Position numbers and translations under genes: made by a program. Below, in pieces: positions 1 through 64,000 of a stretch of DNA of 64,000 bases; within the stretch, counting starts at the first letter, position 1; each line of letters begins with the position of its first letter. Location: positions 186,001-250,000 of the forward strand of contig JACJOC010000065.1 in the NCBI GenBank assembly GCA_014695345.1, written 5' to 3'. Origin of the DNA: Cyanobacteria bacterium FACHB-471 (lineage in GTDB: Bacteria; Cyanobacteriota; Cyanobacteriia; Elainellales; Elainellaceae). Below the pieces are notes generated by a model, which saw nothing but the letters and a program-made list of their open reading frames with translations, did no database searches and was not told the origin of the DNA.

Positions 1-2
1 AG

Positions 3-206
3 GTTTTAGAGAATTTGCTGCACTGTTCTCAAAATGGGACGGAGTTAGGCTGGCTACTTGCCCCAGATGATGAAAGCATTTTGGCAGTATTTCCTGAGTC
101 TCGCGTCAAGTTCTACCGAGGATCAGAAATGCTACCAGTCTTAGAAGGCATTGCCCTTTCTCTATCTCCTGCTGAGATCTTTAACTGGTTAGCCTTACCT
201 GAGTAG
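3..206 (+). CDS. Uma2 family protein, C-terminal fragment
   Basis: This is the 3' end of a gene whose start lies left of the window; the frame is open from base 3 to the TAG at 204-206. The visible residues contain the usual end of Uma2 proteins: an LHCSQNGTELGWLL stretch, then a segment on exponent-like values (VKFYRGSEMLPVL) and a hydrophobic tail. Uma2 proteins have a PD-(D/E)XK nuclease-type fold and are present in many copies in cyanobacteria; their cellular role is not settled. The catalytic core would be upstream and cannot be checked. DUF29 follows 12 bases later, a pairing that suggests cotranscription. Confidence 0.75.
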   Translation, partial: VLENLLHCSQNGTELGWLLAPDDESILAVFPESRVKFYRGSEMLPVLEGIALSLSPAEIFNWLALPE

Positions 207-218
207 AGGCCTCAAACG

Positions 219-650
219 ATGAAGAATCTCTATGAAAGTGATTTCTATGCCTGGACGAAAGAGCAAGCCGAATTGCTTAAGAATAAAACCTGGGAACAGA
301 TAGACCTACCCAATCTGATTGAGGAAATAGAAAGTTTGGGACGGCAAGAACGGCAGGAACTCAGAAATCGTCTAGGAGTGCTATTAGGACATTTACTCAA
401 ATGGCAATATCAGCCGTCTAATCGAGGAAATAGTTGGTTGTCAACTATCCGAGAGCAGCGCCGTGAAGCTTCTCTTGTGTTGCGAGAAAATCCCAGCCTC
501 AAGCCTTATCTTTCAGAAGCAGTGTGCTTGGGTTACGAATCAGGAGTAGATTTAGCTGTTCGAGAAACCGGAATGGACTACGATGTGTTCCCGGCAGAAT
601 GTCCCTACACTGAGGAACAAATTTTAGAAGAGACTTTTTTACCGGACTAA
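219..650 (+). CDS. DUF29 family protein
   Basis: A 143-residue protein with the DUF29 pattern: an N-terminal YESDFYAWTKEQAELL segment, then LIEEIESLGRQERQELRNRL and LLGHLLKWQYQP helices. DUF29 proteins are small, mostly helical and abundant in cyanobacteria; no biochemical function is established. The length is typical. The ATG at 219 follows the Uma2 stop closely, and both DUF29 and Uma2 are multi-copy families, so this pair may be a mobile or recently duplicated unit, though nothing in the sequence proves it. Confidence 0.85.
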   Translation: MKNLYESDFYAWTKEQAELLKNKTWEQIDLPNLIEEIESLGRQERQELRNRLGVLLGHLLKWQYQPSNRGNSWLSTIREQRREASLVLRENPSLKPYLSEAVCLGYESGVDLAVRETGMDYDVFPAECPYTEEQILEETFLPD

Positions 651-841
651 CATAGTGCTAGTTCCTGGAAGGTCCTAGTGATCTATTTACTTAGTGCTGA
701 TTACTTGGGTGAGAATAAGAAGGAGAGGATTTGGGTACTGAATGAGAGTGCCAATCCTGATGGATACTGGAGTCTTTTTTGCTGCAATTTCAACTCATTT
801 CACTTATCACTCCGAGCAGGTATAAATTCCGTTATTGTCAT

Positions 842-2119
842 TTATCCAACAGCTTTGCTTACGGTGTATTGGGCGAAGGAGGGAGAGTAGGTAGTGCGGC
901 TTTTTTCTGCTTGGTGCAGCGCGTGCAGGTAAATTTGTTGGAACAGGTGTCTTTGAGCATGACTGCCGCCGACTGACCAGAGGTGAGGCAAAACGGGTTT
1001 GAGGAAAGCGATCGCCCCTTCCCAATCTTTGCTAGCGTGAGCTACCATGCCGTGCGCGGCGGGTAGGGTGACATTGAGCCAGGTATTTTGCTGAGTTGGT
1101 TCTAGCGTGTGGGCGTGAGCTTCCATACTCAGCAGCATTTCGTGCGTTTGGCTAAACCAGCCGCCTCTTGCCAAAGCATAAATGTAGTGCAAATCCTGAA
1201 AGGGTAAGGCGTGTTCGTGAACGCGAGGCAGCAGGTGAGTAACCAATTTCTGCCAGCGATCGCCCACACTCATTCCCTTTAACTCCAATCTGGAGAGTAG
1301 TGCGATCGCCCCGACCTGATCTTTTGGAGTTGATTTGCGAGCGCGGCCCCAGATGTGAGTGTCATAGAGCGACAGCACTTTTTGCCTGTCTGCTTTTGCC
1401 AAGTAATACAATCCGACGTGCCACCAGTTGTGGGTATAAAGCATCGAGTTGCAATCTTCCCAGGTGTCGGACAGGCTTTCCATCCAAGCAATGCCTTCAT
1501 CGATTCGCCCCTGCATTTCCATCACATGAGCAACAGCATGGTGCGCCCAAGGGTTGTGGCGATCAAGAGCAGTTGCCTGTCTGCCAATTTCCTCAGCTTC
1601 TTTTAAGCGATGGCACTGCTCTAGACCAAAGGCAATCATGCTGTAGAGATAAGGATGCTCAGGGTTTGCGGGTAAGGCAGCTTTAGCAATTTGAAGCAAG
1701 CCTGCTGTGTCGCCTCGATAAAAGTAGTGATATTGCCCCTGCTGCACGGAGAGTAAGTCTTGCGGAAACTGCTCAGCGATCGCCCAATGTATTGCAATCG
1801 CCCGATCGATTGCTCCTTTCGCCCAGGCTGCGATCGCTTGAATGTAAAGCTGTTCTCGCTGAGTGACCTGGGGTAGAAGGTGTTGGGCAGATTCTAGATA
1901 GGGTCTTGCCTGCTTACGAGCAGCGGCACTTTCCAGCGAAAGATAATAGGCTGCGCTGTAGGCATGGGCGATCGCACAAGTTGGATCTGCGGTAATGGCG
2001 GTGAGAATAGCGGCTTCTGCCTCACGTCCATAGGTGAGAGACTGCTGCACAAATTGGTTGATTGCGGCGATCGCCTCACTAGAATCGGTTGTAACGTCTA
2101 GCCCCTGAGCGTCCTTCAA
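842..2119 (-). CDS. TTC38-like tetratricopeptide repeat protein
   Basis: A 425-residue soluble protein without signal peptide or membrane segment. It resembles the TTC38 family of TPR proteins: helical repeats with A-x-A-Y-x-L spacing, a REQLYIQAI segment, the NPEHPYLYSMIAFGLEQ repeat, and a histidine-rich stretch (HNPWAHHAVAHVMEM) followed by HNWWHVGLYYL. These His/Trp positions are conserved in the family, but no reaction is known. Upstream, toward the divergent lipoprotein gene, lies a perfect 16-bp hairpin. The DUF29 gene converges on it with a 191-base spacer. Confidence 0.8.
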   Translation of the reverse strand: MKDAQGLDVTTDSSEAIAAINQFVQQSLTYGREAEAAILTAITADPTCAIAHAYSAAYYLSLESAAARKQARPYLESAQHLLPQVTQREQLYIQAIAAWAKGAIDRAIAIHWAIAEQFPQDLLSVQQGQYHYFYRGDTAGLLQIAKAALPANPEHPYLYSMIAFGLEQCHRLKEAEEIGRQATALDRHNPWAHHAVAHVMEMQGRIDEGIAWMESLSDTWEDCNSMLYTHNWWHVGLYYLAKADRQKVLSLYDTHIWGRARKSTPKDQVGAIALLSRLELKGMSVGDRWQKLVTHLLPRVHEHALPFQDLHYIYALARGGWFSQTHEMLLSMEAHAHTLEPTQQNTWLNVTLPAAHGMVAHASKDWEGAIAFLKPVLPHLWSVGGSHAQRHLFQQIYLHALHQAEKSRTTYSPSFAQYTVSKAVG

Positions 2120-2453
2120 TGGTCTAATCCCTCCAAATAGTCCAACAGCAAAAACAAATTTATTAATCTACGGTAAGTTGGTCGATTTTTAGTATTTAAC
2201 TTAAACTTGAGTATGTCACAGCTTCTTTACACAGGTCAAGAAAGACCAAAAAGGGAGGTAGGAACCTTGTTCCTACCTCCCTTTAGGTCCTAACCAGCAA
2301 GGCTAAAGCTACAGAGTCTGACTTAACAGAAGTTCATGAAGGATTGAGGAAGACTTTGGACAATCGACCTAAAATTTCTTGCTTTCTTCATAACGAAACA
2401 GATGTAAGCCTTGTTTAAAGAGGCACCATAGAAGCAGCCTTTATCCTTACCTT
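2120..2453. other. divergent intergenic region
   Basis: A 334-base spacer between the divergently oriented TPR gene and the lipoprotein gene. It must hold both promoters. The only clear structure is the hairpin at 2250-2284; no gene is seen. Confidence 0.6.
2250..2284. repeat. perfect 16-bp hairpin
   Basis: The left arm (2250-2265, AAAGGGAGGTAGGAAC) and right arm (2269-2284) are exact reverse complements around a 3-base loop. The A-run at one end and T-run at the other give it the form of a bidirectional terminator, yet it lies between divergent genes where neither needs one. Confidence 0.8.
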
Positions 2454-2861
2454 ATGAGAATTCAATTATTAATAGTGGGATTGCTAGCGATCGCTTCGAC
2501 TAGCTGTGCCCCTAGAATTGCTACAAGTGCTACGCCATCTGCTTCAACCACGACTTCATCGGCAACTGCTGCTCTGACCTCTACTACAAATTCAGACAAT
2601 CTTTCCCTTAAAGAAGAGCTAGAAGGTACCTGGTCAGCAGGCTTTATGACCATTACATTTAATTGGGAGGCTGGCACTTATTCTGGCGTGATGCTAGACG
2701 AACCATTCTCCAAAACTTTAGAGTTTGTCAGCGAAACAGGCAATGAAATTGTTTTTAAGGCAGACGGTTCTCTCATGGTGGGGCGATTCGACCCCAATGG
2801 AGAAGTGAGGCTGACTGAAAGCGCAGACAGCTCCTCAACGCTGAGACTAAAACGAATTTAG
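2454..2861 (+). CDS. small putative lipoprotein
   Basis: A 135-residue protein with an N-terminal signal (MRIQLLIVGLLAIASTSC) ending in a cysteine at residue 18 that fits a bacterial lipobox loosely. A Ser/Thr/Ala-rich linker (about residues 20-45) precedes a compact C-terminal domain with alternating hydrophobic strands (GTWSAGFMTITFNW, NEIVFKADGSLMVGRF) that suggest a small beta-barrel. I do not recognise the family. It is probably anchored in the outer or inner membrane. A hairpin terminator follows at 2903-2932. Function unknown. Confidence 0.65.
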   Translation: MRIQLLIVGLLAIASTSCAPRIATSATPSASTTTSSATAALTSTTNSDNLSLKEELEGTWSAGFMTITFNWEAGTYSGVMLDEPFSKTLEFVSETGNEIVFKADGSLMVGRFDPNGEVRLTESADSSSTLRLKRI

Positions 2862-2902
2862 CTTGTAGTGGGTTTCAGTCAATTATCAAAACAAGTTTAA
2901 AG

Positions 2903-2932
2903 AAGCGCACTCTCTTATAGGGTGCGCTTTTC
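2903..2932 (+). terminator. Rho-independent-type terminator after lipoprotein gene
   Basis: An 8-bp stem, AAGCGCAC at 2903-2910 with GTGCGCTT at 2922-2929, is followed by a short T-rich run. It lies 41 bases after the lipoprotein stop codon. Confidence 0.7.
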
Positions 2933-3072
2933 TCATAGCTTAAATTTAAGGAAATGAGTACAAAAGGCGAATGGGAAGAGGGACAAAGCTAATTCAGTGA
3001 AATTCCAGATAAGATCGATATCGGACTTCATAGCGATTGCAGCAATAGATTCTTGTACGCGAGACAGATAAT

Positions 3073-4992
3073 ATGCCCCATCCTCCAACCGTTGAATTTC
3101 AGGACTATTTTGATGTGGTGGTGGTGGGCGCTGGGCACGCTGGCTGTGAAGCCGCTTTAGCCGCGGCTCGATTAGGCTGCCGCACCCTGTTACTAACGCT
3201 GAATTTGGATAAAATTGCTTGGCAGCCTTGCAATCCAGCGGTTGGCGGACCAGCCAAATCACAGTTAACTCATGAAGTAGATGCGCTGGGCGGCGAAATT
3301 GGTAAGGTAGCCGATCGCACCTATTTACAAAAGCGAGTTCTGAATAACTCACGAGGTCCAGCGGTTTGGGCTTTACGGGCACAGACGGACAAGCGCGAAT
3401 ATGCCGCTGTGATGAAACAGATCGTTGAGAATCAGGAAAACCTGACCATCCGTGAAGGCATGGTAACGGATCTGGTTTTGGGAGCTAACGATGAGGTAAT
3501 TGGTGTCCAAACTTACTTTGGCGTAGCGTTTCAGTGCAAATCGGTGGTGTTAACCACAGGAACGTTTTTGGGTGGCGTAATTTGGGTTGGTAATAAGTCG
3601 ATGCCCGCTGGACGTGCTGGAGAATTTGCAGCAGTGGGTTTAACCGAAACGCTAAATCGGTTGGGGTTTGAAACTGGGCGACTGAAAACGGGAACGCCAG
3701 CACGGGTAGATCGGCGATCGGTAGATTACACTCACCTGGAACTGCAGCCTGGGGATGAAGAGGTGCGCTGGTTTAGCTTTGACCCAGAGGTGTGGGTAGA
3801 ACGGGAGCAATTGCCTTGCTATTTAACTCGCACCACTGCGGAGACCCATCGGCTAATCCAGGAGAATCTGCACCTTTCTCCGGTGTATGGCGGTTGGGTA
3901 GATGCAAAAGGGCCGCGCTATTGTCCCAGCATTGAGGACAAAATTGTACGATTTGCCGATAAAGAGTCGCACCAAATTTTTATTGAACCTGAAGGACGAG
4001 ATATTCCAGAACTTTATATCCAGGGGTTTTCGACTGGGCTGCCAGAGGGGCTGCAGATCCAGATGTTGCGATCGCTTCCCGGTCTAGAAAACTGCGCTAT
4101 GCTTCGCCCTGCCTACGCTGTGGAATATGACTATTTGCCTGCAACTCAGTGTTATCCCACCTTGATGACTAAAAAGGTAGAAGGGTTATTTTGTGCAGGG
4201 CAGATCAACGGCACAACGGGATATGAGGAAGCGTCCGCTCAAGGACTTGTGGCAGGAATTAATGCTGCTCGGTTTAGTCGCGATCGCCCCATGATCATTT
4301 TTCCTCGTGAGCAAAGTTACCTGGGTACCCTGATTGACGACCTCTGCACCAAAGATCTGCGGGAGCCTTATCGGATGCTCACCTCTCGTTCTGAATATCG
4401 GCTGCTGCTGCGATCGGACAATGCCGATCAGCGGTTAACCCCACTAGGACGAGAAATTGGACTGGTGGACGATCGCCGGTGGGAATTGTTTACTCTCAAG
4501 CAGGAAAACATCACCGCCGAAAAGGAGCGCCTGCACGAAACCAGAGTCAAAGAGCACGAAGAATTAGGGCGCAAGATCGCTGCCGACACTCAGCAGGCGA
4601 TTAAAGGATCGATTACGTTAGCAGATTTACTGCGTCGCCCTGGATTTCACTATGCTGCCCTGGAGCATTATGGACTCGCTAATCCAGCCCTGAATCTGGC
4701 GGAAAAAGAAGGCGCAGAGATCGATATCAAATACTCTGGCTATATCCAACGTCAGCAAAACCAAATTGACCAGATCAGCCGTCAAGCACACCGACCCCTG
4801 CCTCAAGATTTGGACTATGCCAAGATTGAGACGCTTTCTAAAGAATCACGTGAAAAGCTGGCTCAGGTGAAACCGCTAACGGTAGGTCAAGCGACTCGCA
4901 TTGGCGGTGTGAACCCAGCGGATATTAATGCGTTGCTAGTTTATCTAGAGATTCGTTCTCGCCAAGAACAACCTGCTGCAACAGGGATCTAA
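3073..4992 (+). CDS. mnmG: tRNA uridine-5-carboxymethylaminomethyl modification enzyme MnmG
   Basis: MnmG (GidA), the FAD-binding subunit that with MnmE installs the carboxymethylaminomethyl group on U34 of certain tRNAs. The 639-residue length is normal. The FAD dinucleotide-binding motif GAGHAG is at residues 19-24, followed by the family signatures [27 protein letters not shown] and the cysteine-containing [14 protein letters not shown] motif. The C-terminal helical MnmE-binding domain is intact and ends with an added EQPAATGI tail. The ATG at 3073 gives the standard N-terminus just ahead of the Rossmann fold. A terminator follows. Confidence 0.97.
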
Positions 4993-5020
4993 CGCCAATT
5001 CCAAAAATTAGAGCTAATTA

Positions 5021-5052
5021 AAAGAGGCAGGGTTTTGCCCTGCCTCTTTCTA
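5021..5052 (+). terminator. terminator after mnmG
   Basis: A perfect 12-bp stem (AAAGAGGCAGGG at 5021-5032, right arm 5038-5049) with a TTTTG loop and a following T-rich stretch, 28 bases after the mnmG stop. Confidence 0.8.
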
Positions 5053-5111
5053 TTGAGACCTCTGTGTAGCTACAAGCTATGCAGGAGGTGCTGTTGTGCT
5101 AATTGGGTGAG

Positions 5112-6623
5112 TTAGGGTTGGTGAACTTCGGCAGAAATGCCCTGTTGCTCTAGCTCACTTGCCAGATCTTCTGCTCCAGCCCGATCGCGAAATGCCCCGA
5201 CCTGAACTTGCGCCCCACCTTCTGGAGTATTACGGACATAGGCATCACCGACGGCTTGGCGGGCTTGCTCTAAACTGCGATCGCCATTGTAAGGAGTTGT
5301 GACGTAATAGTAGTCGTCTTGGCTGGCGGCAGGAGGGCTCGCAGGAGCGGGCGCTGTTGCTACGGGTGGGCTCGCAGGCTGAGCTTGCACCTGAGGAACA
5401 GAAGGCGTTGCGGTGTTTGCTTGAGCCGGAGCGCTAGGACGAGCAGCAGAGCTGGGACGAGCAGGGGCTGGAGCGCTAGCACGAGCAACCGGGTTGGGAC
5501 GCGCCGGAGCCGGAGCACTAGCACGAGCAGCAGGGTTGGGACGAGCGGGAGCCGGAGCGCTAGGACGAGCAGCAGGGTTGGAACGAGCGGGGGCTGAAGC
5601 TTGACTAGGAGCAGAACGCCCATTTGGGCGCATGGAGACTGTCGCAGGCACGACAGTCCTCGGCAGGGTGGGAGCCGACTGCGGGTTAGGCAGGGGTGCG
5701 GTTTGGGCAGGAGTTGAAGCTGTTGGAGAGGGGACTGCTCCTGGAGTGACGGACACTGGAGCGGGAGCTTCACCCGTTGGCAAGGTGCTGAGCGTACTTA
5801 AATTTAATTCTCTAAATTCTTCGCTTGCCAGGTCGGGAGAGCCTGGTAGTGCGTTACTCGGTAAATCAGTTGAATCTGGGTTAGTGGCAACTTCGCCTGA
5901 CAACTCTGAGTTGCGATCGCCCCTCGGTTCACCCTCACTAAAGATTCCAAGACTAGCTGGGTTCATAATCATATAGCCCAGGGTGACGCTGGAGAGCAGC
6001 AGCAGCAGCATGGAGCCAATTCCTAGCGGGGTTAACAAGCTTTGAATAAAGCTCGGCTCTTGCGGGGGAACCTCCTCCTGATCGTCCAGGCTTTTAAGCA
6101 ACTCTTCAGAAGATTCTAGGTAGTCGTCTGGTCCCAGGTTAATGTCATCTGGGTTAACCAGCTTTTGGGTTGTTTCTGCCTCAGCACCAGGAGAAACTAG
6201 CCCTGACGGCTCTGCATTGGGGACAGTTGCAGCCGCAGCCGCGATCGCCAATTGGTTAGGAGTTGATGGAGGAGTCGGTGAAGGAGGAGTTGGTGAAGCG
6301 ACACTCCGTTTGATCTGAGAGGGCGGTGGTGGTGGCACTGGGGAGGGCCTGCCTTTCGCAGTGGAAAGGGCGATCGCTCCAGCAGCGGCAGCCTGCGTCC
6401 TTCCCCCTTTCGCCTCCACATAAATCGTGTCCATCGGTTTAGCATCGCGGCTGCGGCTCCGCCGACTTTTAGGTTTTGTCGGTTTGCTCTTACGGGAGCG
6501 ACGGTAGCGAGACAGTTCCTCCTCTAGCTGCATATCTAAACCACCCAGTGCAGTTTGCAGGACAGCGTGCAGAGGCTTAGAAGGAAGTGAAGTTGAAGAT
6601 TCTTGTGAGGAACGTTGGCGCAT
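5112..6623 (-). CDS. SPOR-domain membrane protein
   Basis: A 503-residue protein. An N-terminal cytoplasmic part rich in Arg/Lys (RYRRSRKSKPTKPKSRRSRS) leads to Pro/Ala-rich sequence, one membrane segment near residue 205-220 (SMLLLLLSSVTLGYMIM), a long low-complexity Pro/Ala region and a C-terminal SPOR domain (QVQVGAFRDRAGAEDL). SPOR domains bind denuded septal peptidoglycan, so a role in division or wall turnover is likely. The low-complexity region contains four 14-residue repeats of the type SAPAPARPNPAARA. A terminator hairpin separates it from mnmG, and DUF721 lies divergent upstream. Confidence 0.8.
   Translation of the reverse strand: MRQRSSQESSTSLPSKPLHAVLQTALGGLDMQLEEELSRYRRSRKSKPTKPKSRRSRSRDAKPMDTIYVEAKGGRTQAAAAGAIALSTAKGRPSPVPPPPPSQIKRSVASPTPPSPTPPSTPNQLAIAAAAATVPNAEPSGLVSPGAEAETTQKLVNPDDINLGPDDYLESSEELLKSLDDQEEVPPQEPSFIQSLLTPLGIGSMLLLLLSSVTLGYMIMNPASLGIFSEGEPRGDRNSELSGEVATNPDSTDLPSNALPGSPDLASEEFRELNLSTLSTLPTGEAPAPVSVTPGAVPSPTASTPAQTAPLPNPQSAPTLPRTVVPATVSMRPNGRSAPSQASAPARSNPAARPSAPAPARPNPAARASAPAPARPNPVARASAPAPARPSSAARPSAPAQANTATPSVPQVQAQPASPPVATAPAPASPPAASQDDYYYVTTPYNGDRSLEQARQAVGDAYVRNTPEGGAQVQVGAFRDRAGAEDLASELEQQGISAEVHQP
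5431..5598. repeat. four 42-bp tandem repeats inside the SPOR gene
   Basis: Units begin at 5431, 5473, 5515 and 5557 and encode 14-residue Ala/Pro/Arg repeats in frame. The copies differ at a few bases. Repeat number is likely to vary between strains. Confidence 0.85.
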
Positions 6624-7082
6624 TAAACTACTCCTGCCAGTACGTGAGTGACGACCCAGTAATACGTAAATGACTTATTCAGTGATGATTGGTTCAATGA
6701 ATAATCGCAAAAGATGCCCCTGAATCTGTCTACACCGAGAAGTATCCCTGAAATAATCATTGTTAGCTTAATCTGAGCCGCTGTCAAAGATGGCGCAGCC
6801 TACAGCCCTATCTTGCGCCCAATTCTAATCTGAAATTTGGAGAGTGTTCGGATTTTTGTGTAAGTGCGGGCATGCTGCCCGCACTTACACAAAAATCCAA
6901 TCAGTCCCGAAATTTGCAGCCGATTCGAGCTTTTCCAGTTAAATTAAAGCCTGATTCTCATGGGAGAAAACCATCTTGAACGGCTTGTGAGACGCATCAT
7001 ACAGGGGTTAAGCTTCTCGCACAGTCCAGTTTAGGGCACCAAAGGTTCAGGACTCTGTAGGCTTTGTATTAGGACTATATAT
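6624..7082. other. divergent intergenic region
   Basis: A 459-base spacer between the divergent SPOR and DUF721 genes. It contains the 23-bp perfect hairpin at 6850-6898; no gene is seen. Confidence 0.6.
6850..6898. repeat. perfect 23-bp hairpin
   Basis: Arms 6850-6872 and 6876-6898 are exact reverse complements with a TGC loop. The stem contains TGTAAGTGCGGGCA. It lies between two divergent genes, so it is not an obvious terminator for either. Confidence 0.9.
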
Positions 7083-7640
7083 ATGTCGCTTAAATCTCTG
7101 CATCACGTTTTAGGTGCTTTGCAAAGCCAGGAGGGTTGGCGATCGCGACAGCAGCTTCAACAACTGCTTGCCTGTTGGTTTCAGGTGGTTGGCCCGGCTG
7201 TCGCTGCTCAGACTCGTCCAGTTTCAATTCAGCGGCGGGTGCTGCATGTGGCTACCTCTAGCTCGGTTTGGGCAAATAATCTTACCTTTGAGCGACAGCG
7301 GATTTTAGAGAAATTGAGTGCTCACCTGCCCTACGCTCTTTCTGACATTCGTTTCTCTACAGCTCACTGGCAACCCTACCGGGGCAACAGTTCAATGGAG
7401 GAAGATGCATCCGAAATCTGGCAAAGACACCCTAGCCGAGTTGCTGATCCTTTTGCTGCGTCCAGGGCAAAGGCTCAGTCAGAACGTCAGGATGCAGATT
7501 CGGCATTTCGACATTGGGCTGAGGTAATGCAGACGCGATCGCAGCACTTGCCGCTCTGCCCTAGCTGCCGCTGTCCAACACCCAAGGGAGAGTTAGAGCG
7601 ATGGTCTATTTGCTCACTTTGCGCCAGTAAGCAATGGTAA
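7083..7640 (+). CDS. DUF721 (DciA-like) protein with C-terminal zinc ribbon
   Basis: A 185-residue protein. Residues 1-90 match DUF721: a helical start, then W-x-x-V-V-G-P-x-V-A-x-Q-T-R-P and a strand region ending LTFERQRILEKL. DUF721/DciA proteins are the DnaB helicase loaders of bacteria lacking DnaC or DnaI, and cyanobacterial members belong here. The C-terminus adds two Cys pairs (LCPSC and ICSLC), which could form a zinc ribbon; this extension is absent from the minimal DciA domain. The ATG at 7083 was chosen because it starts the conserved domain directly. Confidence 0.75.
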   Translation: MSLKSLHHVLGALQSQEGWRSRQQLQQLLACWFQVVGPAVAAQTRPVSIQRRVLHVATSSSVWANNLTFERQRILEKLSAHLPYALSDIRFSTAHWQPYRGNSSMEEDASEIWQRHPSRVADPFAASRAKAQSERQDADSAFRHWAEVMQTRSQHLPLCPSCRCPTPKGELERWSICSLCASKQW

Positions 7641-8085
7641 GCCCGTAAATTTACACACCTCTTTTTTGAATAGACCCAGAATTAACCTGCCAATGCTCGA
7701 TTTTTTGAAGCAATAACCGTATTTTTTCGAGCATTTAAAGCAGAACATTTAATTACAAATAGACATCTTTAACGGTGTGCTCTCATAAAGATTAAATTCA
7801 GATGAAGTTTGGTCCTAGATTTAGGCAATTTTCCCTTTTTGGGGTAGGTAAGAAATTAAAAATAAGGCTCGCCTTTCTGGTTTCCTATTGATCCCCGTGA
7901 GGTTTGAGGAAGAGTTGATAACCTTATCTACTCTGCCAAAACTGATACAAAAGTTTTTAATATTTCTGAGTTGTTAACTGGAACCTAAAAATAATCTAAA
8001 TTCCATTTTTTGTTCGGGATCGCTACAAACATCTCAGGCAAAGGCTTTAGAACTTTTATCTAGCTAAAACCAAACAAATTCAAAG
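7641..8085. other. intergenic region without a gene
   Basis: A 445-base AT-rich spacer. It contains a weak inverted repeat (ATGCTCGA near 7692 and TCGAGCAT near 7728) after the DUF721 gene, possibly part of a terminator. I see nothing else. Confidence 0.5.
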
Positions 8086-8442
8086 ATGAGAATGGGGGTG
8101 AAGAATAACCTCACACAAGATCCCATGGGAAAACAGGATTCTGCCATCTCAGCTTGTCGGCACTGCCAAAACTATGTGCCTCAAGGTCGGCGTGGTGGTC
8201 AATGTCGGCAGTTGGGTGTACTTGTTCACGGCGCTTGGAAGGCTTGTTCTCTGGCGATCCCACCCTTTTCTCCAGTCTGGAGTTTAGAGGATGTGGCGCT
8301 TTGGCAACCGGAGGCTTTTGAGCTCAATGAACTAGAGGCGATGCGAAGCAGTTCCCCCGTTGGGGTAATCGCCCCTGATCCTGTTCTTCCGACTTACGTT
8401 GCAAAAGTTGTTGTAACGCAAGACGTTGTGCTTTCTGAATAG
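8086..8442 (+). CDS. conserved four-cysteine small protein
   Basis: A 118-residue protein typical of cyanobacterial genomes. The core has four cysteines, C24-x2-C27-x12-C40-x13-C54, within CRHCQNYVP, RRGGQCRQLGV and WKACSLAIPPF. The spacing suggests a bound zinc ion or iron-sulfur cluster, but no function is known to me. The C-terminal half is a variable acidic tail. A second ATG at residue 14 (MGKQDSAI) is a plausible alternative start, since the conserved part begins after it. Confidence 0.7.
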   Translation: MRMGVKNNLTQDPMGKQDSAISACRHCQNYVPQGRRGGQCRQLGVLVHGAWKACSLAIPPFSPVWSLEDVALWQPEAFELNELEAMRSSSPVGVIAPDPVLPTYVAKVVVTQDVVLSE

Positions 8443-8487
8443 AAAAGCAAATTTATACGAATTCTCCCTATACCGTTTCTACATGAA

Positions 8488-8543
8488 GCTGCATATTTTG
8501 GAATGTGTCCCGCGTACGCGGGACACATTCCAAAATATGCAGC
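8488..8543. terminator. 56-bp perfect palindrome between convergent genes
   Basis: The sequence reads the same on both strands for 56 bases, with a centre CGCGTACGCG and arms starting GCTGCATATTTTGGAATG. It lies between the convergent four-Cys gene and the TonB-like gene and probably acts as a bidirectional terminator, though no T-run follows. Confidence 0.7.
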
Positions 8544-8593
8544 CATAGAAAGAGTCAGTATCAGAGCTATATACTCGCCCGCATCGCTGAGGA

Positions 8594-9784
8594 CTACTGA
8601 ACCGATTCAGGCTGGCGAATGCTGTAGTAAAAAGTCAGCGTGCGGGTGAGTGGTTGCTGATTTGCGGCAGGGGGAAGTGGCTCAAAGGGAGCAGATTGCT
8701 GAATGGCTCGAACAGCCGCTTCATCGGCGATCGCCAATCCTGAGGGCTGCGTTACTTCCCACTCAGTCAGTTCACCTGACTGATCGACTGTAAATCTGAC
8801 TTTTACAGAGCGTGTTGCATCGACGTTGACCTGAATACGCTGCCACTGTTGCTCAATCTGCTGATTCATCTCAGCCAGATAGTCTCCCCAAATCGGGTCT
8901 TGCTCAGCATCAATGCTGAACTCATTAAGGGCTGTGCGGTTTGAATTTGCGATTCCGGCAAACTCTTGTCCCAGATTCAGAGCCGCTTCAAATGGGGCTG
9001 CAGTCTGATCTGCGATTTGATCTGGGGAAGTAGGCAAGTCTGATGCGGGTGAGTTTGACGTAGGCAAGTCTGAAGTTTGTGACGAGTCTAGCTGATCTGG
9101 CAAGTTCGGTTCAGACGATGCGGTTTGTTCAAGCGGATTGAAATCTGGATCTGGTGCTGCAGAGTTCGGTGAGAACGAATCAGCTTCTAGCTGCGGCAAT
9201 CCTGCAAAGGCGCTGTCATTTGAATTAGCAGGGGCAATATCTGGAGCTTTAGCAGTTTCAGCAGCTTCAGGGTTGGGTGCATCAGATGGCTCTGAAGTGG
9301 GCTGTGGCGGGGTTGCTACTGAATCTGGTTTTGCTTCGCTTTCGGTTTCGGTGGCTTTCCCCTGACCGCTATTTGCAGGACTATTTGCAGGACTAGAAGC
9401 TGGAACAATTCTCCCTGGTGAGACGGGGGGGAGAAGCAGCGGCGCGATTGATTTGTTGTCTGTGGTGCTGTTTTCTTTTAAGGATTCTTCGATTCCGGGC
9501 TTTCCGGCTGCTATAGGCAGGTTTGGTTTCGCTTCACCGCCTGCGATCGCATCAATATTAGAGCGGCGATCGCTATTCTGCTCTGTCTCAGTTTCTGACT
9601 CTAGATAAACAAACTCAATCGGTTCAATCGGTTCCACAGCCAGGTTTGGCGGCTCAATTGGTTGCCAGGGAAAAATTCCGCCTGCCACTACACCGCCGTG
9701 AAAAGCGGCAGCTACTGCCAAATAGATTGTCAAACTCCCCCGCTGAGCGGCAAAGCGATCGCGATATTTCTGGGCTAGGCTCAT
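8594..9784 (-). CDS. TonB-like energy-transduction protein
   Basis: A 396-residue protein with a short cytoplasmic start, one membrane segment (about residues 18-40), a long Pro/Ser/Glu/Asn-rich periplasmic spacer (about 45-285) and a C-terminal TonB domain (about 295-390) with the typical VKVRFTVDQSGELTEWEV strand and a final TRTLTFYYSI. TonB proteins couple the inner-membrane proton gradient to outer-membrane receptors. No ExbB, ExbD or receptor gene is adjacent. Upstream lies the divergent petN cluster. Confidence 0.8.
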   Translation of the reverse strand: MSLAQKYRDRFAAQRGSLTIYLAVAAAFHGGVVAGGIFPWQPIEPPNLAVEPIEPIEFVYLESETETEQNSDRRSNIDAIAGGEAKPNLPIAAGKPGIEESLKENSTTDNKSIAPLLLPPVSPGRIVPASSPANSPANSGQGKATETESEAKPDSVATPPQPTSEPSDAPNPEAAETAKAPDIAPANSNDSAFAGLPQLEADSFSPNSAAPDPDFNPLEQTASSEPNLPDQLDSSQTSDLPTSNSPASDLPTSPDQIADQTAAPFEAALNLGQEFAGIANSNRTALNEFSIDAEQDPIWGDYLAEMNQQIEQQWQRIQVNVDATRSVKVRFTVDQSGELTEWEVTQPSGLAIADEAAVRAIQQSAPFEPLPPAANQQPLTRTLTFYYSIRQPESVQ

Positions 9785-9994
9785 GAGTTAGTGGGGGAAG
9801 CCGGTAGAGAAAACGTGTGTAGCTAACCGCTATGAAAACATGAGTTTTACCCATTTGGCGATAGGCGACAGGGGCGCTGAACTCTAAGGGAAGCGGCGAA
9901 AGGGCTAGCGATTTGAATTATGATAGATTCTGGAGAAATTCTGGATCTAATTCCAGATGTATTGAACCTTCACATTTTGGCTTCACATAACGCT

Positions 9995-10084
9995 ATGGAT
10001 ATTTTGACTTTGGGTTGGGTTTCGCTGCTAGTCGTTTTCACGTTCTCTATCACGATGGTGGTTTGGGGCCGTAACGGATTCTAA
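9995..10084 (+). CDS. petN: cytochrome b6f complex subunit VIII (PetN)
   Basis: A 29-residue protein, [15 protein letters not shown] followed by [14 protein letters not shown], nearly identical to PetN of plants and cyanobacteria. It is a single-helix small subunit needed for assembly and stability of the cytochrome b6f complex in the thylakoid membrane. The length is exactly that of the family. It heads a short plus-strand cluster: a 57-residue membrane protein starts 41 bases later, and a GAF protein overlaps that. Confidence 0.97.
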
Positions 10085-10125
10085 GGATTAACAAAATCAA
10101 CTGAGTTGAAAGCCAGTAATCAGCT

Positions 10126-10299
10126 ATGGGCTTTGAAACGTCTCCTCTGGGGATTCTTGCTGTAACTGCTCTGGGGTTAATGGTTGCATTCACAGGTGGC
10201 ATTGCTTACCTGACAACGATTGAATGGCGCGATCGCCGCCGCCGAGAGCGAGAAATGCGCGAGAACCAAAGTGTTTCCAAGAAGAAAAAGAAAAAGTGA
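10126..10299 (+). CDS. 57-residue single-helix membrane protein
   Basis: A short open frame, ATG at 10126 to TGA at 10297-10299. Residues 6-30 form one hydrophobic helix (LGILAVTALGLMVAFTGGIAYL), then a charged tail with TTIEWRDRRRRERE and a final run of six lysines. By the positive-inside rule the C-terminus is cytoplasmic or stromal-side. It sits 41 bases after petN and its stop overlaps the GTG of the next gene, so translation is likely coupled. I do not recognise it; membership in a thylakoid complex is only a guess from context. Confidence 0.7.
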   Translation: MGFETSPLGILAVTALGLMVAFTGGIAYLTTIEWRDRRRREREMRENQSVSKKKKKK

Positions 10300-10835
10300 C
10301 CCATTCTACCGATTGGGAATTGCCTGAGTATCTGCAAGCCGTTTTTGCAGAAAATTCTAATTTAGATGCGGTGTTCGCAGCGCTAATGCCTGCTTTGTGT
10401 CAGGCGTGGCGCTGCGATCGCTGCTTTCTCTATCTTCGTAATCCTCAAACGGGTCAGGGGCGAATCACCCACTGTTGGGGCACCAGTCCTGAGTGGGCTG
10501 ATTTGTCAGGCTCCGATTGGCTAGAAGAAGGCGATATTGCGAGTAAAGATCCGCTGATGGCGATCGCTTTTCGCACGGCTGAGCCTGTCTTCGTTGAAGA
10601 TATTGAGACGGCTGGCCCTGAAATTGTCAATCTTGACTATGAGCGAGACGTATTTCAGCATCGAGCGTTGATTCACGCACCGCTCTATCATGAGGGACTA
10701 ATGTACGGCATTTTGGAACCCTGTGTCTTTCAGCAGCCAAGGGTATGGACGGAGGGCGATCGCCGTATTACTACCGAAATTCAAGACAGACTTGCCCCGC
10801 TAGCCGCAGCCTATGTACGGCAACAAGGGACTTAA
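10296..10835 (+). CDS. GAF domain protein
   Basis: A single GAF domain of 179 residues. The GTG at 10296 is preferred because it overlaps the preceding stop (GTGA) and because translation from farther upstream would read through the small membrane-protein gene. The motifs W-R-C-D-R-C-F-L-Y-L, AFRTAEPVFVEDI and HAPLYHEGLMYGILEPC follow the usual GAF fold order. It ends with an ITTEIQDRLAPLAAAY helix. No output domain is attached. No canonical bilin-binding motif is clear, so the ligand is unknown. Confidence 0.8.
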   Translation: MTHSTDWELPEYLQAVFAENSNLDAVFAALMPALCQAWRCDRCFLYLRNPQTGQGRITHCWGTSPEWADLSGSDWLEEGDIASKDPLMAIAFRTAEPVFVEDIETAGPEIVNLDYERDVFQHRALIHAPLYHEGLMYGILEPCVFQQPRVWTEGDRRITTEIQDRLAPLAAAYVRQQGT

Positions 10836-10894
10836 GCCCCTTGTTCCATTAATAAGTTTGCTTTAACTCTGTAGTAGCACGTCGAGTTTAAGGT

Positions 10895-10978
10895 GTTGGG
10901 TTCCGCTCTGCTCCACCCAACCTACTAGCTGATCATCTGGCGGTTGTGTAGGTTGGGTGCAGCGCAACGGAACCCAAC
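10895..10978. repeat. dispersed inverted repeat, TTGGGT family, copy 1
   Basis: Two ~31-base arms, starting GTTGGGTTCCGC and ending GGAACCCAAC, match with about four mismatches. The same arms recur at 13214-13292 and, more diverged, at 48511-48599. It lies between the convergent GAF and permease genes. Confidence 0.8.
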
Positions 10979-11028
10979 GTTCAAAGTTTGCTGCGCTACT
11001 AAAGCAACTAAACCCACTCTAATCTCAG

Positions 11029-12276
11029 CTATCGCCCTTTGAGTCCGGTACGACGCACAACTGCATCAGCGGTGACTGCCAGTAACAGCACGGCACCCTG
11101 AACAATATTTTTGACGCTTTGATCTTGGTTGAGTAGGTCTAGTCCGTTGTCGAGACTGCCGATTACCAATGCACCGAGAACTACAGCCCAGACGGAACCC
11201 CGACCGCCAAATAAGCTGACTCCACCAATGACGGCAGCGGCGATCGCATTCAGCAACAAGGTTGAGCTAATTTGCGTAGCAACGGCTGTACTGCGGGAGG
11301 TCATCATGATTCCTGCAAGAGCCGCTAATGTGGAAGCCAGCATGAAGACAGTGATTTTCATGCGAACGACCCCGATTCCAGCGCGACGAGCGGCTTCCGC
11401 ATTGCCGCCAACCGCGTAGAGGTGCCGTCCGAACGGAGTTTTGCGTAGAACGATCCAGAAAACCAGCACCAGACCTAACGCAATCATTACGGCTTGGGGT
11501 ACGCCCTGATAAGACTCAAATAGGAAGATCAGAATGATTGTGACGGCTGCTGCTCCAACAAGCTGTAGCGCTGTTTGGGAGGAATGCCGAACGGACAAAC
11601 CAGCTTGCGATCGCTTGCGTCTTTCGTACCATACCCCCAGCGCATACAGCCCTAGGCACACCAGCGGAATTCCCCAGCCCAAAACTGGGTTGAGATAGGT
11701 TGGAGCAAGGGAACGAATGACTGGATCGCGCACGACTAACGTGGTTTGTCGTCCCATTACGACGAGCAACAGTCCTGAATAGGCGATCGACCCTGCCAAC
11801 GTGACAATAAACGACGGCACTCGCAGCACGGCAATAAAGAATCCGTTAAGCAGTCCAATCAGTGCGCCTGCCAATAGCCCTGCTAGTATTGCTAGCCAAG
11901 GATTCCAGCCCTGATATACAGAGACCGTTGCCATGATTGCAGCACAAGCTTGCGCGACAGCCGCTAAACTCAGGTCAATCTCACCTAGCAATAGTACTAA
12001 TACTGCTGCAATACTAAGAATGCCAATGGTGACAATTTGCTGGGTTAGATTAGATAGATTTCGGGCTTGTAGGAATACGCCACTGGTAGTGAGCTGAAAG
12101 TAAATCGTAATGAGCGCCAACGTCAGAATGACGGGAATAAAGCCCAAATCACCCTGCATTAGCGATCGCAAATTAAACCGGGCACGCGGAGCGGCTGTAG
12201 CTGGCTGATGTACCAGGGCATCTTGACTGCCGGACTGATCCTGATCTTGAGGGGTGTCCCGATCCAAGCTTTTCAT
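11029..12276 (-). CDS. xylose/ribose-type sugar ABC transporter permease
   Basis: A 415-residue inner-membrane permease of the BPD_transp_2 (RbsC/XylH) family. After a hydrophilic N-terminus of about 45 residues there are roughly ten membrane segments. The family motif around residues 295-305 (GGNAEAARRAGIGV) and the GSLFGGRGS-like loop (GGVSLFGGRGSVWAV) are present. It is the third gene of a minus-strand operon after the binding protein and ATPase genes. The XylH/XylF group is the closest match, so a pentose or related monosaccharide is the likely substrate. Confidence 0.88.
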   Translation of the reverse strand: MKSLDRDTPQDQDQSGSQDALVHQPATAAPRARFNLRSLMQGDLGFIPVILTLALITIYFQLTTSGVFLQARNLSNLTQQIVTIGILSIAAVLVLLLGEIDLSLAAVAQACAAIMATVSVYQGWNPWLAILAGLLAGALIGLLNGFFIAVLRVPSFIVTLAGSIAYSGLLLVVMGRQTTLVVRDPVIRSLAPTYLNPVLGWGIPLVCLGLYALGVWYERRKRSQAGLSVRHSSQTALQLVGAAAVTIILIFLFESYQGVPQAVMIALGLVLVFWIVLRKTPFGRHLYAVGGNAEAARRAGIGVVRMKITVFMLASTLAALAGIMMTSRSTAVATQISSTLLLNAIAAAVIGGVSLFGGRGSVWAVVLGALVIGSLDNGLDLLNQDQSVKNIVQGAVLLLAVTADAVVRRTGLKGR

Positions 12277-12308
12277 AAAATTAATATCCTCTGTAAGTCG
12301 TGCTATCC

Positions 12309-13115
12309 CTAAACTGCTGCCTCAGACGTAGCTCCAGTAATTGCGCCAACTACCTGTTCACGGGTAGCGCTGCGGACATCAAACGTATTTGCCCGCTGTC
12401 CTAAACGCATGACGATGATGCGATCGGCGACTTCAAATACGTCATGCAGGTTGTGCGAGATCACTACAACCGCTAGACCCCGCTCTTTTAGCCGCAAAAT
12501 TAGATTTAAAACTTGTCGAGTCTGAGCCACTCCCAGAGCAGCGGTTGGCTCATCTAGCAGCACCACTTTCGGCTGGCGCAAGATTGTTTTGGCGACAGCA
12601 ATGCACTGACGTTGACCGCCTGAGAGAGAGGCCACTGCTGACCGCACTGAAGGAATTTTTACATCCAAAATTTTCAGTACGTCGAGCGTTTGTCGTTCCA
12701 TCTCGGTTTCATCTAGCACCCGCAGCAAGCCAGGAACCAAATCACGGTAAGCTTCCCGTCCCAGCCAGAGATTTGCAACCACATCCAGGTTGTCGCACAG
12801 TGCTAGGTCCTGATAAACCGTTTCAATTCCCAATCGGGTCGAGTCTTGGGGACTGCCGATGGTGACGGGTTGACCATCAATTAACGTTTCTCCCTCGTCG
12901 GGTACATAGGCACCCGACATGGTTTTGATCAAGGTTGATTTGCCTGCGCCGTTGTCACCCACTAGAGCAACCACTTCGCCATCGTAAACCTCAAAATCTA
13001 CGTGCTTGAGGGCGTGAACACCGCCGAAGGATTTGCTGATATTTCTGAGCTGGAGGCGGGGAACTTTGCTGTTGACGGAAGCGTTATCCGACGTTGCCGA
13101 CACTGAACTGGTCAT
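12309..13115 (-). CDS. sugar ABC transporter ATP-binding protein, single-domain
   Basis: A 268-residue ATPase with Walker A GDNGAGKST, Q-loop YQDLALCDNLDV, signature LSGGQRQ, Walker B VVLLDEPTAAL and a switch His in VVVISHNLHD. The early region (ISKSFGGVHALKHVDFEV) is typical of the sugar CUT2 class. Most CUT2 ATPases, such as RbsA and XylG, carry two ABC domains in about 500 residues; this one carries a single domain, like FrcA. It would therefore act as a homodimer. It lies 32 bases upstream of the permease gene. Confidence 0.9.
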   Translation of the reverse strand: MTSSVSATSDNASVNSKVPRLQLRNISKSFGGVHALKHVDFEVYDGEVVALVGDNGAGKSTLIKTMSGAYVPDEGETLIDGQPVTIGSPQDSTRLGIETVYQDLALCDNLDVVANLWLGREAYRDLVPGLLRVLDETEMERQTLDVLKILDVKIPSVRSAVASLSGGQRQCIAVAKTILRQPKVVLLDEPTAALGVAQTRQVLNLILRLKERGLAVVVISHNLHDVFEVADRIIVMRLGQRANTFDVRSATREQVVGAITGATSEAAV

Positions 13116-13213
13116 TGTTTGTTAACCCTCCTGAGTAAGTTGAAATGAAAAGGCTTTACCCTTGCTGACTGCAAAACATAAATTCCCTCATCCTCAGATG
13201 TAGGTTGGGAGAG

Positions 13214-13292
13214 GTAGGTTGGGTGGAGCATAGCGGAACCCAACGTTCGTCTAACTTGATGCTGTTGGGTTCCGCATTCGCTGCACCCAACC
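13214..13292. repeat. dispersed inverted repeat, TTGGGT family, copy 2
   Basis: Left arm 13214-13244 begins GTAGGTTGGGTGGAGC; right arm 13264-13292 is nearly its reverse complement. It lies within the operon, between the binding-protein and ATPase genes, where it could form a hairpin in the transcript. Confidence 0.85.
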
Positions 13293-13370
13293 ACAGTGGC
13301 CGTTCCATAGAAGGTTTGGAAAGTTGCACGCCCTGTTTATGAGGCGGGGATTGAGGATGAGGGTGAAGTC

Positions 13371-14513
13371 TTACGGGCAAACGCCGCCTGCACCAGAGGG
13401 CAATCCGCTGCAAATTTCTTCTTTGCTCAAGAAGCCATCAGCGATCACGGTTTGTTCAACATTGGTGCGATCGACGACAACGGGTGTTGCCAGAACGGAG
13501 GGAATCTGTGCACCGCCAATCACTTCAGTGGTGCCGTTGACGATCGAGTCTGTGTCTTCACCTTTGCTGAGGGCTGCGACCAGACGGGCAGTAGCGCGGG
13601 CTTCCTCAACGATTGGCTTGTAGATAGTCATTGCTTGGTCGCCCGTGAGAATGTTTTGGATTCCGGTGAGGGTTGCGTCTTGCCCAGTGACGAGAACTTT
13701 CCCGTTCAAATCTTGTGTCCGCAATGCTGCAATTACCGTATTTGCCATACCGTCATTGGCAACGTAAGCGATTTGAACATTATTCTCTTCCTTGGTTAGC
13801 ACGCCTTCCATTAAGGATTGCGCTCTGGCGTTGTCCCAGTTGGGGGTGTATTGGTCAAACACGAGGTTGAGGTCGCCGCTGTCAACTAGCGGTTGCAGTT
13901 TTTCAACGGCTCCTTCACGGAACAGCAGCGCATTGTTGTCGGTTTGGGAACCGTTGATCATGACCAGATTGGCTCCCTCTTGCAGACCAAAGTTACCGGC
14001 ATTGAGCTGGTCTACGATGTATTGCCCCTGTAGCTCTCCGACGCGCTTGTTATCAAAGGAAACGTAGTATGCGAGGTCGGGATCTTGAATCAGGCGATCG
14101 TAGGCGATTACGGGTACGCCACTTTGTTTTGCCTGTTGCACAATGACTGCTGCCTGTTCACTATCGTTGGGGTCAACAACGAGGATGCAAGCGCCTTTGG
14201 TTAAGGCTGCGTCCGCCTGGTTTTGCTGAGTTGCGGCGTTGTTGTTGGCGTTAGCGTACTGAATGGTGACTCCGGGCAGAGCCGCTTTGATTTCTTGCTC
14301 TAACAAGGGGCGATCGTAGGCTTCATAGCGAGCGGAGGAGTCTGATTCGGGTAGGAGAATGCCCACGTTCATGCAGTCTTTAGCAGCGGCAAATTCGCTC
14401 TCGGCTGCAGTTTCAGAGGTGTCGTCAGCGGGGGTGCCATTACTACAAGCGGCTAGTAAAACTACGCCAACGACAGGCAACCAGCGGCGGAAAAAGGGGT
14501 TTAACTTAGGCAT
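13371..14513 (-). CDS. xylose/multiple-sugar ABC transporter binding protein
   Basis: A 380-residue periplasmic binding lipoprotein of the Peripla_BP_4 family. The signal ends in the lipobox LAAC (Cys at 23). The mature part matches XylF/ChvE: VGILLPESDSSARYEAYDRP, ILVVDPNDSEQAAVIV, VIAYDRLIQDPDLAYYVSFDN and YVANDGMANTVIAAL. It is first in the operon; a repeat hairpin separates it from the ATPase and permease genes, which would allow more binding protein than transporter. Substrate assignment beyond a monosaccharide is inference. Confidence 0.88.
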   Translation of the reverse strand: MPKLNPFFRRWLPVVGVVLLAACSNGTPADDTSETAAESEFAAAKDCMNVGILLPESDSSARYEAYDRPLLEQEIKAALPGVTIQYANANNNAATQQNQADAALTKGACILVVDPNDSEQAAVIVQQAKQSGVPVIAYDRLIQDPDLAYYVSFDNKRVGELQGQYIVDQLNAGNFGLQEGANLVMINGSQTDNNALLFREGAVEKLQPLVDSGDLNLVFDQYTPNWDNARAQSLMEGVLTKEENNVQIAYVANDGMANTVIAALRTQDLNGKVLVTGQDATLTGIQNILTGDQAMTIYKPIVEEARATARLVAALSKGEDTDSIVNGTTEVIGGAQIPSVLATPVVVDRTNVEQTVIADGFLSKEEICSGLPSGAGGVCP

Positions 14514-15600
14514 GATTTAATTCCTTATTTTGGTGTAGCTTGGTCGGGCATTTTTACCCGTTTCTTGAGCGCTTCTTGTGGAAAGGTTTAGATCAATGAC
14601 TTGGGGAGTTAGTGCTATTCCAAAAGGCTGAATGAGTGCTGAATAAATTGGGAAATGCGATCGCCTCTTACAAAAACAATCGCTCAGGTTAAACCCAATC
14701 ATTCACAGCGAAAACTAGCAGCACAAACTGCTTGCCGTGATGAATTCAGCAGCAAGTTAGCTTAAGCAGCTAAACCAATGCCTATAGCAAATTGCTACGG
14801 CATTATTTGCGATCGCCAACATCAGCCCAATAGAAACTACTCGGCTTGAATGAAGGCAAATTAGCAGGTATCAAGTCATCTCGAAAGTTGAAGACGGCAA
14901 ATAATGCAATCGGTCAACTTAAGCTCAGAAGGGCTATGAGGGGCAGCAATGAGGCGTTGTTAAGGCGTTAAAAAGTGACAATGTTAACGGACAAACATCA
15001 AGTGACGATGTTAATGATACTTAGCAGAGTCTCCCATTCTAGCAAAACTTTTACAAACCCACGGGGGGCGGGGATCAGGCAGCTATTGCGATCGCCTCTT
15101 AAAGCTCACTTGAGAATCTACAGATTTTTTACAGTTAAAAGAGACGTTGATCTTCTAACCCAACAAGAAATCTGCAATGACAGAATCGAGGGAACCTGAC
15201 AGCATAAAAACTAAAAAATCTGTATTTCCCCAGTACGAAAAGCTACTGGGATTAGGCTCCACACGGCTAATTTTTATTGAATAAACTAAGATTTTGAACT
15301 CGTTTTTTGTTCTCCCCCTTATTCCTAAAAATGCGCTATGAATATACTTTTACTTTTGCAGATTTGAATTACTCTTGTGATCTAAGTGAAATAAAATGTA
15401 ACGCAAATTGACGTATTTGGTATTCAAGGCATCAGTAATTTGCAAGCTTTAGGTAATATCTTTACCTGCTTTTGTCTGCACCATCTCTACAGAACAACGC
15501 TGCGTAGACAGTTCTGATAAAGTTTGTAGAATCGCTACAGCAAGAATGGCACTGAAACCTGCCACAGAACGATATCTATTCGGCGACAAGATGACTCACT
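14514..15600. other. long intergenic region
   Basis: A 1,087-base region between the divergent transporter operon and amine oxidase gene. Short open frames are present on both strands, but none has a recognisable protein or good coding character. It holds two directly repeated 15-base motifs at 14973 and 15000 and is AT-rich from 15200 to 15480. Both promoters should be here. Confidence 0.55.
14973..15014 (+). repeat. two direct repeats, AAGTGACRATGTTAA
   Basis: AAGTGACAATGTTAA at 14973 and AAGTGACGATGTTAA at 15000 differ at one base and start 27 bases apart. This could be a regulator site or a remnant of a Tn7-like transposon end; neither is proven. Confidence 0.55.
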
Positions 15601-17535
15601 ATGACTACCACCCATGATCTGGCTAATGTTTCCACTTTATCTACTACACCAGTTCACCCACTGGAGCCTTTGACTCCCGAAGAAATTACCAGAGCGGTTG
15701 CAATTGTCAGGGCAGAACGCAAGTTGAGTGATCAGTTTCGCTTTCCGGCAGTGGTGCTAAAGGAGCCACCCAAGTCAGTGATTCTCAGCTATCAACCGGG
15801 TAACTCGGTTGAGCGAGAAGCATTTTTGATTTTGCTAGACAACGCGACAGGGGCGACCTATGAGGCGATCGCCTCCCTCACTAGCAACACGGTTACCTCC
15901 TGGCAGCACATTCCAGGTGTGCAGCCCAACATCATGCCTGATGAACTGTCGGAGTGTGAGGCAGCGGTGAAAGCCAATCCGGAGTTTCAGGCGGCGATTG
16001 CCAAGCGCAACATTCCTCTAGAGTCGGTTGTCGTTGACCCGTGGGCGATCGGTCACTTTGGTTTACCGGGAGAAGACGGCATTCGGCTATCGCGCTGTCT
16101 CTGCTACGTGCGAACCACGCCCAGCAGCAACTTTTACTCTCGCCCCATTGATGGACTTGTTCCCGTCGTTGACTTGAACAAAATGCAGGTCTTACAGATT
16201 GAAGACATGGGCGTTGTGCCTGTGCCGCCAGAGCCAGGGGAATATGCCGCCGAGTTTGTATCCCCAATGCGGACGGATATCAAGCCGTTAGAAATCACTC
16301 AGCCCCAAGGCCCAAGCTTTGAGGTAGATGGGCATCATGTGCGCTGGCAAAAGTGGCAATTTCGCATCGGTTTTACGCCGCGTGAGGGATTGGTGCTACA
16401 TACCATTGGCTATGAAGACCAGGGCAAGCTGCGCCCGATTCTTTATCGTGCATCACTGGCTGAAATGGTGGTGCCTTATGGTGATCCGCGATCGCAGCAC
16501 TTTCGCAAAAATGCTTTTGACGTGGGTGAACATGGCGTAGGCGTATTGACCAATTCGCTTCGCTATGGCTGCGATTGTTTGGGCGAAATTCGCTACTTTG
16601 ATGCGGCAATGACCGATAGCCGAGGCGAAGTGGCTATCATCGAGAACGCTATTTGTATGCATGAGGAGGACTTTGGCGTTCTGTGGAAGCATACAGATTG
16701 GCGATTGGATAGCGTTGAGGTGAGGCGATCGCGCCGTCTTGTCGTTTCCTTCTTCTGCACCGTAGATAACTACGAATATGGCTTCTTCTGGTATTTCTAC
16801 CAGGACGGCACGATTCAGTATGAGGTGAAGCTGACGGGCATTCTCCTGTGCGGCACGTTAGGAGATGTTCCCAAATATGGCACGCTTGTTGCGCCACAGG
16901 TAAATGCTCTAAACCATCAACATTTCTTTAGTCTGCGGCTAGACTTTGACATTGATGGTGGCAACAACTCCGTTTACGAGGTGAATACTGAAGCCGAGCC
17001 GCTCGGAGCAGACAATCCCTATGGCAATGCCTTCTTCGCCACCTCAACCCTATTTAAGACGGAACTGGAAGCACAGCGAATTATTGATCCGCTAGCAGGT
17101 CGCTACTGGAAAGTTGTCAATCCTTCTGTGCAAAACCGTTTAGGGCAACCCGTCAGTTACAAAATCATTCCCGGTGACAATATCTTGCCGTTCGCTCATC
17201 CCGAATCCCCGATTCTAAAGCGGGCTGGATTCATGACGAAACATTTGTGGGTTACGCCTTACGCCGAAGATGAGCGCTTTTCGGCAGGTGATTACCCCAA
17301 TCAGCATCCTGGTGGTGAAGGTTTACCTAAGTGGACCCAGGCAAACCGTTCGATTGAAAATACTGATGTAGTGGTATGGTACACCTTTGGACATCACCAC
17401 ATTCCCCGTCCTGAAGACTATCCGGTGATGCCGGCTGCTTACAGTGGTTTTGTCCTCAAGCCAGTCGGATTTTTTGATGCAAATCCTGCACTGGATGTGC
17501 CGCCATCTGAATCAAAGCACAGTTCTTGTCATTAG
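15601..17535 (+). CDS. copper amine oxidase (primary-amine oxidase)
   Basis: A 644-residue copper/topaquinone amine oxidase, which oxidises primary amines to aldehydes with release of ammonia and hydrogen peroxide. Residues needed for activity are visible: the catalytic-base Asp307 in FDVGEHGVG, the topaquinone precursor Tyr391 in NYEY (390-393), copper ligands His439 and His441 in HQH, and a third His in GHHHIPRPEDYPVMP. No signal peptide is apparent, so it is probably cytoplasmic. The ATG at 15601 opens a typical N-terminus (HPLEPLTPEEITRAVAIV). No dedicated transporter or aldehyde dehydrogenase is adjacent. Confidence 0.93.
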   Translation: MTTTHDLANVSTLSTTPVHPLEPLTPEEITRAVAIVRAERKLSDQFRFPAVVLKEPPKSVILSYQPGNSVEREAFLILLDNATGATYEAIASLTSNTVTSWQHIPGVQPNIMPDELSECEAAVKANPEFQAAIAKRNIPLESVVVDPWAIGHFGLPGEDGIRLSRCLCYVRTTPSSNFYSRPIDGLVPVVDLNKMQVLQIEDMGVVPVPPEPGEYAAEFVSPMRTDIKPLEITQPQGPSFEVDGHHVRWQKWQFRIGFTPREGLVLHTIGYEDQGKLRPILYRASLAEMVVPYGDPRSQHFRKNAFDVGEHGVGVLTNSLRYGCDCLGEIRYFDAAMTDSRGEVAIIENAICMHEEDFGVLWKHTDWRLDSVEVRRSRRLVVSFFCTVDNYEYGFFWYFYQDGTIQYEVKLTGILLCGTLGDVPKYGTLVAPQVNALNHQHFFSLRLDFDIDGGNNSVYEVNTEAEPLGADNPYGNAFFATSTLFKTELEAQRIIDPLAGRYWKVVNPSVQNRLGQPVSYKIIPGDNILPFAHPESPILKRAGFMTKHLWVTPYAEDERFSAGDYPNQHPGGEGLPKWTQANRSIENTDVVVWYTFGHHHIPRPEDYPVMPAAYSGFVLKPVGFFDANPALDVPPSESKHSSCH

Positions 17536-17548
17536 GATTGCGAATTCT

Positions 17549-17652
17549 CTCGTTACGAGGCTTTGCCTCGTAATGCCATCTAGAGGCTCTGCCTTATTCA
17601 TGCAAGAGGCAGAGCCTCTGAATAGCATCCCCAGGTAGAACCTGTGGACGAG
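17549..17652. repeat. dispersed palindromic element, GAGGCTCTGCC family, copy 1
   Basis: Contains CTCGTTACGAGGC, AGAGGCTCTGCCT, AGGCAGAGCCTCT and a terminal GGACGAG, forming nested hairpins. A second copy with the same core is at 46292-46388. Similar elements are widespread between cyanobacterial genes. Confidence 0.75.
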
Positions 17653-17794
17653 GCTTAATTTACAAACCTAGATTCAAAGATGCAAGCTCTGTAAGTCCAT
17701 GGCATTCGGCAGCTATTCTTGAACTTTCAACGCTTTTGCCCGAATACCACGCCCCTACCCATCCAAGGCGATCCTTCGGGGTGCCTGCCACTAA

Positions 17795-17936
17795 ACATTG
17801 CTAATGTAAAGGCAAACAATGCTTCTGCATCACCCCACATTGTGAATATGATGAGCAACAATGCTTCTGTATCGCCTCACATTGCTAACGTGACGAACAA
17901 CAATGCTTCTGTGTCGCCTTGCATTGCTTCTACGGG
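17795..17936 (+). repeat. 42-bp tandem repeats
   Basis: Units start at 17795, 17837 and 17879, with a partial fourth at 17921. Each has ACATTG, a variable middle, then ACAATGCTTCTG. The period is exactly 42 bases, a multiple of three, and the plus-strand frame reads a 14-residue repeat rich in Asn, Ala and Ser. Confidence 0.85.
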
Positions 17937-17958
17937 CAGTGACAGCGACTCGCTAAAA

Positions 17959-18438
17959 CTACCCCTGCCCTTTTGCTGCCATTTGCCGAACAGCGCTGTG
18001 CAGATGGGGGTTGCCTTCGTTCCAGAAAACGATTTGCTTGATTTTGCTGATTTTCCAGCCTTTAGGCGTTCTCGTTAGCGTATGGATGTAATAGCCGTGC
18101 GTGTTAAAGCGATTCACACCCGTGTAATGGGGGTGAAATCGGTTAATGACAACACAGGACACACAGGTCGCTTCGTCTGTCTCAATCGTCAGGTTGAGGT
18201 TAGTCAACTGATGCTGAGTTTTGAGACTGCTAAGGGCAGTGCGTCTTGACGCGACAAAATCGTCGGCTTTGACTCTGATCGCAGGCTCGTTTCGTAGGTC
18301 GGAGTAGTCAGCTTCGATTTCATCCAAGAAACAAGAACGAAACTGATTCCAATCTTGTAAATCTAGACTGCTGGCAAACCGATTGACCACATTGCTGATT
18401 TCGGCGTGATCGAACATCAGTTCTAGTTTGGTGTCCAT
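17959..18438 (-). CDS. SnoaL-like (NTF2-fold) protein
   Basis: A 159-residue protein with the NTF2-like fold of the SnoaL_4/BaiE type: ISNVVNRFASSLDLQDWNQFRSCF at the start, then FVASRRTALSSLKTQHQLTNL, a strand CVSCVVINRFHPH and the closing GYYIHTLTRTPKGWKISKIKQ. Such proteins include small dehydratases, isomerases and binding proteins; the substrate cannot be told from sequence. The C-terminus (residues after about 145) overlaps nothing on its own strand, and the tandem repeats end about 20 bases away. Confidence 0.8.
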   Translation of the reverse strand: MDTKLELMFDHAEISNVVNRFASSLDLQDWNQFRSCFLDEIEADYSDLRNEPAIRVKADDFVASRRTALSSLKTQHQLTNLNLTIETDEATCVSCVVINRFHPHYTGVNRFNTHGYYIHTLTRTPKGWKISKIKQIVFWNEGNPHLHSAVRQMAAKGQG

Positions 18439-18669
18439 TCTTTTTCCCTGAGACAGGCGGTTTAGCAGGACTCACTAGCAGTGTAATCTACTGGCAGCAG
18501 ATCGTCCTTTCCTTCTCTACGAGTACAGAGTGAGCCTGTCCGGTAAATGTGAAGGGCGGTTGCCCCTCAGAAAGCAAAGTTTGCTAACGATGCGATCGCC
18601 TCATTTCACTTTGGCAAAAATTCAGAATTCAATGCTTGCTCAGGGGTGTAAGGACAGTTCAGAGGAAAT

Positions 18670-20175
18670 CTAGCTGCGATGCCAGGTGGTGATACCACCC
18701 GGTTGGTCAACCAGGATGATGCCTTTAGCTTTAAGTTCATCTCGGATGCGATCGCTCTCTGCAAAGTTCTTTGCTTTCCGGGCTTCTTGGCGCTGCTGGA
18801 TCATGTCCTCAATTTCAGCGTCAGTTGGGGAATCGGCTTGTTGCAGCTCTGCACTGGGTTTTGCTTCCAGTCCTAGAACTTGAGCAAGGCAGACGAGCGT
18901 TTGCCACTGTTCGCGGATGGTTTGGGCATCGGTGCTGGCTTCGCCCTGGTGAATCAGTAAGTTTCCTTCTTTCTGTAGGGCTTTGGCTAGCTCAAAGAGG
19001 ATGGCGATCGCCCCTGGCGTATTAAAATCGTCATCCATTGATTCCTGAAAGCGTTGAATAGCTTCGCTTTCAGAAGGAATTCGCATGTACTCTGGGTTGC
19101 CAAAAGAAGAATCGTCTGTATCTGTCCAGCCCAGTTGTTTACCGTACTGGTAGCCAAACAGCAGCCCGTCCTGGAGCGTTTCCCAGCTATTTTTGGCAGA
19201 GGCGATCGCTTCCTCCGTAAAGTCAATCGGTTTGCGGTACTGTGCCTGTAACACAAACAGCCTCAGCGCCATCGGGTCTGGTGCATCCGGTGCATCTAAA
19301 AGCTGGCGGATTGTGGTGAAGTTGCCCAGCGATTTGGACATCTTTTCGCCGCCCACGTTTACCATGCCGTTGTGCAACCAGTACTGCGCCAACGGTTTTC
19401 CTGTAACTGCTTCTGATTGGGCAATTTCATTCTCATGATGCGGAAACACCAGGTCAGCGCCACCGACATGAATGTCGATTGTGTCTGCTAACGTTCCGTC
19501 TGGGGTTCTAAACGCTTCGCGCACCATTGCCGAGCATTCAATGTGCCAACCCGGCCGACCTTCTCCCCAGGGAGATTCCCAGGCAGGTTCTCCAGGTTTG
19601 GCTGCTTTCCACAACGCAAAGTCAGACGGGTCTTGTTTCTTTTGTGCTTCGGGATCAGCCTCAACTCGACCGCTTGCCCCGGCTTTCATATCTTCGAGCC
19701 TGCGTCCCGATAGCCTGCCGTATTCGGGAAAATTTCGCACGGTATAGTAAACGTCGCCTTCTGCAGGATAGGCATAGCCTTTTTGCTCTAGTTCGTGAAT
19801 CAGACGTTTGATGCCGTCGAGCGTATGCGTGGCGCGGGGATACGCGTCGGCTTCAAGAATGTTGAGCCGAGCCATGTCTTCAAAGTAGGACTGGGTGTAG
19901 CGCTCTGCTACCTCCTGCATGGTGGAGCCTTCTTGCCGAGCTCGATTCAGGATTTTGTCGTCGATGTCAGTAAAGTTTTGTACGTAGCGCACGTCGTAGC
20001 CGCGCCACTGCAAATAGCGCCGTACCGTATCCCACACGATATAAGAGCGGGCGTGCCCCAGGTGGCAATAGTCATAGACCGTCACGCCGCAGCAGTACAT
20101 CCGCACCTTACCGGGTTCTAGGGGCTCAAAGGATTCTTTGTGGCGGGTGAGGGTGTTGTAAAGCTTTAGGGGCAT
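18670..20175 (-). CDS. cysS: cysteine--tRNA ligase
   Basis: CysS charges tRNA-Cys. The 501-residue length is usual. Class I signatures are HLGH at residues 38-41 and KMSKS in [11 protein letters not shown] (about residue 280). Zinc-binding positions include Cys29 region (CCGVTVYD), a Cys in HIECSAM and the [10 protein letters not shown] His/Glu. The C-terminal anticodon-binding region ends in [22 protein letters not shown]. It is a single transcription unit on the minus strand. Confidence 0.97.
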
Positions 20176-20272
20176 GGCAGATTAGAGAGTGAAAGGGTGG
20201 AGTAGGGAAATTGGGAATGAGGGAGTAGGTATTTTGAGAAGGACTGCAATTTAAGGCTAGCAACCGAGAATA

Positions 20273-20298
20273 GATCAGTGATAATGATCAGTCATAAT
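20273..20298 (+). promoter_or_regulatory. candidate regulator site: 13-bp direct repeat
   Basis: GATCAGTGATAAT (20273-20285) is followed directly by GATCAGTCATAAT (20286-20298), one mismatch in 13. The overlapping TGATAATGATCAGTCA resembles the left half of Zur/Fur-type boxes (TGATAAT). It is 100 bases ahead of a COG0523 metal-GTPase gene, a common Zur target. Confidence 0.5.
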
Positions 20299-20397
20299 GG
20301 AGAGTGCAGATCAAACAAAGATTCATAGATTAGTCTTTGGCGATCGCTCAGCTTTTCACCATTCTCCTAACTTTTTGACGTTTTCTACCACTGTGCC

Positions 20398-21573
20398 ATG
20401 ACATCTGTAGTCACTCCTAACCAATCTGAAACGATGGATGACCTCAAGCGAGGGTTGCCCGTCACCATCATCACAGGCTTTCTGGGCAGCGGTAAAACCA
20501 CTCTCCTCAACCACATTCTGACCAACCAGGAAGGACTGAAGACTGCGGTCTTGGTCAACGAATTTGGCGAAATCGGCATCGACAACGAGTTGCTGATTAC
20601 CACAGGCGACGACAACATGGTGGAGCTGAGCAATGGCTGCATCTGCTGCACCATCAACAACGACTTGATGGAAGCGGTCTACAAGGTTTTAGAGCGTCAG
20701 GATCAGATTGACTACCTGGTTGTTGAAACAACTGGATTGGCAGACCCACTGCCCGTTGCGCTGACGTTTTTGGGAACGGAACTGCGCGATTTAACCCGAC
20801 TTGACTCCATCGTTACGGTAGTTGATGCGGAGAATTACAGCCTTGACCTGTTTAACAGTCAGGCGGCGCACAATCAAATCGCTTACGGTGACATCATTCT
20901 GCTGAATAAAGCCGACTTAGTTGACGAGGCTGACCTGGATTTGCTGGAGGTTAAGATTCGTGAGGTCAAGGAAGGCGCTCGGATTTTGCGGACAACTCAG
21001 GCGCAGGTGCCACTGCCTCTCATCCTGAGCGTTGGGTTATTTGAATCTGACAAATATTTCAACTCGAATGGTTCAGCGTCTGAGCATGACCACGACCATG
21101 ACCACGATCATGGGCATGAGGCTCACGACCATGACCACGCTCACGACCACTCCGATCACTCGGAGTGCGATCACGATCATGGGCACTGCGCTCATGACCA
21201 CGATCATGACCATCACCATCACTCAGACCATTTGGCGGTAGATGGGTTCACCTCAATTTCTTTCCTGAGCGACAAGCCGTTTGCGATCAGGAAGTTTCAA
21301 AATTTCCTGGATAATCAGCTTCCCGCCAGCGTGTTTCGGGCCAAGGGGATTCTCTGGTTTGATGAAAGCCGGGATGAGCAGGGCAAGCCGAAGCGCCATA
21401 TTTTCCACCTCAGCGGTAAGCGATTCTCGCTAGACGATGATGAGTGGAAGACCGCACCGAAGAATCAGCTTGTGCTGATTGGGCAAGATTTGGATCATGA
21501 GAAGTTGCGATCGCAACTCGAAGCTTGTGTTTGTATGCCTTCTACCAATCGCGGTCGCGGTTTTGGCAGGTAG
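20398..21573 (+). CDS. COG0523 (CobW/ZNG-type) metal-handling GTPase
   Basis: A 391-residue G3E GTPase. Walker A GFLGSGKTT is at residues 27-35, the metal-binding CICC at 81-84, switch residues in ETTGLADP and the guanine motif NKAD. Between the GTPase and C-terminal domains, roughly residues 229-279, lies a stretch of alternating His and Asp with two Cys, able to bind several metal ions. The C-terminal CobW domain (RAKGILWFD, RHIFHLSGKRF) is complete. COG0523 members deliver zinc or cobalt to client proteins. A repeat resembling a zinc-regulator site lies upstream; dtd follows 15 bases later. Confidence 0.92.
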   Translation: MTSVVTPNQSETMDDLKRGLPVTIITGFLGSGKTTLLNHILTNQEGLKTAVLVNEFGEIGIDNELLITTGDDNMVELSNGCICCTINNDLMEAVYKVLERQDQIDYLVVETTGLADPLPVALTFLGTELRDLTRLDSIVTVVDAENYSLDLFNSQAAHNQIAYGDIILLNKADLVDEADLDLLEVKIREVKEGARILRTTQAQVPLPLILSVGLFESDKYFNSNGSASEHDHDHDHDHGHEAHDHDHAHDHSDHSECDHDHGHCAHDHDHDHHHHSDHLAVDGFTSISFLSDKPFAIRKFQNFLDNQLPASVFRAKGILWFDESRDEQGKPKRHIFHLSGKRFSLDDDEWKTAPKNQLVLIGQDLDHEKLRSQLEACVCMPSTNRGRGFGR

Positions 21574-21588
21574 ACAACCAGTAAAACT

Positions 21589-22041
21589 TTGCGAGTCGTT
21601 CTTCAGCGAGTTACCCATTCCCAAGTCGTGGTCGATGGTGAGGTCATCGGTCTGATTGGGCGTGGGTTGAACCTGCTGGTTGGCATTGCCGATTCTGATA
21701 CTGAGGCAGAACTGGAGTGGATGGCGCGAAAGTGTCTGGAACTGCGGATTTTTCCAGATGCAAGCGGCAAGTTCGATCGCTCAGTTTTGGACATACAGGG
21801 TGAACTGCTGGTCGTAAGCCAGTTCACTTTGTATGGAGATTGCCGCAAGGGTCGTCGCCCTTCCTTTGACAAAGCTGCTGCCCCGGCGAGCGCTGAATCT
21901 TTGTACAACCAGTTTGTAGAAAAACTGCAGCAGAGCGGCTTAAAAGTCGAAACTGGAAAGTTTGGTGCAATGATGCAAGTTTCGATTGAGAATGACGGAC
22001 CTGTGACGCTGCTGCTGGAAACTCCGTCAGCGCAAGTATGA
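21589..22041 (+). CDS. dtd: D-aminoacyl-tRNA deacylase
   Basis: DTD hydrolyses D-amino acids (and glycine) wrongly attached to tRNA. The 150-residue length is standard. Motifs [19 protein letters not shown] and the C-terminal [11 protein letters not shown] correspond to the two conserved DTD signatures (SQFTL and NxGPVT). The start is TTG at 21589, giving the normal [13 protein letters not shown] opening; no ATG is available in the right place. It follows the COG0523 gene by 15 bases and is probably cotranscribed. Confidence 0.95.
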
Positions 22042-22149
22042 GACATATTAGAAATACTAATATACTTTTGCTGAAAAATTGTTGACGGCTTATGGATATT
22101 CGACTAGTGTGAAGAAGTATTTCACGATGATTGCTATAGGTAACATTAA

Positions 22150-22941
22150 ATGACAGGTGTTGTAGCTTCGGGTTTGTCTCAGTTTCAGCGTTGCCGAGAT
22201 CAATTCGCCCCAGCGTTAGCACCTGGTTCAACGGTTTTCTGCGATTTTGATGGGCCGATTGTAGACGTATCTGAGCGGTATTACAGCACCTATCAGCTTG
22301 GGTTAGCAGAGGTACAGGCAATCTACCAAGCTGAAGGAATAACGCTGCCAATTCGGGTTTTGAGTAAGGTGCAATTCTGGCAGATGAAGCAAGATCGGGT
22401 GCCCGACCTGGAAATTGCAATGCGATCGGGTTTGCAGCAGGCGCAGATCGATTTGTTTTTGCAGCGAGTCAGCCAAATCGTAAATCAGCCGACGCTGCTA
22501 CATAAGGATCAGCTTCAGTTGGGTGTGCGCTGGGCCCTGGCAATGCTTCATGCTAGAGGGATTCGATTAGTGTTGGTGACGCTGCGCTGTCAAACGCAGG
22601 CAATTCAGATTTTGCAGAACTATGGGCTGACTCACCTGTTTAGCGCAATCTGGGGTACTCAAGACGAGACAGCAGCTTATCGCAACTACGCAGACGAAAA
22701 AACGCGGCTTTTGGTATCGGCTTTGGAGTCTTCCCAGCAAGAGAGAGCGGCTTCAGAGCTGTCGCGGTGTGCCTGGATGATTGGCGATACTGAGGCAGAT
22801 ATTCTAGCTGGACAGGCAACAGGGGTTTCGACGATCGCCCTCACCTGCGGTATTCGTAGTCGCACTTACCTAGAAAAATTTACCCCAACCTGCATTTACA
22901 GCGACTTGCTTTCCGCGACTCGCTATTTAATTGGAGAATAA
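22150..22941 (+). CDS. HAD-superfamily hydrolase
   Basis: A 263-residue HAD phosphatase. Motif I is CDFDGPIVD with Asp32 and Asp34 as nucleophile and acid/base; motif II is VLVTLR; motif IV is MIGDTEADILAG. A helical cap lies between about residues 50 and 115. The general resemblance is to phosphoglycolate-phosphatase-like enzymes (Gph group), but the substrate cannot be read from the sequence. It is on the same strand as dtd with a 108-base gap. Confidence 0.82.
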   Translation: MTGVVASGLSQFQRCRDQFAPALAPGSTVFCDFDGPIVDVSERYYSTYQLGLAEVQAIYQAEGITLPIRVLSKVQFWQMKQDRVPDLEIAMRSGLQQAQIDLFLQRVSQIVNQPTLLHKDQLQLGVRWALAMLHARGIRLVLVTLRCQTQAIQILQNYGLTHLFSAIWGTQDETAAYRNYADEKTRLLVSALESSQQERAASELSRCAWMIGDTEADILAGQATGVSTIALTCGIRSRTYLEKFTPTCIYSDLLSATRYLIGE

Positions 22942-23148
22942 GCAGGTTCTGTCGCTTCACTTTGATAAACAAGCTTGATAGATAAGAATGCTCGTCAACG
23001 TACCCTTACGCTTGGAGGGGCAAATCTTCTCAACGGCTGGAAAAAGCGATCGCCCTGATTGCTATCTGATAGCGGTAAGCTTAATATTGCTGATTTCAGC
23101 TTGATCACCCAGTAAAACCTAGGGTGGCACAGTGTAAGTGAGGAGATT

Positions 23149-23925
23149 ATGAAGCGGCGACAGTTTGTTCGATATACAGGAGCAGTGCTGACAGCAGCAG
23201 CAACCACCGGGGCGATCGCTCGGTTTCAGCCTGTTCAGGCTCAGTCTAATGAGGCGCTTTCGGTTCAGTGGTTAGGACATACCTGTTTCCGGTTCACGGG
23301 CGGCGGACGACGCATTCTGGTTAATCCATTTCGTCCCATTGGCTGCACGGCAGGATACCGTGCTCCTCAGGTAGACACTGACCTGGTGATGATCAGCAGT
23401 CGTTTGCTAGACGAAGGAGTGGTCGAAGGCATTCCTGGAAACCCACGTTTACTAGCTGAACCAGGCGTTTACCAATTTAACGGACTTGAAGTCTCAGGCG
23501 TCAGCACTGAACACGACCGCTTAGGCGGACGGCAATTTGGCACCAACGTGGTGTGGAAGTGGAATCAATCTGGAATTAACGTCGTTCACATGGGCGGCAT
23601 TGCCTCCCCAATCACCGTTGAACAGCAGATTTTAATCGGTCGTCCTGACGTAGCGCTGATTCCGGTGGGTGGTGGCCCAAAAGCTTACACTCCCGAAGAA
23701 GCTGTGCAGGCAGTGCGAACGCTCAACCCCAAAGTTGTCATTCCGACGCATTATCGCACCCAAGCAGCCGACGCGAATGCTTGCGACATCGTAGCGATAG
23801 ATGGATTTCTGACTTTGATGGAAGGCTCTACCATTCAACGGGTGAATAGTGACACAACTTCCATTCGTCGCTCTGATTTGCCCGAAAGCGGTACAAGAGT
23901 AACAGTCCTGAGCTACAGCTTCTAG
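23149..23925 (+). CDS. exported metallo-beta-lactamase-fold protein with degenerate metal site
   Basis: A 258-residue protein with an N-terminal export signal that has a twin-arginine-like motif (KRRQFVRYTG, Arg3-Arg4). The mature part follows the UlaG-like beta-lactamase fold: VQWLGHTCFRFTGG, ILVNPFRP, VVHMGG, IGRPDVALIPVGGGPKAYTPEEAV and VVIPTHYRT. The usual HxHxDH loop is replaced by ISSRLLDEG and the later HLGD is HMGG, so most metal ligands are missing while a few His remain. It may bind a ligand without hydrolase activity. A Xaa-Pro peptidase gene follows by 67 bases. Confidence 0.78.
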   Translation: MKRRQFVRYTGAVLTAAATTGAIARFQPVQAQSNEALSVQWLGHTCFRFTGGGRRILVNPFRPIGCTAGYRAPQVDTDLVMISSRLLDEGVVEGIPGNPRLLAEPGVYQFNGLEVSGVSTEHDRLGGRQFGTNVVWKWNQSGINVVHMGGIASPITVEQQILIGRPDVALIPVGGGPKAYTPEEAVQAVRTLNPKVVIPTHYRTQAADANACDIVAIDGFLTLMEGSTIQRVNSDTTSIRRSDLPESGTRVTVLSYSF

Positions 23926-23992
23926 TTCACTGACTAATAGTCATACATCACGTCAACCCCTAATTTGCACTTAATCTGCACTACCTCAGCAC

Positions 23993-25306
23993 ATGGCAAT
24001 GCAACAGGAATATGCTCAGCGGCGTGAGCAATTAATGGCACGAGTTGGCAAAGGAACGGCGGTGTTTCGCAGTGCGCCGATGGCAGTGATGCACAATGAT
24101 GTGGAGTACAACTTCCGGCAGGACAGCGATTTCTTTTACCTGACTGGCTTTAATGAACCTCAGGCAGTCGCAGTTTTGGCACCGCACCATGAAGAGCATA
24201 AGTTTGTGCTGTTTGTGCAGCCGAAAGACCCGGAGCGGGAAACCTGGACGGGCTATCGGGTAGGGGTTGAGGCGGCAAAGGAACGGTTTGGCGCTGATGA
24301 GGTTTATCCGATCGCCGAATTGGATGAAAAGCTGCCCCAATATCTGGAAAAAGCTGACCGAATTTACTACCGGCTAGGGCGCGATCGCCCTTTCAACGAC
24401 ACCATTCTGAAGCACTGGCAGCGCTTGATGAGGAGTTATCCCAAGCGCGGTACTGGCCCAATCGCCATTGAAGATCCGGCTCCAACGCTGCATTCTCTAC
24501 GGCAAATCAAAAGTCCGGCTGAGCTAGAGCTAATGCGTACAGCAGCAGCTATTTCAGTGGATGCTCACAATCGGGCGCGGGAGTTTACTCAGCCAGGGCG
24601 CTATGAATACGAAGTGCAAGCGGAGATGGAACACACCTTCCGCTTGCGAGGTGGAATGGGTCCCGCCTACCCTTCGATCGTGGCCTCGGGAGCGAACGCC
24701 TGTGTGCTGCACTACACCGAAAATGAGCGCCAGATGCAGGACGGTGAGCTATTGCTGATTGATGCAGGCTGCGCCTATGACTACTACAACGCTGATATTA
24801 CCCGCACTTTCCCGGTAGGGGGTAAGTTTACGCCAGAGCAAAAGACGCTGTATGAGATTGTGCTAAAGGCTCAACTGGAGGCGATCGCCCAAGTTCATCC
24901 AGGCAACCCCTACGGTCAGATTCATGACACAGCCGTGCGCGTGATTGTGGAAGGGCTGATGGAGTTGGGACTGCTGCAAGGTGACATTGAGGAAATCATT
25001 AAAGAAGAAAAATACAAGCCTTTTTACATGCACCGCACGGGGCACTGGCTCGGTTTGGATGTGCATGATGTTGGGGTGTATCAGCACGGTGAAACGCCCC
25101 ATAACCTGGAACCTGGGCAGGTTCTTACTGTAGAACCCGGAATTTACATTGCACCGGATATCAAACCTGTAGAAGGACAGCCCGAAGTTGACCCTTGCTG
25201 GCGTGGAATCGGCATTCGAATTGAGGATGATGTGCTGGTGACTTCAGCAGGACATGAGGTGTTGACGGCTGGTGTACCGAAGGCGATCGAGGAGATAGAG
25301 CGTTAG
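23993..25306 (+). CDS. pepP: Xaa-Pro aminopeptidase P
   Basis: A 437-residue aminopeptidase P. The N-terminal AMP_N domain (residues 1-150) contains FRQDSDFFYLTGF. The C-terminal pita-bread domain carries the dimetal ligands: Asp in LIDAGCAYDYYNADITRTFP, His in MHRTGHWLGLDVHDVG, and Glu in LTVEPGIYI and IRIEDDVLV. It releases N-terminal residues before proline in the cytoplasm. The ATG at 23993 is the first in frame and gives an N-terminus of normal length. Confidence 0.93.
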   Translation: MAMQQEYAQRREQLMARVGKGTAVFRSAPMAVMHNDVEYNFRQDSDFFYLTGFNEPQAVAVLAPHHEEHKFVLFVQPKDPERETWTGYRVGVEAAKERFGADEVYPIAELDEKLPQYLEKADRIYYRLGRDRPFNDTILKHWQRLMRSYPKRGTGPIAIEDPAPTLHSLRQIKSPAELELMRTAAAISVDAHNRAREFTQPGRYEYEVQAEMEHTFRLRGGMGPAYPSIVASGANACVLHYTENERQMQDGELLLIDAGCAYDYYNADITRTFPVGGKFTPEQKTLYEIVLKAQLEAIAQVHPGNPYGQIHDTAVRVIVEGLMELGLLQGDIEEIIKEEKYKPFYMHRTGHWLGLDVHDVGVYQHGETPHNLEPGQVLTVEPGIYIAPDIKPVEGQPEVDPCWRGIGIRIEDDVLVTSAGHEVLTAGVPKAIEEIER

Positions 25307-25473
25307 AAATGGGATTGTGAATTAGATTGTGTCAAGTAGGAAAAATTCAATCGGAAACCTGCTTTCGATTAGGATGGAACGCAAGCGATCGCGCACCAAA
25401 ATTGAACGCCCATTCACATACAGTAGCTTCTTGATGGGCACGAGTTGATGCTCTTTGCCCATACTACGTTTGA

Positions 25474-27273
25474 TCATTCTTCTGATGTCTGAAACCATTC
25501 AGTAATGCTCTCTGCGATCGCTTCTGCTAACTGCTCCTGTTCTTCTGGGTCAACGATCCACTCAAACTCTTCTGGGTTAATCATGAAGCCAAGTTCTAGC
25601 AGTACGGAGGGAGCAATGCTGGGACGAGTGAGTGCCAAATTATTCCAAAACACACCATAAGAGGGGCGACCGCGAGTTTCAACCAGATGGTTGTGCAGAA
25701 ATACGGCTAGGCTGTGCGCTTGAGGGTGGTACCAAAAGGTGCCGATTCCGGCGGTGTTGGCTGCGTCACCAGAATCGGGTAGGGCGTTGTAGTGAATGCT
25801 GAGAGCGATCGCTGGCTCCAATTGGTTAATCAAATCTACTCGGTCTTGCGGATACAAGTCTGCGTCACCTTCGCGGGTCATGTAAACTGTGGCTCCGCGT
25901 GCGATTAAGCGATCGCGAATCAGGTTCGCCATCACCAGGTTTATCTCTTTTTCGGGATAGCCCGTTGGCCCACGTGACCCTAAATCTTCAGGTCCACCGT
26001 GCCCTGGATCGATTAGGATGCTGATTCCGGCAAGGGGTTGGCTTCTGTTGTTCGCTATCTCAGGTGGATGTCGCAGGGACAAGACTAAACTGGTGCCTTC
26101 ATACGCCAACTCATAGCCCCACTGCTGCTCGGTTTTGAGCTGAAAGGTGTACTGGATTTGGTCAGGGGAAATCTGCTGCCAGTCCAGCCATTCGATTAAG
26201 GGATCGTCGTTAAGCAAAATGGTGTCGGTCTGGGCAGTCGTGTTGTAAAGCGTCAGGGTGAAAGTGTCGCTGCCCTGGTTGACGCTAACGGGGACGGGCA
26301 CCTGGAGCGGAAAGGTAATCTGAGTGCGATCGCTAAGCTGCTCAGCTCGAATACTGCGAATCAGCGATCGCGGCGGTACAGGGCTCTCGGAAACCTGGAC
26401 TTCCGTTGCTCGAATCCAGGCTCCGTAGTCGAGCCGATACCATTCACCTTCTCGTCCAGTGACGGTAGCTCTAGTTCCGGTGGGTAGAGGGGTAAGGCGG
26501 GAATGGTCAGTGCTGGGTCCAGTACGGGCGGTGCCGGAAGCGGCAGTTACTTCCACGACCTGAAATTGCACAGGGGAAAGGATTTCTACGGTTCCAGGGG
26601 CTTGCTGGCGAACCGTTTCGCCGTTCAGGGTTAGCTCAAATTGGGGTTGCCCTAAGTTGCCTATCTGGGTTGTTACACCACATCCCTGATAGGTATTGGC
26701 GGTAGCTGTGACAGGCTGGTTTTGCAGCGTTAGAACGGCAGAGTTGGGCGGTAGATCGGTAGTGTTTTGGGGCAAAAGCGGAATGGTTTGATTGCCCAAG
26801 CTGACGGAAACGGTGGCGTTGGTGGGGGCGATCGCACTAAAGCAAATCGGTTCGTTGGGCTGTCGGGAAATATCCACGGCAGGGGTAAGTGATCCTTCGG
26901 CAAAGGCTGTTCCGACGGGTGCAGGCGGATCGGCGGAAACGCGATTAACCCGAATCACTAATTCCTGATCCTGGTAGCGCAAGGTAAACACGTTTTCGCC
27001 AAGCTGTAGCGGCAAGCTGGGGGCAAAGTGTCCGGCGGGGCTGCGGGCGATCGCTTCCCCATTTACCTCAACTTCACCTTCGGCTGGGGCGGTGCCAATG
27101 AGAAAGATTTGGTTGGCGGTGGTTTCGTGGTTATTGGGTGGGTAGACGACGGATAAGGGTTGGTTTGTCTGGGCGATCGCTGCTGTTCCTGCCATTCCCA
27201 TCATCATGAAGCTGATGCTTGTATTCCACGCAATGCTGCTGAACCTGCTCATACCAAACCTGCCTGAACTCAT
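25474..27273 (-). CDS. N-acetylmuramoyl-L-alanine amidase
   Basis: A 599-residue exported amidase that cleaves peptide stems from peptidoglycan. A signal sequence ends near AAIAQ (residue 35). Next come an Ig-like domain (about 45-110), an SH3-type domain (about 245-295, TGPSTDHSRLTPLPTG) and a beta-rich AMIN-like segment (about 300-405). The Amidase_3 domain starts at ILIDPGHGG with zinc ligands His in DPGHGG, Glu in YPEKEINL and His in SIHYNAL; the catalytic Glu is in LLELGFM. An AMIN-like region suggests targeting to the septum or wall. Convergent pepP ends 167 bases away. Confidence 0.9.
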   Translation of the reverse strand: MSSGRFGMSRFSSIAWNTSISFMMMGMAGTAAIAQTNQPLSVVYPPNNHETTANQIFLIGTAPAEGEVEVNGEAIARSPAGHFAPSLPLQLGENVFTLRYQDQELVIRVNRVSADPPAPVGTAFAEGSLTPAVDISRQPNEPICFSAIAPTNATVSVSLGNQTIPLLPQNTTDLPPNSAVLTLQNQPVTATANTYQGCGVTTQIGNLGQPQFELTLNGETVRQQAPGTVEILSPVQFQVVEVTAASGTARTGPSTDHSRLTPLPTGTRATVTGREGEWYRLDYGAWIRATEVQVSESPVPPRSLIRSIRAEQLSDRTQITFPLQVPVPVSVNQGSDTFTLTLYNTTAQTDTILLNDDPLIEWLDWQQISPDQIQYTFQLKTEQQWGYELAYEGTSLVLSLRHPPEIANNRSQPLAGISILIDPGHGGPEDLGSRGPTGYPEKEINLVMANLIRDRLIARGATVYMTREGDADLYPQDRVDLINQLEPAIALSIHYNALPDSGDAANTAGIGTFWYHPQAHSLAVFLHNHLVETRGRPSYGVFWNNLALTRPSIAPSVLLELGFMINPEEFEWIVDPEEQEQLAEAIAESITEWFQTSEE

Positions 27274-27336
27274 GATGGACTATAAACCAAAAGGCATCGC
27301 TTAAGCTAATAGCGATCGCCATAAAGCCTAATCAAG

Positions 27337-27745
27337 ATGAAAATCGCAAATCAAACACCCGATTGTCTACAGTTTCGAGGTGTAGGAATTGGCTGGGTGG
27401 TGATCAGTTGTTTAGGTGGACTGCTATGTTGGGTTGCAGGATATCCCGGTTTGCGTTCAGGGCACTTCTTTGGACAGCTTGTCGGTGCAGGGATGTTGCT
27501 GGCTGGCAGTGTGTTTGAGGCAGCAGTATATCTTTTACGCTAAAACTATTCGACGAAGGTTGCAGGATGTAGCGGCTGTGAAGGTGACTGAGCAGGAGGA
27601 TAGCGATCGCTCTCTTTTCTACGAAATTAACCTTGTGTTGAAATCAGGGGAAAAGTTGTCTCTTCGGGAAGGCACTAATAACTCTGACAAGCAGGAATAC
27701 GAGCAAGTTGCAGCTCAGATTCGTCAGTTTTTGCAGTTGTTCTAA
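27337..27745 (+). pseudogene. frame-broken small membrane protein gene
   Basis: Two overlapping frames encode complementary parts. Frame 1 (27337-27543) gives an N-terminus with two membrane segments (GWVVISCLGGLLCW, LVGAGMLLAGSVFEAAVYLL). Frame 2, open to 27745, gives a soluble C-terminus (AKTIRRRLQDVAAVKVTEQEDSDRS then LFYEINLVLKSGEKL) that has no start of its own. Small cyanobacterial membrane proteins commonly join these two halves in one frame. A net +1 shift lies roughly between 27510 and 27560. The function of the intact protein is unknown. It could also be a sequencing error. Confidence 0.55.
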
Positions 27746-27755
27746 GCGGGATGCA

Positions 27756-28157
27756 TTATTTGCCAATTAAAGTTTTAGGCCTCATCACAAAAGCTATGAT
27801 CTGCTCTAACGTTGGACTGTAACCATCAGTCGTATCTACAGTTAAAGTTGGCAGATCCATCTCTGGTGGATAGTATTTCCCTACCAGAAGCTCAATCCCT
27901 TCTTTGCTTGAAAGAGTAGCTTTGTCGCCATGAAAGCGTTCTCGTGTGAAGTTAGCCAGTCCGCGCTCAATGAAACGTGCCTTGGCTAGATAAGGATCTA
28001 CTGTGCATACGACAATCGAATTGACGTAGCCCTCCTTGAACTCATCCCGGCAGAGCGCTGTGCAGTGTATTTGTCCTACCAACTTGTGAGCAAGTGTAGT
28101 CTTTCCTGATCCAGGGCGACCTGCTACCACAACAACGAATGGTTTGGTCATGGGCAA
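27756..28157 (-). pseudogene. P-loop kinase-like gene with probable internal deletion
   Basis: A 133-residue protein starting like P-loop kinases: VVVVAGRPGSGKTTLAHKL with GRPGSGKT at 13-20, then CRDEFKEGYVNS. It then jumps to IVVCTVDPYLAKARFIERGL, which in related proteins normally comes some 50-60 residues later, after a helix-strand section. The frame is kept, so a truncated protein may still be made, but the missing section would remove much of the lid and substrate region. It lies next to the broken gene at 27337, so this spot may be decaying. Confidence 0.5.
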
Positions 28158-28224
28158 AACGGTAAGTAACTTTTTTTTTCCACCCTACCACTATTAATCA
28201 GTAGAGTTATTTAGCAAGAGAAGC

Positions 28225-29049
28225 GTGTCCGAACAAAGTGATTTGGAGTTAGTTCTTCTTTCACAACAGGGAAACAAAGCTGCATTTGGTCAGCTGGTGT
28301 TGCGTTATCAACCCATGGCACAACGCCTTGCTACACAAATCATCGGTGATGGAGACTTGGCTCAGGAGCTTGTGCAAGATGTAATGCTACAAGCCTATGT
28401 TTCGCTGGAAAAACTAAATGATCCAACATGCTTTAAGAGTTGGTTATACGGTATTGTCCTAAATATTTGTCGGAACAATTTGCGTCGTCGTAAGGTAATC
28501 TGTTTTTCCTTTGAGGCAATGGTAGGGAATTTAGCAGATGAGCTGCCAGTGACTGGAGGTAGTTCATCGGACCCTCAGTTAGTGGCAGAACGGGAAGAAC
28601 TTTACACTGCGTTGCTAGAAGCAGTTGATACTTTATCCCCGAGGAATCGCTCGGCAATTCTACTCTTCTACCATGAGCAGTTCAGTCTGCAAGAAGTGGC
28701 AAATCGTTTAAAGATTTCGATTAGTGCTGTGAAAGGGCGTTTACATAAATCTCGTCATCAACTGAGAGAGCAGTTATCGCTTCTTCAAGATCAAAGCCAA
28801 TCTGGCTCATTCCAGGAGATTCAAACTATGACTACAAATACTTCTTCCCAACCTAAGCTGGAACCCTGCTGTTCGTTTTGTCGCAAAAATAGTGAACAAA
28901 TTGATACTCTGATTGCAGGGCCAGGTGTTTTCATCTGCAACGTATGTGTTGATATTTGTAATCAAATTCTTAGTGGCAAGATTCCTCCATCTCCTCTGAC
29001 GCAGGAGGAAGTTGCGAAACTGATGGATTCAGGCAAGTTGAGTGACTGA
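28225..29049 (+). CDS. ECF-type sigma factor fused to ClpX-type zinc finger
   Basis: A 274-residue protein with GTG start. Residues about 8-90 are sigma region 2 (FGQLVLRYQPMAQRLATQII, LAQELVQDVMLQAY), residues about 125-185 region 4 (LSPRNRSAILLFYHEQFSLQ, ISISAVKGRLHKSRHQL). After a linker (186-213) there is a zf-C4_ClpX domain: C216-x2-C219 and C238-x2-C241 within CSFCRK, LIAGPGVFICNVCVDIC. In ClpX this finger dimerises and binds adaptors. Here it may sense metal, redox state or a partner. An in-frame ATG at codon 202 has AGGAG nine bases ahead (28814-28818) and could also make the finger alone (73 residues). Confidence 0.85.
   Translation: MSEQSDLELVLLSQQGNKAAFGQLVLRYQPMAQRLATQIIGDGDLAQELVQDVMLQAYVSLEKLNDPTCFKSWLYGIVLNICRNNLRRRKVICFSFEAMVGNLADELPVTGGSSSDPQLVAEREELYTALLEAVDTLSPRNRSAILLFYHEQFSLQEVANRLKISISAVKGRLHKSRHQLREQLSLLQDQSQSGSFQEIQTMTTNTSSQPKLEPCCSFCRKNSEQIDTLIAGPGVFICNVCVDICNQILSGKIPPSPLTQEEVAKLMDSGKLSD
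28814..28830 (+). promoter_or_regulatory. internal ribosome-binding site and start codon
   Basis: AGGAG (28814-28818) lies nine bases before ATG 28828-28830, in frame within the sigma-zinc finger gene and exactly at the domain linker. It could initiate a separate 73-residue zinc-finger protein. Confidence 0.45.
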
Positions 29050-29086
29050 ATCCGGTTGCTCTCCTTGTCGTTAACCCGAAATTGTG

Positions 29087-29548
29087 ATGATTGTTGACCC
29101 GCAAAATGTTCCAATTAGCCAAGGTTCCAATTATCCTGACTTGTTTAAACCAAGGGTGGCAGGGCGTTTGAAGCAGCGTCTAGGAGATGCGGTGGGTTTA
29201 AGCAATTTTGGGGTCAATCAGGTGACGCTTCAGCCGGGAGGTCGGTCTGCGCTGCGACATTGGCATACCAAGCAGGATGAGTTTATCTATGTGTTGTCTG
29301 GGGAACTGACGTTGATTACAGATGCGGGTGAGCAAATTCTCACGGCTGGAATGGCGGTGGGGTTTCCGGCGGGTGAGGCGAATGGCCATCATTTGGTGAA
29401 TCGTTCTGAGCAGGTGGCGGTTTATTTGGAGGTGGGCGATCGCACGCCTGATGATCAGGGGGTTTACCCGGATGATGATTTGGTGGCAAAGCACGGCGCT
29501 CAGGGGTGGGTCTTTACACGTAAGGATGGAAGTGTGTTTGAGGATTAA
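29087..29548 (+). CDS. cupin-domain protein
   Basis: A 153-residue single-domain cupin. The metal-binding motif 1 is RHWHTKQDEFIYVLSGELTL (two His and Glu) and motif 2 is GFPAGEANGHHLVNRS. These proteins include sugar isomerases, dioxygenases and ligand sensors. The ATG at 29087 is preferred over the GTG one codon earlier. It follows the sigma factor-zinc finger gene by 37 bases and may be cotranscribed, so its product could act with it, but that is inference. Confidence 0.85.
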   Translation: MIVDPQNVPISQGSNYPDLFKPRVAGRLKQRLGDAVGLSNFGVNQVTLQPGGRSALRHWHTKQDEFIYVLSGELTLITDAGEQILTAGMAVGFPAGEANGHHLVNRSEQVAVYLEVGDRTPDDQGVYPDDDLVAKHGAQGWVFTRKDGSVFED

Positions 29549-31519
<1,971 letters not shown>

Positions 31520-31535
31520 CAAACGAGGTTAAGCT

Positions 31536-32462
31536 TTGCCGACCCCCCGTCGCCCTTCCAAAATTGATGCTAAAAAGCAGCGCTTGCTTCGTCGTCGCCT
31601 GCTGCTAGTGTCTTTGTTGATGCTGGCTCTCAGCTTGGGGTTGTGGCTGAGTGGCTGCACCCCCGACTCAACCGATCCGTCCGGCAAACTAGTAGTCGGC
31701 ATCATCAGCTACGACACAGACAGCGTAGTAGACAAATATGAGCGTTTCAGAGAGTACCTGGCAGGACAAACCCGCGCCATCGTAGAACTAGAACCCGCCT
31801 TTAACGAACTTGCTGCCGTTGAGCAGATTCAGCGGCAGGTCTGGTCAATGGTGTTTGCCTCACCGGGGTTGGCAGCGCTCGCCATCGGCAGCCAGCAATA
31901 CGTTCCCCTCTTCACCATGCAGGGCATCAACAACCTGCGATCGGTCATCGTCGTGCGGGACGAAAGCCAGATTCAAACCCTTGGCGACCTCGCCAATCGG
32001 ACAATCGCATTAGGAGAACCCGGCTCCGCCGCAGGCTATTACCTACCGCTCTACGATCTGTATGGATTAACGCTAGCTGAAGTGCGTCTTGCCCCCACCC
32101 CAAAAACCATTTTGGAATGGTTAGATGAAGGGGCGATCGCTGCCGGAGCCTTATCCGAAGACGACTTTCAAAACCTCCGAAGCCAATTTCGCGACACCAA
32201 ATTTCGAGTCCTGCATACCAGCCGCCCCATCCCCCCCGGCTCCGTTTTGCTAGCGCCCACCGTAGAGCGCAACCAGCAGCAGCAAATCGAAACCGCCATG
32301 CAGCAAGCCCCCTCTAACATCATCGGCGACTCCGGCTACATCCCCAACGTCCCCCTACCCGACTACAGCCAACTTATCGAACTCATCGAAAAAATTCAGC
32401 CAATCGAATCTCGCATTCGAGAGAAACCAGCAGTTTTGACGGCGGAAGGTATTAGGGGCTAG
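31536..32462 (+). CDS. PhnD-like phosphate/phosphonate binding lipoprotein
   Basis: A 308-residue periplasmic binding lipoprotein. A basic start (RRPSKIDAKKQRLLRRR) and hydrophobic stretch lead to the lipobox LSGC (Cys about residue 42). The mature part matches the PhnD/PstS-like phosphonate binding group: VGIISYDTDSVVDKYERFREYL, VWSMVFASPGLAALAI, ALGEPGSAAGYYLPLYDLYG and AIAAGALSEDDF. The start codon appears to be TTG. No ABC permease or ATPase is adjacent, so it is an orphan that may serve a transporter elsewhere or act as a sensor. Confidence 0.82.
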   Translation: MPTPRRPSKIDAKKQRLLRRRLLLVSLLMLALSLGLWLSGCTPDSTDPSGKLVVGIISYDTDSVVDKYERFREYLAGQTRAIVELEPAFNELAAVEQIQRQVWSMVFASPGLAALAIGSQQYVPLFTMQGINNLRSVIVVRDESQIQTLGDLANRTIALGEPGSAAGYYLPLYDLYGLTLAEVRLAPTPKTILEWLDEGAIAAGALSEDDFQNLRSQFRDTKFRVLHTSRPIPPGSVLLAPTVERNQQQQIETAMQQAPSNIIGDSGYIPNVPLPDYSQLIELIEKIQPIESRIREKPAVLTAEGIRG

Positions 32463-32505
32463 GGGTGTAGGGTATGAATTCTTAGGTGGGGGCAATGCAA
32501 AGGAC

Positions 32506-32618
32506 CCTTGCCACCCACCGATGCGAAGCGCGTCATGCCACCCATCCTAGACCCTTGCGGAGGGGGTCTGGGGGACGAGCCCGTCCCCCAGTGGGGGTTT
32601 GGGGGCAAAGCCCCAAAA
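32506..32618. repeat. G/C-rich dispersed repeat, copy 2 (inverted)
   Basis: Reverse-oriented copy of the element at 29596-29712: CCTTGCCACCCACCGATGC, GCGGAGGGGGTCTGGGGGAC and CCAGTGGGGGTTTGGGGG. It follows the PhnD-like gene and precedes a convergent hydrolase gene. Confidence 0.85.
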
Positions 32619-32664
32619 GCTTAAATCGAGAAACAGAATTCAAAAAATCGACTTCAGAACACCA

Positions 32665-33570
32665 TCAGTCCTGCGACTGAAGACTCGCCACACTTGCCCG
32701 CTCAACAAACCGCCGCACCACCTGAAGATATTCTGAACCCGCTACATCCGCCACATCATTGTGTCCCGCATTCGGCACTAACCAGATTTGCTTTGGCTCC
32801 GGTGCAGCAGCATACAGCGCCTCACTCATCGCAGAAGGCACCTGAGTATCAGCAATCCCATGAATGAACAATACTGGCACCTGCAGCAGCTTCTCCCCAG
32901 ATGAGCCATTCGCCTGTAGCTTTTGCAAAGAGTCAAATCGCTGAGTCAACAGCAGATCCAGCGGAAAAATCTCCAAATTTTTGGCATAGCTTGCCATCTG
33001 GCGCATTGAAGTAAACGAGCTTTGCACAATTAACCCAGCCGCATTAGAGTTTTGCGTTGCTAAGTTGATGGCGATCGCCCCCCCCAACGAATGCCCATAG
33101 ATAAAAGTTTGCTCCGGCGAAATTCCTAATTGAATCAGATGATCCCAGGCAGCTTGAGCATCTGTATAAACAGAAGCTTCCGTTGGAAAATCGCCATCAC
33201 TCTTGCCATAGCCGCGATAGTCAATCAGCAACACCGAAAAACCCAACTCGTGAAACCGGTTTGCCTGAGCCACATTTGCGCCAATGTTAGACCCATTCCC
33301 ATGCAAATAGAGCAAAACCCGCTCCGACTGCGCCGGAATCCACCAGCCATGAATTCTCTCGGTTTCATCCCCATCCCCAGCAACCGGAATCCAAACCTCC
33401 TCGTAGGGCAGGTTAAACTCCCTCGGCGTCGTCTGGATATAGGGCGACGGAAAAAAGATCATACGGGTCTGCCGCATGAACAAATAAACACAAGTCGCAG
33501 TGTAGGCGATCGCCACAAGACTCGCCACAGCCAGAAAAACCTTCAGGAACGGTGACAGTGCTTTAACCAT
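32665..33570 (-). CDS. alpha/beta-hydrolase, membrane-anchored
   Basis: A 301-residue alpha/beta-hydrolase of the ABHD13/BEM46 type. An N-terminal membrane segment (FLKVFLAVASLVAIAYTATCVYLF) is followed by FFPSPYIQTTPREFNLPYEEV, the HGNGSNIG oxyanion region, the nucleophile elbow YGHSLGGAIA, an Asp in HGIADTQVP and the catalytic His in AGHNDV. The substrate is unknown; esterase or thioesterase activity is the usual guess for this group. Confidence 0.87.
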   Translation of the reverse strand: MVKALSPFLKVFLAVASLVAIAYTATCVYLFMRQTRMIFFPSPYIQTTPREFNLPYEEVWIPVAGDGDETERIHGWWIPAQSERVLLYLHGNGSNIGANVAQANRFHELGFSVLLIDYRGYGKSDGDFPTEASVYTDAQAAWDHLIQLGISPEQTFIYGHSLGGAIAINLATQNSNAAGLIVQSSFTSMRQMASYAKNLEIFPLDLLLTQRFDSLQKLQANGSSGEKLLQVPVLFIHGIADTQVPSAMSEALYAAAPEPKQIWLVPNAGHNDVADVAGSEYLQVVRRFVERASVASLQSQD

Positions 33571-33667
33571 GATCCCGATATGTAATGGCTTTGGGTTTAG
33601 GGTCCAGATTACAAACTCTTCTAATCTAAAGCGTTCTAGCTGAAATTGGGGATTGGGGTCAAGGCTT

Positions 33668-33709
33668 GGGAATCAAGGATTCCCGGTTCCCAACCCTCAG
33701 CTTGGGAAC
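33668..33709 (-). terminator. candidate terminator hairpins after gatA
   Basis: Two short stems: GGGAATC/GATTCCC (33668-33684) and GTTCCCAA/TTGGGAAC (33686-33709), which can also pair alternatively. There is no T-run, so the terminator role is tentative. Confidence 0.35.
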
Positions 33710-33732
33710 TAGCAAAAATGACCCGTTGCTCC

Positions 33733-35190
33733 TTAGAGCTGAGGCGATCGCTGATGCCAGGAAGTCGATTGCTCATAGCAGTAAGCAACCTCCAGCAGCA
33801 AGTCTTCACGGAGTACATTGCCAATCAGCTGCAGCCCAATCGGCAACCCCTGATCGTCAAATCCACAAGGTAAGCTAATGGCGGGTAACCCAGCTAGATT
33901 TACCGGAATCGTCATTAGATCAGTTAGGTACATGCTCAGCGGATCAGCCGTCTTATCACCAGCCTTAAACGCGGTAGTGGGACTGGTAGGACACACTAAA
34001 ATATCCACTTTCCCAAACGCCTGTTCAAAGTCCTGTTTGATCAGCGTTCGTACCTTTTGCGCTTTCAGGTAATAGGCATCGTAATAACCTGCTGAAAGTG
34101 TGTATGTACCAATCATAATTCGCCGCTTTACCTCTGCCCCAAAGCCCTGAGCGCGAGTCTCGGTATACATCGACAGCAAGTTATCTGGATCTTTTGTACG
34201 GAAGCCATACTTCACGCCGTCATATCGCGCCAAATTTGCTGACGCTTCTGAAGGCGCAATGATGTAATAGGTCGGCAAACCATAGCGAAACTGCGGACAA
34301 GAAACAACCTGGATCTCTGCCCCCAGCGATTGCAACTGTTCTACTGCTTTTGTTACCGTCGCCTCGACTATCGGATCTAAGCCTTGTCCAAAGGTTTCCT
34401 GAATTACGCCAATCTTGAGCTTGCGTCTGGGCTTCAAATCAGGCTTCAACGTACTGGCATAGTCGGGAATGGACACCTTGAGGCTGGTTGCATCCCTGGG
34501 ATCATGACCGGCGATCGCCCCTAACAAAATTGCTGCATCTTCCACCGACCGACCAAACGGGCCAATTTGATCCAGCGAAGACGCATAGGCAACCAGCCCA
34601 TAGCGCGACACCAGCCCGTAGGTTGGCTTCATGCCCACAATGCCGCACAACGATGCAGGCTGGCGAATCGAGCCACCCGTGTCAGACCCCAGCGCTACCA
34701 CACATTCCCCGCCTGCAACCGCTGCCGCCGAGCCACCCGAAGAGCCACCAGGCACCCGCTCCAGATCCCAGGGATTCGCCGTCACTTGAAACGCCGAGTT
34801 TTCGGTAGAGCTACCCATCGCAAACTCATCCAGGTTCGTCTTACCGACCATCACTGCCCCTGCTGCCGTTAGCTTTTCAGTGACAGCAGATTCGTAAGGC
34901 GGCACAAAATTCTCTAAAATCCGAGAGGCGCAGGTTGTCGGAATGCCTCGCGTACACAGGTTGTCTTTGATCCCAATCGGGATTCCAGCTAGCGGCGAAA
35001 TTTCCTCACCCGCTGCAATTTTGGCATCTACCTTTTGCGCCTGCTCCAGTGCGTGGTCTGCCGTCACATGCAAAAAGCTATGCAGTTTTGGCTCTAGTGC
35101 CTGGATGCGCTCCAGAGCTTCCTGCGTGATTTCGACAGCAGAACGTTCCTTATGGGTTAGTTGGCGATGCAGTTCGCGGATCGATGACAT
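33733..35190 (-). CDS. gatA: glutamyl-tRNA(Gln) amidotransferase subunit A
   Basis: GatA is the amidase subunit of GatCAB, which turns Glu-tRNA(Gln) into Gln-tRNA(Gln). The length of 485 residues is normal. Amidase signature residues are visible: the catalytic Lys in [11 protein letters not shown], and the Ser pair in the Gly/Ser-rich [14 protein letters not shown] plus [12 protein letters not shown]. The start [11 protein letters not shown] is typical. gatB and gatC are not in the neighbourhood, as in many cyanobacteria. Confidence 0.95.
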
Positions 35191-35428
35191 GCGACAACCT
35201 CAATTAGCGGTTCAGATTTAACAGTTTAGGGCAAGCATTCAAAACAATTTGGGCTCACGGTCAACTTGCAACAGCAGAGCTAATCGTTTCGCCTATACGG
35301 ATTCGACCTATTTCAGCCGCAAATGCCGTATTCCAAACTTCACTCTAGTAGATTTTGGAGCCCATTAGGGGAACTCTGGTTAGCGTTTAGAAGTTCTTAA
35401 GTATGCGATCGCCCTTCTCCAATACTTA

Positions 35429-36757
35429 CTACAGTTGACTCCGGGCTTTCAGTTGCAGATAGCGATCGACCAGTTGTTCCGTAATCTGATTGGCAGGTGT
35501 ATCCAGAATTAACACACCTCTTTGCTTGAGAGTTGCTAGTGCTACCTGACGCTGTGCCAATAGATCTAGAGCAACAGCACGGGCGTAGGTGCTGGGAATA
35601 TCCTGAGTTAGCGTGTGAGCCTGCACGTCAATCTGGGGATCGCGCAGAGTGACGCAAAAGGGCAGATAGCGGGGAGCCAAGCGACCCATCGAGAGCAGCA
35701 GCTCTGACGAGGCGGTTTTGTCTACCAGATCGGTGATTAAAACGACCAGGGCGCGGCGAGTGTGCTGACTGGTGACGTGGGTGATGGCTCCAAGATAGTC
35801 GGGTTCTAGCAACACAGGGTGAATGGGCGTGAGGCGTTCGATGAGTTTGGTGAGTTGGGTTTGTCCACGTTCCGGGGGCACCCAGACCTGCATCTGCCGA
35901 TCGAATACGCCGATACCGACGCGATCGCCCCGATTCAATCCCGCTAATGCTAGTGAAAGAGCTGCGTTCAGCCCCCAGTCAAATCGAGCCAATCCCTTCA
36001 CCTGAGCCGTCATCAGCCGTCCCCGGTCAAGCAAGATCATCAGCGTTTGTTCTTGCTCTGGTTCCAATACGCGCAGCAGCAGCCGACTTCGACGAGCAGT
36101 CGCTTTCCAGTCAATTAGGCGGGGATCATCGCCTGTGCTGTATTCTCGCAACTCCGCAAACTCGGTGCCCATGCCCAACCGTTTTGCTCGACGAATGTTG
36201 CCGCTGTTTTGCAGGGACAGTCGCAGGGAGAGCGATCGCAGCCCTAGCAAATCAGGATAGACGGCTACTGTTTGCGGTTGAGGAATGCGCCAACTGTGCC
36301 ATGCCAGTCCCCAGGCTCCAAGCTGTCGCACCTGAATATTGCCAAACAGATATTCACCTCGCTTTGCCGGAAAAACGGTGTAGGTGACTTCCTCCTCGCG
36401 GTTGGGCGGTAGCGTCAGTTCCAGCAGCGGTGGAGTGGCAGTAAATTCTGGTGGGTAAAAGTCACGGATTTGCAAGGTAGCGGGGCGATCGCCCGACTTC
36501 ACTGTTAACCGAACTGGATTTTCCTGCCCAATTGAGAGCCGCTGGAGTGACTCACGAGATACCTTCACCTGGCTGGATTTGACACGCTGGCTATCCCAAA
36601 AAGCCAAGCCCAGGATCAGGACATCCCAGGTCAGGGTGAGCCCTAATGCAACCAGCAGCAACGCTGGACGGGTATTGCCACTGCCAAAAGCAGCTAGACC
36701 CAGCCCTACCCCAGTTCCAAGCAAGAGCAATTGGTAAACGCGAGGAGCAGGGATCAT
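35429..36757 (-). CDS. DUF58 domain protein
   Basis: A 442-residue membrane protein. Two hydrophobic segments at the start (about residues 8-50) anchor it; the rest is soluble. The DUF58 signature is EFAELREYSTGDDPRLIDWK, followed by a von Willebrand-A-like region (LMILLDRGRLM, LVVLITDL). It is the fourth gene of a minus-strand operon, and its ATG overlaps the MoxR stop codon (ATGA). DUF58 proteins are nearly always paired with MoxR ATPases, likely as their substrate or partner on the membrane. Confidence 0.9.
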   Translation of the reverse strand: MIPAPRVYQLLLLGTGVGLGLAAFGSGNTRPALLLVALGLTLTWDVLILGLAFWDSQRVKSSQVKVSRESLQRLSIGQENPVRLTVKSGDRPATLQIRDFYPPEFTATPPLLELTLPPNREEEVTYTVFPAKRGEYLFGNIQVRQLGAWGLAWHSWRIPQPQTVAVYPDLLGLRSLSLRLSLQNSGNIRRAKRLGMGTEFAELREYSTGDDPRLIDWKATARRSRLLLRVLEPEQEQTLMILLDRGRLMTAQVKGLARFDWGLNAALSLALAGLNRGDRVGIGVFDRQMQVWVPPERGQTQLTKLIERLTPIHPVLLEPDYLGAITHVTSQHTRRALVVLITDLVDKTASSELLLSMGRLAPRYLPFCVTLRDPQIDVQAHTLTQDIPSTYARAVALDLLAQRQVALATLKQRGVLILDTPANQITEQLVDRYLQLKARSQL

Positions 36758-37704
36758 CGCGGCACCGCCACCTGATTCAGCAAAGAAGACACCACGCCAT
36801 CCAACTGGAGTCCGTCAAGCTGGGCTTCGGGACGCAGGATCAGACGGTGACGCAGTAGGGGAGAGGCGATCGCCTTCACATCATCGGGCGTGACGTAGTC
36901 TCTGCCCGACAGCCAGGCCCTTGCCTTGCTTGCCTGAAGCCACGCCACTGCTGAACGGGGAGACGCGCCCAGCGCCAGGTCGGGATGTTTGCGGGTGCGG
37001 TGTACCAGTCCCAGCAAGTAGTCCAGCAAATTCTCAGCGACTTGGATCGAGCGAATTGCCTGACGCGCCGCTAATACGTCTGCCACTGTTGCCAGGGGCT
37101 TTAGCTCTACCAGGTCGAGCCGCTTAGTTTGCAGCCCGGCTTGAGCATTGAGCAGCATTTGCTTTTCGGCTTTTGGTTCTGGGTAGTCCACAATCAGCTT
37201 AAACAGGAAGCGATCGAGTTGCGCTTCGGGCAAGGGGTAGGTGCCTTCAAACTCCAGCGGGTTTTGCGTCGCGATCACCCAAAACAGATCTGGCAGGGGC
37301 AGGCTCTGCCCATCGAGCGTTACCTGCTGTTCTTCCATTGCTTCTAGCAGGGCTGCCTGAGTTTTGGGCGGAGTGCGGTTAATCTCATCTGCCAGCAGAA
37401 TTTCGGTGAAAACGGGCCCTTGCTTCAGCGTGAAGTTGCGTGTGTTCAGGTCAAAGATGTTGGTACCCAGGATGTCAGAGGGCAGCACGTCAGGCGTAAG
37501 CTGAATTCGCCGGAAATCTGCCTTTACCAGTCGCGCCAGCGCCCGGACAAGTAGCGTTTTGCCTGTACCAGGTACGCCTTCCAAAATCACATGCCCCCCC
37601 GATAGAAGAGCGACCATCAGTTCTTGAACCAGATTGGGCTGACCCACCACAATTTGGCTGAGGGCTTTACCGAGACGAATAAAGGTCGTGTTGGAGTCGT
37701 TCAC
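36754..37704 (-). CDS. MoxR-family AAA+ ATPase
   Basis: A 316-residue MoxR ATPase, thought to work as a metal-insertion or assembly chaperone together with DUF58/von Willebrand-A proteins. Walker A GVPGTGKT is at 43-50, Walker B in EILLADEINRTPPKTQ, sensor 1 in WVIATQNPLEFEGTYPLPEAQ with the family's EAQLDRF arginine region, and the C-terminal lid has GASPRSAVAWLQASKA. It lies 28 bases after the DUF4350 stop and overlaps DUF58 by four bases. The operon order is the standard one for this system. Confidence 0.95.
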   Translation of the reverse strand: MNDSNTTFIRLGKALSQIVVGQPNLVQELMVALLSGGHVILEGVPGTGKTLLVRALARLVKADFRRIQLTPDVLPSDILGTNIFDLNTRNFTLKQGPVFTEILLADEINRTPPKTQAALLEAMEEQQVTLDGQSLPLPDLFWVIATQNPLEFEGTYPLPEAQLDRFLFKLIVDYPEPKAEKQMLLNAQAGLQTKRLDLVELKPLATVADVLAARQAIRSIQVAENLLDYLLGLVHRTRKHPDLALGASPRSAVAWLQASKARAWLSGRDYVTPDDVKAIASPLLRHRLILRPEAQLDGLQLDGVVSSLLNQVAVPR

Positions 37705-37732
37705 AAGCTGGATTTTGATTTGAATAATTGAT

Positions 37733-38953
37733 TTAAATAACTGAATTGGGTAGGTGACGACGCATTGTCCTCACTCTATCCAACCAAACTAGCAACTCCC
37801 GTTCGCTGATCTGAGCATGATTATCAGCTAAATCAAAAATTTCTGCTAACTCGGCGGCAGGTCGTCCGGTTTGCTGAGCCCAGGCAGCAGCAACGACTTG
37901 TGGTTCCAGTAGGTCAGTTCCTAAACCGAGCGATCGCTGCACATTCAGTTGCTCTGCTTCGCCGACCATTTCTACCACAAACTTACTAGAGTTGGCTTTT
38001 TGTAAAACGCCTGCCATTGCTTGAATGTAAGCTTTGCTGTTGTCCACAGGGGGAGTTTCTAGGGCGATCGCTGGACCCAGCCGCCGATGCCCCAAAATCA
38101 ATACCAGCAGCATGATCCCCGCCTGTACAGCAACTAACACTAGCGGCGTTTTCGCTAGATAGAGGAGGATGTTTTCTGAATTTTCCTGGGCGATCGCCGC
38201 TTCATCTTTGTAGCCGTGAGAATATTCGTCCACCCAAATCGGATTACCAATTTCCGTCAGCAGTTGCGCCAAAAACTCAAAATTTCCTGGCTCATTCTGG
38301 TAGGCATTGGCAGCAAGATGGGACGAAGTAGAAAGAATGATGCGCCCCCGTCCCACTGTTTCTTGCCAGACAATGGCTCCGTGGCCATCTCTCAGCAAAT
38401 CCTCAAATTCCCACTCGTTCATTCCAGGTGCAGAAAAAGATTGGGTTTGCAGCGAACGGCGGCTCGTCTCAACTTTGACACCACCTGCCGAACTTTCCAG
38501 CGTCGAACTGAATGGGGCTGCTGTGACCGTTCCCCTCACGCCTAACAGCACCAATACATTGCCCTGAGCGATCCAATCCCCATCAAACAGATTCAGAGGC
38601 AACCCACTGCTGACTTGCACCAGCGTCATTGGGGTAGCCGGTGCTGCTTGCGCTAATGTGCTATCCATCTCCGGAGCATCCATCGCTGGATCATCAACTC
38701 TGGGGAAACGAATTGGCACCGTATCAGGATTGTCAGTTCCAGGTTGCGGTTCAAGCAATTCCTCAAGCGGTCTTTGCCAACGCTGCACGGGAGTGCCCCG
38801 CTCTTGCATGTAGGCATACCAGGCTCCATAGCCATCGGGCGATCGGCTATAGGTTGAGCCTTGCATCAGGCGGCTAGTGCGGGGAGCAAAAACCAGAGTG
38901 AGCACAATCAGAACCAGCACAACGCCCAACCACAGCCGATATTTCTTGATCAT
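37733..38953 (-). CDS. DUF4350 domain protein
   Basis: A 406-residue membrane protein. It starts with a membrane segment (LWLGVVLVLIVLTLVFA), then the DUF4350 region (SRSPDGYGAWYAYMQERGTPVQRW, LSTSSHLAANAYQNEPGNFEFLAQLL), a second membrane segment near residue 270 (LVLVAVQAGIMLLVLIL) and a soluble helical C-terminus. Its ATG overlaps the DUF4129 stop by four bases. DUF4350 proteins occur with MoxR and DUF58; the fold resembles GATase-like proteins, but no enzyme activity is known. Confidence 0.85.
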   Translation of the reverse strand: MIKKYRLWLGVVLVLIVLTLVFAPRTSRLMQGSTYSRSPDGYGAWYAYMQERGTPVQRWQRPLEELLEPQPGTDNPDTVPIRFPRVDDPAMDAPEMDSTLAQAAPATPMTLVQVSSGLPLNLFDGDWIAQGNVLVLLGVRGTVTAAPFSSTLESSAGGVKVETSRRSLQTQSFSAPGMNEWEFEDLLRDGHGAIVWQETVGRGRIILSTSSHLAANAYQNEPGNFEFLAQLLTEIGNPIWVDEYSHGYKDEAAIAQENSENILLYLAKTPLVLVAVQAGIMLLVLILGHRRLGPAIALETPPVDNSKAYIQAMAGVLQKANSSKFVVEMVGEAEQLNVQRSLGLGTDLLEPQVVAAAWAQQTGRPAAELAEIFDLADNHAQISERELLVWLDRVRTMRRHLPNSVI

Positions 38954-39558
38954 GGCTGAATCTCCTGGTAAGCCTGCCAGCAGCGCTCAAATGTGTCGGA
39001 TGAGATCGCAGTGTCGCTAAAGCAGAGTTGTTCATGGGTGCGAATCAGCGTTTGATAGGGCTGAGGTGGGTTGAGCGTCTGCACCAGACGCAAATATTCG
39101 CCATCGGTGCGGCTCAACTGCTGCAGGATCAGTTCTTTGTCGTTCAAGTTTTGCAGCATTGCCATGTAGAGACAGCGACAGGCTTCGCGGTAGTCTCCTT
39201 GCTGCTGGGCAGTGCGCGATCGCCCCAACCACTCTGAAATGGTTAAGATTTGGGGTTGAGCGTCGGTTGATGGAGCGGGCGATCGCCCCAGTCGCACGGC
39301 AGGATAAAGGTAAGGATTGAGCAATTTGTAAAGTTGCCAGCCAGCCCAACCGACTAGAGCAATCACGAGCAGCCAAAATAGTCCTTCTAGCAACCAGTCA
39401 GGTAGTGACCAATCAAGGACTGGCTGACGATTTAGGTCGTTGCCAAACAGCAATCGTTCGATGAATTCTCCAACCCGTTGCTGCGCCTGTTGAAGTTGCC
39501 AACCCAGACTATTCTTCTGAAATTCGCCCGCTGTCTCAGTTTCGTTTGCTCCGACCAT
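38950..39558 (-). CDS. DUF4129 domain protein
   Basis: A 202-residue protein with one membrane segment (about residues 58-77, LLEGLFWLLVIALVGWAGW) and a C-terminal DUF4129 domain showing EACRCLYMAMLQNLND, RTDGEYLRLV and HEQLCFSD. It is the first gene of the four-gene MoxR operon. In other bacteria DUF4129 is often fused to transglutaminase domains or found next to DUF58 and MoxR. The GNAT gene lies 15 bases upstream on the same strand, so the operon may start with it. Confidence 0.85.
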   Translation of the reverse strand: MVGANETETAGEFQKNSLGWQLQQAQQRVGEFIERLLFGNDLNRQPVLDWSLPDWLLEGLFWLLVIALVGWAGWQLYKLLNPYLYPAVRLGRSPAPSTDAQPQILTISEWLGRSRTAQQQGDYREACRCLYMAMLQNLNDKELILQQLSRTDGEYLRLVQTLNPPQPYQTLIRTHEQLCFSDTAISSDTFERCWQAYQEIQP

Positions 39559-39573
39559 ATTGCAACTGCTAAT

Positions 39574-40071
39574 TTACACTAGGCGCGAGAAATATTCCTG
39601 CTCCAGGATAGACATGATGACCAGCGAATCGTAGGACTCCTCTCGCCGAACGGCTTCTCGTAGGAGTCCTTCCTGCTTAAAGCCAACAGATTCATAGACC
39701 CATCGGGCACGCTGGTTATCCTCAAACACATCTAACCACAGTCGATGCGCCTGATATTCCTCAAAAACGCGCTTTTGAATCAGCTTCAATGCTGTTTTGC
39801 CGAATCCTTTCCCTGGTTCTGCGATCACAATTCGAGTCAACTCAATGTTGCGGTGAGGAGACTGAAGCCCAGACAGGATGGTATAACCTGCGATCGCTTC
39901 TATCCCTACATCCAGATCAGTTTTAATAATCAGGTAATGCTTATCCGGGTCTTGTAAATTTTGCAGATGCTTGTCCCGACTCCAACTGAGAATAAATCTG
40001 CTAAATTCTTTACGGGCTTCTTGGCTGAGAATGAAGTCAAGGTGGCTTATAGTGCCGGTTTGCAGCTTCAT
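39574..40071 (-). CDS. GNAT-family N-acetyltransferase
   Basis: A 165-residue acetyltransferase of the RimJ/RimL type. The acetyl-CoA loop is in IAEPGKGFGKTALKLIQKRV, preceded by the strand RNIELTRIVI; the C-terminal part has RLWLDVFEDNQRARWVYESVGFKQEG, the usual ending. The substrate is unknown. It is only 15 bases upstream of DUF4129 on the same strand, so it may be the first gene of the MoxR operon. Confidence 0.88.
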   Translation of the reverse strand: MKLQTGTISHLDFILSQEARKEFSRFILSWSRDKHLQNLQDPDKHYLIIKTDLDVGIEAIAGYTILSGLQSPHRNIELTRIVIAEPGKGFGKTALKLIQKRVFEEYQAHRLWLDVFEDNQRARWVYESVGFKQEGLLREAVRREESYDSLVIMSILEQEYFSRLV

Positions 40072-40578
40072 AAGAAAAAGATATTACGAAGAGCGTCCAA
40101 ATTTTAAGGATATTTACAAAGAGAGTTGGTTTGTATAGTTCCCAGGGGCGGATCTACTACTATGGATAGAGAAAGACAGATAAGTTCCATTCACTTCTCC
40201 ATCGAAAGATGGCTGCATGAGATGAATCTAAGCATCTCACTCACCGAGTGCCACTTCTCTTCCACTTTTCCTGTGCCACTCGTCCTGTGATTGAGCGATC
40301 GCCCTTTCCCTACAGTTTGACTCACCGTTCTTGACACTTTCTATAGGCTGCATCCAAAACAGCCTTAGAAACGATCAGAGGTCAGTTTGCCCAGCGCTCC
40401 TTTGGTTCATTTAAGTCGCAGTAGTATCTGTTTTACTTGGTTTTGTTAATCTCCCGAGTTTGACGGTTTTGCCCCATCTACAAAATTCTCAATTGGGAGA
40501 GCAATTGCTATTGAGTTCTGCTGATTTCTAATAGCAATTTCAACTGCTTCTAACCACAAGTTTTTCCAACACAAGCGA
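40072..40578. other. divergent intergenic region
   Basis: 507 bases between the divergent GNAT/MoxR operon and the LOV histidine kinase gene. Both promoters should lie here. I see only short imperfect inverted repeats (for example near 40215-40245, around ATGAGATGAATC and CATCTCAC) and no gene. Confidence 0.5.
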
Positions 40579-43257
40579 ATGAAAACAACCCAGCCTCACG
40601 CGATAACGGCGAGGCCTAACCCCTTGCTTCAGCATCGCATGTTCAATGAAACTCACTACAGCGAGAAAATTCAGGCAGAAATTGAGCAGAGGTTTGGATT
40701 TTTTCCGCCTTTCTTTGCCCCAGCGATGCAGAACCCTCTGGTGCTAGAAAATCTGTGGCAGCAGACTCTTCAGCTCTATGTCAACAATCCACTGCCTGCT
40801 TTATTTAAGGAAAAACTTTCTGCTTATTTGTCTCGCTTTTGTGCGGTTCCGTACTGCATGATTTGTCACAGTTGTTCCCTGTTTGAGTTGGGAATGGAGT
40901 CGCGCCAAATTCTAGAATTGCTAGAATCTTCTCCCCCTACCGAAACTGAAATTGACCAGCATCTAGACTTTTTGGCAAAACAATCCGCTCCACTAGAGTT
41001 TCCGGAGCCAAATTCTGGGCTGGAAGCTAGCATCCTAACCTGTGCGATTTTTATTGCCCTGCAACATGATCGGGCTGAGTGTTGCCGCACTGAGCTACGC
41101 CGATTGTTGGGAACGACACTCTATCAATATCTAACTCTTTTTATTGCTTATATTAGAACTTGCCATACTTGGATGGAGTCAAATCCAGATGTGGTCAATG
41201 AGTCTGATCTACGAGTTCAGAACTATTTTCAAGATTTAACGGAAGGTGAGCCTGCACTGGCTGACTTCTTTATGAACTATTGGGAACGGGTGCAGCGCGA
41301 TCGCCAAACCTGGGCAGCTCAGCAAGCGGCGATCGCTGAACGCAAACGCAGTGAAGCCGCGATACGAGACATCGCAGTCGAAAACCTGCGCCTAGCTCGC
41401 GTAGTAGCTGCCACCTCAGAGGGCATCCTGATTACTGATCCCAACCAGCCCGATAACCCAATCATTTACTCGAATCCAGCCTTCTCTCGAATCACAGGAT
41501 ACGAGCCAGAGGAAATCATCGGGCGCAACTGTCGCTTTTTGCAAGGCGCAGACACCGACCCTCAAACAGTTGCTCAGCTCAGGCAGGCAATTCAGCAGCA
41601 GCAAGAGATCAAAACCACACTGCTGAACTACCGCAAAGACGGACAACCCTTTTGGAATGAGCTAAAAATTTCTCCGGTTTTATCAGAAACGGGTGAACTG
41701 CTCTACTTCGTTGGATTCCAAACTGATGTAACTGAGCAAAAACAGGCAGAACAAAAAATTTGTGAACAGGCTGCTCTGCTCGATGTCGCCACAGATGGGA
41801 TTTTTGTCCGTGACTTAAACCATCAAATTCTGTTTTGGAGCAAAGGCGCAGAACGGCTCTACGGCTGGAAAGCAGAAGAAATTCTAGAGCAAAATGCGAT
41901 CGAGTTACTCAATCCAGTCACCACACCTCAACTCACTACTGCCTTCAAAACCGTTGTTGAAACTGGGGAATGGCAAGGTGAGTTACAGCAAGTGACTCAA
42001 ACCGGCAAGCCAATCATGGTTGAAAGCCGCTGGACATTGATGCGTGACCAGTCTGGGCAACCTAGAGCCGTTTTAGTGGTCAACACCAATATCACCGAGA
42101 AAAAACAGCTTGAAGCGCAGTTTCTCCGAGCCCAGCGGATGGAGAGTATTGGCACCTTGGCCAGCGGCATTGCCCACGATCTGAACAATGAGCTAACTCC
42201 GATCTTGGCGTCAGCACAACTGTTGCTAATGCACTCCAAAATTCAGGAGAACAAACGCCAGCAGCTGTTAGAAAACATTCAAAACAGCGCCAAACGGGGT
42301 GCAACTTTAATTAAGCAGGTTCTCTCTTTTGCACGAGGTGTAGAAGGCAAGCGAACGGTGCTGCAAATCCGACATTTGATATCAGAAATTCGGCAGATCG
42401 TTCAAGAAACTTTTCCCAAATCGGTTGAGGTTCATTTAGATTTACCGAACGATTTGTGGCTAGTGTCTGGAGATGCAACGCAACTCCACCAGGTACTGAT
42501 GAATCTCTGTGTGAATGCTCGGGATGCGATGACGGACGGGGGAATGCTGAGCCTGAGTGCAACAAATCTGTGGATTGATGAAAACTATACGCGAATGAAC
42601 CTAGATGCTCAGATTGGTGCATACGTGATGGTTTCAGTCGCAGATACGGGAATGGGCATTCCTCCAGAAGCACTGGATCGAATCTTTGAACCCTTTTTCA
42701 CTACAAAAGAGTTAGGTAAAGGAACAGGTTTAGGACTTTCTACGGTGCTTGGCATTGTCAAAAGTCACGGCGGTTTTGTGGAGGTCTTAAGTTCGGTTGA
42801 CAGTGGCACCCAGTTTAAGATCTATATTCCTGCGGTGCAGGATGTTGAGACACTGTCTGTCCAGGAAGATGAACCTGTGTCTGGTGAAGGTGAGTTAATT
42901 TTAGTCGTGGATGATGAGGCTGCTATTCGAGAGGTGAATCAAGCTTCGTTGGAAAGCCACAATTATCGAGTGTTAACCGCTTCTGATGGGATTGAGGCGA
43001 TCGCCCAATATGTTCAGCGCAAAGATGAAATTAATCTGGTGTTGATTGATATGATGATGCCCTCAATGGACGGCATGACGGCAATTCGCACACTCAAAAA
43101 AATTGATCCGCAGGTAAAGATTATTGCAGTCAGCGGGCTTTTGTCTAACACCCAAATTCCTGAACCTGTAAACTCCAATATTCAGGCATTTTTGCCCAAA
43201 CCTTACACTGCCAAGGAATTGGTGAGAACAATTCATCAAGTGTTGCAGCAAAAATAG
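40579..43257 (+). CDS. AhpD-like/LOV/PAS hybrid histidine kinase
   Basis: An 892-residue soluble sensor kinase. Residues about 20-235 resemble an AhpD/carboxymuconolactone decarboxylase domain (FGFFPPFFAPAMQNP, then VPYCMICHSC with Cys93 and His97 in the conserved places, Val90 where AhpD has its first Cys). Residues about 265-380 are a LOV domain with the flavin-adduct Cys318 in GRNCRFLQGADTDP and NYRKDGQPFWN. A second PAS follows (about 385-510), then HisKA with His533 in HDLNNEL, an ATPase domain with GMGIPPEALDRIFEPF and GTGLGLS, and a C-terminal receiver with Asp824. It should be a blue-light receptor with a redox-type N-terminal module. Confidence 0.92.
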   Translation: MKTTQPHAITARPNPLLQHRMFNETHYSEKIQAEIEQRFGFFPPFFAPAMQNPLVLENLWQQTLQLYVNNPLPALFKEKLSAYLSRFCAVPYCMICHSCSLFELGMESRQILELLESSPPTETEIDQHLDFLAKQSAPLEFPEPNSGLEASILTCAIFIALQHDRAECCRTELRRLLGTTLYQYLTLFIAYIRTCHTWMESNPDVVNESDLRVQNYFQDLTEGEPALADFFMNYWERVQRDRQTWAAQQAAIAERKRSEAAIRDIAVENLRLARVVAATSEGILITDPNQPDNPIIYSNPAFSRITGYEPEEIIGRNCRFLQGADTDPQTVAQLRQAIQQQQEIKTTLLNYRKDGQPFWNELKISPVLSETGELLYFVGFQTDVTEQKQAEQKICEQAALLDVATDGIFVRDLNHQILFWSKGAERLYGWKAEEILEQNAIELLNPVTTPQLTTAFKTVVETGEWQGELQQVTQTGKPIMVESRWTLMRDQSGQPRAVLVVNTNITEKKQLEAQFLRAQRMESIGTLASGIAHDLNNELTPILASAQLLLMHSKIQENKRQQLLENIQNSAKRGATLIKQVLSFARGVEGKRTVLQIRHLISEIRQIVQETFPKSVEVHLDLPNDLWLVSGDATQLHQVLMNLCVNARDAMTDGGMLSLSATNLWIDENYTRMNLDAQIGAYVMVSVADTGMGIPPEALDRIFEPFFTTKELGKGTGLGLSTVLGIVKSHGGFVEVLSSVDSGTQFKIYIPAVQDVETLSVQEDEPVSGEGELILVVDDEAAIREVNQASLESHNYRVLTASDGIEAIAQYVQRKDEINLVLIDMMMPSMDGMTAIRTLKKIDPQVKIIAVSGLLSNTQIPEPVNSNIQAFLPKPYTAKELVRTIHQVLQQK

Positions 43258-43259
43258 GA

Positions 43260-43318
43260 GCGAAGCATTCGGACAATTACTTCCGCTATTTTCCCAAGTC
43301 GCCTGCCGAATGCTTTGC
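43260..43318. repeat. inverted repeat between kinase and SpoIIM genes
   Basis: GCGAAGCATTCGG (43260-43272) pairs with CCGAATGCTTTGC (43306-43318) with one G-T pair. It lies three bases after the kinase stop and extends into the 3' end of the convergent SpoIIM gene, encoding its last residues. Confidence 0.7.
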
Positions 43319-44275
43319 CCCTACAGGGTTTTGTTGCCTGAGATAGATCATTAACCCAATAAATAGCCCCGTCCCCACAATATATTTCAGCAAATCGGGA
43401 ACTCCGGGATTGGGTGAGAAAAAGCCTTCAATGAACCCGGCGATCACTAGCATCGGCACCACACCAAAAATCAACTCAGCCGCTTGTTGGGCGTAGAGCT
43501 TCAGTGCATCAACTCGACGATACTGTCCTGGAAATAGGATGGCTCTGGCAAGCAGCAAGCCTGCTGCGGCTGCTAAAAAGATGGCGGGAATTTCTAGAGA
43601 ACCGTGTGGAAAAACAAATGCCCAAAATGGATAAGCCAAATTGTTTTGCCCCACCAGAGCAGCGATCGCCCCAATCAGCGCTCCATTCAGCAGCAAAATG
43701 TAGGTGGTCAGCAGTCCAGCCGTGATTCCGCCTGCCAGAGCCATAAAAGAGACTTGGATGTTATTGATCAGAATATTGGTTGAGGCAAACGGCTCAATTC
43801 CAACAATGGAACCCATCCAAAGTTCCTGGCGATCGCGCACCTGTACAATCAAATCCTGCGGCACAATCAGCGATAGAAAAGTTGGGTCTTGCCACGCCAG
43901 CCACCAGCTGACTAACCCTGCAAAAATGGCCAAAGCCGCCGCCAGCGCAATGTAACCCGCCGATCGCTGCACCGCAGCCGGAAACCCCCAGCGATAAAAC
44001 TCTAAAATGGCTTGCCATTCCTGCCGCCGTGACCCCTGATAGATTTGAGCATAGCTACGGGATGCCAAACTCTGTAAATCTTGCAGCAGCAACTGTCCGA
44101 CATTTTGGCTGCGGGCCCGCGCCAAGTCTGCTGATACTGAACGATAGAGGCTGGCTAACTCTCGAATTTGATGTGCCTCAAGCGTCTTTAGCCCGCGCTT
44201 CTCAACCTGGTTAAGCAAGGCATCTAGCTGTTTCCAGCTTTTTTCCCGGCGGGCAATCCAACGCTGAATGTTCAT
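43286..44275 (-). CDS. SpoIIM-like membrane protein (stage II sporulation protein M family)
   Basis: A 329-residue polytopic membrane protein. The soluble N-terminal helical part (residues 1-95, LEAHQIRELASLYRSVSADL) precedes about six membrane segments; the family loop SFMALAGGITAGLLTTYILLLNG and FPHGSLEIPAIFLAAAAGLL are present. Non-sporulating bacteria carry such proteins next to RDD, DUF4129 and MoxR genes. The last ten or so codons fall in a dispersed repeat, so the C-terminal tail is not ancestral. It diverges from the next membrane-protein gene. Confidence 0.88.
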   Translation of the reverse strand: MNIQRWIARREKSWKQLDALLNQVEKRGLKTLEAHQIRELASLYRSVSADLARARSQNVGQLLLQDLQSLASRSYAQIYQGSRRQEWQAILEFYRWGFPAAVQRSAGYIALAAALAIFAGLVSWWLAWQDPTFLSLIVPQDLIVQVRDRQELWMGSIVGIEPFASTNILINNIQVSFMALAGGITAGLLTTYILLLNGALIGAIAALVGQNNLAYPFWAFVFPHGSLEIPAIFLAAAAGLLLARAILFPGQYRRVDALKLYAQQAAELIFGVVPMLVIAGFIEGFFSPNPGVPDLLKYIVGTGLFIGLMIYLRQQNPVGAKHSAGDLGK

Positions 44276-44381
44276 ATTTTTTTACTACTGTTGGAGGCTT
44301 GTCTCAGCGTAGCTTAGGATAGCGTCAACTTCCGCCTTCACTTCTACATACGACATTATTAAAATTACGGGTAGATTGTTT

Positions 44382-45341
44382 ATGACTGCTAACCCCAATC
44401 CTCAAAATCTGGTGCAACCGCTCGACGTCGGTAATGTGGTCAGTGCCGGAATTCAGCTTTACCGAACTCACTTTCAGCAATACATTGGCATTTCTCTAAT
44501 CGCAACGCTGTGGGCACTATTGCCCTTTTTGTTGATTATTCCAATTATCTTGTTTTACACCGCAGTTCAAGCATATTACGGCACTTTAGGATTAGTGATT
44601 CCAGCTTGGATAGTCTTGACGATCTATTGTTCGGCTAAATATTTTGCTGGAGCAGGAGCGATCGCCCGCCTCGCCTTCACCACCTTAGTCAACCAACCTG
44701 AAAGCGTTGAAAGTGCAAAAAGATATGCCGACTTTCGCATGTGGAGCTTTTGGAATATCAACTTTTTGCTGTTGCTGATGTACTTAGGAGTGTACTTTGT
44801 GGCAGTGATTGCACTACTCATTGTCTTGGCTGCAACTGGAGCGTTCAGTTTACTCACCAACCCTGACCCATTCGCTCTTACCAGCAATCCAGGACCACTG
44901 ATCCTCACTGGTTTGTTTGTCTTACTCCTGGTGCTAGCAATTGTGTTTGTGTTCGTCTGGCTCAGTTCTCGACTGGCAGTTGCCGATTTGCCACTTGCAG
45001 TCGAAAGCGGCTCGAACGCTACACAATCCCTTGGACGCAGCTGGAATTTAACTCACAAAAGTGCTTGGCGAATTGCTCTAATTCTTTTTATTGCGTTTTT
45101 GATTACGATTCCTCTGCAGGCTCTAGCTCAGATATTAGTTAGCACATTTGACTCAATCCTAGCTGCCTCATTTCCACGAGAGTCTCCCACTTTTGCGCTG
45201 TTATCCTTCTCGACTAGCTATATTTTAGGGTTGGTTGCAGGTGTGTTAGTGTTACCTCTCTGGCAAGCGATCAAAGCAGTGATTTACAGCGATTTGCGCA
45301 GCCGCCGAGAGGGGTTGGGGTTAAAGTTACGCGATTCGTAA
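44382..45341 (+). CDS. multi-pass membrane protein, unknown family
   Basis: A 319-residue protein with about six membrane segments. It starts with a soluble LVQPLDVGNVVSAGIQLYRTHF part that resembles the membrane domain of glycerophosphodiester phosphodiesterase-like (DUF7544-type) proteins, and ends with a basic SDLRSRREGLGLKLRDS tail. The ATG at 44382 was chosen over a TTG two codons earlier. It sits between SpoIIM and RDD genes and is likely part of the same membrane group. Function unknown. Confidence 0.7.
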   Translation: MTANPNPQNLVQPLDVGNVVSAGIQLYRTHFQQYIGISLIATLWALLPFLLIIPIILFYTAVQAYYGTLGLVIPAWIVLTIYCSAKYFAGAGAIARLAFTTLVNQPESVESAKRYADFRMWSFWNINFLLLLMYLGVYFVAVIALLIVLAATGAFSLLTNPDPFALTSNPGPLILTGLFVLLLVLAIVFVFVWLSSRLAVADLPLAVESGSNATQSLGRSWNLTHKSAWRIALILFIAFLITIPLQALAQILVSTFDSILAASFPRESPTFALLSFSTSYILGLVAGVLVLPLWQAIKAVIYSDLRSRREGLGLKLRDS

Positions 45342-45347
45342 TAGGAC

Positions 45348-45415
45348 TCCTGCGTGAATGGTAGTGCGGCTTCGCTGCGCTACTATTCACGCCTCAAAAA
45401 GTGATTCACGCAGGA
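45348..45415. repeat. hairpin with alternative right arm
   Basis: TCCTGCGTGAAT (45348-45359) can pair with ATTCACGC at 45385-45392, giving a longer stem 45352-45392, or with ATTCACGCAGGA at 45404-45415. It follows the membrane protein gene and precedes the RDD gene. Confidence 0.65.
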
Positions 45416-45463
45416 TGTCTAACTCACTAAAGTCTAGAAATTGCCTATTCAGGACTACACACC

Positions 45464-46267
45464 ATGCGCCTTTTCAATCGAATCACACTCTTAACTCCAG
45501 AAAGTGTAGAACTGGAGTTTACCCTAGCAGGGATTGGCAGCAGAGCCTTGGCATTGCTGATTGACTATCACATTGTCGCGTTTACGCTGATTGCTTTGTG
45601 GCTGCTTCTAGCATTGATTGCAGGGCAACTGCTTGGTTACCTGGATACCTTGGGATCAAATTATGCGGATTTACCCATTTGGCTACTGGCGATCGCCATC
45701 CTCATCACTTTTGTGATCGCCACTGGCTATTTTGTCTTCTTTGAGGTGACCTGGCAGGGACAAACCATCGGCAAACGGTTCGCTAAAATTCGCGTCATTC
45801 GAGATGATGGTAGACCTGTAGGTTTATCTCAGGCAGCACTGCGTGCTCTGTTGCGTCCGATTGATGACATTCTGTTTATTGGTGCTTTCCTGATCCTATT
45901 AGGACAAAAGGAAAAGCGAATTGGGGATTGGGTCGCAGGAACGCTGGTGGTACAGGAAGTTCGTCCAGTGGTGAAGGCAGCGATCGCTGTTTCTCAAGAG
46001 GCAGAAAAACTGGCCGCCGAATTACCCCAAATCACTGACCTATCAAAACTGTTGCCGGATGATTTTGCCGTGATTCGAGAGTATCTTCAAAGGCGAAACT
46101 TTATGGAGCGCAACGCCAAAAGTGAGTTGAGTTTACAGTTAGCTCGACAAGCCAGAAACTTGATTAACCTTGAAACCATTCCTGCTGGACTCACTTCAGA
46201 TGAGTTTTTGGAAGCCGTTTATTTGGCTTATCAGCAACAGGAGAGAGGAATCAGGGATGAGGGATGA
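45464..46267 (+). CDS. RDD family membrane protein
   Basis: A 267-residue RDD protein. It opens ESVELEFTLAGIGSRALALLIDYHIV, the RDD N-terminal motif, has about four membrane segments, and in the middle carries the family motif GQTIGKRFAKIRVIRDDGRP followed by RALLRPID. The C-terminal 80 residues are soluble and helical. RDD proteins with SpoIIM, MoxR, DUF58 and DUF4129 form a conserved membrane cluster. Export or ion transport roles have been proposed for other RDD proteins; none is shown here. Confidence 0.88.
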   Translation: MRLFNRITLLTPESVELEFTLAGIGSRALALLIDYHIVAFTLIALWLLLALIAGQLLGYLDTLGSNYADLPIWLLAIAILITFVIATGYFVFFEVTWQGQTIGKRFAKIRVIRDDGRPVGLSQAALRALLRPIDDILFIGAFLILLGQKEKRIGDWVAGTLVVQEVRPVVKAAIAVSQEAEKLAAELPQITDLSKLLPDDFAVIREYLQRRNFMERNAKSELSLQLARQARNLINLETIPAGLTSDEFLEAVYLAYQQQERGIRDEG

Positions 46268-46291
46268 AAGACCGTCTGCTTCGCTCATTAT

Positions 46292-46388
46292 GCGTTCCTA
46301 AGTTTCATCTGGATGCCGCTCAGGAGGCTCTGCCACTCGTTTTCAATAGACAGAGCCTCTGCATTCCCAGGCAGAGCCTTGGAACGAG
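46292..46388. repeat. dispersed palindromic element, GAGGCTCTGCC family, copy 2
   Basis: Contains AGGAGGCTCTGCCACTCG, ACAGAGCCTCTGCATTCCC and AGGCAGAGCCTTGGAACGAG, the same core as 17549-17652. It lies between the convergent RDD and amylase genes, where it may terminate both. Confidence 0.75.
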
Positions 46389-46402
46389 TTCTTCCCTAAT
46401 TC

Positions 46403-47863
46403 CTAATCCCCAACCCCCAGCACACAGCCACTGCGACCAGCAATCCTTAAAGCAATCCCTTGCTCTGATCGGTTGGTTTCGGCGTTTCCATGAAGTACTC
46501 GAAGCTGGTCCGGGGATAGGTTAGTTTCAGCGATCGCCAAATTAACTTCCGCAGGAGTTGTTCCGGCGTTAACCGCAACGATTACGGACTCGTTAGCCAG
46601 CGATCGCACGAAGGCATACACCATTCCTTCGGTGAGCAAGACCTGATAGGAACCGGTTCGCAGGGCAGGATAGCGATGGCGCAGGGCGACCAATTCCCGA
46701 TGGTACTTGAGCAAGTCTAGATCCCAATTTGCTTCTGGGGGAAAGCTGCGACGAGAATCGGGATCAATGCCACCAGCCAAACCCACCTCATCGCCATAGT
46801 AAATGCTGGGTGCCCCCGGAAAGGTGAGGAGCAGCAGCGTTGAGAGCTTCACGCTATCGACATCGCCGCCTGCAATCGTCATCAGCCGAGCCGTGTCGTG
46901 ACTGGCTAGCAGGTTAAGCTGAGTGAGTTGAATCTCCCAAGGATAAAGCTGAAGCAAATCCTGGATCTTAGCCGCATAGCCAGCCGCATCCAGTGCTGGG
47001 TAGGGGTGATAGTTGGGCGATTCAACATATTGCCGCTGAACGCGATCGCCTGCTGCAAACGCAATGGTCGGGCCAGTAAACAGATAGTTCATCACGCCAT
47101 CAAACTGAGTCCCGTCGAGCCACTGGCGTGAATCCTCCCACACTTCACCCACAATGTAAGCTTCAGGATTAACGGCTTTGACGCGATCGCGAAAATCTTG
47201 CCAAAAGCCTGGGGTCTTAATCTCAAACGGCACATCCAAGCGCCAGCCATCTACGCCAAACTTAAGCCAGAATTCCGCAATCTCCATGATGTATTCCTTG
47301 ACGGCTGGATTGTCATGGTTAAACACGGGCAGCGCTCGGTTGCCAACCCAGCCTTCATAGTTAGCGGGGCGATCGCCATCATAGGGAGCTAGCGGCCAAC
47401 CCTGTATCTTGAACCAGTCCAGCCAGGGTGAATAGGGCCCATTCTCCAGAATGTCATTAAAGAAGAAAAAGCCCCGACTGGCATGATTAAACACACCATC
47501 CAAAACGACTTTAATGTTGCGCTCATGAGCTTTTTCGAGCAAAGTTTTGAGCGCCAAGTTACCTCCCAACAGCGGATCAACCTGGTAATAATCGTGCGTA
47601 TGATAACGGTGATTACTAGCCGACTGAAAAATTGGGGTAAAGTAAACTGCATTAACTCCCAAGTCCTGCAAATAATCTAACCGCTCAATTACGCCCCACA
47701 AATCACCCCCTTTGTATCCTTGCAGGGTCGGTTCTGCTTCCCAAACTTCAAACGGAACGGTTTCCAGCACTCGTCGCAAAGGCTGAAGTCCTTTGGCAAA
47801 GCGATCGGGAAAAATTTGATAGAAAACAGCGTGCTTAACCCAGTTTGGAGTTTGAATTTGCAT
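46403..47863 (-). CDS. GH13 alpha-amylase family enzyme (cyclomaltodextrinase/neopullulanase-like)
   Basis: A 486-residue cytoplasmic glycoside hydrolase; no signal peptide is seen. Conserved GH13 regions are DGVFNHASRG (I), GWRLDVPFE with the nucleophile Asp (II), VGEVWEDS with the acid/base Glu (III) and LLASHDTARL with the third Asp (IV). The QIFPDRFAKG opening and YKGGDLWGVIERLDYLQDLG are typical of the maltodextrin-cleaving GH13_20-like group, though a full N-terminal CBM34 domain is absent. It should act on glycogen-derived maltodextrins. Confidence 0.9.
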   Translation of the reverse strand: MQIQTPNWVKHAVFYQIFPDRFAKGLQPLRRVLETVPFEVWEAEPTLQGYKGGDLWGVIERLDYLQDLGVNAVYFTPIFQSASNHRYHTHDYYQVDPLLGGNLALKTLLEKAHERNIKVVLDGVFNHASRGFFFFNDILENGPYSPWLDWFKIQGWPLAPYDGDRPANYEGWVGNRALPVFNHDNPAVKEYIMEIAEFWLKFGVDGWRLDVPFEIKTPGFWQDFRDRVKAVNPEAYIVGEVWEDSRQWLDGTQFDGVMNYLFTGPTIAFAAGDRVQRQYVESPNYHPYPALDAAGYAAKIQDLLQLYPWEIQLTQLNLLASHDTARLMTIAGGDVDSVKLSTLLLLTFPGAPSIYYGDEVGLAGGIDPDSRRSFPPEANWDLDLLKYHRELVALRHRYPALRTGSYQVLLTEGMVYAFVRSLANESVIVAVNAGTTPAEVNLAIAETNLSPDQLRVLHGNAETNRSEQGIALRIAGRSGCVLGVGD

Positions 47864-48058
47864 ACGTTCAATACCAGTAATGCACTGTCCACTTCGTCAC
47901 AGCCATAGTACAAAGTCTTTTGCAGTCAGGCAGCATCCAAGAGGTAGAAGTGGAGAGCGAGTAATTCCCTTACTCTTTCACTCCCCTATTCCCCATCCCT
48001 CCCCATTCGCTCTACGATAAACTGACAGGCAGTCTCCCTGTTTCTCCTGGTAAGAGCT

Positions 48059-48508
48059 ATGAAAGTAGAATTTCGCGAATATGATCCGTTCGATGTATGG
48101 ATTTGGCTGGAATTTAGTACGGTCCCCTCGACAGCGGAGCAGCAATATATTGAGGAAGTGTTTAACTCCTGGTTTTTCCTGGGTAAGCTGGGCGGCTTTA
48201 ATGCTGAGAATCTTCAGGTACAGGATACGGGCCTGGACATCAGCTACATGGACTATGACGGGGATGTGGCTGACAACAGCATGATGGCACTGATGCACAA
48301 CATGGCTGAGTTTGAATATCAGGGTAACTGGGCCCGCTGCTGGTTTGACCTGGGGACTTCTGATGCGATCGCCCTCGACATTCTAATCAATACGCTCAAC
48401 CAATTCAGCAAAGATTACGTCACCATTGAGCGTCTGATCGTTGGTGGTGAAAATACAGATTGGCCCATTCCTGCTACCAAGCGATCGTCATTTGCTGATA
48501 ACAATTAG
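48059..48508 (+). CDS. DUF3531 family protein
   Basis: A 149-residue protein matching DUF3531, a family confined to cyanobacteria and plastids. Recognisable pieces are EFREYDPFDVWIWLEF, FNSWFFLGKLGGFNAENLQ, VADNSMMALMHNMAEFEYQG and CWFDLGTSDAIALDILIN. It is soluble with an alpha/beta pattern. The function is not known. A TTGGGT-family repeat follows. Confidence 0.9.
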   Translation: MKVEFREYDPFDVWIWLEFSTVPSTAEQQYIEEVFNSWFFLGKLGGFNAENLQVQDTGLDISYMDYDGDVADNSMMALMHNMAEFEYQGNWARCWFDLGTSDAIALDILINTLNQFSKDYVTIERLIVGGENTDWPIPATKRSSFADNN

Positions 48509-48510
48509 AT

Positions 48511-48599
48511 GTCGGTTGGGTAGAACAAAGTGAAGTCCAATACTTGCTGGGATCTTGGCTGAGGTTCTGTCGGGTTTCGCTTTGCTGCACCCAACCTAC
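48511..48599. repeat. dispersed inverted repeat, TTGGGT family, copy 3
   Basis: A more diverged copy with GTCGGTTGGGTAGAACAAAG on the left and TTTGCTGCACCCAACCTAC on the right. Compare 10895-10978 and 13214-13292. Confidence 0.65.
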
Positions 48600-48645
48600 A
48601 ACACGGTTGCCATCTACAACAGGGTTAAATGGATGAGTTTAATTA

Positions 48646-49074
48646 ATGAATAAGCCAGGTCGGATTCGGGTGATCACTTTAGGGTTGATTCAGGATGGCG
48701 ATCGCGTCTTCGTGTCGGAAGGATATGATCCCGTCAAGCAGGAAACCTTTTACCGAGCGTTGGGCGGCGGCATAGACTTTGGCGAAACCAGTCTAGATGC
48801 ACTGAAACGAGAATTTCAGGAAGAACTTCAAGCAGAGTTGACGAATATTACTTATCTGGGCTGTGTAGAAAATCTGTTTGTTTATGATGGAAAAGCTGGA
48901 CATGAGGTGATTCAAGTTTATCGCTGTGGTTTTGTTGAACCAAGGTTTTATCAGCTAGAGTCACTCACTTTCTATGAAGGAACTCAGGCTCATCAAGCAC
49001 TGTGGGTAAAGAGCGATCGCTTCAAAACAGGAGAATTGAGACTCGTACCGGAAGCATTTGTGGAATATCTGTAA
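48646..49074 (+). CDS. NUDIX hydrolase
   Basis: A 142-residue NUDIX protein. The box is complete: GGGIDFGETSLDALKREFQEEL (Gly, Glu and the REFQEE core), which binds the metal that activates pyrophosphate cleavage. The rest follows the usual single-domain fold. The substrate cannot be deduced. Confidence 0.9.
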   Translation: MNKPGRIRVITLGLIQDGDRVFVSEGYDPVKQETFYRALGGGIDFGETSLDALKREFQEELQAELTNITYLGCVENLFVYDGKAGHEVIQVYRCGFVEPRFYQLESLTFYEGTQAHQALWVKSDRFKTGELRLVPEAFVEYL

Positions 49075-49102
49075 GGCATTCGTCAGCAAGAGTCATACAC
49101 CC

Positions 49103-49867
49103 TCAAAGACTGGTGATCATCACCGGTGCGCCCTCATGTCTTTGAGGCGCTGTTGCATCTTCTACCGTGATAGCAACCTTTGAAACCAGTTCTTCAGAAC
49201 GATAGACTCTAGGTACCGTAATAGTTTGAGAGGCATTACCTTGAGCATCGACGTTTAATACCTCTGTTAAAATTGCCGACTTCGCATCCACTGTGAATGG
49301 TGCCCCTTGCTCTAGTACTGTCCACAACACATACACCTTTCCGGCAGGCAAAGGCGGCAGGTTCTTGACGGTCAAGGTTGCTTCCAGGGTGTCTGGATTG
49401 ACCACAACCATTGCTGAAGCATCCTCAACTGTTTCCGTTTGCAGCACATAGGTGAGTGTTTCAGATGGCATTTCGGCTTGCGTTGCCTGGAGCGCTTGCC
49501 GTAACTGATAATTGTTGATTCCCAAAGCGACAATCACCATAGCTGCCGCTGCACCCAGTGTTTGATTCCAGGGAAATCGGCTCACTGGTTTTGCCACAGT
49601 GGTGCTGGGTCTACGCTGGGGATTCATCCCGGTAGCCTGTGCAGCCATAATTGCTGAGCGCAAATGGGGCGGAGGTTGCACTTCGACTGGCGTATAAGCT
49701 GTTTCCAAGGCACTTTGCATCTGTGTTACCTCGGCAGCGATCACAGGGTCATTAGCTAAAAGCTGCTCAAATTCCATTGCCTCGTCTGCATCGAGATCGC
49801 CCAGGACATAGCCTGCGATCATTAACTGTAAGTGTTCTGAATATTCTGAAGGCATCGACCTCGCCAT
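49103..49867 (-). CDS. anti-sigma factor, RskA-like
   Basis: A 254-residue single-pass membrane protein. The cytoplasmic part (1-100) has the AGYVLGDLDADEAMEFEQLL helix that binds sigma factors; no zinc HxxxCxxC motif is present. A membrane segment follows (about 103-117, LGAAAAMVIVALGI). The outside part has the RskA-type strands LPPLPAGKVYVLWTVLEQG and NASQTITVPRVYRSE. It follows the sigma gene with an 8-base gap, as expected for a sigma/anti-sigma pair. Confidence 0.9.
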   Translation of the reverse strand: MARSMPSEYSEHLQLMIAGYVLGDLDADEAMEFEQLLANDPVIAAEVTQMQSALETAYTPVEVQPPPHLRSAIMAAQATGMNPQRRPSTTVAKPVSRFPWNQTLGAAAAMVIVALGINNYQLRQALQATQAEMPSETLTYVLQTETVEDASAMVVVNPDTLEATLTVKNLPPLPAGKVYVLWTVLEQGAPFTVDAKSAILTEVLNVDAQGNASQTITVPRVYRSEELVSKVAITVEDATAPQRHEGAPVMITSL

Positions 49868-49875
49868 AGCTGTGA

Positions 49876-50466
49876 CTATTCCATGTAAGTTGTGAGAGTT
49901 TGACGCAATTTAAGCAGTCCTCGCCGCGCTCTAGCCTTGACGGTTCCTAAAGGAATTTCCAGCCGCTCAGCAATCTCTGACTGGGTAAATCCATCGTAAT
50001 AAGCCATCTTGAGAATTTGCTGCTGGCTCTCTGATAACTGCGCCAGCGCCATGCGAACTTCTTCCGATCGCTCACCCTGAAAGACGTATTCCAGTGGAGT
50101 ATTGGAGTCTGTTTCCTGCGGATTTCCAGATTTCCAACGTCCTAAAAAGGACAGAGTCGTATTGCGCGATCGCACCCGGTCAATCGCTCGCGATCGCGTC
50201 AAAATCGCTAGAAACGTCCTCAGCGACCCTCGCCTGGGTTCATAGGCAGTGGATCTAACCAGGTTCAGAAAAACATCCTGGGTCAAATCCTCAGCCTCTT
50301 GAGGATTGCCCAAGACCTTAAACGCCAGCCCGTAGACGAGTCCAGCATGGCGATCGTAGAGAACGCCAAGAGCCTCTGCACGACCTGCCTTCAAAGACAG
50401 GTACAGTTCTGCATCGGTCTGACCTGATAGAGATTCTTCTGGGCTACCAGATTGCTCAGAATGCAT
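49876..50466 (-). CDS. ECF-type RNA polymerase sigma factor
   Basis: A 196-residue sigma-70 family factor with region 2 (GVLYDRHAGLVYGLAFKVLG, PQEAEDLTQDVFLNLVRST) and region 4 (QLSESQQQILKMAYYDGFTQ, then SEIAERLEIPLGTVKARARR). It belongs to the SigK/RpoE-like ECF group paired with RskA-type anti-sigma factors. The start ATG at 50466 (MHSEQSGSPEE) is preferred, since upstream codons carry an unusual hydrophobic sequence. The anti-sigma gene follows directly. Confidence 0.9.
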   Translation of the reverse strand: MHSEQSGSPEESLSGQTDAELYLSLKAGRAEALGVLYDRHAGLVYGLAFKVLGNPQEAEDLTQDVFLNLVRSTAYEPRRGSLRTFLAILTRSRAIDRVRSRNTTLSFLGRWKSGNPQETDSNTPLEYVFQGERSEEVRMALAQLSESQQQILKMAYYDGFTQSEIAERLEIPLGTVKARARRGLLKLRQTLTTYME

Positions 50467-50807
50467 GACGCATATTAAGAAAGTGGGCTTTGATGGGGCT
50501 ACAGCTATCCTATGCGAATTGTGACTTCTAGCGATCATTTTGAGTTGTGCAAGCAAACACAACCTTAGTACGCAGTACATAGCAAATTGGACGCACTAAT
50601 TTTCTAATCTCGCTAATTAGAATGATCTGACCTTCCCTGACTTTTCAATACCGACATTTGAAACTACCTCAATTAATTTAGTAAATATCAGGTTAAAGGA
50701 TATCCAAAGTTCTTGAACCTGAGTTCATCCAATACATCTCGGTGCTTCAAACGAAAAAAGTTACTCTCTACACTTCGTTTGAGATATCTAATCAAGGAGT
50801 TCAAATT
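50467..50807. other. divergent intergenic region
   Basis: A 341-base region between the divergent ECF sigma operon and a small gene. It should contain the sigma promoter, possibly autoregulated; I cannot define a -35/-10 pair with confidence. Confidence 0.5.
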
Positions 50808-50990
50808 GTGCAGCTAAACTATCGTCATCAACCTACTTCAGACAACGTTGCTATCCCCGATCGCATCAGCACTTCAGACCTTCACTCAAAACTCATTTCA
50901 ACTCACTACACCCCATCCAGACGACCCAACTTAACCGCACAGTGGATCGTTGAAGACGGCAAGCTGGTCTGTAAATGGATCGTGAATTAG
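50808..50990 (+). CDS. small DUF4278-like protein
   Basis: A 60-residue protein. GTG at 50808 is chosen because AAGGAG at 50794-50799 is eight bases ahead and because it gives an N-terminus MQLNYRHQPT like the MKLTYRGxxY start of DUF4278 proteins. The C-terminus LTAQWIVEDGKLVCKWIVN is a compact strand-turn-strand. An in-frame upstream GTG at 50742 would add 22 residues. Function unknown. Confidence 0.55.
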   Translation: MQLNYRHQPTSDNVAIPDRISTSDLHSKLISTHYTPSRRPNLTAQWIVEDGKLVCKWIVN

Positions 50991-51094
50991 TTCTGACAGT
51001 GACAAAATATCTTGCAGGATAAGTGGTGGTTCTCCTAAATGTTATCCTTAAGGTTAAGACATAATTGAGCCATGAGCCTTAAAGAGGCATTGCT

Positions 51095-51652
51095 ATGAAT
51101 CAAGCAGCCTTAACTACAGCGAAATGGACGGTTGAGGAGTATCACCGTTTAATTGAGAATGGCTTTTTGGATGATAAGCATGTTGAGCTGCTAAATGGAG
51201 AAATTGTAGAAATGCCACCTGAAGGCATCCCTCATGCCAGTTTAAGCAGCGACAGTGCTGATTACCTTAGAGCCTTACTGGGCGATCGCGCCAAAGTTCG
51301 AGAAGCAAAACCGATTACTCTACCCAACAACTCTGAGCCAGAACCAGACATCGCTATTGTTCAGTTGCCCAGCAGCATCTACCGAGCGCATCACCCCTAT
51401 CCTGAAAACATCTTTTGGCTGATTGAATACTCTAATTCCAGCTTGACTAAAGATCTGGAAGTGAAAACCACAGTTTATGCTCAATCAAATATTTTGGAGT
51501 ATTGGGTCGTTGATTTGCGTGGCGATCGCCTGATTGTATTTCGCTCTCCCAAGGGCGATGAATATGAGCAAAGGATAACGCTAACCTCAGGAACGATTAG
51601 CCCACTGGCTTTTCCTGATTTGGCGATCGCAGTCTCACATATGTTAGCTTGA
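51095..51652 (+). CDS. Uma2 family protein
   Basis: A complete 185-residue Uma2 protein. It has VEEYHRLIENGFLDDKHVELLNGEIVEM, ending in the acidic DKHVELLNGEI that contributes to the nuclease-like active site, then PEPDIAIV and WLIEYSNSSLTKDLEVKTTVYA with the Glu/Lys pair (E and K of PD-(D/E)XK). Uma2 proteins occur in many copies in cyanobacteria. Role not established. Confidence 0.9.
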   Translation: MNQAALTTAKWTVEEYHRLIENGFLDDKHVELLNGEIVEMPPEGIPHASLSSDSADYLRALLGDRAKVREAKPITLPNNSEPEPDIAIVQLPSSIYRAHHPYPENIFWLIEYSNSSLTKDLEVKTTVYAQSNILEYWVVDLRGDRLIVFRSPKGDEYEQRITLTSGTISPLAFPDLAIAVSHMLA

Positions 51653-51758
51653 GGCGACAAAAGTTGCCTCCATTGTAGGCTCCTGAACTAACGAGAGAAA
51701 AAGATGATCGGCAAGCTGTTGTACTCCAAGAGCATACGAATCTAGCAAGAAAGCAATC

Positions 51759-53132
51759 TCATTCTCTCGGATAGATGGCGTTTTGAGGCCATGCAACCCC
51801 ATCTAGCGTATTGCCTAGTAATGTAGTGAAGGGAGTAACTGTACATTCAGAATATACGCCTGCACGATAGTAGGGTGAGTTTTGGATCAGTTCTAGTGCT
51901 GCTTCAGGATCTTGTTGCTGAACAAAATATAGGCGATCGCTCGGTGTGTTTGCTCTGCCATTGCCATAGAGCTGTCCTGCATAGCTGATGTGGTCTAAAT
52001 GCAGTTCAAGATAGCGGAGATATCGGGGTCCAATGGTTGTGCGTAAATTCTCTGTATTAGGGGCAGTCGTACATTGAACCAGTTGAGTTTCAATGGCTTC
52101 TACCTGCCTTGGGCGACCCATCCAGTCAAGCGTAGCTTCTTGCGGAATGCCTAATTCGCCAACGTCCAATTGCACCAACTCTGGTTCAACAATATCTTCC
52201 TCTGAACTCGCCGAAAAGATGCCCCCATCTCCAACCACATAGATGCTATGGCGATCGCTTTCATTCACTCCAAAAGCTAGCGCCGTACTTCCAGTTACGC
52301 CTTGCTCGGCTGTGGCAATGGTGCGGTGGTTGCCATCCGGTGACAGCACTACAACTGAGTTGAAAATGTGGGTCGTGCCGTAGAGATTCCCTGTTGCAGA
52401 AAAAGCAAAATCATCCAGCACAATTCCTGAAAAAATTACTTCTGGTTCACCTGGAGAACCATCATCCTGAATCGGAACGCGAGTGACTGTTCCCTGACCC
52501 GAATTGGTGATATAAACTGCACCCTCAAAAAGTTTAATGCCATTTGCACCCGGAATTGTCGGCATATCAGGGTTGGGGTTAAGGCTATCATGTCGTAACC
52601 AGGGCACAACCTGTTGAGTTTGTCTGTCAAACTGCCAAACCGTCCCGGACGTAGAGTCGGCAATCAGGAAAACTCCCGGACGAAACAAGGCTAACCCATT
52701 TAAAAAGCCTGCTTCTGGAACGGCTAACTCATACTCAAGGGTGCCATCTTCTGCAAACTCAAAAATATATTGCTCTCCTGTTTCTGCATGTCCTGTCGCG
52801 ATTAGGGTTCCGTTGACATCTATACCTAGTCCAGCTAGCCCAACGTCTACTTGGCTAAAGATATCTGCCTCACCATTGAAGGTGCGACGAATAATTTGTC
52901 CTGTTTTGTTCTCTGTGATGTAAATCGTGCCGTCTACATTAATAACAATATTTTCAAGAAAGTATCCCCTTGGATAAGTTGCTAATGTCCTGGCAGGAAC
53001 AAGCTCAACTGGAGGCTGAACCAGAGGTGGTGAAACATTCTCTTCCGGCTCAGAGGCTAGGGAAAACGGTGATAGCGCGATCGCCAGACCTACTGCGCCT
53101 AGCATCAGCACAACATTATTGCGAAAATTCAT
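51759..53132 (-). CDS. exported beta-propeller protein (SMP-30/NHL-like)
   Basis: A 457-residue exported protein. The signal ends near LASEPEE (residue 28). Repeated strands of the type GTIYITENKTGQI, GNLYGTTHIFNSVVVL and NGLALFRPGVFLIAD indicate a six-bladed propeller as in SMP-30/gluconolactonase proteins. About 120 C-terminal residues (after RQVEAIETQL) contain two Cys and lie outside the propeller. Substrate or partner unknown; no operon partner. Confidence 0.72.
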   Translation of the reverse strand: MNFRNNVVLMLGAVGLAIALSPFSLASEPEENVSPPLVQPPVELVPARTLATYPRGYFLENIVINVDGTIYITENKTGQIIRRTFNGEADIFSQVDVGLAGLGIDVNGTLIATGHAETGEQYIFEFAEDGTLEYELAVPEAGFLNGLALFRPGVFLIADSTSGTVWQFDRQTQQVVPWLRHDSLNPNPDMPTIPGANGIKLFEGAVYITNSGQGTVTRVPIQDDGSPGEPEVIFSGIVLDDFAFSATGNLYGTTHIFNSVVVLSPDGNHRTIATAEQGVTGSTALAFGVNESDRHSIYVVGDGGIFSASSEEDIVEPELVQLDVGELGIPQEATLDWMGRPRQVEAIETQLVQCTTAPNTENLRTTIGPRYLRYLELHLDHISYAGQLYGNGRANTPSDRLYFVQQQDPEAALELIQNSPYYRAGVYSECTVTPFTTLLGNTLDGVAWPQNAIYPRE

Positions 53133-53491
53133 AGATTTACCTGATAAAAGTTATTTTTGATTACTACAGTGCTGGAAAACCCTGGCGAGATACAATCTTG
53201 GGCTCTAGCTGTGTTTCTTAGCAAAGTAAGTCGAGATGTGGCGATCGCTAAAGTTCTTCAACTTTCCTTAAGGAAGTGAACTCATTTACTTCATTGCGGT
53301 TGAAATCCTAATCAAATGATAAGGATGAAAGCTAGCAAAATGATAGAACTCACTGCTGGCTCTAGAGTTAGGTAGAAGTCTGGTCAGGTAGCAGGCATGA
53401 CGTTTATGAGATTTCCCTATGATGAACCCAGCTTTGCTAACCGTGGGATGATGGTTATGATTTTTATTTGCACCTTTACTCCCTCACTTCC
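53133..53491. other. divergent intergenic region
   Basis: A 359-base region between the divergent propeller and pirin genes. It must hold both promoters; no gene or clear repeat is seen. Confidence 0.5.
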
Positions 53492-54379
53492 ATGTCAATC
53501 CTTCAACTGATCGAACCCGAGATTAAAGACTTAGGCGGATTTATTGCTCGTCGCAGTCTGCCTTATCCCAATCATCAAATGGTTGGTCCGTTTATCTTTT
53601 TTGATCAGCTTGGTCCGTCTGTATTACCTGCGGGTAAAGGCATTGATGTGCGACCGCATCCCCACATCAATCTAGCAACGGTGACTTACTTGTTTGAAGG
53701 AGCGTTGATGCACCGCGATAGTTTGGGCACGGTGCAGGAGATTCAACCAGGTGCAGTGAATTGGATGACTGCAGGAACCGGGATCGTTCACTCAGAGCGA
53801 TCGCCCGATGCAGATCGTCGCCAGGAAGCTACGATTCACGGTATCCAAACCTGGGTTGCTTTGCCTGCTGAGCACGAAGAAACCGATCCCGGGTTTACTC
53901 ACTATCCGGCTGAGGTCATGCCCACCTGGGCAGAAAACGGCGTAGTGATAAAACTCATTGCTGGACAGGCATCCGGCTATACCTCGCCTGTGAAAGTCTT
54001 TTCACCTATCCTCTACTTGGATGTGAACCTGTCTGCCAACACTCACTTTACTATCCCCACAGATTACTCAGAACGGGCAGTTTATGGTGTGACTGAAGGG
54101 CTTAGCCTGAATGATGAACCGTTGGCTCCCTATCACCTCGCTATTTTAGAACCAGGAAGTGAAGTAATCATTTCTTCCACAGCTGATGCGCGATGTGTGG
54201 TGATTGGAGGAGAACCATTGGGCGATCACTACAAATGGTGGAATTTTGTTTCCAGCCGACCTGAGCGAATTGAGCAAGCTAAAGCCGACTGGCGTGATGG
54301 TCGCTTTGCGACTGTACCTGATGAGACAGAATCCATTCCTTTACCCGAAGTGGTGACAGAGGCAAATCCTTTCTCCTAA
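53492..54379 (+). CDS. pirin family protein
   Basis: A 295-residue two-domain cupin of the pirin type. The N-terminal cupin carries the iron ligands in RPHPHINLATVTYLFEG (two His) and GTGIVHSERSP (His, Glu). Pirins include quercetin 2,3-dioxygenase-like enzymes and transcription cofactors. The ATG at 53492 (MSILQLIEPEIKDL) is preferred to a TTG eight codons upstream. The convergent gene ends six bases after its stop. Confidence 0.92.
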   Translation: MSILQLIEPEIKDLGGFIARRSLPYPNHQMVGPFIFFDQLGPSVLPAGKGIDVRPHPHINLATVTYLFEGALMHRDSLGTVQEIQPGAVNWMTAGTGIVHSERSPDADRRQEATIHGIQTWVALPAEHEETDPGFTHYPAEVMPTWAENGVVIKLIAGQASGYTSPVKVFSPILYLDVNLSANTHFTIPTDYSERAVYGVTEGLSLNDEPLAPYHLAILEPGSEVIISSTADARCVVIGGEPLGDHYKWWNFVSSRPERIEQAKADWRDGRFATVPDETESIPLPEVVTEANPFS

Positions 54380-54385
54380 AAGGAA

Positions 54386-55807
54386 CTATGAGTTGGATAC
54401 TTCCTGCGCCGAAAGCTCTGGCAGTGGGCAAACCCCATTGACTTCAAAGATGGCATTCCAAAACTCGCGAGAGCCGAGTTCTTTACGCTGGTGAGTGGCG
54501 ATCGCTTGAAATAGCTGAGTCGTCGTCACCAGACAATAACCAAACAACTGCTGAGCCGCACGAATGCAATTAGAGGGAAAAGGTTCATTCCTTTGCTCAG
54601 GGGGGTGAGTGTAGTATGTATTGGCGATCAGAATGCCTTTGCCGCGCCAGTTTTGGTTTAGCATCAGGTCACGCACATATTGGTCAAGCTGACGCAAATC
54701 GTTGAGTGGCAATTCGCCTGCTCTGGTTTTGACCAGCAACATTCCTTCTCGACCTGACGGATCGGTCAGGTGCATGATGCCTCCACTAGAAGTGCTATCA
54801 GCCCCAATTTTGGCATCGCTCACCTGCGCCCCTAGTTCCCGCAAGGCATCACACACAATTAGCGTCAGTGCTTCCTGGTTTTGCTCATACAGCAATCGGT
54901 TAAGGCTAGTGGTAGCTTCAAGCTGCTTTTGCGCTAAGGCGATTTCTTGCTGGAGCCGCTCAATTTCTTTTTGGCGCTCGTTTACTTGGGCAGCGATCGC
55001 CTGCTGTTGCGGCAGTTGATAGGTCGCTACCCACTCTGGCGTAGCCACGTCTACCGCTCGTCGATAGCGTTCACGCAAAATCAGGCTAATTGCTTCGTCG
55101 GCTGAGATCTCAGTCGGTGGCGGTAGCCAAACCGCAACTCCAGAGGTAAGCAGTGGCTCTACCCCAGCATCCTTTCCTCTACGAGCTGGCAACGCTCGAC
55201 TGCGATCGACATAGCCTGCCCGAAAAATTAGCTTAAAGGCGATCGCTTGGTTGAAGCGAGTGTGGGCGATCGCTCCCATACCCACCTGCAAATTATTTGC
55301 CCAGGGATGCACCACTCGCAGGTAGCCTGCTAATCCCATAAAGTGAGATTTGAATGAAGGCGTAGCGTAAAAAAACCAGCGCCGTACATGCTCAAAATAG
55401 TAGGCAAACTCTGGTTTGATATTGCGAATCACCTCTCCAGAATTAAACACAAACTCAGGAGTGACGGGCAACCACCAGCTCGTAGATTGATACAAACTAT
55501 TGTTGGCATCCACGCCCGGAAGCCCAATGCAAATGACTTCACTATTGGGGCTAAACAACAATCGAGCAATCTGCTGCCAGGTGGGAAGCCGTTCTGCTCT
55601 GATGCCAAAGTTAGATTGTTGCTCTAGAAATGAAACCAGGTTGAGGATGATGACATCGTAATCGCCCACGTTCAGATATCCTGGCAAATCATTCCAGGCA
55701 AACGCATCAACAGACTGCGTGTGCAGCGCTGAACCGAGTACCAGAATTCGCTTTTGAGCAAGCTGAAGGGTTCGGGGTTGAGTTGGCGCGACTGTCGATA
55801 CCTGCAC
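54386..55807 (-). CDS. protein with coiled coil and degenerate PD-(D/E)XK-like C-terminus
   Basis: A 473-residue soluble protein. The first 225 residues form an alpha/beta domain of unknown type (KRILVLGSALHTQSVDAF). Residues about 272-315 are a coiled coil (NERQKEIERLQQEIALAQKQ). The C-terminal domain (about 318-460) has the layout of PD-(D/E)XK nucleases: a strand with GGIMHLTDPSGREGMLLVK, then DLRQLDQYVRDLM and GKGILIANTYYTHPPEQR. The usual E-x-K is L-V-K, so catalysis is doubtful. I do not recognise a family; a nuclease-like sensor is one possibility. Confidence 0.6.
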   Translation of the reverse strand: MQVSTVAPTQPRTLQLAQKRILVLGSALHTQSVDAFAWNDLPGYLNVGDYDVIILNLVSFLEQQSNFGIRAERLPTWQQIARLLFSPNSEVICIGLPGVDANNSLYQSTSWWLPVTPEFVFNSGEVIRNIKPEFAYYFEHVRRWFFYATPSFKSHFMGLAGYLRVVHPWANNLQVGMGAIAHTRFNQAIAFKLIFRAGYVDRSRALPARRGKDAGVEPLLTSGVAVWLPPPTEISADEAISLILRERYRRAVDVATPEWVATYQLPQQQAIAAQVNERQKEIERLQQEIALAQKQLEATTSLNRLLYEQNQEALTLIVCDALRELGAQVSDAKIGADSTSSGGIMHLTDPSGREGMLLVKTRAGELPLNDLRQLDQYVRDLMLNQNWRGKGILIANTYYTHPPEQRNEPFPSNCIRAAQQLFGYCLVTTTQLFQAIATHQRKELGSREFWNAIFEVNGVCPLPELSAQEVSNS

Positions 55808-55983
55808 CGGAGTAACTCCAAACGAAGGGTCTTAGCCAACAAATGTTACAGCATAGACTCTAATTTATAAAATTGTGACACTCAATTTTATTTTGTTTAT
55901 TCAGAGAATTTTTGATATGACAGAGTAGAAGGGACGAAACGCGATCGCCCCTCGCCCCTTCAGCAGCTTTACTCCTTTCCCAT

Positions 55984-56036
55984 TAAAAGACTAGGGATGT
56001 ACCCCCGCGACGTGAGGGTACATCCCTAGTCTTTTA
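55984..56036. terminator. 21-bp perfect hairpin
   Basis: Arms 55984-56004 and 56016-56036 are exact reverse complements (TAAAAGACTAGGGATGTACC one way) around an 11-base loop. It lies 60 bases downstream of the minus-strand PEP-CTERM gene, whose terminator it may be. Confidence 0.75.
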
Positions 56037-56095
56037 GTACTTAATCTTTAACCGAGAAGGGAGTAACTATAAGGCGCTATAAAATTACATCTCTA

Positions 56096-57211
56096 CTAGT
56101 TGGACTGATGGCGATCGCCTCTCTTCCTTCCCATAAATATTGCACCCATTGCCACTAGCCCAAGGGTCAATGCAGGTTCTGGCACCACAATAGGGGAGTA
56201 GGTAATGCCGATCGGACGTTTCAAATTTGGATTTGTGGATACAAAGATAGGTCCAGTTTCACCCATACCAGGCAATGGATCGCCCGTCTCTCCATCAAAC
56301 CGCAAAATTGCGCCCTGGTTGCCCTTAGTAAAATCAAACCCAACGCTGTATAACGTCCCGTTTGGGTCAAAGGTAAGACCTCCAACGAAATTGTTGCTGG
56401 GGGTTGTACCCGTGTAATTGGTTGATAGAGTATCGACTAAACTGCCCGTAAGCAAGTCATAGCGGCGAATATCATTTGCAAAATCGCTGACAAAGAGATC
56501 TCCATCTGCGCCAAACTCCAAACCTAGGAAACTCACGAAGCCAAAACTATCTGGCGATGGTGTAGGTTGTGGCACAAACACATCTGGTTCTGGTGCAGCC
56601 GCGAAAATGTTGTAGCGCAACACCTGACTTTCAAACAAGAATTCAATTCCACCTTTACCATCGGACACGCTGCCCTGAGTCGTGACGTAAAGGTTGCCAT
56701 CTTCGTCAAACAACAGATCGTTTGGTCCATTCAGCCCATTCGCTGTACCCGCACCAAAAGCAAACACATCCAGAAACTTACCCGTGGTGCCATCAAAGCG
56801 CAAAATTTCATCGGAACGGAAACTGCTGACGTAGAGATTGCCGTCGGGACCAAAAGCATTGCCGTAGGGGCGGAGAAGGACTCCTCCCTGGTCAAATCTG
56901 CCTAAGAAATCTCCTGTCTTGCCATCAAACTTCAAAATTGCGCCAGAGGTTTCGGTTCCACTGCTGACATAAAGGTTGCCATCGGGACCATAGGTCAGGT
57001 CATCTGGGGACGTTAAGCCCCCCGTACCCGCAGCGATGAACTCACCGCCAAATCTACCTGTGCGTTCGTCAAAGATGACGACGTTGTTGCCCTCCGTATT
57101 GCCAACCAGCAAAGCTGCGTTTGCGCCTGACACACCACAGGTTAGTGAAGCTAAGGTTCCTAAAAAGATAGAAGTTTGGACGCTAAGTAATTTTTGGTTA
57201 ATTAAACGCAT
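56096..57211 (-). CDS. exported beta-propeller protein with PEP-CTERM signal
   Basis: A 371-residue exported protein. The signal ends near GANAAL (residue 33). Four or more NHL-like repeats follow (TYGPDGNLYVSSGTETSGAI, FGPDGNLYVSSFRSDEILRF, FDEDGNLYVTTQGS, FGADGDLFVSDFANDIRRY). The C-terminus is a PEP-CTERM sorting tail: VVPEP, a hydrophobic helix and RKRGDRH. PEP-CTERM proteins are exported and processed by an exosortase, none of which is in the window. It should be a surface or matrix protein. Confidence 0.85.
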   Translation of the reverse strand: MRLINQKLLSVQTSIFLGTLASLTCGVSGANAALLVGNTEGNNVVIFDERTGRFGGEFIAAGTGGLTSPDDLTYGPDGNLYVSSGTETSGAILKFDGKTGDFLGRFDQGGVLLRPYGNAFGPDGNLYVSSFRSDEILRFDGTTGKFLDVFAFGAGTANGLNGPNDLLFDEDGNLYVTTQGSVSDGKGGIEFLFESQVLRYNIFAAAPEPDVFVPQPTPSPDSFGFVSFLGLEFGADGDLFVSDFANDIRRYDLLTGSLVDTLSTNYTGTTPSNNFVGGLTFDPNGTLYSVGFDFTKGNQGAILRFDGETGDPLPGMGETGPIFVSTNPNLKRPIGITYSPIVVPEPALTLGLVAMGAIFMGRKRGDRHQSN

Positions 57212-57640
57212 TATTTCTAGAAGGAGACAGCGCCCAATTATCCAAGCCAGTCAAAGTTGTGATTGTTTGTCGAGCTACAAATCTCTAGAAATTTACTGAT
57301 GCTTCATCTTGTGTGAAGGTTATACCAACCCTCTTCCAAAGCTACATATTTTAGGACTGTCCGTGCACTTCGGAATACGGCACTGCTGATCTGATGTATG
57401 AATTTCGTAGGGGCATGGCATTGTGTTACCCGACAGAGGGAATTGAGATCCGTGAATCGTACCCGCATTCAACGACGCCCAAAACAAATGTTTTCTACAT
57501 AGAAACTTGCTCCGTAGATGAGTAGCTTAAAGCCAACTATATGAAGCCGTTAGAAACGTAACGCTAAGAACCCCAGATTCTCCAAGAATCTGGGGTTCCC
57601 AAACCTACATTAGATATGGGATGAGCGTTTTCCCTTCGAG
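57212..57640. other. intergenic region with hairpin
   Basis: 429 bases upstream of the PEP-CTERM gene and downstream of the next minus-strand gene. It holds the hairpin at 57568-57598; otherwise no gene is seen. Confidence 0.5.
57568..57598 (-). terminator. 14-bp perfect hairpin after the secreted protein gene
   Basis: GAACCCCAGATTCT (57568-57581) pairs with 57585-57598 around a CCA loop. It lies 43 bases after the minus-strand gene ending at 57641, so it probably terminates it. Confidence 0.65.
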
Positions 57641-58099
57641 TTATTCGGCATATTCGCTGAGGAACAGCTGATAACGATAGTTACCCTGGCTGGGGCCAGC
57701 AAAATCGCCAATCCAGATGCGGTAGGTACCAGCGGGCCAGGCCCCAGAGACTTCAGGCATCAAGCCATTCACATCATCTGAGCAGTAGCGACCATCTGGG
57801 CCTTCAACTAGCATCGTTACATCTCCCGGAGCTTCTACAAAGGCACGGAGATAGCTAAATCCTTCGTTGACGGTGAGAACGTGATCTGGAGCGTCGGCAG
57901 AATCTACGTAGCCGCAGTCAGAGGTAGAACGACCGCCCCCAGACATCCCTGTACCGATTTGGGGATCAGGCAAGAAACCTGGAGTCAGGTTGAAGGAACC
58001 GTAATCCTGAGCTTTAGCTTGTTGGGGTAGAGCAAAAACAATACCAGCACTCAAAGCACAGGTGGTTAAGGCGATCGCAGAATTCTTGAGGATGTTCAT
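57641..58099 (-). CDS. small exported protein of unknown function
   Basis: A 152-residue protein with a clear signal peptide (NSAIALTTCALSAGIVFALP, cleaved near AKAQ at residue 31). The mature part has two Cys (in STSDCGYVDS and RYCSDDV) able to form a disulfide, and strands such as GDVTMLVEGPDGRY and GTYRIWIGDF that resemble a small beta-sandwich domain often found in peptidase or carbohydrate-binding contexts. I do not recognise the family. Confidence 0.75.
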   Translation of the reverse strand: MNILKNSAIALTTCALSAGIVFALPQQAKAQDYGSFNLTPGFLPDPQIGTGMSGGGRSTSDCGYVDSADAPDHVLTVNEGFSYLRAFVEAPGDVTMLVEGPDGRYCSDDVNGLMPEVSGAWPAGTYRIWIGDFAGPSQGNYRYQLFLSEYAE

Positions 58100-58613
58100 A
58101 GTTCGGGAAGGTTGTCTTAAGAATCAGGTGTTCATGATTAATAGCACAGTAAAAAACAGGTAGGTGTCGTTTATTACAATTGCTGCGTGATGATTTGGTT
58201 AAGCAGCTTGAAGCAAACGTGAAGCTAAAAAGTCAAATTGTTGACCATCTTTTTGCAGTTAGAGTTTGAGAATAAGTTGAACTAACGCAATTCGAGATGT
58301 TCCTTCTTTTGACTTTTAGTAGATGGTTGATTGTCCTGCTGTGCTATTGATATTGGGAACTACACTAGCTGTCAGAGCTTTTCCGGTGGCGTAAAACATC
58401 CAATAAAATTGCAGTTTTATGCAATGCATTAGAAGAGATTTAGATATATTTTGGAGGAAGAATTATTTTTTATATAAAGGCTTGTTAAAGTCTTTATCTA
58501 CATAAAAAAATACTGAGGAAGCGATCGCCCCTCAGTATAGATAAAATATTGTTCTATTCAGTTAACAGATAAATATCTTGAACTCGGTGTAATTACGGTT
58601 AACCGAGAATCGG
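58100..58613. other. AT-rich intergenic region
   Basis: 514 bases between two minus-strand genes. It holds the dps terminator (58504-58537) and the promoter of the secreted-protein gene; no gene is seen. Confidence 0.55.
58504..58537 (-). terminator. Rho-independent terminator of dps
   Basis: On the minus strand the stem TACTGAGG/CCTCAGTA (58511-58518 with 58530-58537) is followed by a run of seven T (58510-58504). It lies 77 bases after the dps stop. A HIP1 octamer forms the loop. Confidence 0.85.
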
Positions 58614-59177
58614 CTATTTGCTCTTTGCTTTGACTTTCTCTTGGATAGTAGCCCCATCCTTGCTGGTAGTCTCAGAAGCCTGCAGGTGAGCTTCCAGGAA
58701 CCAAAGGCGCTTATCGATTGTGCGGGAAACCTCGGTGTAAAGGTCAGCTGTATCGGCATCCCCTAAGTCGTCAGTTTGGGCGATCGCTTCCCGCAAAGAC
58801 TTAGCATAAGGGGCAAAGCGATCAGCCAGCGCCACAATGTGGTCTTTCCCGCTTAGAATGTCAAACGGATATTCTGCCAAGGTTGACTGATTGGCAGCAA
58901 CGCGAGCCGTTCCAAGCGCCAAACCGCCCAAGGCAGTAACCCGCTCAGCAAACATATCAGTGTACTCTTCCAACTCCGTGGCCATCTCATCAAATAGCTC
59001 ATGAAGCTGATAGAAGTCCATCCCTTTAACGTTCCAGTGAGCCTGTTTGACCTGAGTCTTGAGATCGAGTGTAGAAGCCAGGGTCTGATTTAGAATGGCA
59101 ATGACTTGAGTACGAACCTCAACGGAAATATCAATGCGAGTCGGATAGAGAGTCTGGCTACGACCATTAGTACTCAT
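58614..59177 (-). CDS. dps: Dps-family ferritin-like protein
   Basis: A 187-residue Dps protein that oxidises and stores iron and protects DNA. The ferroxidase residues are in QAHWNVKG (His) and HELFDEMATELEEYTDMFAERV (Asp, Glu). A VAANQSTLAEYP loop and a C-terminal helix with a Lys-rich tail (EKVKAKSK) follow. The start MSTNGRSQTLYPTRIDI is typical of cyanobacterial Dps. A strong terminator follows. Confidence 0.92.
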   Translation of the reverse strand: MSTNGRSQTLYPTRIDISVEVRTQVIAILNQTLASTLDLKTQVKQAHWNVKGMDFYQLHELFDEMATELEEYTDMFAERVTALGGLALGTARVAANQSTLAEYPFDILSGKDHIVALADRFAPYAKSLREAIAQTDDLGDADTADLYTEVSRTIDKRLWFLEAHLQASETTSKDGATIQEKVKAKSK

Positions 59178-59360
59178 ACGCCTGTGTCCTGGTAAGACGG
59201 TTAGATCATCAACATTAGTCGAAAAGCAGGCGTTGACGAAACCGTATGCTTAGAGGACGTAGGTCAAGGAGCGATCTTTCTTTTGGTAGCGGCTGATAGG
59301 GAGGTGGGAGTGATAGGGTGATGCGTTTATCTACTCCGTTATCCTACTTCCCCCCTGCAT

Positions 59361-59594
59361 CTACGGGAGGCTTTCCCAAGCCTGGGCAACAATTTCACTT
59401 AGCCACACCCTGCTTTGCCAGTCGAGTAGGCTGTCATCCGCTAAAACTTCGGCTCTCAGATCTTCTAAAGATTGCCCCTTAGATCGAGCCACGCCGATGA
59501 CTCCAGCGATCGCAGCTGCAATTAATTCTTCATCTACACGCTGCTGTCTAAGAGCAACAACTTCTTGAGGGCTAGCCGGAATGGGATAATTCAT
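59361..59594 (-). CDS. small conserved protein of unknown function
   Basis: A 77-residue helical protein with ALRQQRVDEELIAAAIAGVIGVARS and LEDLRAEVLADDSLLD followed by WLSEIVAQAWESL. I recognise similar small proteins in cyanobacteria but no function. It lies between dps and the divergent lycopene cyclase gene. Confidence 0.6.
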   Translation of the reverse strand: MNYPIPASPQEVVALRQQRVDEELIAAAIAGVIGVARSKGQSLEDLRAEVLADDSLLDWQSRVWLSEIVAQAWESLP

Positions 59595-59744
59595 AGCTGG
59601 TTAATAAAACGTTCACTCCTTTAACAAATATGAGAAACCTGTAAAGTTTTTTAAGCTATTTCATGGTAATCGGAAGTGTAGCGCACTTTCAGACTTTGTC
59701 AACCTGCTTTCAGCATTAAACTGATTGGAGTTAATATCAGCGAA

Positions 59745-61913
59745 ATGAAAGAGATTCTTTATATCGAGATCCCCACCCCTAATGTTGCGGCTGTTCGAGC
59801 GTGGTTGCAGCAGCAGTTTGAATTTAAATCTGGAGAAAAAGTCATCACTCCAGATGGCTTTTGCCTCAGATATCCTAAAGCTACACTTCAAGCTGCATCC
59901 CTTTCAGAAACGACTGAAAAATTACCATCTGAGCTTTCTGTTTTTGTTTGGTCCGTTCAGCGAACGACCTATCTAAAGGTGTTTCGCTGGGCAAGCCAGC
60001 CAATCGCGGATGAGCGGCTGATGGTGCAGCAGTTGACGAAAGGATTGCGGGTTCAGTTTCCCAATCAGTATCCGGTGCCTCCGGCGATCGCCCCTGGACA
60101 ATCTATTTTTGAGGCGTTAGCGGCAAACTACCCCAAAACAGTGAAGTACTTCCAGGACATGCCCAACGGGGAATATGACCTGAACCGAGCCTATTGGTGG
60201 GAACAGCGCTGGCGGGAAGGCGTAAAGAATCCGAAACAGCCCAAACAGGTAATCTTTGCAGCGTCAGAAGGACAAGGTCAACAGGATGCTGAAACTGCCC
60301 ATCAGTCGTCTACAGAATCTCCTCCTTACGATTTAATTTATATTGGCGGTGCGCTTGGGGTGGTTCATGCTGCAGTGATGGCGCGGTTGGGCTACCGGGT
60401 GCTGCTGATCGAACGGCTGCCGTTTGGTCGAATGAATCGGGAGTGGAATATCTCCCGCGACGAGTTTCAAAGCCTGATCGACCTGGGTCTGTTTACCCCC
60501 GCCGAGTTTGAAAGCATGATTGCGCGGGAGTATGTAGACGGGTTCCACAAGTTTTTTGATGCAAACAATCCGCCCCAGTGTAAAGCCCCAGTTCTTAAAA
60601 CTCCAACAGTTCTGAATGTGGCGCTAGACACGGAAATACTGCTGCGGCTGTGTGGCGACAAGCTAAAAGCTGCAGCTGGCGAAATTTTGGATGAGACAGA
60701 GTTTATTCGGGCAGAGGTGACTGGCGATCGCGCCACCGTTCTAGCTAAATACCTGCCAACTCAGGCAACCCAAAAGCTAGAAGGACGACTACTCGTAGAT
60801 GCAATGGGCACAGCTTCCCCAATCGCCTGGCAGCTTAACGGTGGACGAGCGTTTGATAGTGTTTGCCCGACCGTCGGAGCTGTGGTTGAGAGCGGATTTG
60901 AGCCGCAGGTCTGGGATGCCCACTATGGCGACGTGCTAAACAGCCACGGCGACATCTCGCGCGGACGACAGTTAATTTGGGAACTGTTTCCCGGAGCAAA
61001 TGATGAATTGACAATTTATCTATTTCACTACCACCAGGTGAATGCCGAAAATCCCGGTTCGCTCCTGGAAATGTATGAGGATTTCTTCACCATTCTGCCG
61101 GAATATCGCCGCTGCGACTTGAGCAAACTGAAATGGCGAAAGCCAACGTTTGGCTACATTCCGGGGCACTTCAGCACGAGTGGGAGCGATCGCCAAATTG
61201 CCTTCGATCGCCTCGTTTCGATTGGTGATGCTGCCTCTTTGCAATCGCCTCTTGTGTTTACCGGATTCGGTTCTCTTGTGCGAAACCTGTCCCGCCTCAC
61301 CGATTTGCTCGATACAGCGTTGCGCCATGACTTGCTCAAAGCCAAACACCTGAACCAGATTCGCGCTTACCAGAGCAACATTTCTGTCACCTGGCTATTT
61401 TCCAAGGGCATGATGGTGCCGACAGGTCAATTTCTGTCGCCGCAAAAGGTTAACGCTATGCTGAATACCTTCTTTGGCATTTTGGCAGGCGAATCGCCCA
61501 CTGTGGCAGACAGCTTCATCAAAGACCGGGGAAGCTGGCTTGACTTTAACCGTATGGCAATCAAAGCCGCCTGGAGAAATCCGTCTCTGCTGCTGTGGAT
61601 TTGGCAGCTTGCAGGCGCAAAAGACCTGGTGCGCTGGCTTGGCAGCTACCTCAACTTTACGATTAGCGCTTTGATTAGCTGGCTATTTCGCTGGGTACCT
61701 GGCTTTGCCCAACAGATTCAACCCTGGCTAGAGCCTCGCTATCCCGCAGTTTGGCTGTGGCTGCTAGCCCAAAGCTATGCCCTTACTTACGGTATGGGGC
61801 GACCGCTTGCACGGATTAAGGCGGGGGGAGAAGAGGGGCGATCGCTCACACCTTCCACTTCCCTCAAGTCAGTAGCCGACGTCAGCTCAACCAAAGCTAA
61901 ATCTGACCCCTAA
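59745..61913 (+). CDS. cruA: CruA/CruP-type lycopene cyclase
   Basis: A 722-residue FAD-dependent protein. Residues 1-190 are an N-terminal domain of unknown fold (MKEILYIEIPTPNVAAVRAW). From about residue 195 comes the FAD domain with YIGGALGVVHAAVMARLGYR and VLLIERLPFGRMNREWNISR, the NISRxE signature of CruA/CruP proteins. CruA turns lycopene into gamma- and beta-carotene; CruP is a paralogue of less clear activity. The length and N-terminal extension fit CruA better. The C-terminus has two hydrophobic stretches that may touch the membrane (SLLLWIWQLAGA, ISALISWLFRWVPG). Confidence 0.78.
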   Translation: MKEILYIEIPTPNVAAVRAWLQQQFEFKSGEKVITPDGFCLRYPKATLQAASLSETTEKLPSELSVFVWSVQRTTYLKVFRWASQPIADERLMVQQLTKGLRVQFPNQYPVPPAIAPGQSIFEALAANYPKTVKYFQDMPNGEYDLNRAYWWEQRWREGVKNPKQPKQVIFAASEGQGQQDAETAHQSSTESPPYDLIYIGGALGVVHAAVMARLGYRVLLIERLPFGRMNREWNISRDEFQSLIDLGLFTPAEFESMIAREYVDGFHKFFDANNPPQCKAPVLKTPTVLNVALDTEILLRLCGDKLKAAAGEILDETEFIRAEVTGDRATVLAKYLPTQATQKLEGRLLVDAMGTASPIAWQLNGGRAFDSVCPTVGAVVESGFEPQVWDAHYGDVLNSHGDISRGRQLIWELFPGANDELTIYLFHYHQVNAENPGSLLEMYEDFFTILPEYRRCDLSKLKWRKPTFGYIPGHFSTSGSDRQIAFDRLVSIGDAASLQSPLVFTGFGSLVRNLSRLTDLLDTALRHDLLKAKHLNQIRAYQSNISVTWLFSKGMMVPTGQFLSPQKVNAMLNTFFGILAGESPTVADSFIKDRGSWLDFNRMAIKAAWRNPSLLLWIWQLAGAKDLVRWLGSYLNFTISALISWLFRWVPGFAQQIQPWLEPRYPAVWLWLLAQSYALTYGMGRPLARIKAGGEEGRSLTPSTSLKSVADVSSTKAKSDP

Positions 61914-62033
61914 AAGGTGCCTCAACCTAAGCAGTTCTGAATTAGTTGTGGAATGATGTGTTGTGAGAGATGTACCTGAGAAGAGTGTGCTCACAACACT
62001 TTTGAGATCGCTGTAGAACCTGGGAACTACTGA

Positions 62034-62318
62034 ATGCTGTTCATGATTGTTGAGCGATTCAAAGACAACGATATGCTGCCAATCTATAAGCGTGTCCGCG
62101 ACGAAGGCAGAATGTTTCCTGAAGGACTTAGATACATTGATAGCTGGGTAGAGCCAAATTTCAGCAGATGCTTTCAACTCATGGAATGTAATGATCTGCG
62201 GTTGATCCAGGAATGGATTCTGAAGTGGCGTGGTTCAGGCGCAATTTTTGAAATTGTCCCAGTCGTAAGCAGCAAGGAAACTCAACAGGTTGTTAGTCCA
62301 TTTCTTGATCACTTATGA
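62034..62318 (+). CDS. DUF3303 family protein
   Basis: A 94-residue protein matching DUF3303: MLFMIVERFKDNDMLPIYKR, then GLRYIDSWVEPNFSRCFQLME and LRLIQEWILKWRG. It has a ferredoxin-like dimeric alpha-beta barrel pattern. Function unknown. Confidence 0.85.
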   Translation: MLFMIVERFKDNDMLPIYKRVRDEGRMFPEGLRYIDSWVEPNFSRCFQLMECNDLRLIQEWILKWRGSGAIFEIVPVVSSKETQQVVSPFLDHL

Positions 62319-62787
62319 ACCGGTCTGAAATATCAACCCTTCGCCCAAATAAGTCTATCTAAATTGGGCAGCATCCTCGGCTCACGTTAAGCGTTAAGTG
62401 AGTATCGCTTCATCGTGAATTTCTTATGAAGTCCTCAGTAATTTTCAGGAGATCATAAGTAATCTAGATAAAATTTTCACAGTGTTTTCCCTTATTCGGT
62501 CGATCCTTAATTCTGGTGGTGGCTGTTTAGGTCGTCCTATTAAAGGTAAGTAGGAACGGTTTAGGGAGCTGGTTATCTACTCGTCTAACTCAAATAGGAG
62601 CACCGTATCGCGGCACACAACCTGAGTAGCTAATGCCAGGAAAGATTGTGCTGTCTTCAGGGTGTACAGGAAAATCCAAAGCTTTTGCAACAGTAAGCTC
62701 AACCATTCGCGGCAAACTTCTTGGGCAAAAGCTGCACATCAGAGCCTTTACGCATTTACCTCTTCAATTCAAAGGAAAGCGATCGCC
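62319..62787. other. intergenic region without a recognised gene
   Basis: 469 bases before the acyltransferase gene. It contains the short inverted repeat CCTATT...AGTAGG near 62537-62553 and no convincing gene; short frames crossing it have no recognisable protein. Confidence 0.5.
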
Positions 62788-64000
62788 ATGCCTAGAAAAA
62801 CTATACTCATTCCGCTATTAGGATGGATTCCAAAATCACCAGGCGCGAAGTTGAGAGGTTTACTTTATCGAGGGTTATTCGCTGAATTAGGAAATGGCTG
62901 CGCCATTCGAGAAGGCGTAGAGTTCACTGCTCCTGAGAGCATTGAGATTGGTAGTAATGTTTTGATTGAAAGCCGAGCACGTCTTGATGCAGCCGGTGTA
63001 GATAGCAAGATTACGATTGGTAAAAAGTCTTACATCAGGCAAGACGTACACATCAAATGTATGGGAGACAATCATCAAATTTTAATTGGAGAACAAGTCA
63101 ACATTGATCGCGGGGTAGACATCAGGGGAAGTCGGGCAAACTGCCGAATTGAAATCGGTGACAGAACCTATATTGCGCCTTATGTCTGCATTGCTGGTCC
63201 TGGTCCAATTAAAATCGGTCGCTACTGCATGATTGCCTCCCACACAGGAATCTATGCTAATCAACATCGATTCACCAATTTGGAGCGTCCAATTCAGGAG
63301 CAGGGAGTGACTTGCAAAGGAATTGTAATTGAGGATAATTGCTGGATTGGCAGTGGTGCCAGGATTTTGGATGGGGTCACTATTGGTGAAGGCAGTGTGA
63401 TTGGTGCAGCAGCAGTTGTGACCAAAGACATTCCCCCCTATTCGATCGCAGTGGGGGTACCTGCAAAGGTAGTTTCTAGCCGCAAACCCAAGGAACTGGT
63501 CGCCGCACCCGCTAGCCAAGACATGCACTATCGCGATTTAAGCTATCTACCCGCATCGCTCCAAGCTGTGGTGGCTGAGACCGAAGAAGTTTTTAAGTTG
63601 ATCAGTGCCGATCGCGAGAAAGGTCTTGAGTTGCTTCAGCAGCACATTAAAGCTTCTAGCAATACAGTTTTTGGAGAGTCAGAAGATTTTCTGCTACAGC
63701 ATTTCCTGCACAACTTGCTGCATAGCGTCTGTCAGATGTTGGAGGTTGAGACGGCAACCGTTCTTTTAATCAAAAAAGATGAGCAACGATTAGCCATTCA
63801 AGCCACGCTGGGGTTAGAAGAGGAAATTTTAGAGAAAATTAGAATTCCGTTAGGACATGGCTTTGCAGGACAAGTTGCTGAAACGGGCGAACCTGTCGTT
63901 GTGGCAAACTTGTCGGACATTGAGGTTGTCAGCCCTGTGCTCCGCACTAAAGGGCTGATATCTATGCTAGGAGTGCCTTTACGCATTAAGGATCAGGTTT
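62788..64000 (+). CDS. hexapeptide acyltransferase fused to GAF domain, truncated at window end
   Basis: The frame is open from ATG 62788 (AAGGAAAG upstream) to the window edge, 404 residues visible. Residues about 30-215 are a left-handed beta-helix acyltransferase: repeats such as [47 protein letters not shown], with the catalytic-type His in IYANQHRF and the end [18 protein letters not shown] followed by VGVPAKVV. After a linker helix, a GAF domain begins near residue 300 ([39 protein letters not shown]). More domains may follow beyond the edge. This combination is unusual; it may link acetyl transfer to a bound signal. Confidence 0.85.

Follow-up and report, generated by a model that had tools for sequence, protein, structure and literature searches.

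In a genome of the cyanobacterial order Elainellales (Cyanobacteria bacterium FACHB-471), the 64,000-nucleotide stretch of DNA analysed here (the window) carries a gene for a LOV-type hybrid histidine kinase whose first 264 residues have no Pfam match above threshold. The question raised by this locus is what the N-terminal part is, and what it may sense alongside light. An earlier note, made from the sequence alone, had described the protein as an AhpD-like, LOV, PAS and hybrid-kinase chain; Pfam, a structure model and comparison with solved LOV domains show this order to be correct, and the residues that had been named (Val90, Cys93, Cys96, His97, Cys99, Cys318 in GRNCRFLQ, and His533) are all present.

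Gene architecture and the LOV domain

The open reading frame at 40579-43257 of the window (+ strand) is intact, starts with ATG and encodes 892 aa, with the following features.

40579..43257, + strand: whole gene, 892 aa, with AhpD-like, LOV, PAS, HisKA, HATPase_c and receiver domains from N- to C-terminus
40660..41298, + strand: AhpD-like input domain, residues 28-240 (AlphaFold2 model, structural matches, hhalign)
41251..41412, + strand: single predicted helix, residues 225-278, leading from the AhpD-like domain into LOV (pLDDT about 59-82)
41416..41733, + strand: LOV domain, residues 280-385, with N317-C318-R319, Q322, N350, N360 and Q381
41530..41532, + strand: Cys318, the predicted flavin-adduct cysteine
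41770..42114, + strand: second PAS domain (Pfam)
42151..42339, + strand: HisKA domain, phospho-acceptor His533 in AHDLNN (Pfam and residue check)
42469..42834, + strand: HATPase_c domain with N, G1 and G2 boxes NLCVNARDAM, DTGMGIP and GKGTGLGLS (Pfam and residue check)
42898..43233, + strand: receiver domain, predicted phospho-acceptor Asp824 in LVLIDMMM (Pfam and residue check)

Pfam reports PAS (twice), HisKA, HATPase_c and Response_reg, and the protein thus has what defines a hybrid histidine kinase, namely HisKA with its histidine, HATPase_c and a C-terminal receiver with its aspartate. Inspection by eye showed neither a signal peptide nor a membrane-spanning stretch. The kinase is probably cytosolic, with two stacked inputs. 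A scan for promoters and terminators gave sites no more numerous than in shuffles.

The full LOV motif claimed in the earlier note was confirmed both by sequence (GRNCRFLQ with Cys318, E 1.6e-39 to the solved LOV structure 9vf7) and by fold (Z 20.0 to 9vf7), and the flavin-contacting residues N350, N360 and Q381 align with those of solved LOV domains. Because all LOV features of sequence and fold that were tested are present, light sensing by this domain, with predicted flavin binding, is very likely. The LOV histidine kinases Brucella LOV-HK and Caulobacter LovK likewise carry a canonical LOV domain with the reactive cysteine ahead of the kinase (in LOV-HK ahead of PAS and kinase), whereas the window protein has HisKA instead of an HWE kinase, a C-terminal receiver and, at its N-terminal end, the AhpD-like domain. 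The redox sensor of LovK is reportedly the flavin of its LOV domain. When residues 1-404 were modelled, helix 225-278 entered the LOV domain and helix 385-403 left it; the model was built from only seven sequences and has a pTM of 0.55, so that the relative placement of the domains in it is not trustworthy.

Fold and origin of the N-terminal domain

An AlphaFold2 model of the N-terminal domain, built from 37 homologous sequences, is helical with a mean pLDDT of 89.2 and has an AhpD fold over residues ~21-221. Its top structural matches are AhpD or peroxidase-related proteins (2pfx, Z 13.9; 3c1l, 13.7; 6k40, 13.6; 2prr, 13.3; 6e8l and 2oyo, 13.2), with 171 residues aligned at an rmsd of 3.2 in the first of them, followed by Sestrin2 chains of the GATOR2 complex at Z 9.5 and 9.3, and unrelated folds at ~4. 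Since arrangement alone can bring helical bundles to Z 13, and Foldseek gave a probability of 1.00 with an E of only about 0.01 (0.013), independent sequence evidence was sought. Profile-profile alignment by hhalign with four cyanobacterial peroxidase-related proteins gave a probability of 96% and an E of 2e-9 over 88 columns, and in it C93 and H97 line up with the cysteine and histidine of AhpD. The NCBIfam model TIGR01926 matched 13 of the 37 homologues weakly (best E 1.4e-4); in searches of the window protein and its homologues, none rose above the TIGR01926 cut-off and Pfam CMD (PF02627) gave no match.

Taken with the model, these results bear out the AhpD/CMD-like domain that had been proposed ahead of LOV, and the predicted structure of residues 20-235, on which the earlier note had staked that proposal, came out in favour of the fold. 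Judged by predicted fold and profile alignment, the N-terminal domain is derived from the peroxidase-related AhpD family and appears as a putative signalling input. Other family names came up as weak Pfam and PDB matches, in a scattered way not common to the homologues (DUF4186, E 0.03; P450 chains, E 0.4), and were set aside; a profile search of PDB sequences also returned weak matches to designed repeats and NUP58.

Conserved residues and what the domain may sense

The conserved residues of the domain are the following.

40810..40812, + strand: Glu78, matching by spacing and alignment the relay residues Glu118 of M. tuberculosis AhpD and Glu36 of PA0269; kept in 58 of 59 homologues
40840..40875, + strand: motif C88-A-V90-P-Y92-C93-M-I-C96-H97-S-C99, at the position of the AhpD active site (homologue alignment)
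41161..41166, + strand: Cys195-His196, with C195 in 59 of 59 and H196 in 55 of 59 homologues; H196 is present in the Pseudomonas homologue too

The AhpD relay is formed by E118/C130/H132/C133/H137 in M. tuberculosis and by E36/C48/Y50/C51/H55 in PA0269 (PMC3141380). The spacing of E78/V90/Y92/C93/H97 here is that of the literature, and four of the five relay residues are kept: the glutamate, the His/Tyr position, the second cysteine and the final histidine are conserved as E78, Y92, C93 and H97. The exception had been pointed out before, with Val90 in place of the first cysteine of CxxC and Cys93 and His97 retained, and each of the 59 distinct homologues has Val, Ile or Leu there and thus lacks the CxxC of an AhpD enzyme. 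Ordinary AhpD disulfide chemistry is therefore unlikely, the first catalytic cysteine being missing. Cys88 sits two residues ahead of the valine that replaces it. Across the 59 distinct homologues, E78, Y92, C88, C93, C96, H97, C99 and C195 show near-absolute conservation, the five cysteines being kept in 57-59 of them, as against a mean per-column identity to the window protein of 54%. This conservation rules out chance or a composition artefact, and it enlarges the thiol set named in the earlier note: C93, C96 and C99 are all present, and the full set also includes C88 and C195. The peroxidase-related proteins (TIGR01926; PDB 2pfx, 3c1l, 6k40, 2oyo, 2prr; PA0269) thus share with the window protein the fold (Z 13.9-13.2), the helical hairpin and the Glu/Tyr/Cys/His relay spacing, and differ from it in the Val/Ile/Leu at the first CxxC position, the additional C88, C96, C99 and C195, and the fusion to signalling proteins.

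Our preferred reading, which we regard as having an even chance of being right, is that of a hybrid kinase receiving blue light through LOV and thiol redox state or peroxide through an AhpD domain whose catalytic site has changed, with a single long helix connecting the two. Blue light would be read by LOV through its flavin and Cys318, and C93, activated by E78, Y92 and H97, would be oxidised by peroxide or a partner thiol and then pair with C88 or C96. The change in the AhpD-like domain would travel along the continuous helix 225-278 into LOV, which is the direction of signalling that we infer, and light and thiol redox would jointly control how far His533 is autophosphorylated and the phosphate passed to Asp824. 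The conserved C93 relay and the conserved second thiols suggest that the signal is thiol oxidation, for which we put the odds at about even; the AhpD-like domain probably reports the redox state of the cell, and integration of light and redox in one protein is plausible. Kinase sensing by cysteine oxidation has a precedent in ArcB (PMC4601167), and LovK, as referred to in PMC6798134 (its reference 40), is a precedent for one kinase sensing both light and redox.

The same cysteines could instead hold an Fe-S cluster or another metal, through C93xxC96xxC99 together with C88 or C195, and make the domain a sensor of O2, NO or iron; we consider this unlikely. Five near-invariant cysteines and a histidine in Cyanobacteria, three of them in C-x2-C-x2-C spacing, speak in its favour, yet the CxxCxxC stretch is predicted to be helical, whereas ferredoxin-type sites lie in loops. 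C96, C99 and C195 are missing in a Pseudomonas homologue described below, and the single or paired cysteine losses in four divergent homologues argue against one indispensable four-cysteine site. These have kept the domain and lost C88 and C93 (L072), C96 and C99 (L069), C96 (L070), or C93 together with H97 (L080); there is accordingly no thiol pair that every member needs, which also counts against the preferred reading. The model for a metal-binding domain of this kind would be NreB of Staphylococcus, a known cytosolic O2-sensing kinase with a four-cysteine [4Fe-4S] domain (PMC4601167), which resembles the window kinase in having a conserved cysteine set in an N-terminal sensor and differs from it in that this sensor is a PAS domain with a demonstrated cluster. 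A c-type haem at the CXXCH string C93-x-x-C96-H97 was also considered and is not favoured, given that no export signal or membrane stretch was evident by eye and that the string is absent in the Pseudomonas homologue.

A second alternative, to which we give similarly little weight, is that a small molecule binds in the former active-site pocket of AhpD and that the thiols have a structural role, a change of use comparable to that of the Sestrins, AhpD-fold proteins that turned into sensors of leucine. Sestrin2 of the GATOR2 complex, a leucine sensor (PMC11429811), is one of the structures that the model matched. Sestrins resemble the window kinase in having an AhpD fold turned to sensing and signalling, and differ in being eukaryotic, with two fused AhpD-like halves, a leucine site and no kinase. 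In some divergent members E78, Y92, H97, H196 and W198 persist where cysteines have gone, and a set of nine sequences, the Pseudomonas homologue among them, has Glu, Tyr, His and Trp but no Cys among its invariant residues, which would also fit ligand binding. Against this, 57-59 of 59 homologues keep the five cysteines, and in a cytosolic protein a purely structural role is a poor explanation for such conservation.

Distribution, exchange and relation to known systems

The AhpD-like domain was found in seven of the 36 genomes of the order (single-protein search) and in 11 of a sample of 386 genomes from across the phylum (profile search), and a peptide-pattern scan of 84,980 species genomes, with patterns biased to close relatives, gave 44 loci, all cyanobacterial. 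Phages and viral contigs yielded no relatives. In ten architectures checked with Pfam it stands ahead of LOV-PAS-HK-REC, LOV-GAF-HK, GAF-PAS-HK-REC, PAS-HK-REC, PAS-HK, multi-PAS hybrids and GGDEF-EAL. The AhpD-LOV order is not a one-off, although the earlier note knew no described example of the exact domain order: it occurs at seven distinct loci (the window, L020, L023, L037, L025, L012, where the LOV motif is GCNCRLLQ, and L076). It does lack a published description as far as we could find in the open-access literature, the coverage of which is incomplete.

When presence of LOV is mapped on a tree built from the N-terminal domain, five changes are needed, two of them forced by well supported branches; the AhpD-LOV pairing was therefore made or lost more than once. 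The same genome holds a second kinase (L004) with the AhpD-like domain and PAS and without LOV, as well as a REC-LOV-PAS-HK-REC kinase (L002:1132-3426) that shares the LOV-PAS-HK-REC part (63% identity, residues 253 to 891) and has a receiver where the AhpD-like domain stands here. Judged from these comparisons, the AhpD-like domain is a recurrent, apparently exchangeable cyanobacterial input domain. Its occurrence ahead of PAS, GAF and LOV kinases and GGDEF-EAL, and of its Pseudomonas homologue upstream of an HWE core, counts in favour of the proposed mechanism. That it might be a dimerisation or localisation module without any sensing, the protein being simply a LOV kinase, is by contrast quite improbable: AhpD-fold proteins are oligomeric and the domain runs straight into a long helix, but active-site-like residues are among its best conserved, and it is also paired with outputs without LOV, including GGDEF-EAL.

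Several further observations concern single loci. In a divergent multi-PAS protein (L073:1477-3510) the AhpD-like domain is missing the entire Cys/His motif and keeps TCHxW near the domain end. At L019:1444-2082 and L061:4944-5582 the domain lies in an open frame of 213 aa without an in-frame output domain, either a solitary protein or a broken gene, and in the cyanobacterial protein L074:1453-2805 a peroxidase-related AhpD-like domain is fused to a C-terminal one that by eye resembles DUF3179.

The kinase gene lies inside a cluster (window 35429-39558 and 43286-46267) of genes read by eye as DUF58, MoxR-type ATPase, DUF4350, DUF4129, SpoIIM-like and RDD. Among the loci compared, this arrangement is common only to the same-genus loci L010 and L020; the others have different neighbours, and a conserved gene partner was rejected. 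At L027, L028, L034, L035 and L052 a LuxR/NarL-like response regulator lies upstream of the kinase gene, and four of these five also have an upstream membrane kinase with an N-terminus that is ethylene-receptor-like by eye.

Outside Cyanobacteria, a plasmid collection yielded one homologue, a 260-aa protein on a plasmid of Pseudomonas sp. HR96 (31% identity over 196 residues, E 5e-8), which retains E78, C88, V90, Y92, C93, H97 and H196 and is without C96, C99 and C195. At this locus (L115:3956-5347, NZ_CP139142.1) the homologue is annotated as hypothetical, an HWE kinase core follows directly downstream in the same frame with one TAG codon between, and a response regulator comes after the core; these are either two genes of one operon or a single gene interrupted by a stop codon. 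With this single non-cyanobacterial sequence as its base, the comparison suggests that C88 and C93 belong to the wider family and C96, C99 and C195 to the cyanobacterial branch.

LOV kinases, hybrid kinases and AhpD folds are already known, and the AhpD fold is familiar from peroxidase adaptors and from the eukaryotic Sestrins, which sense leucine. Within the open-licence literature covered, neither an AhpD-derived input domain nor such a domain fused to LOV appears to have been described, and AhpD is absent from a 2022 census of the sensory inputs to c-di-GMP signalling. As a tentative wider view, the domain might form a sensory class of its own, not described before, in which an AhpD fold has been remade as a multi-cysteine redox or metal (possibly Fe-S) sensor ahead of kinases and c-di-GMP enzymes, and which in combination with LOV would let one protein weigh blue light against the redox or oxygen status of the photosynthetic cell. 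A bacterial AhpD-fold signalling domain in kinases and c-di-GMP enzymes, missed by Pfam and NCBIfam models, would add an input class to cyanobacterial signalling, and the AhpD-LOV fusions offer a testable case of light and thiol redox, which are linked in an oxygen-making phototroph, being brought together in one protein.
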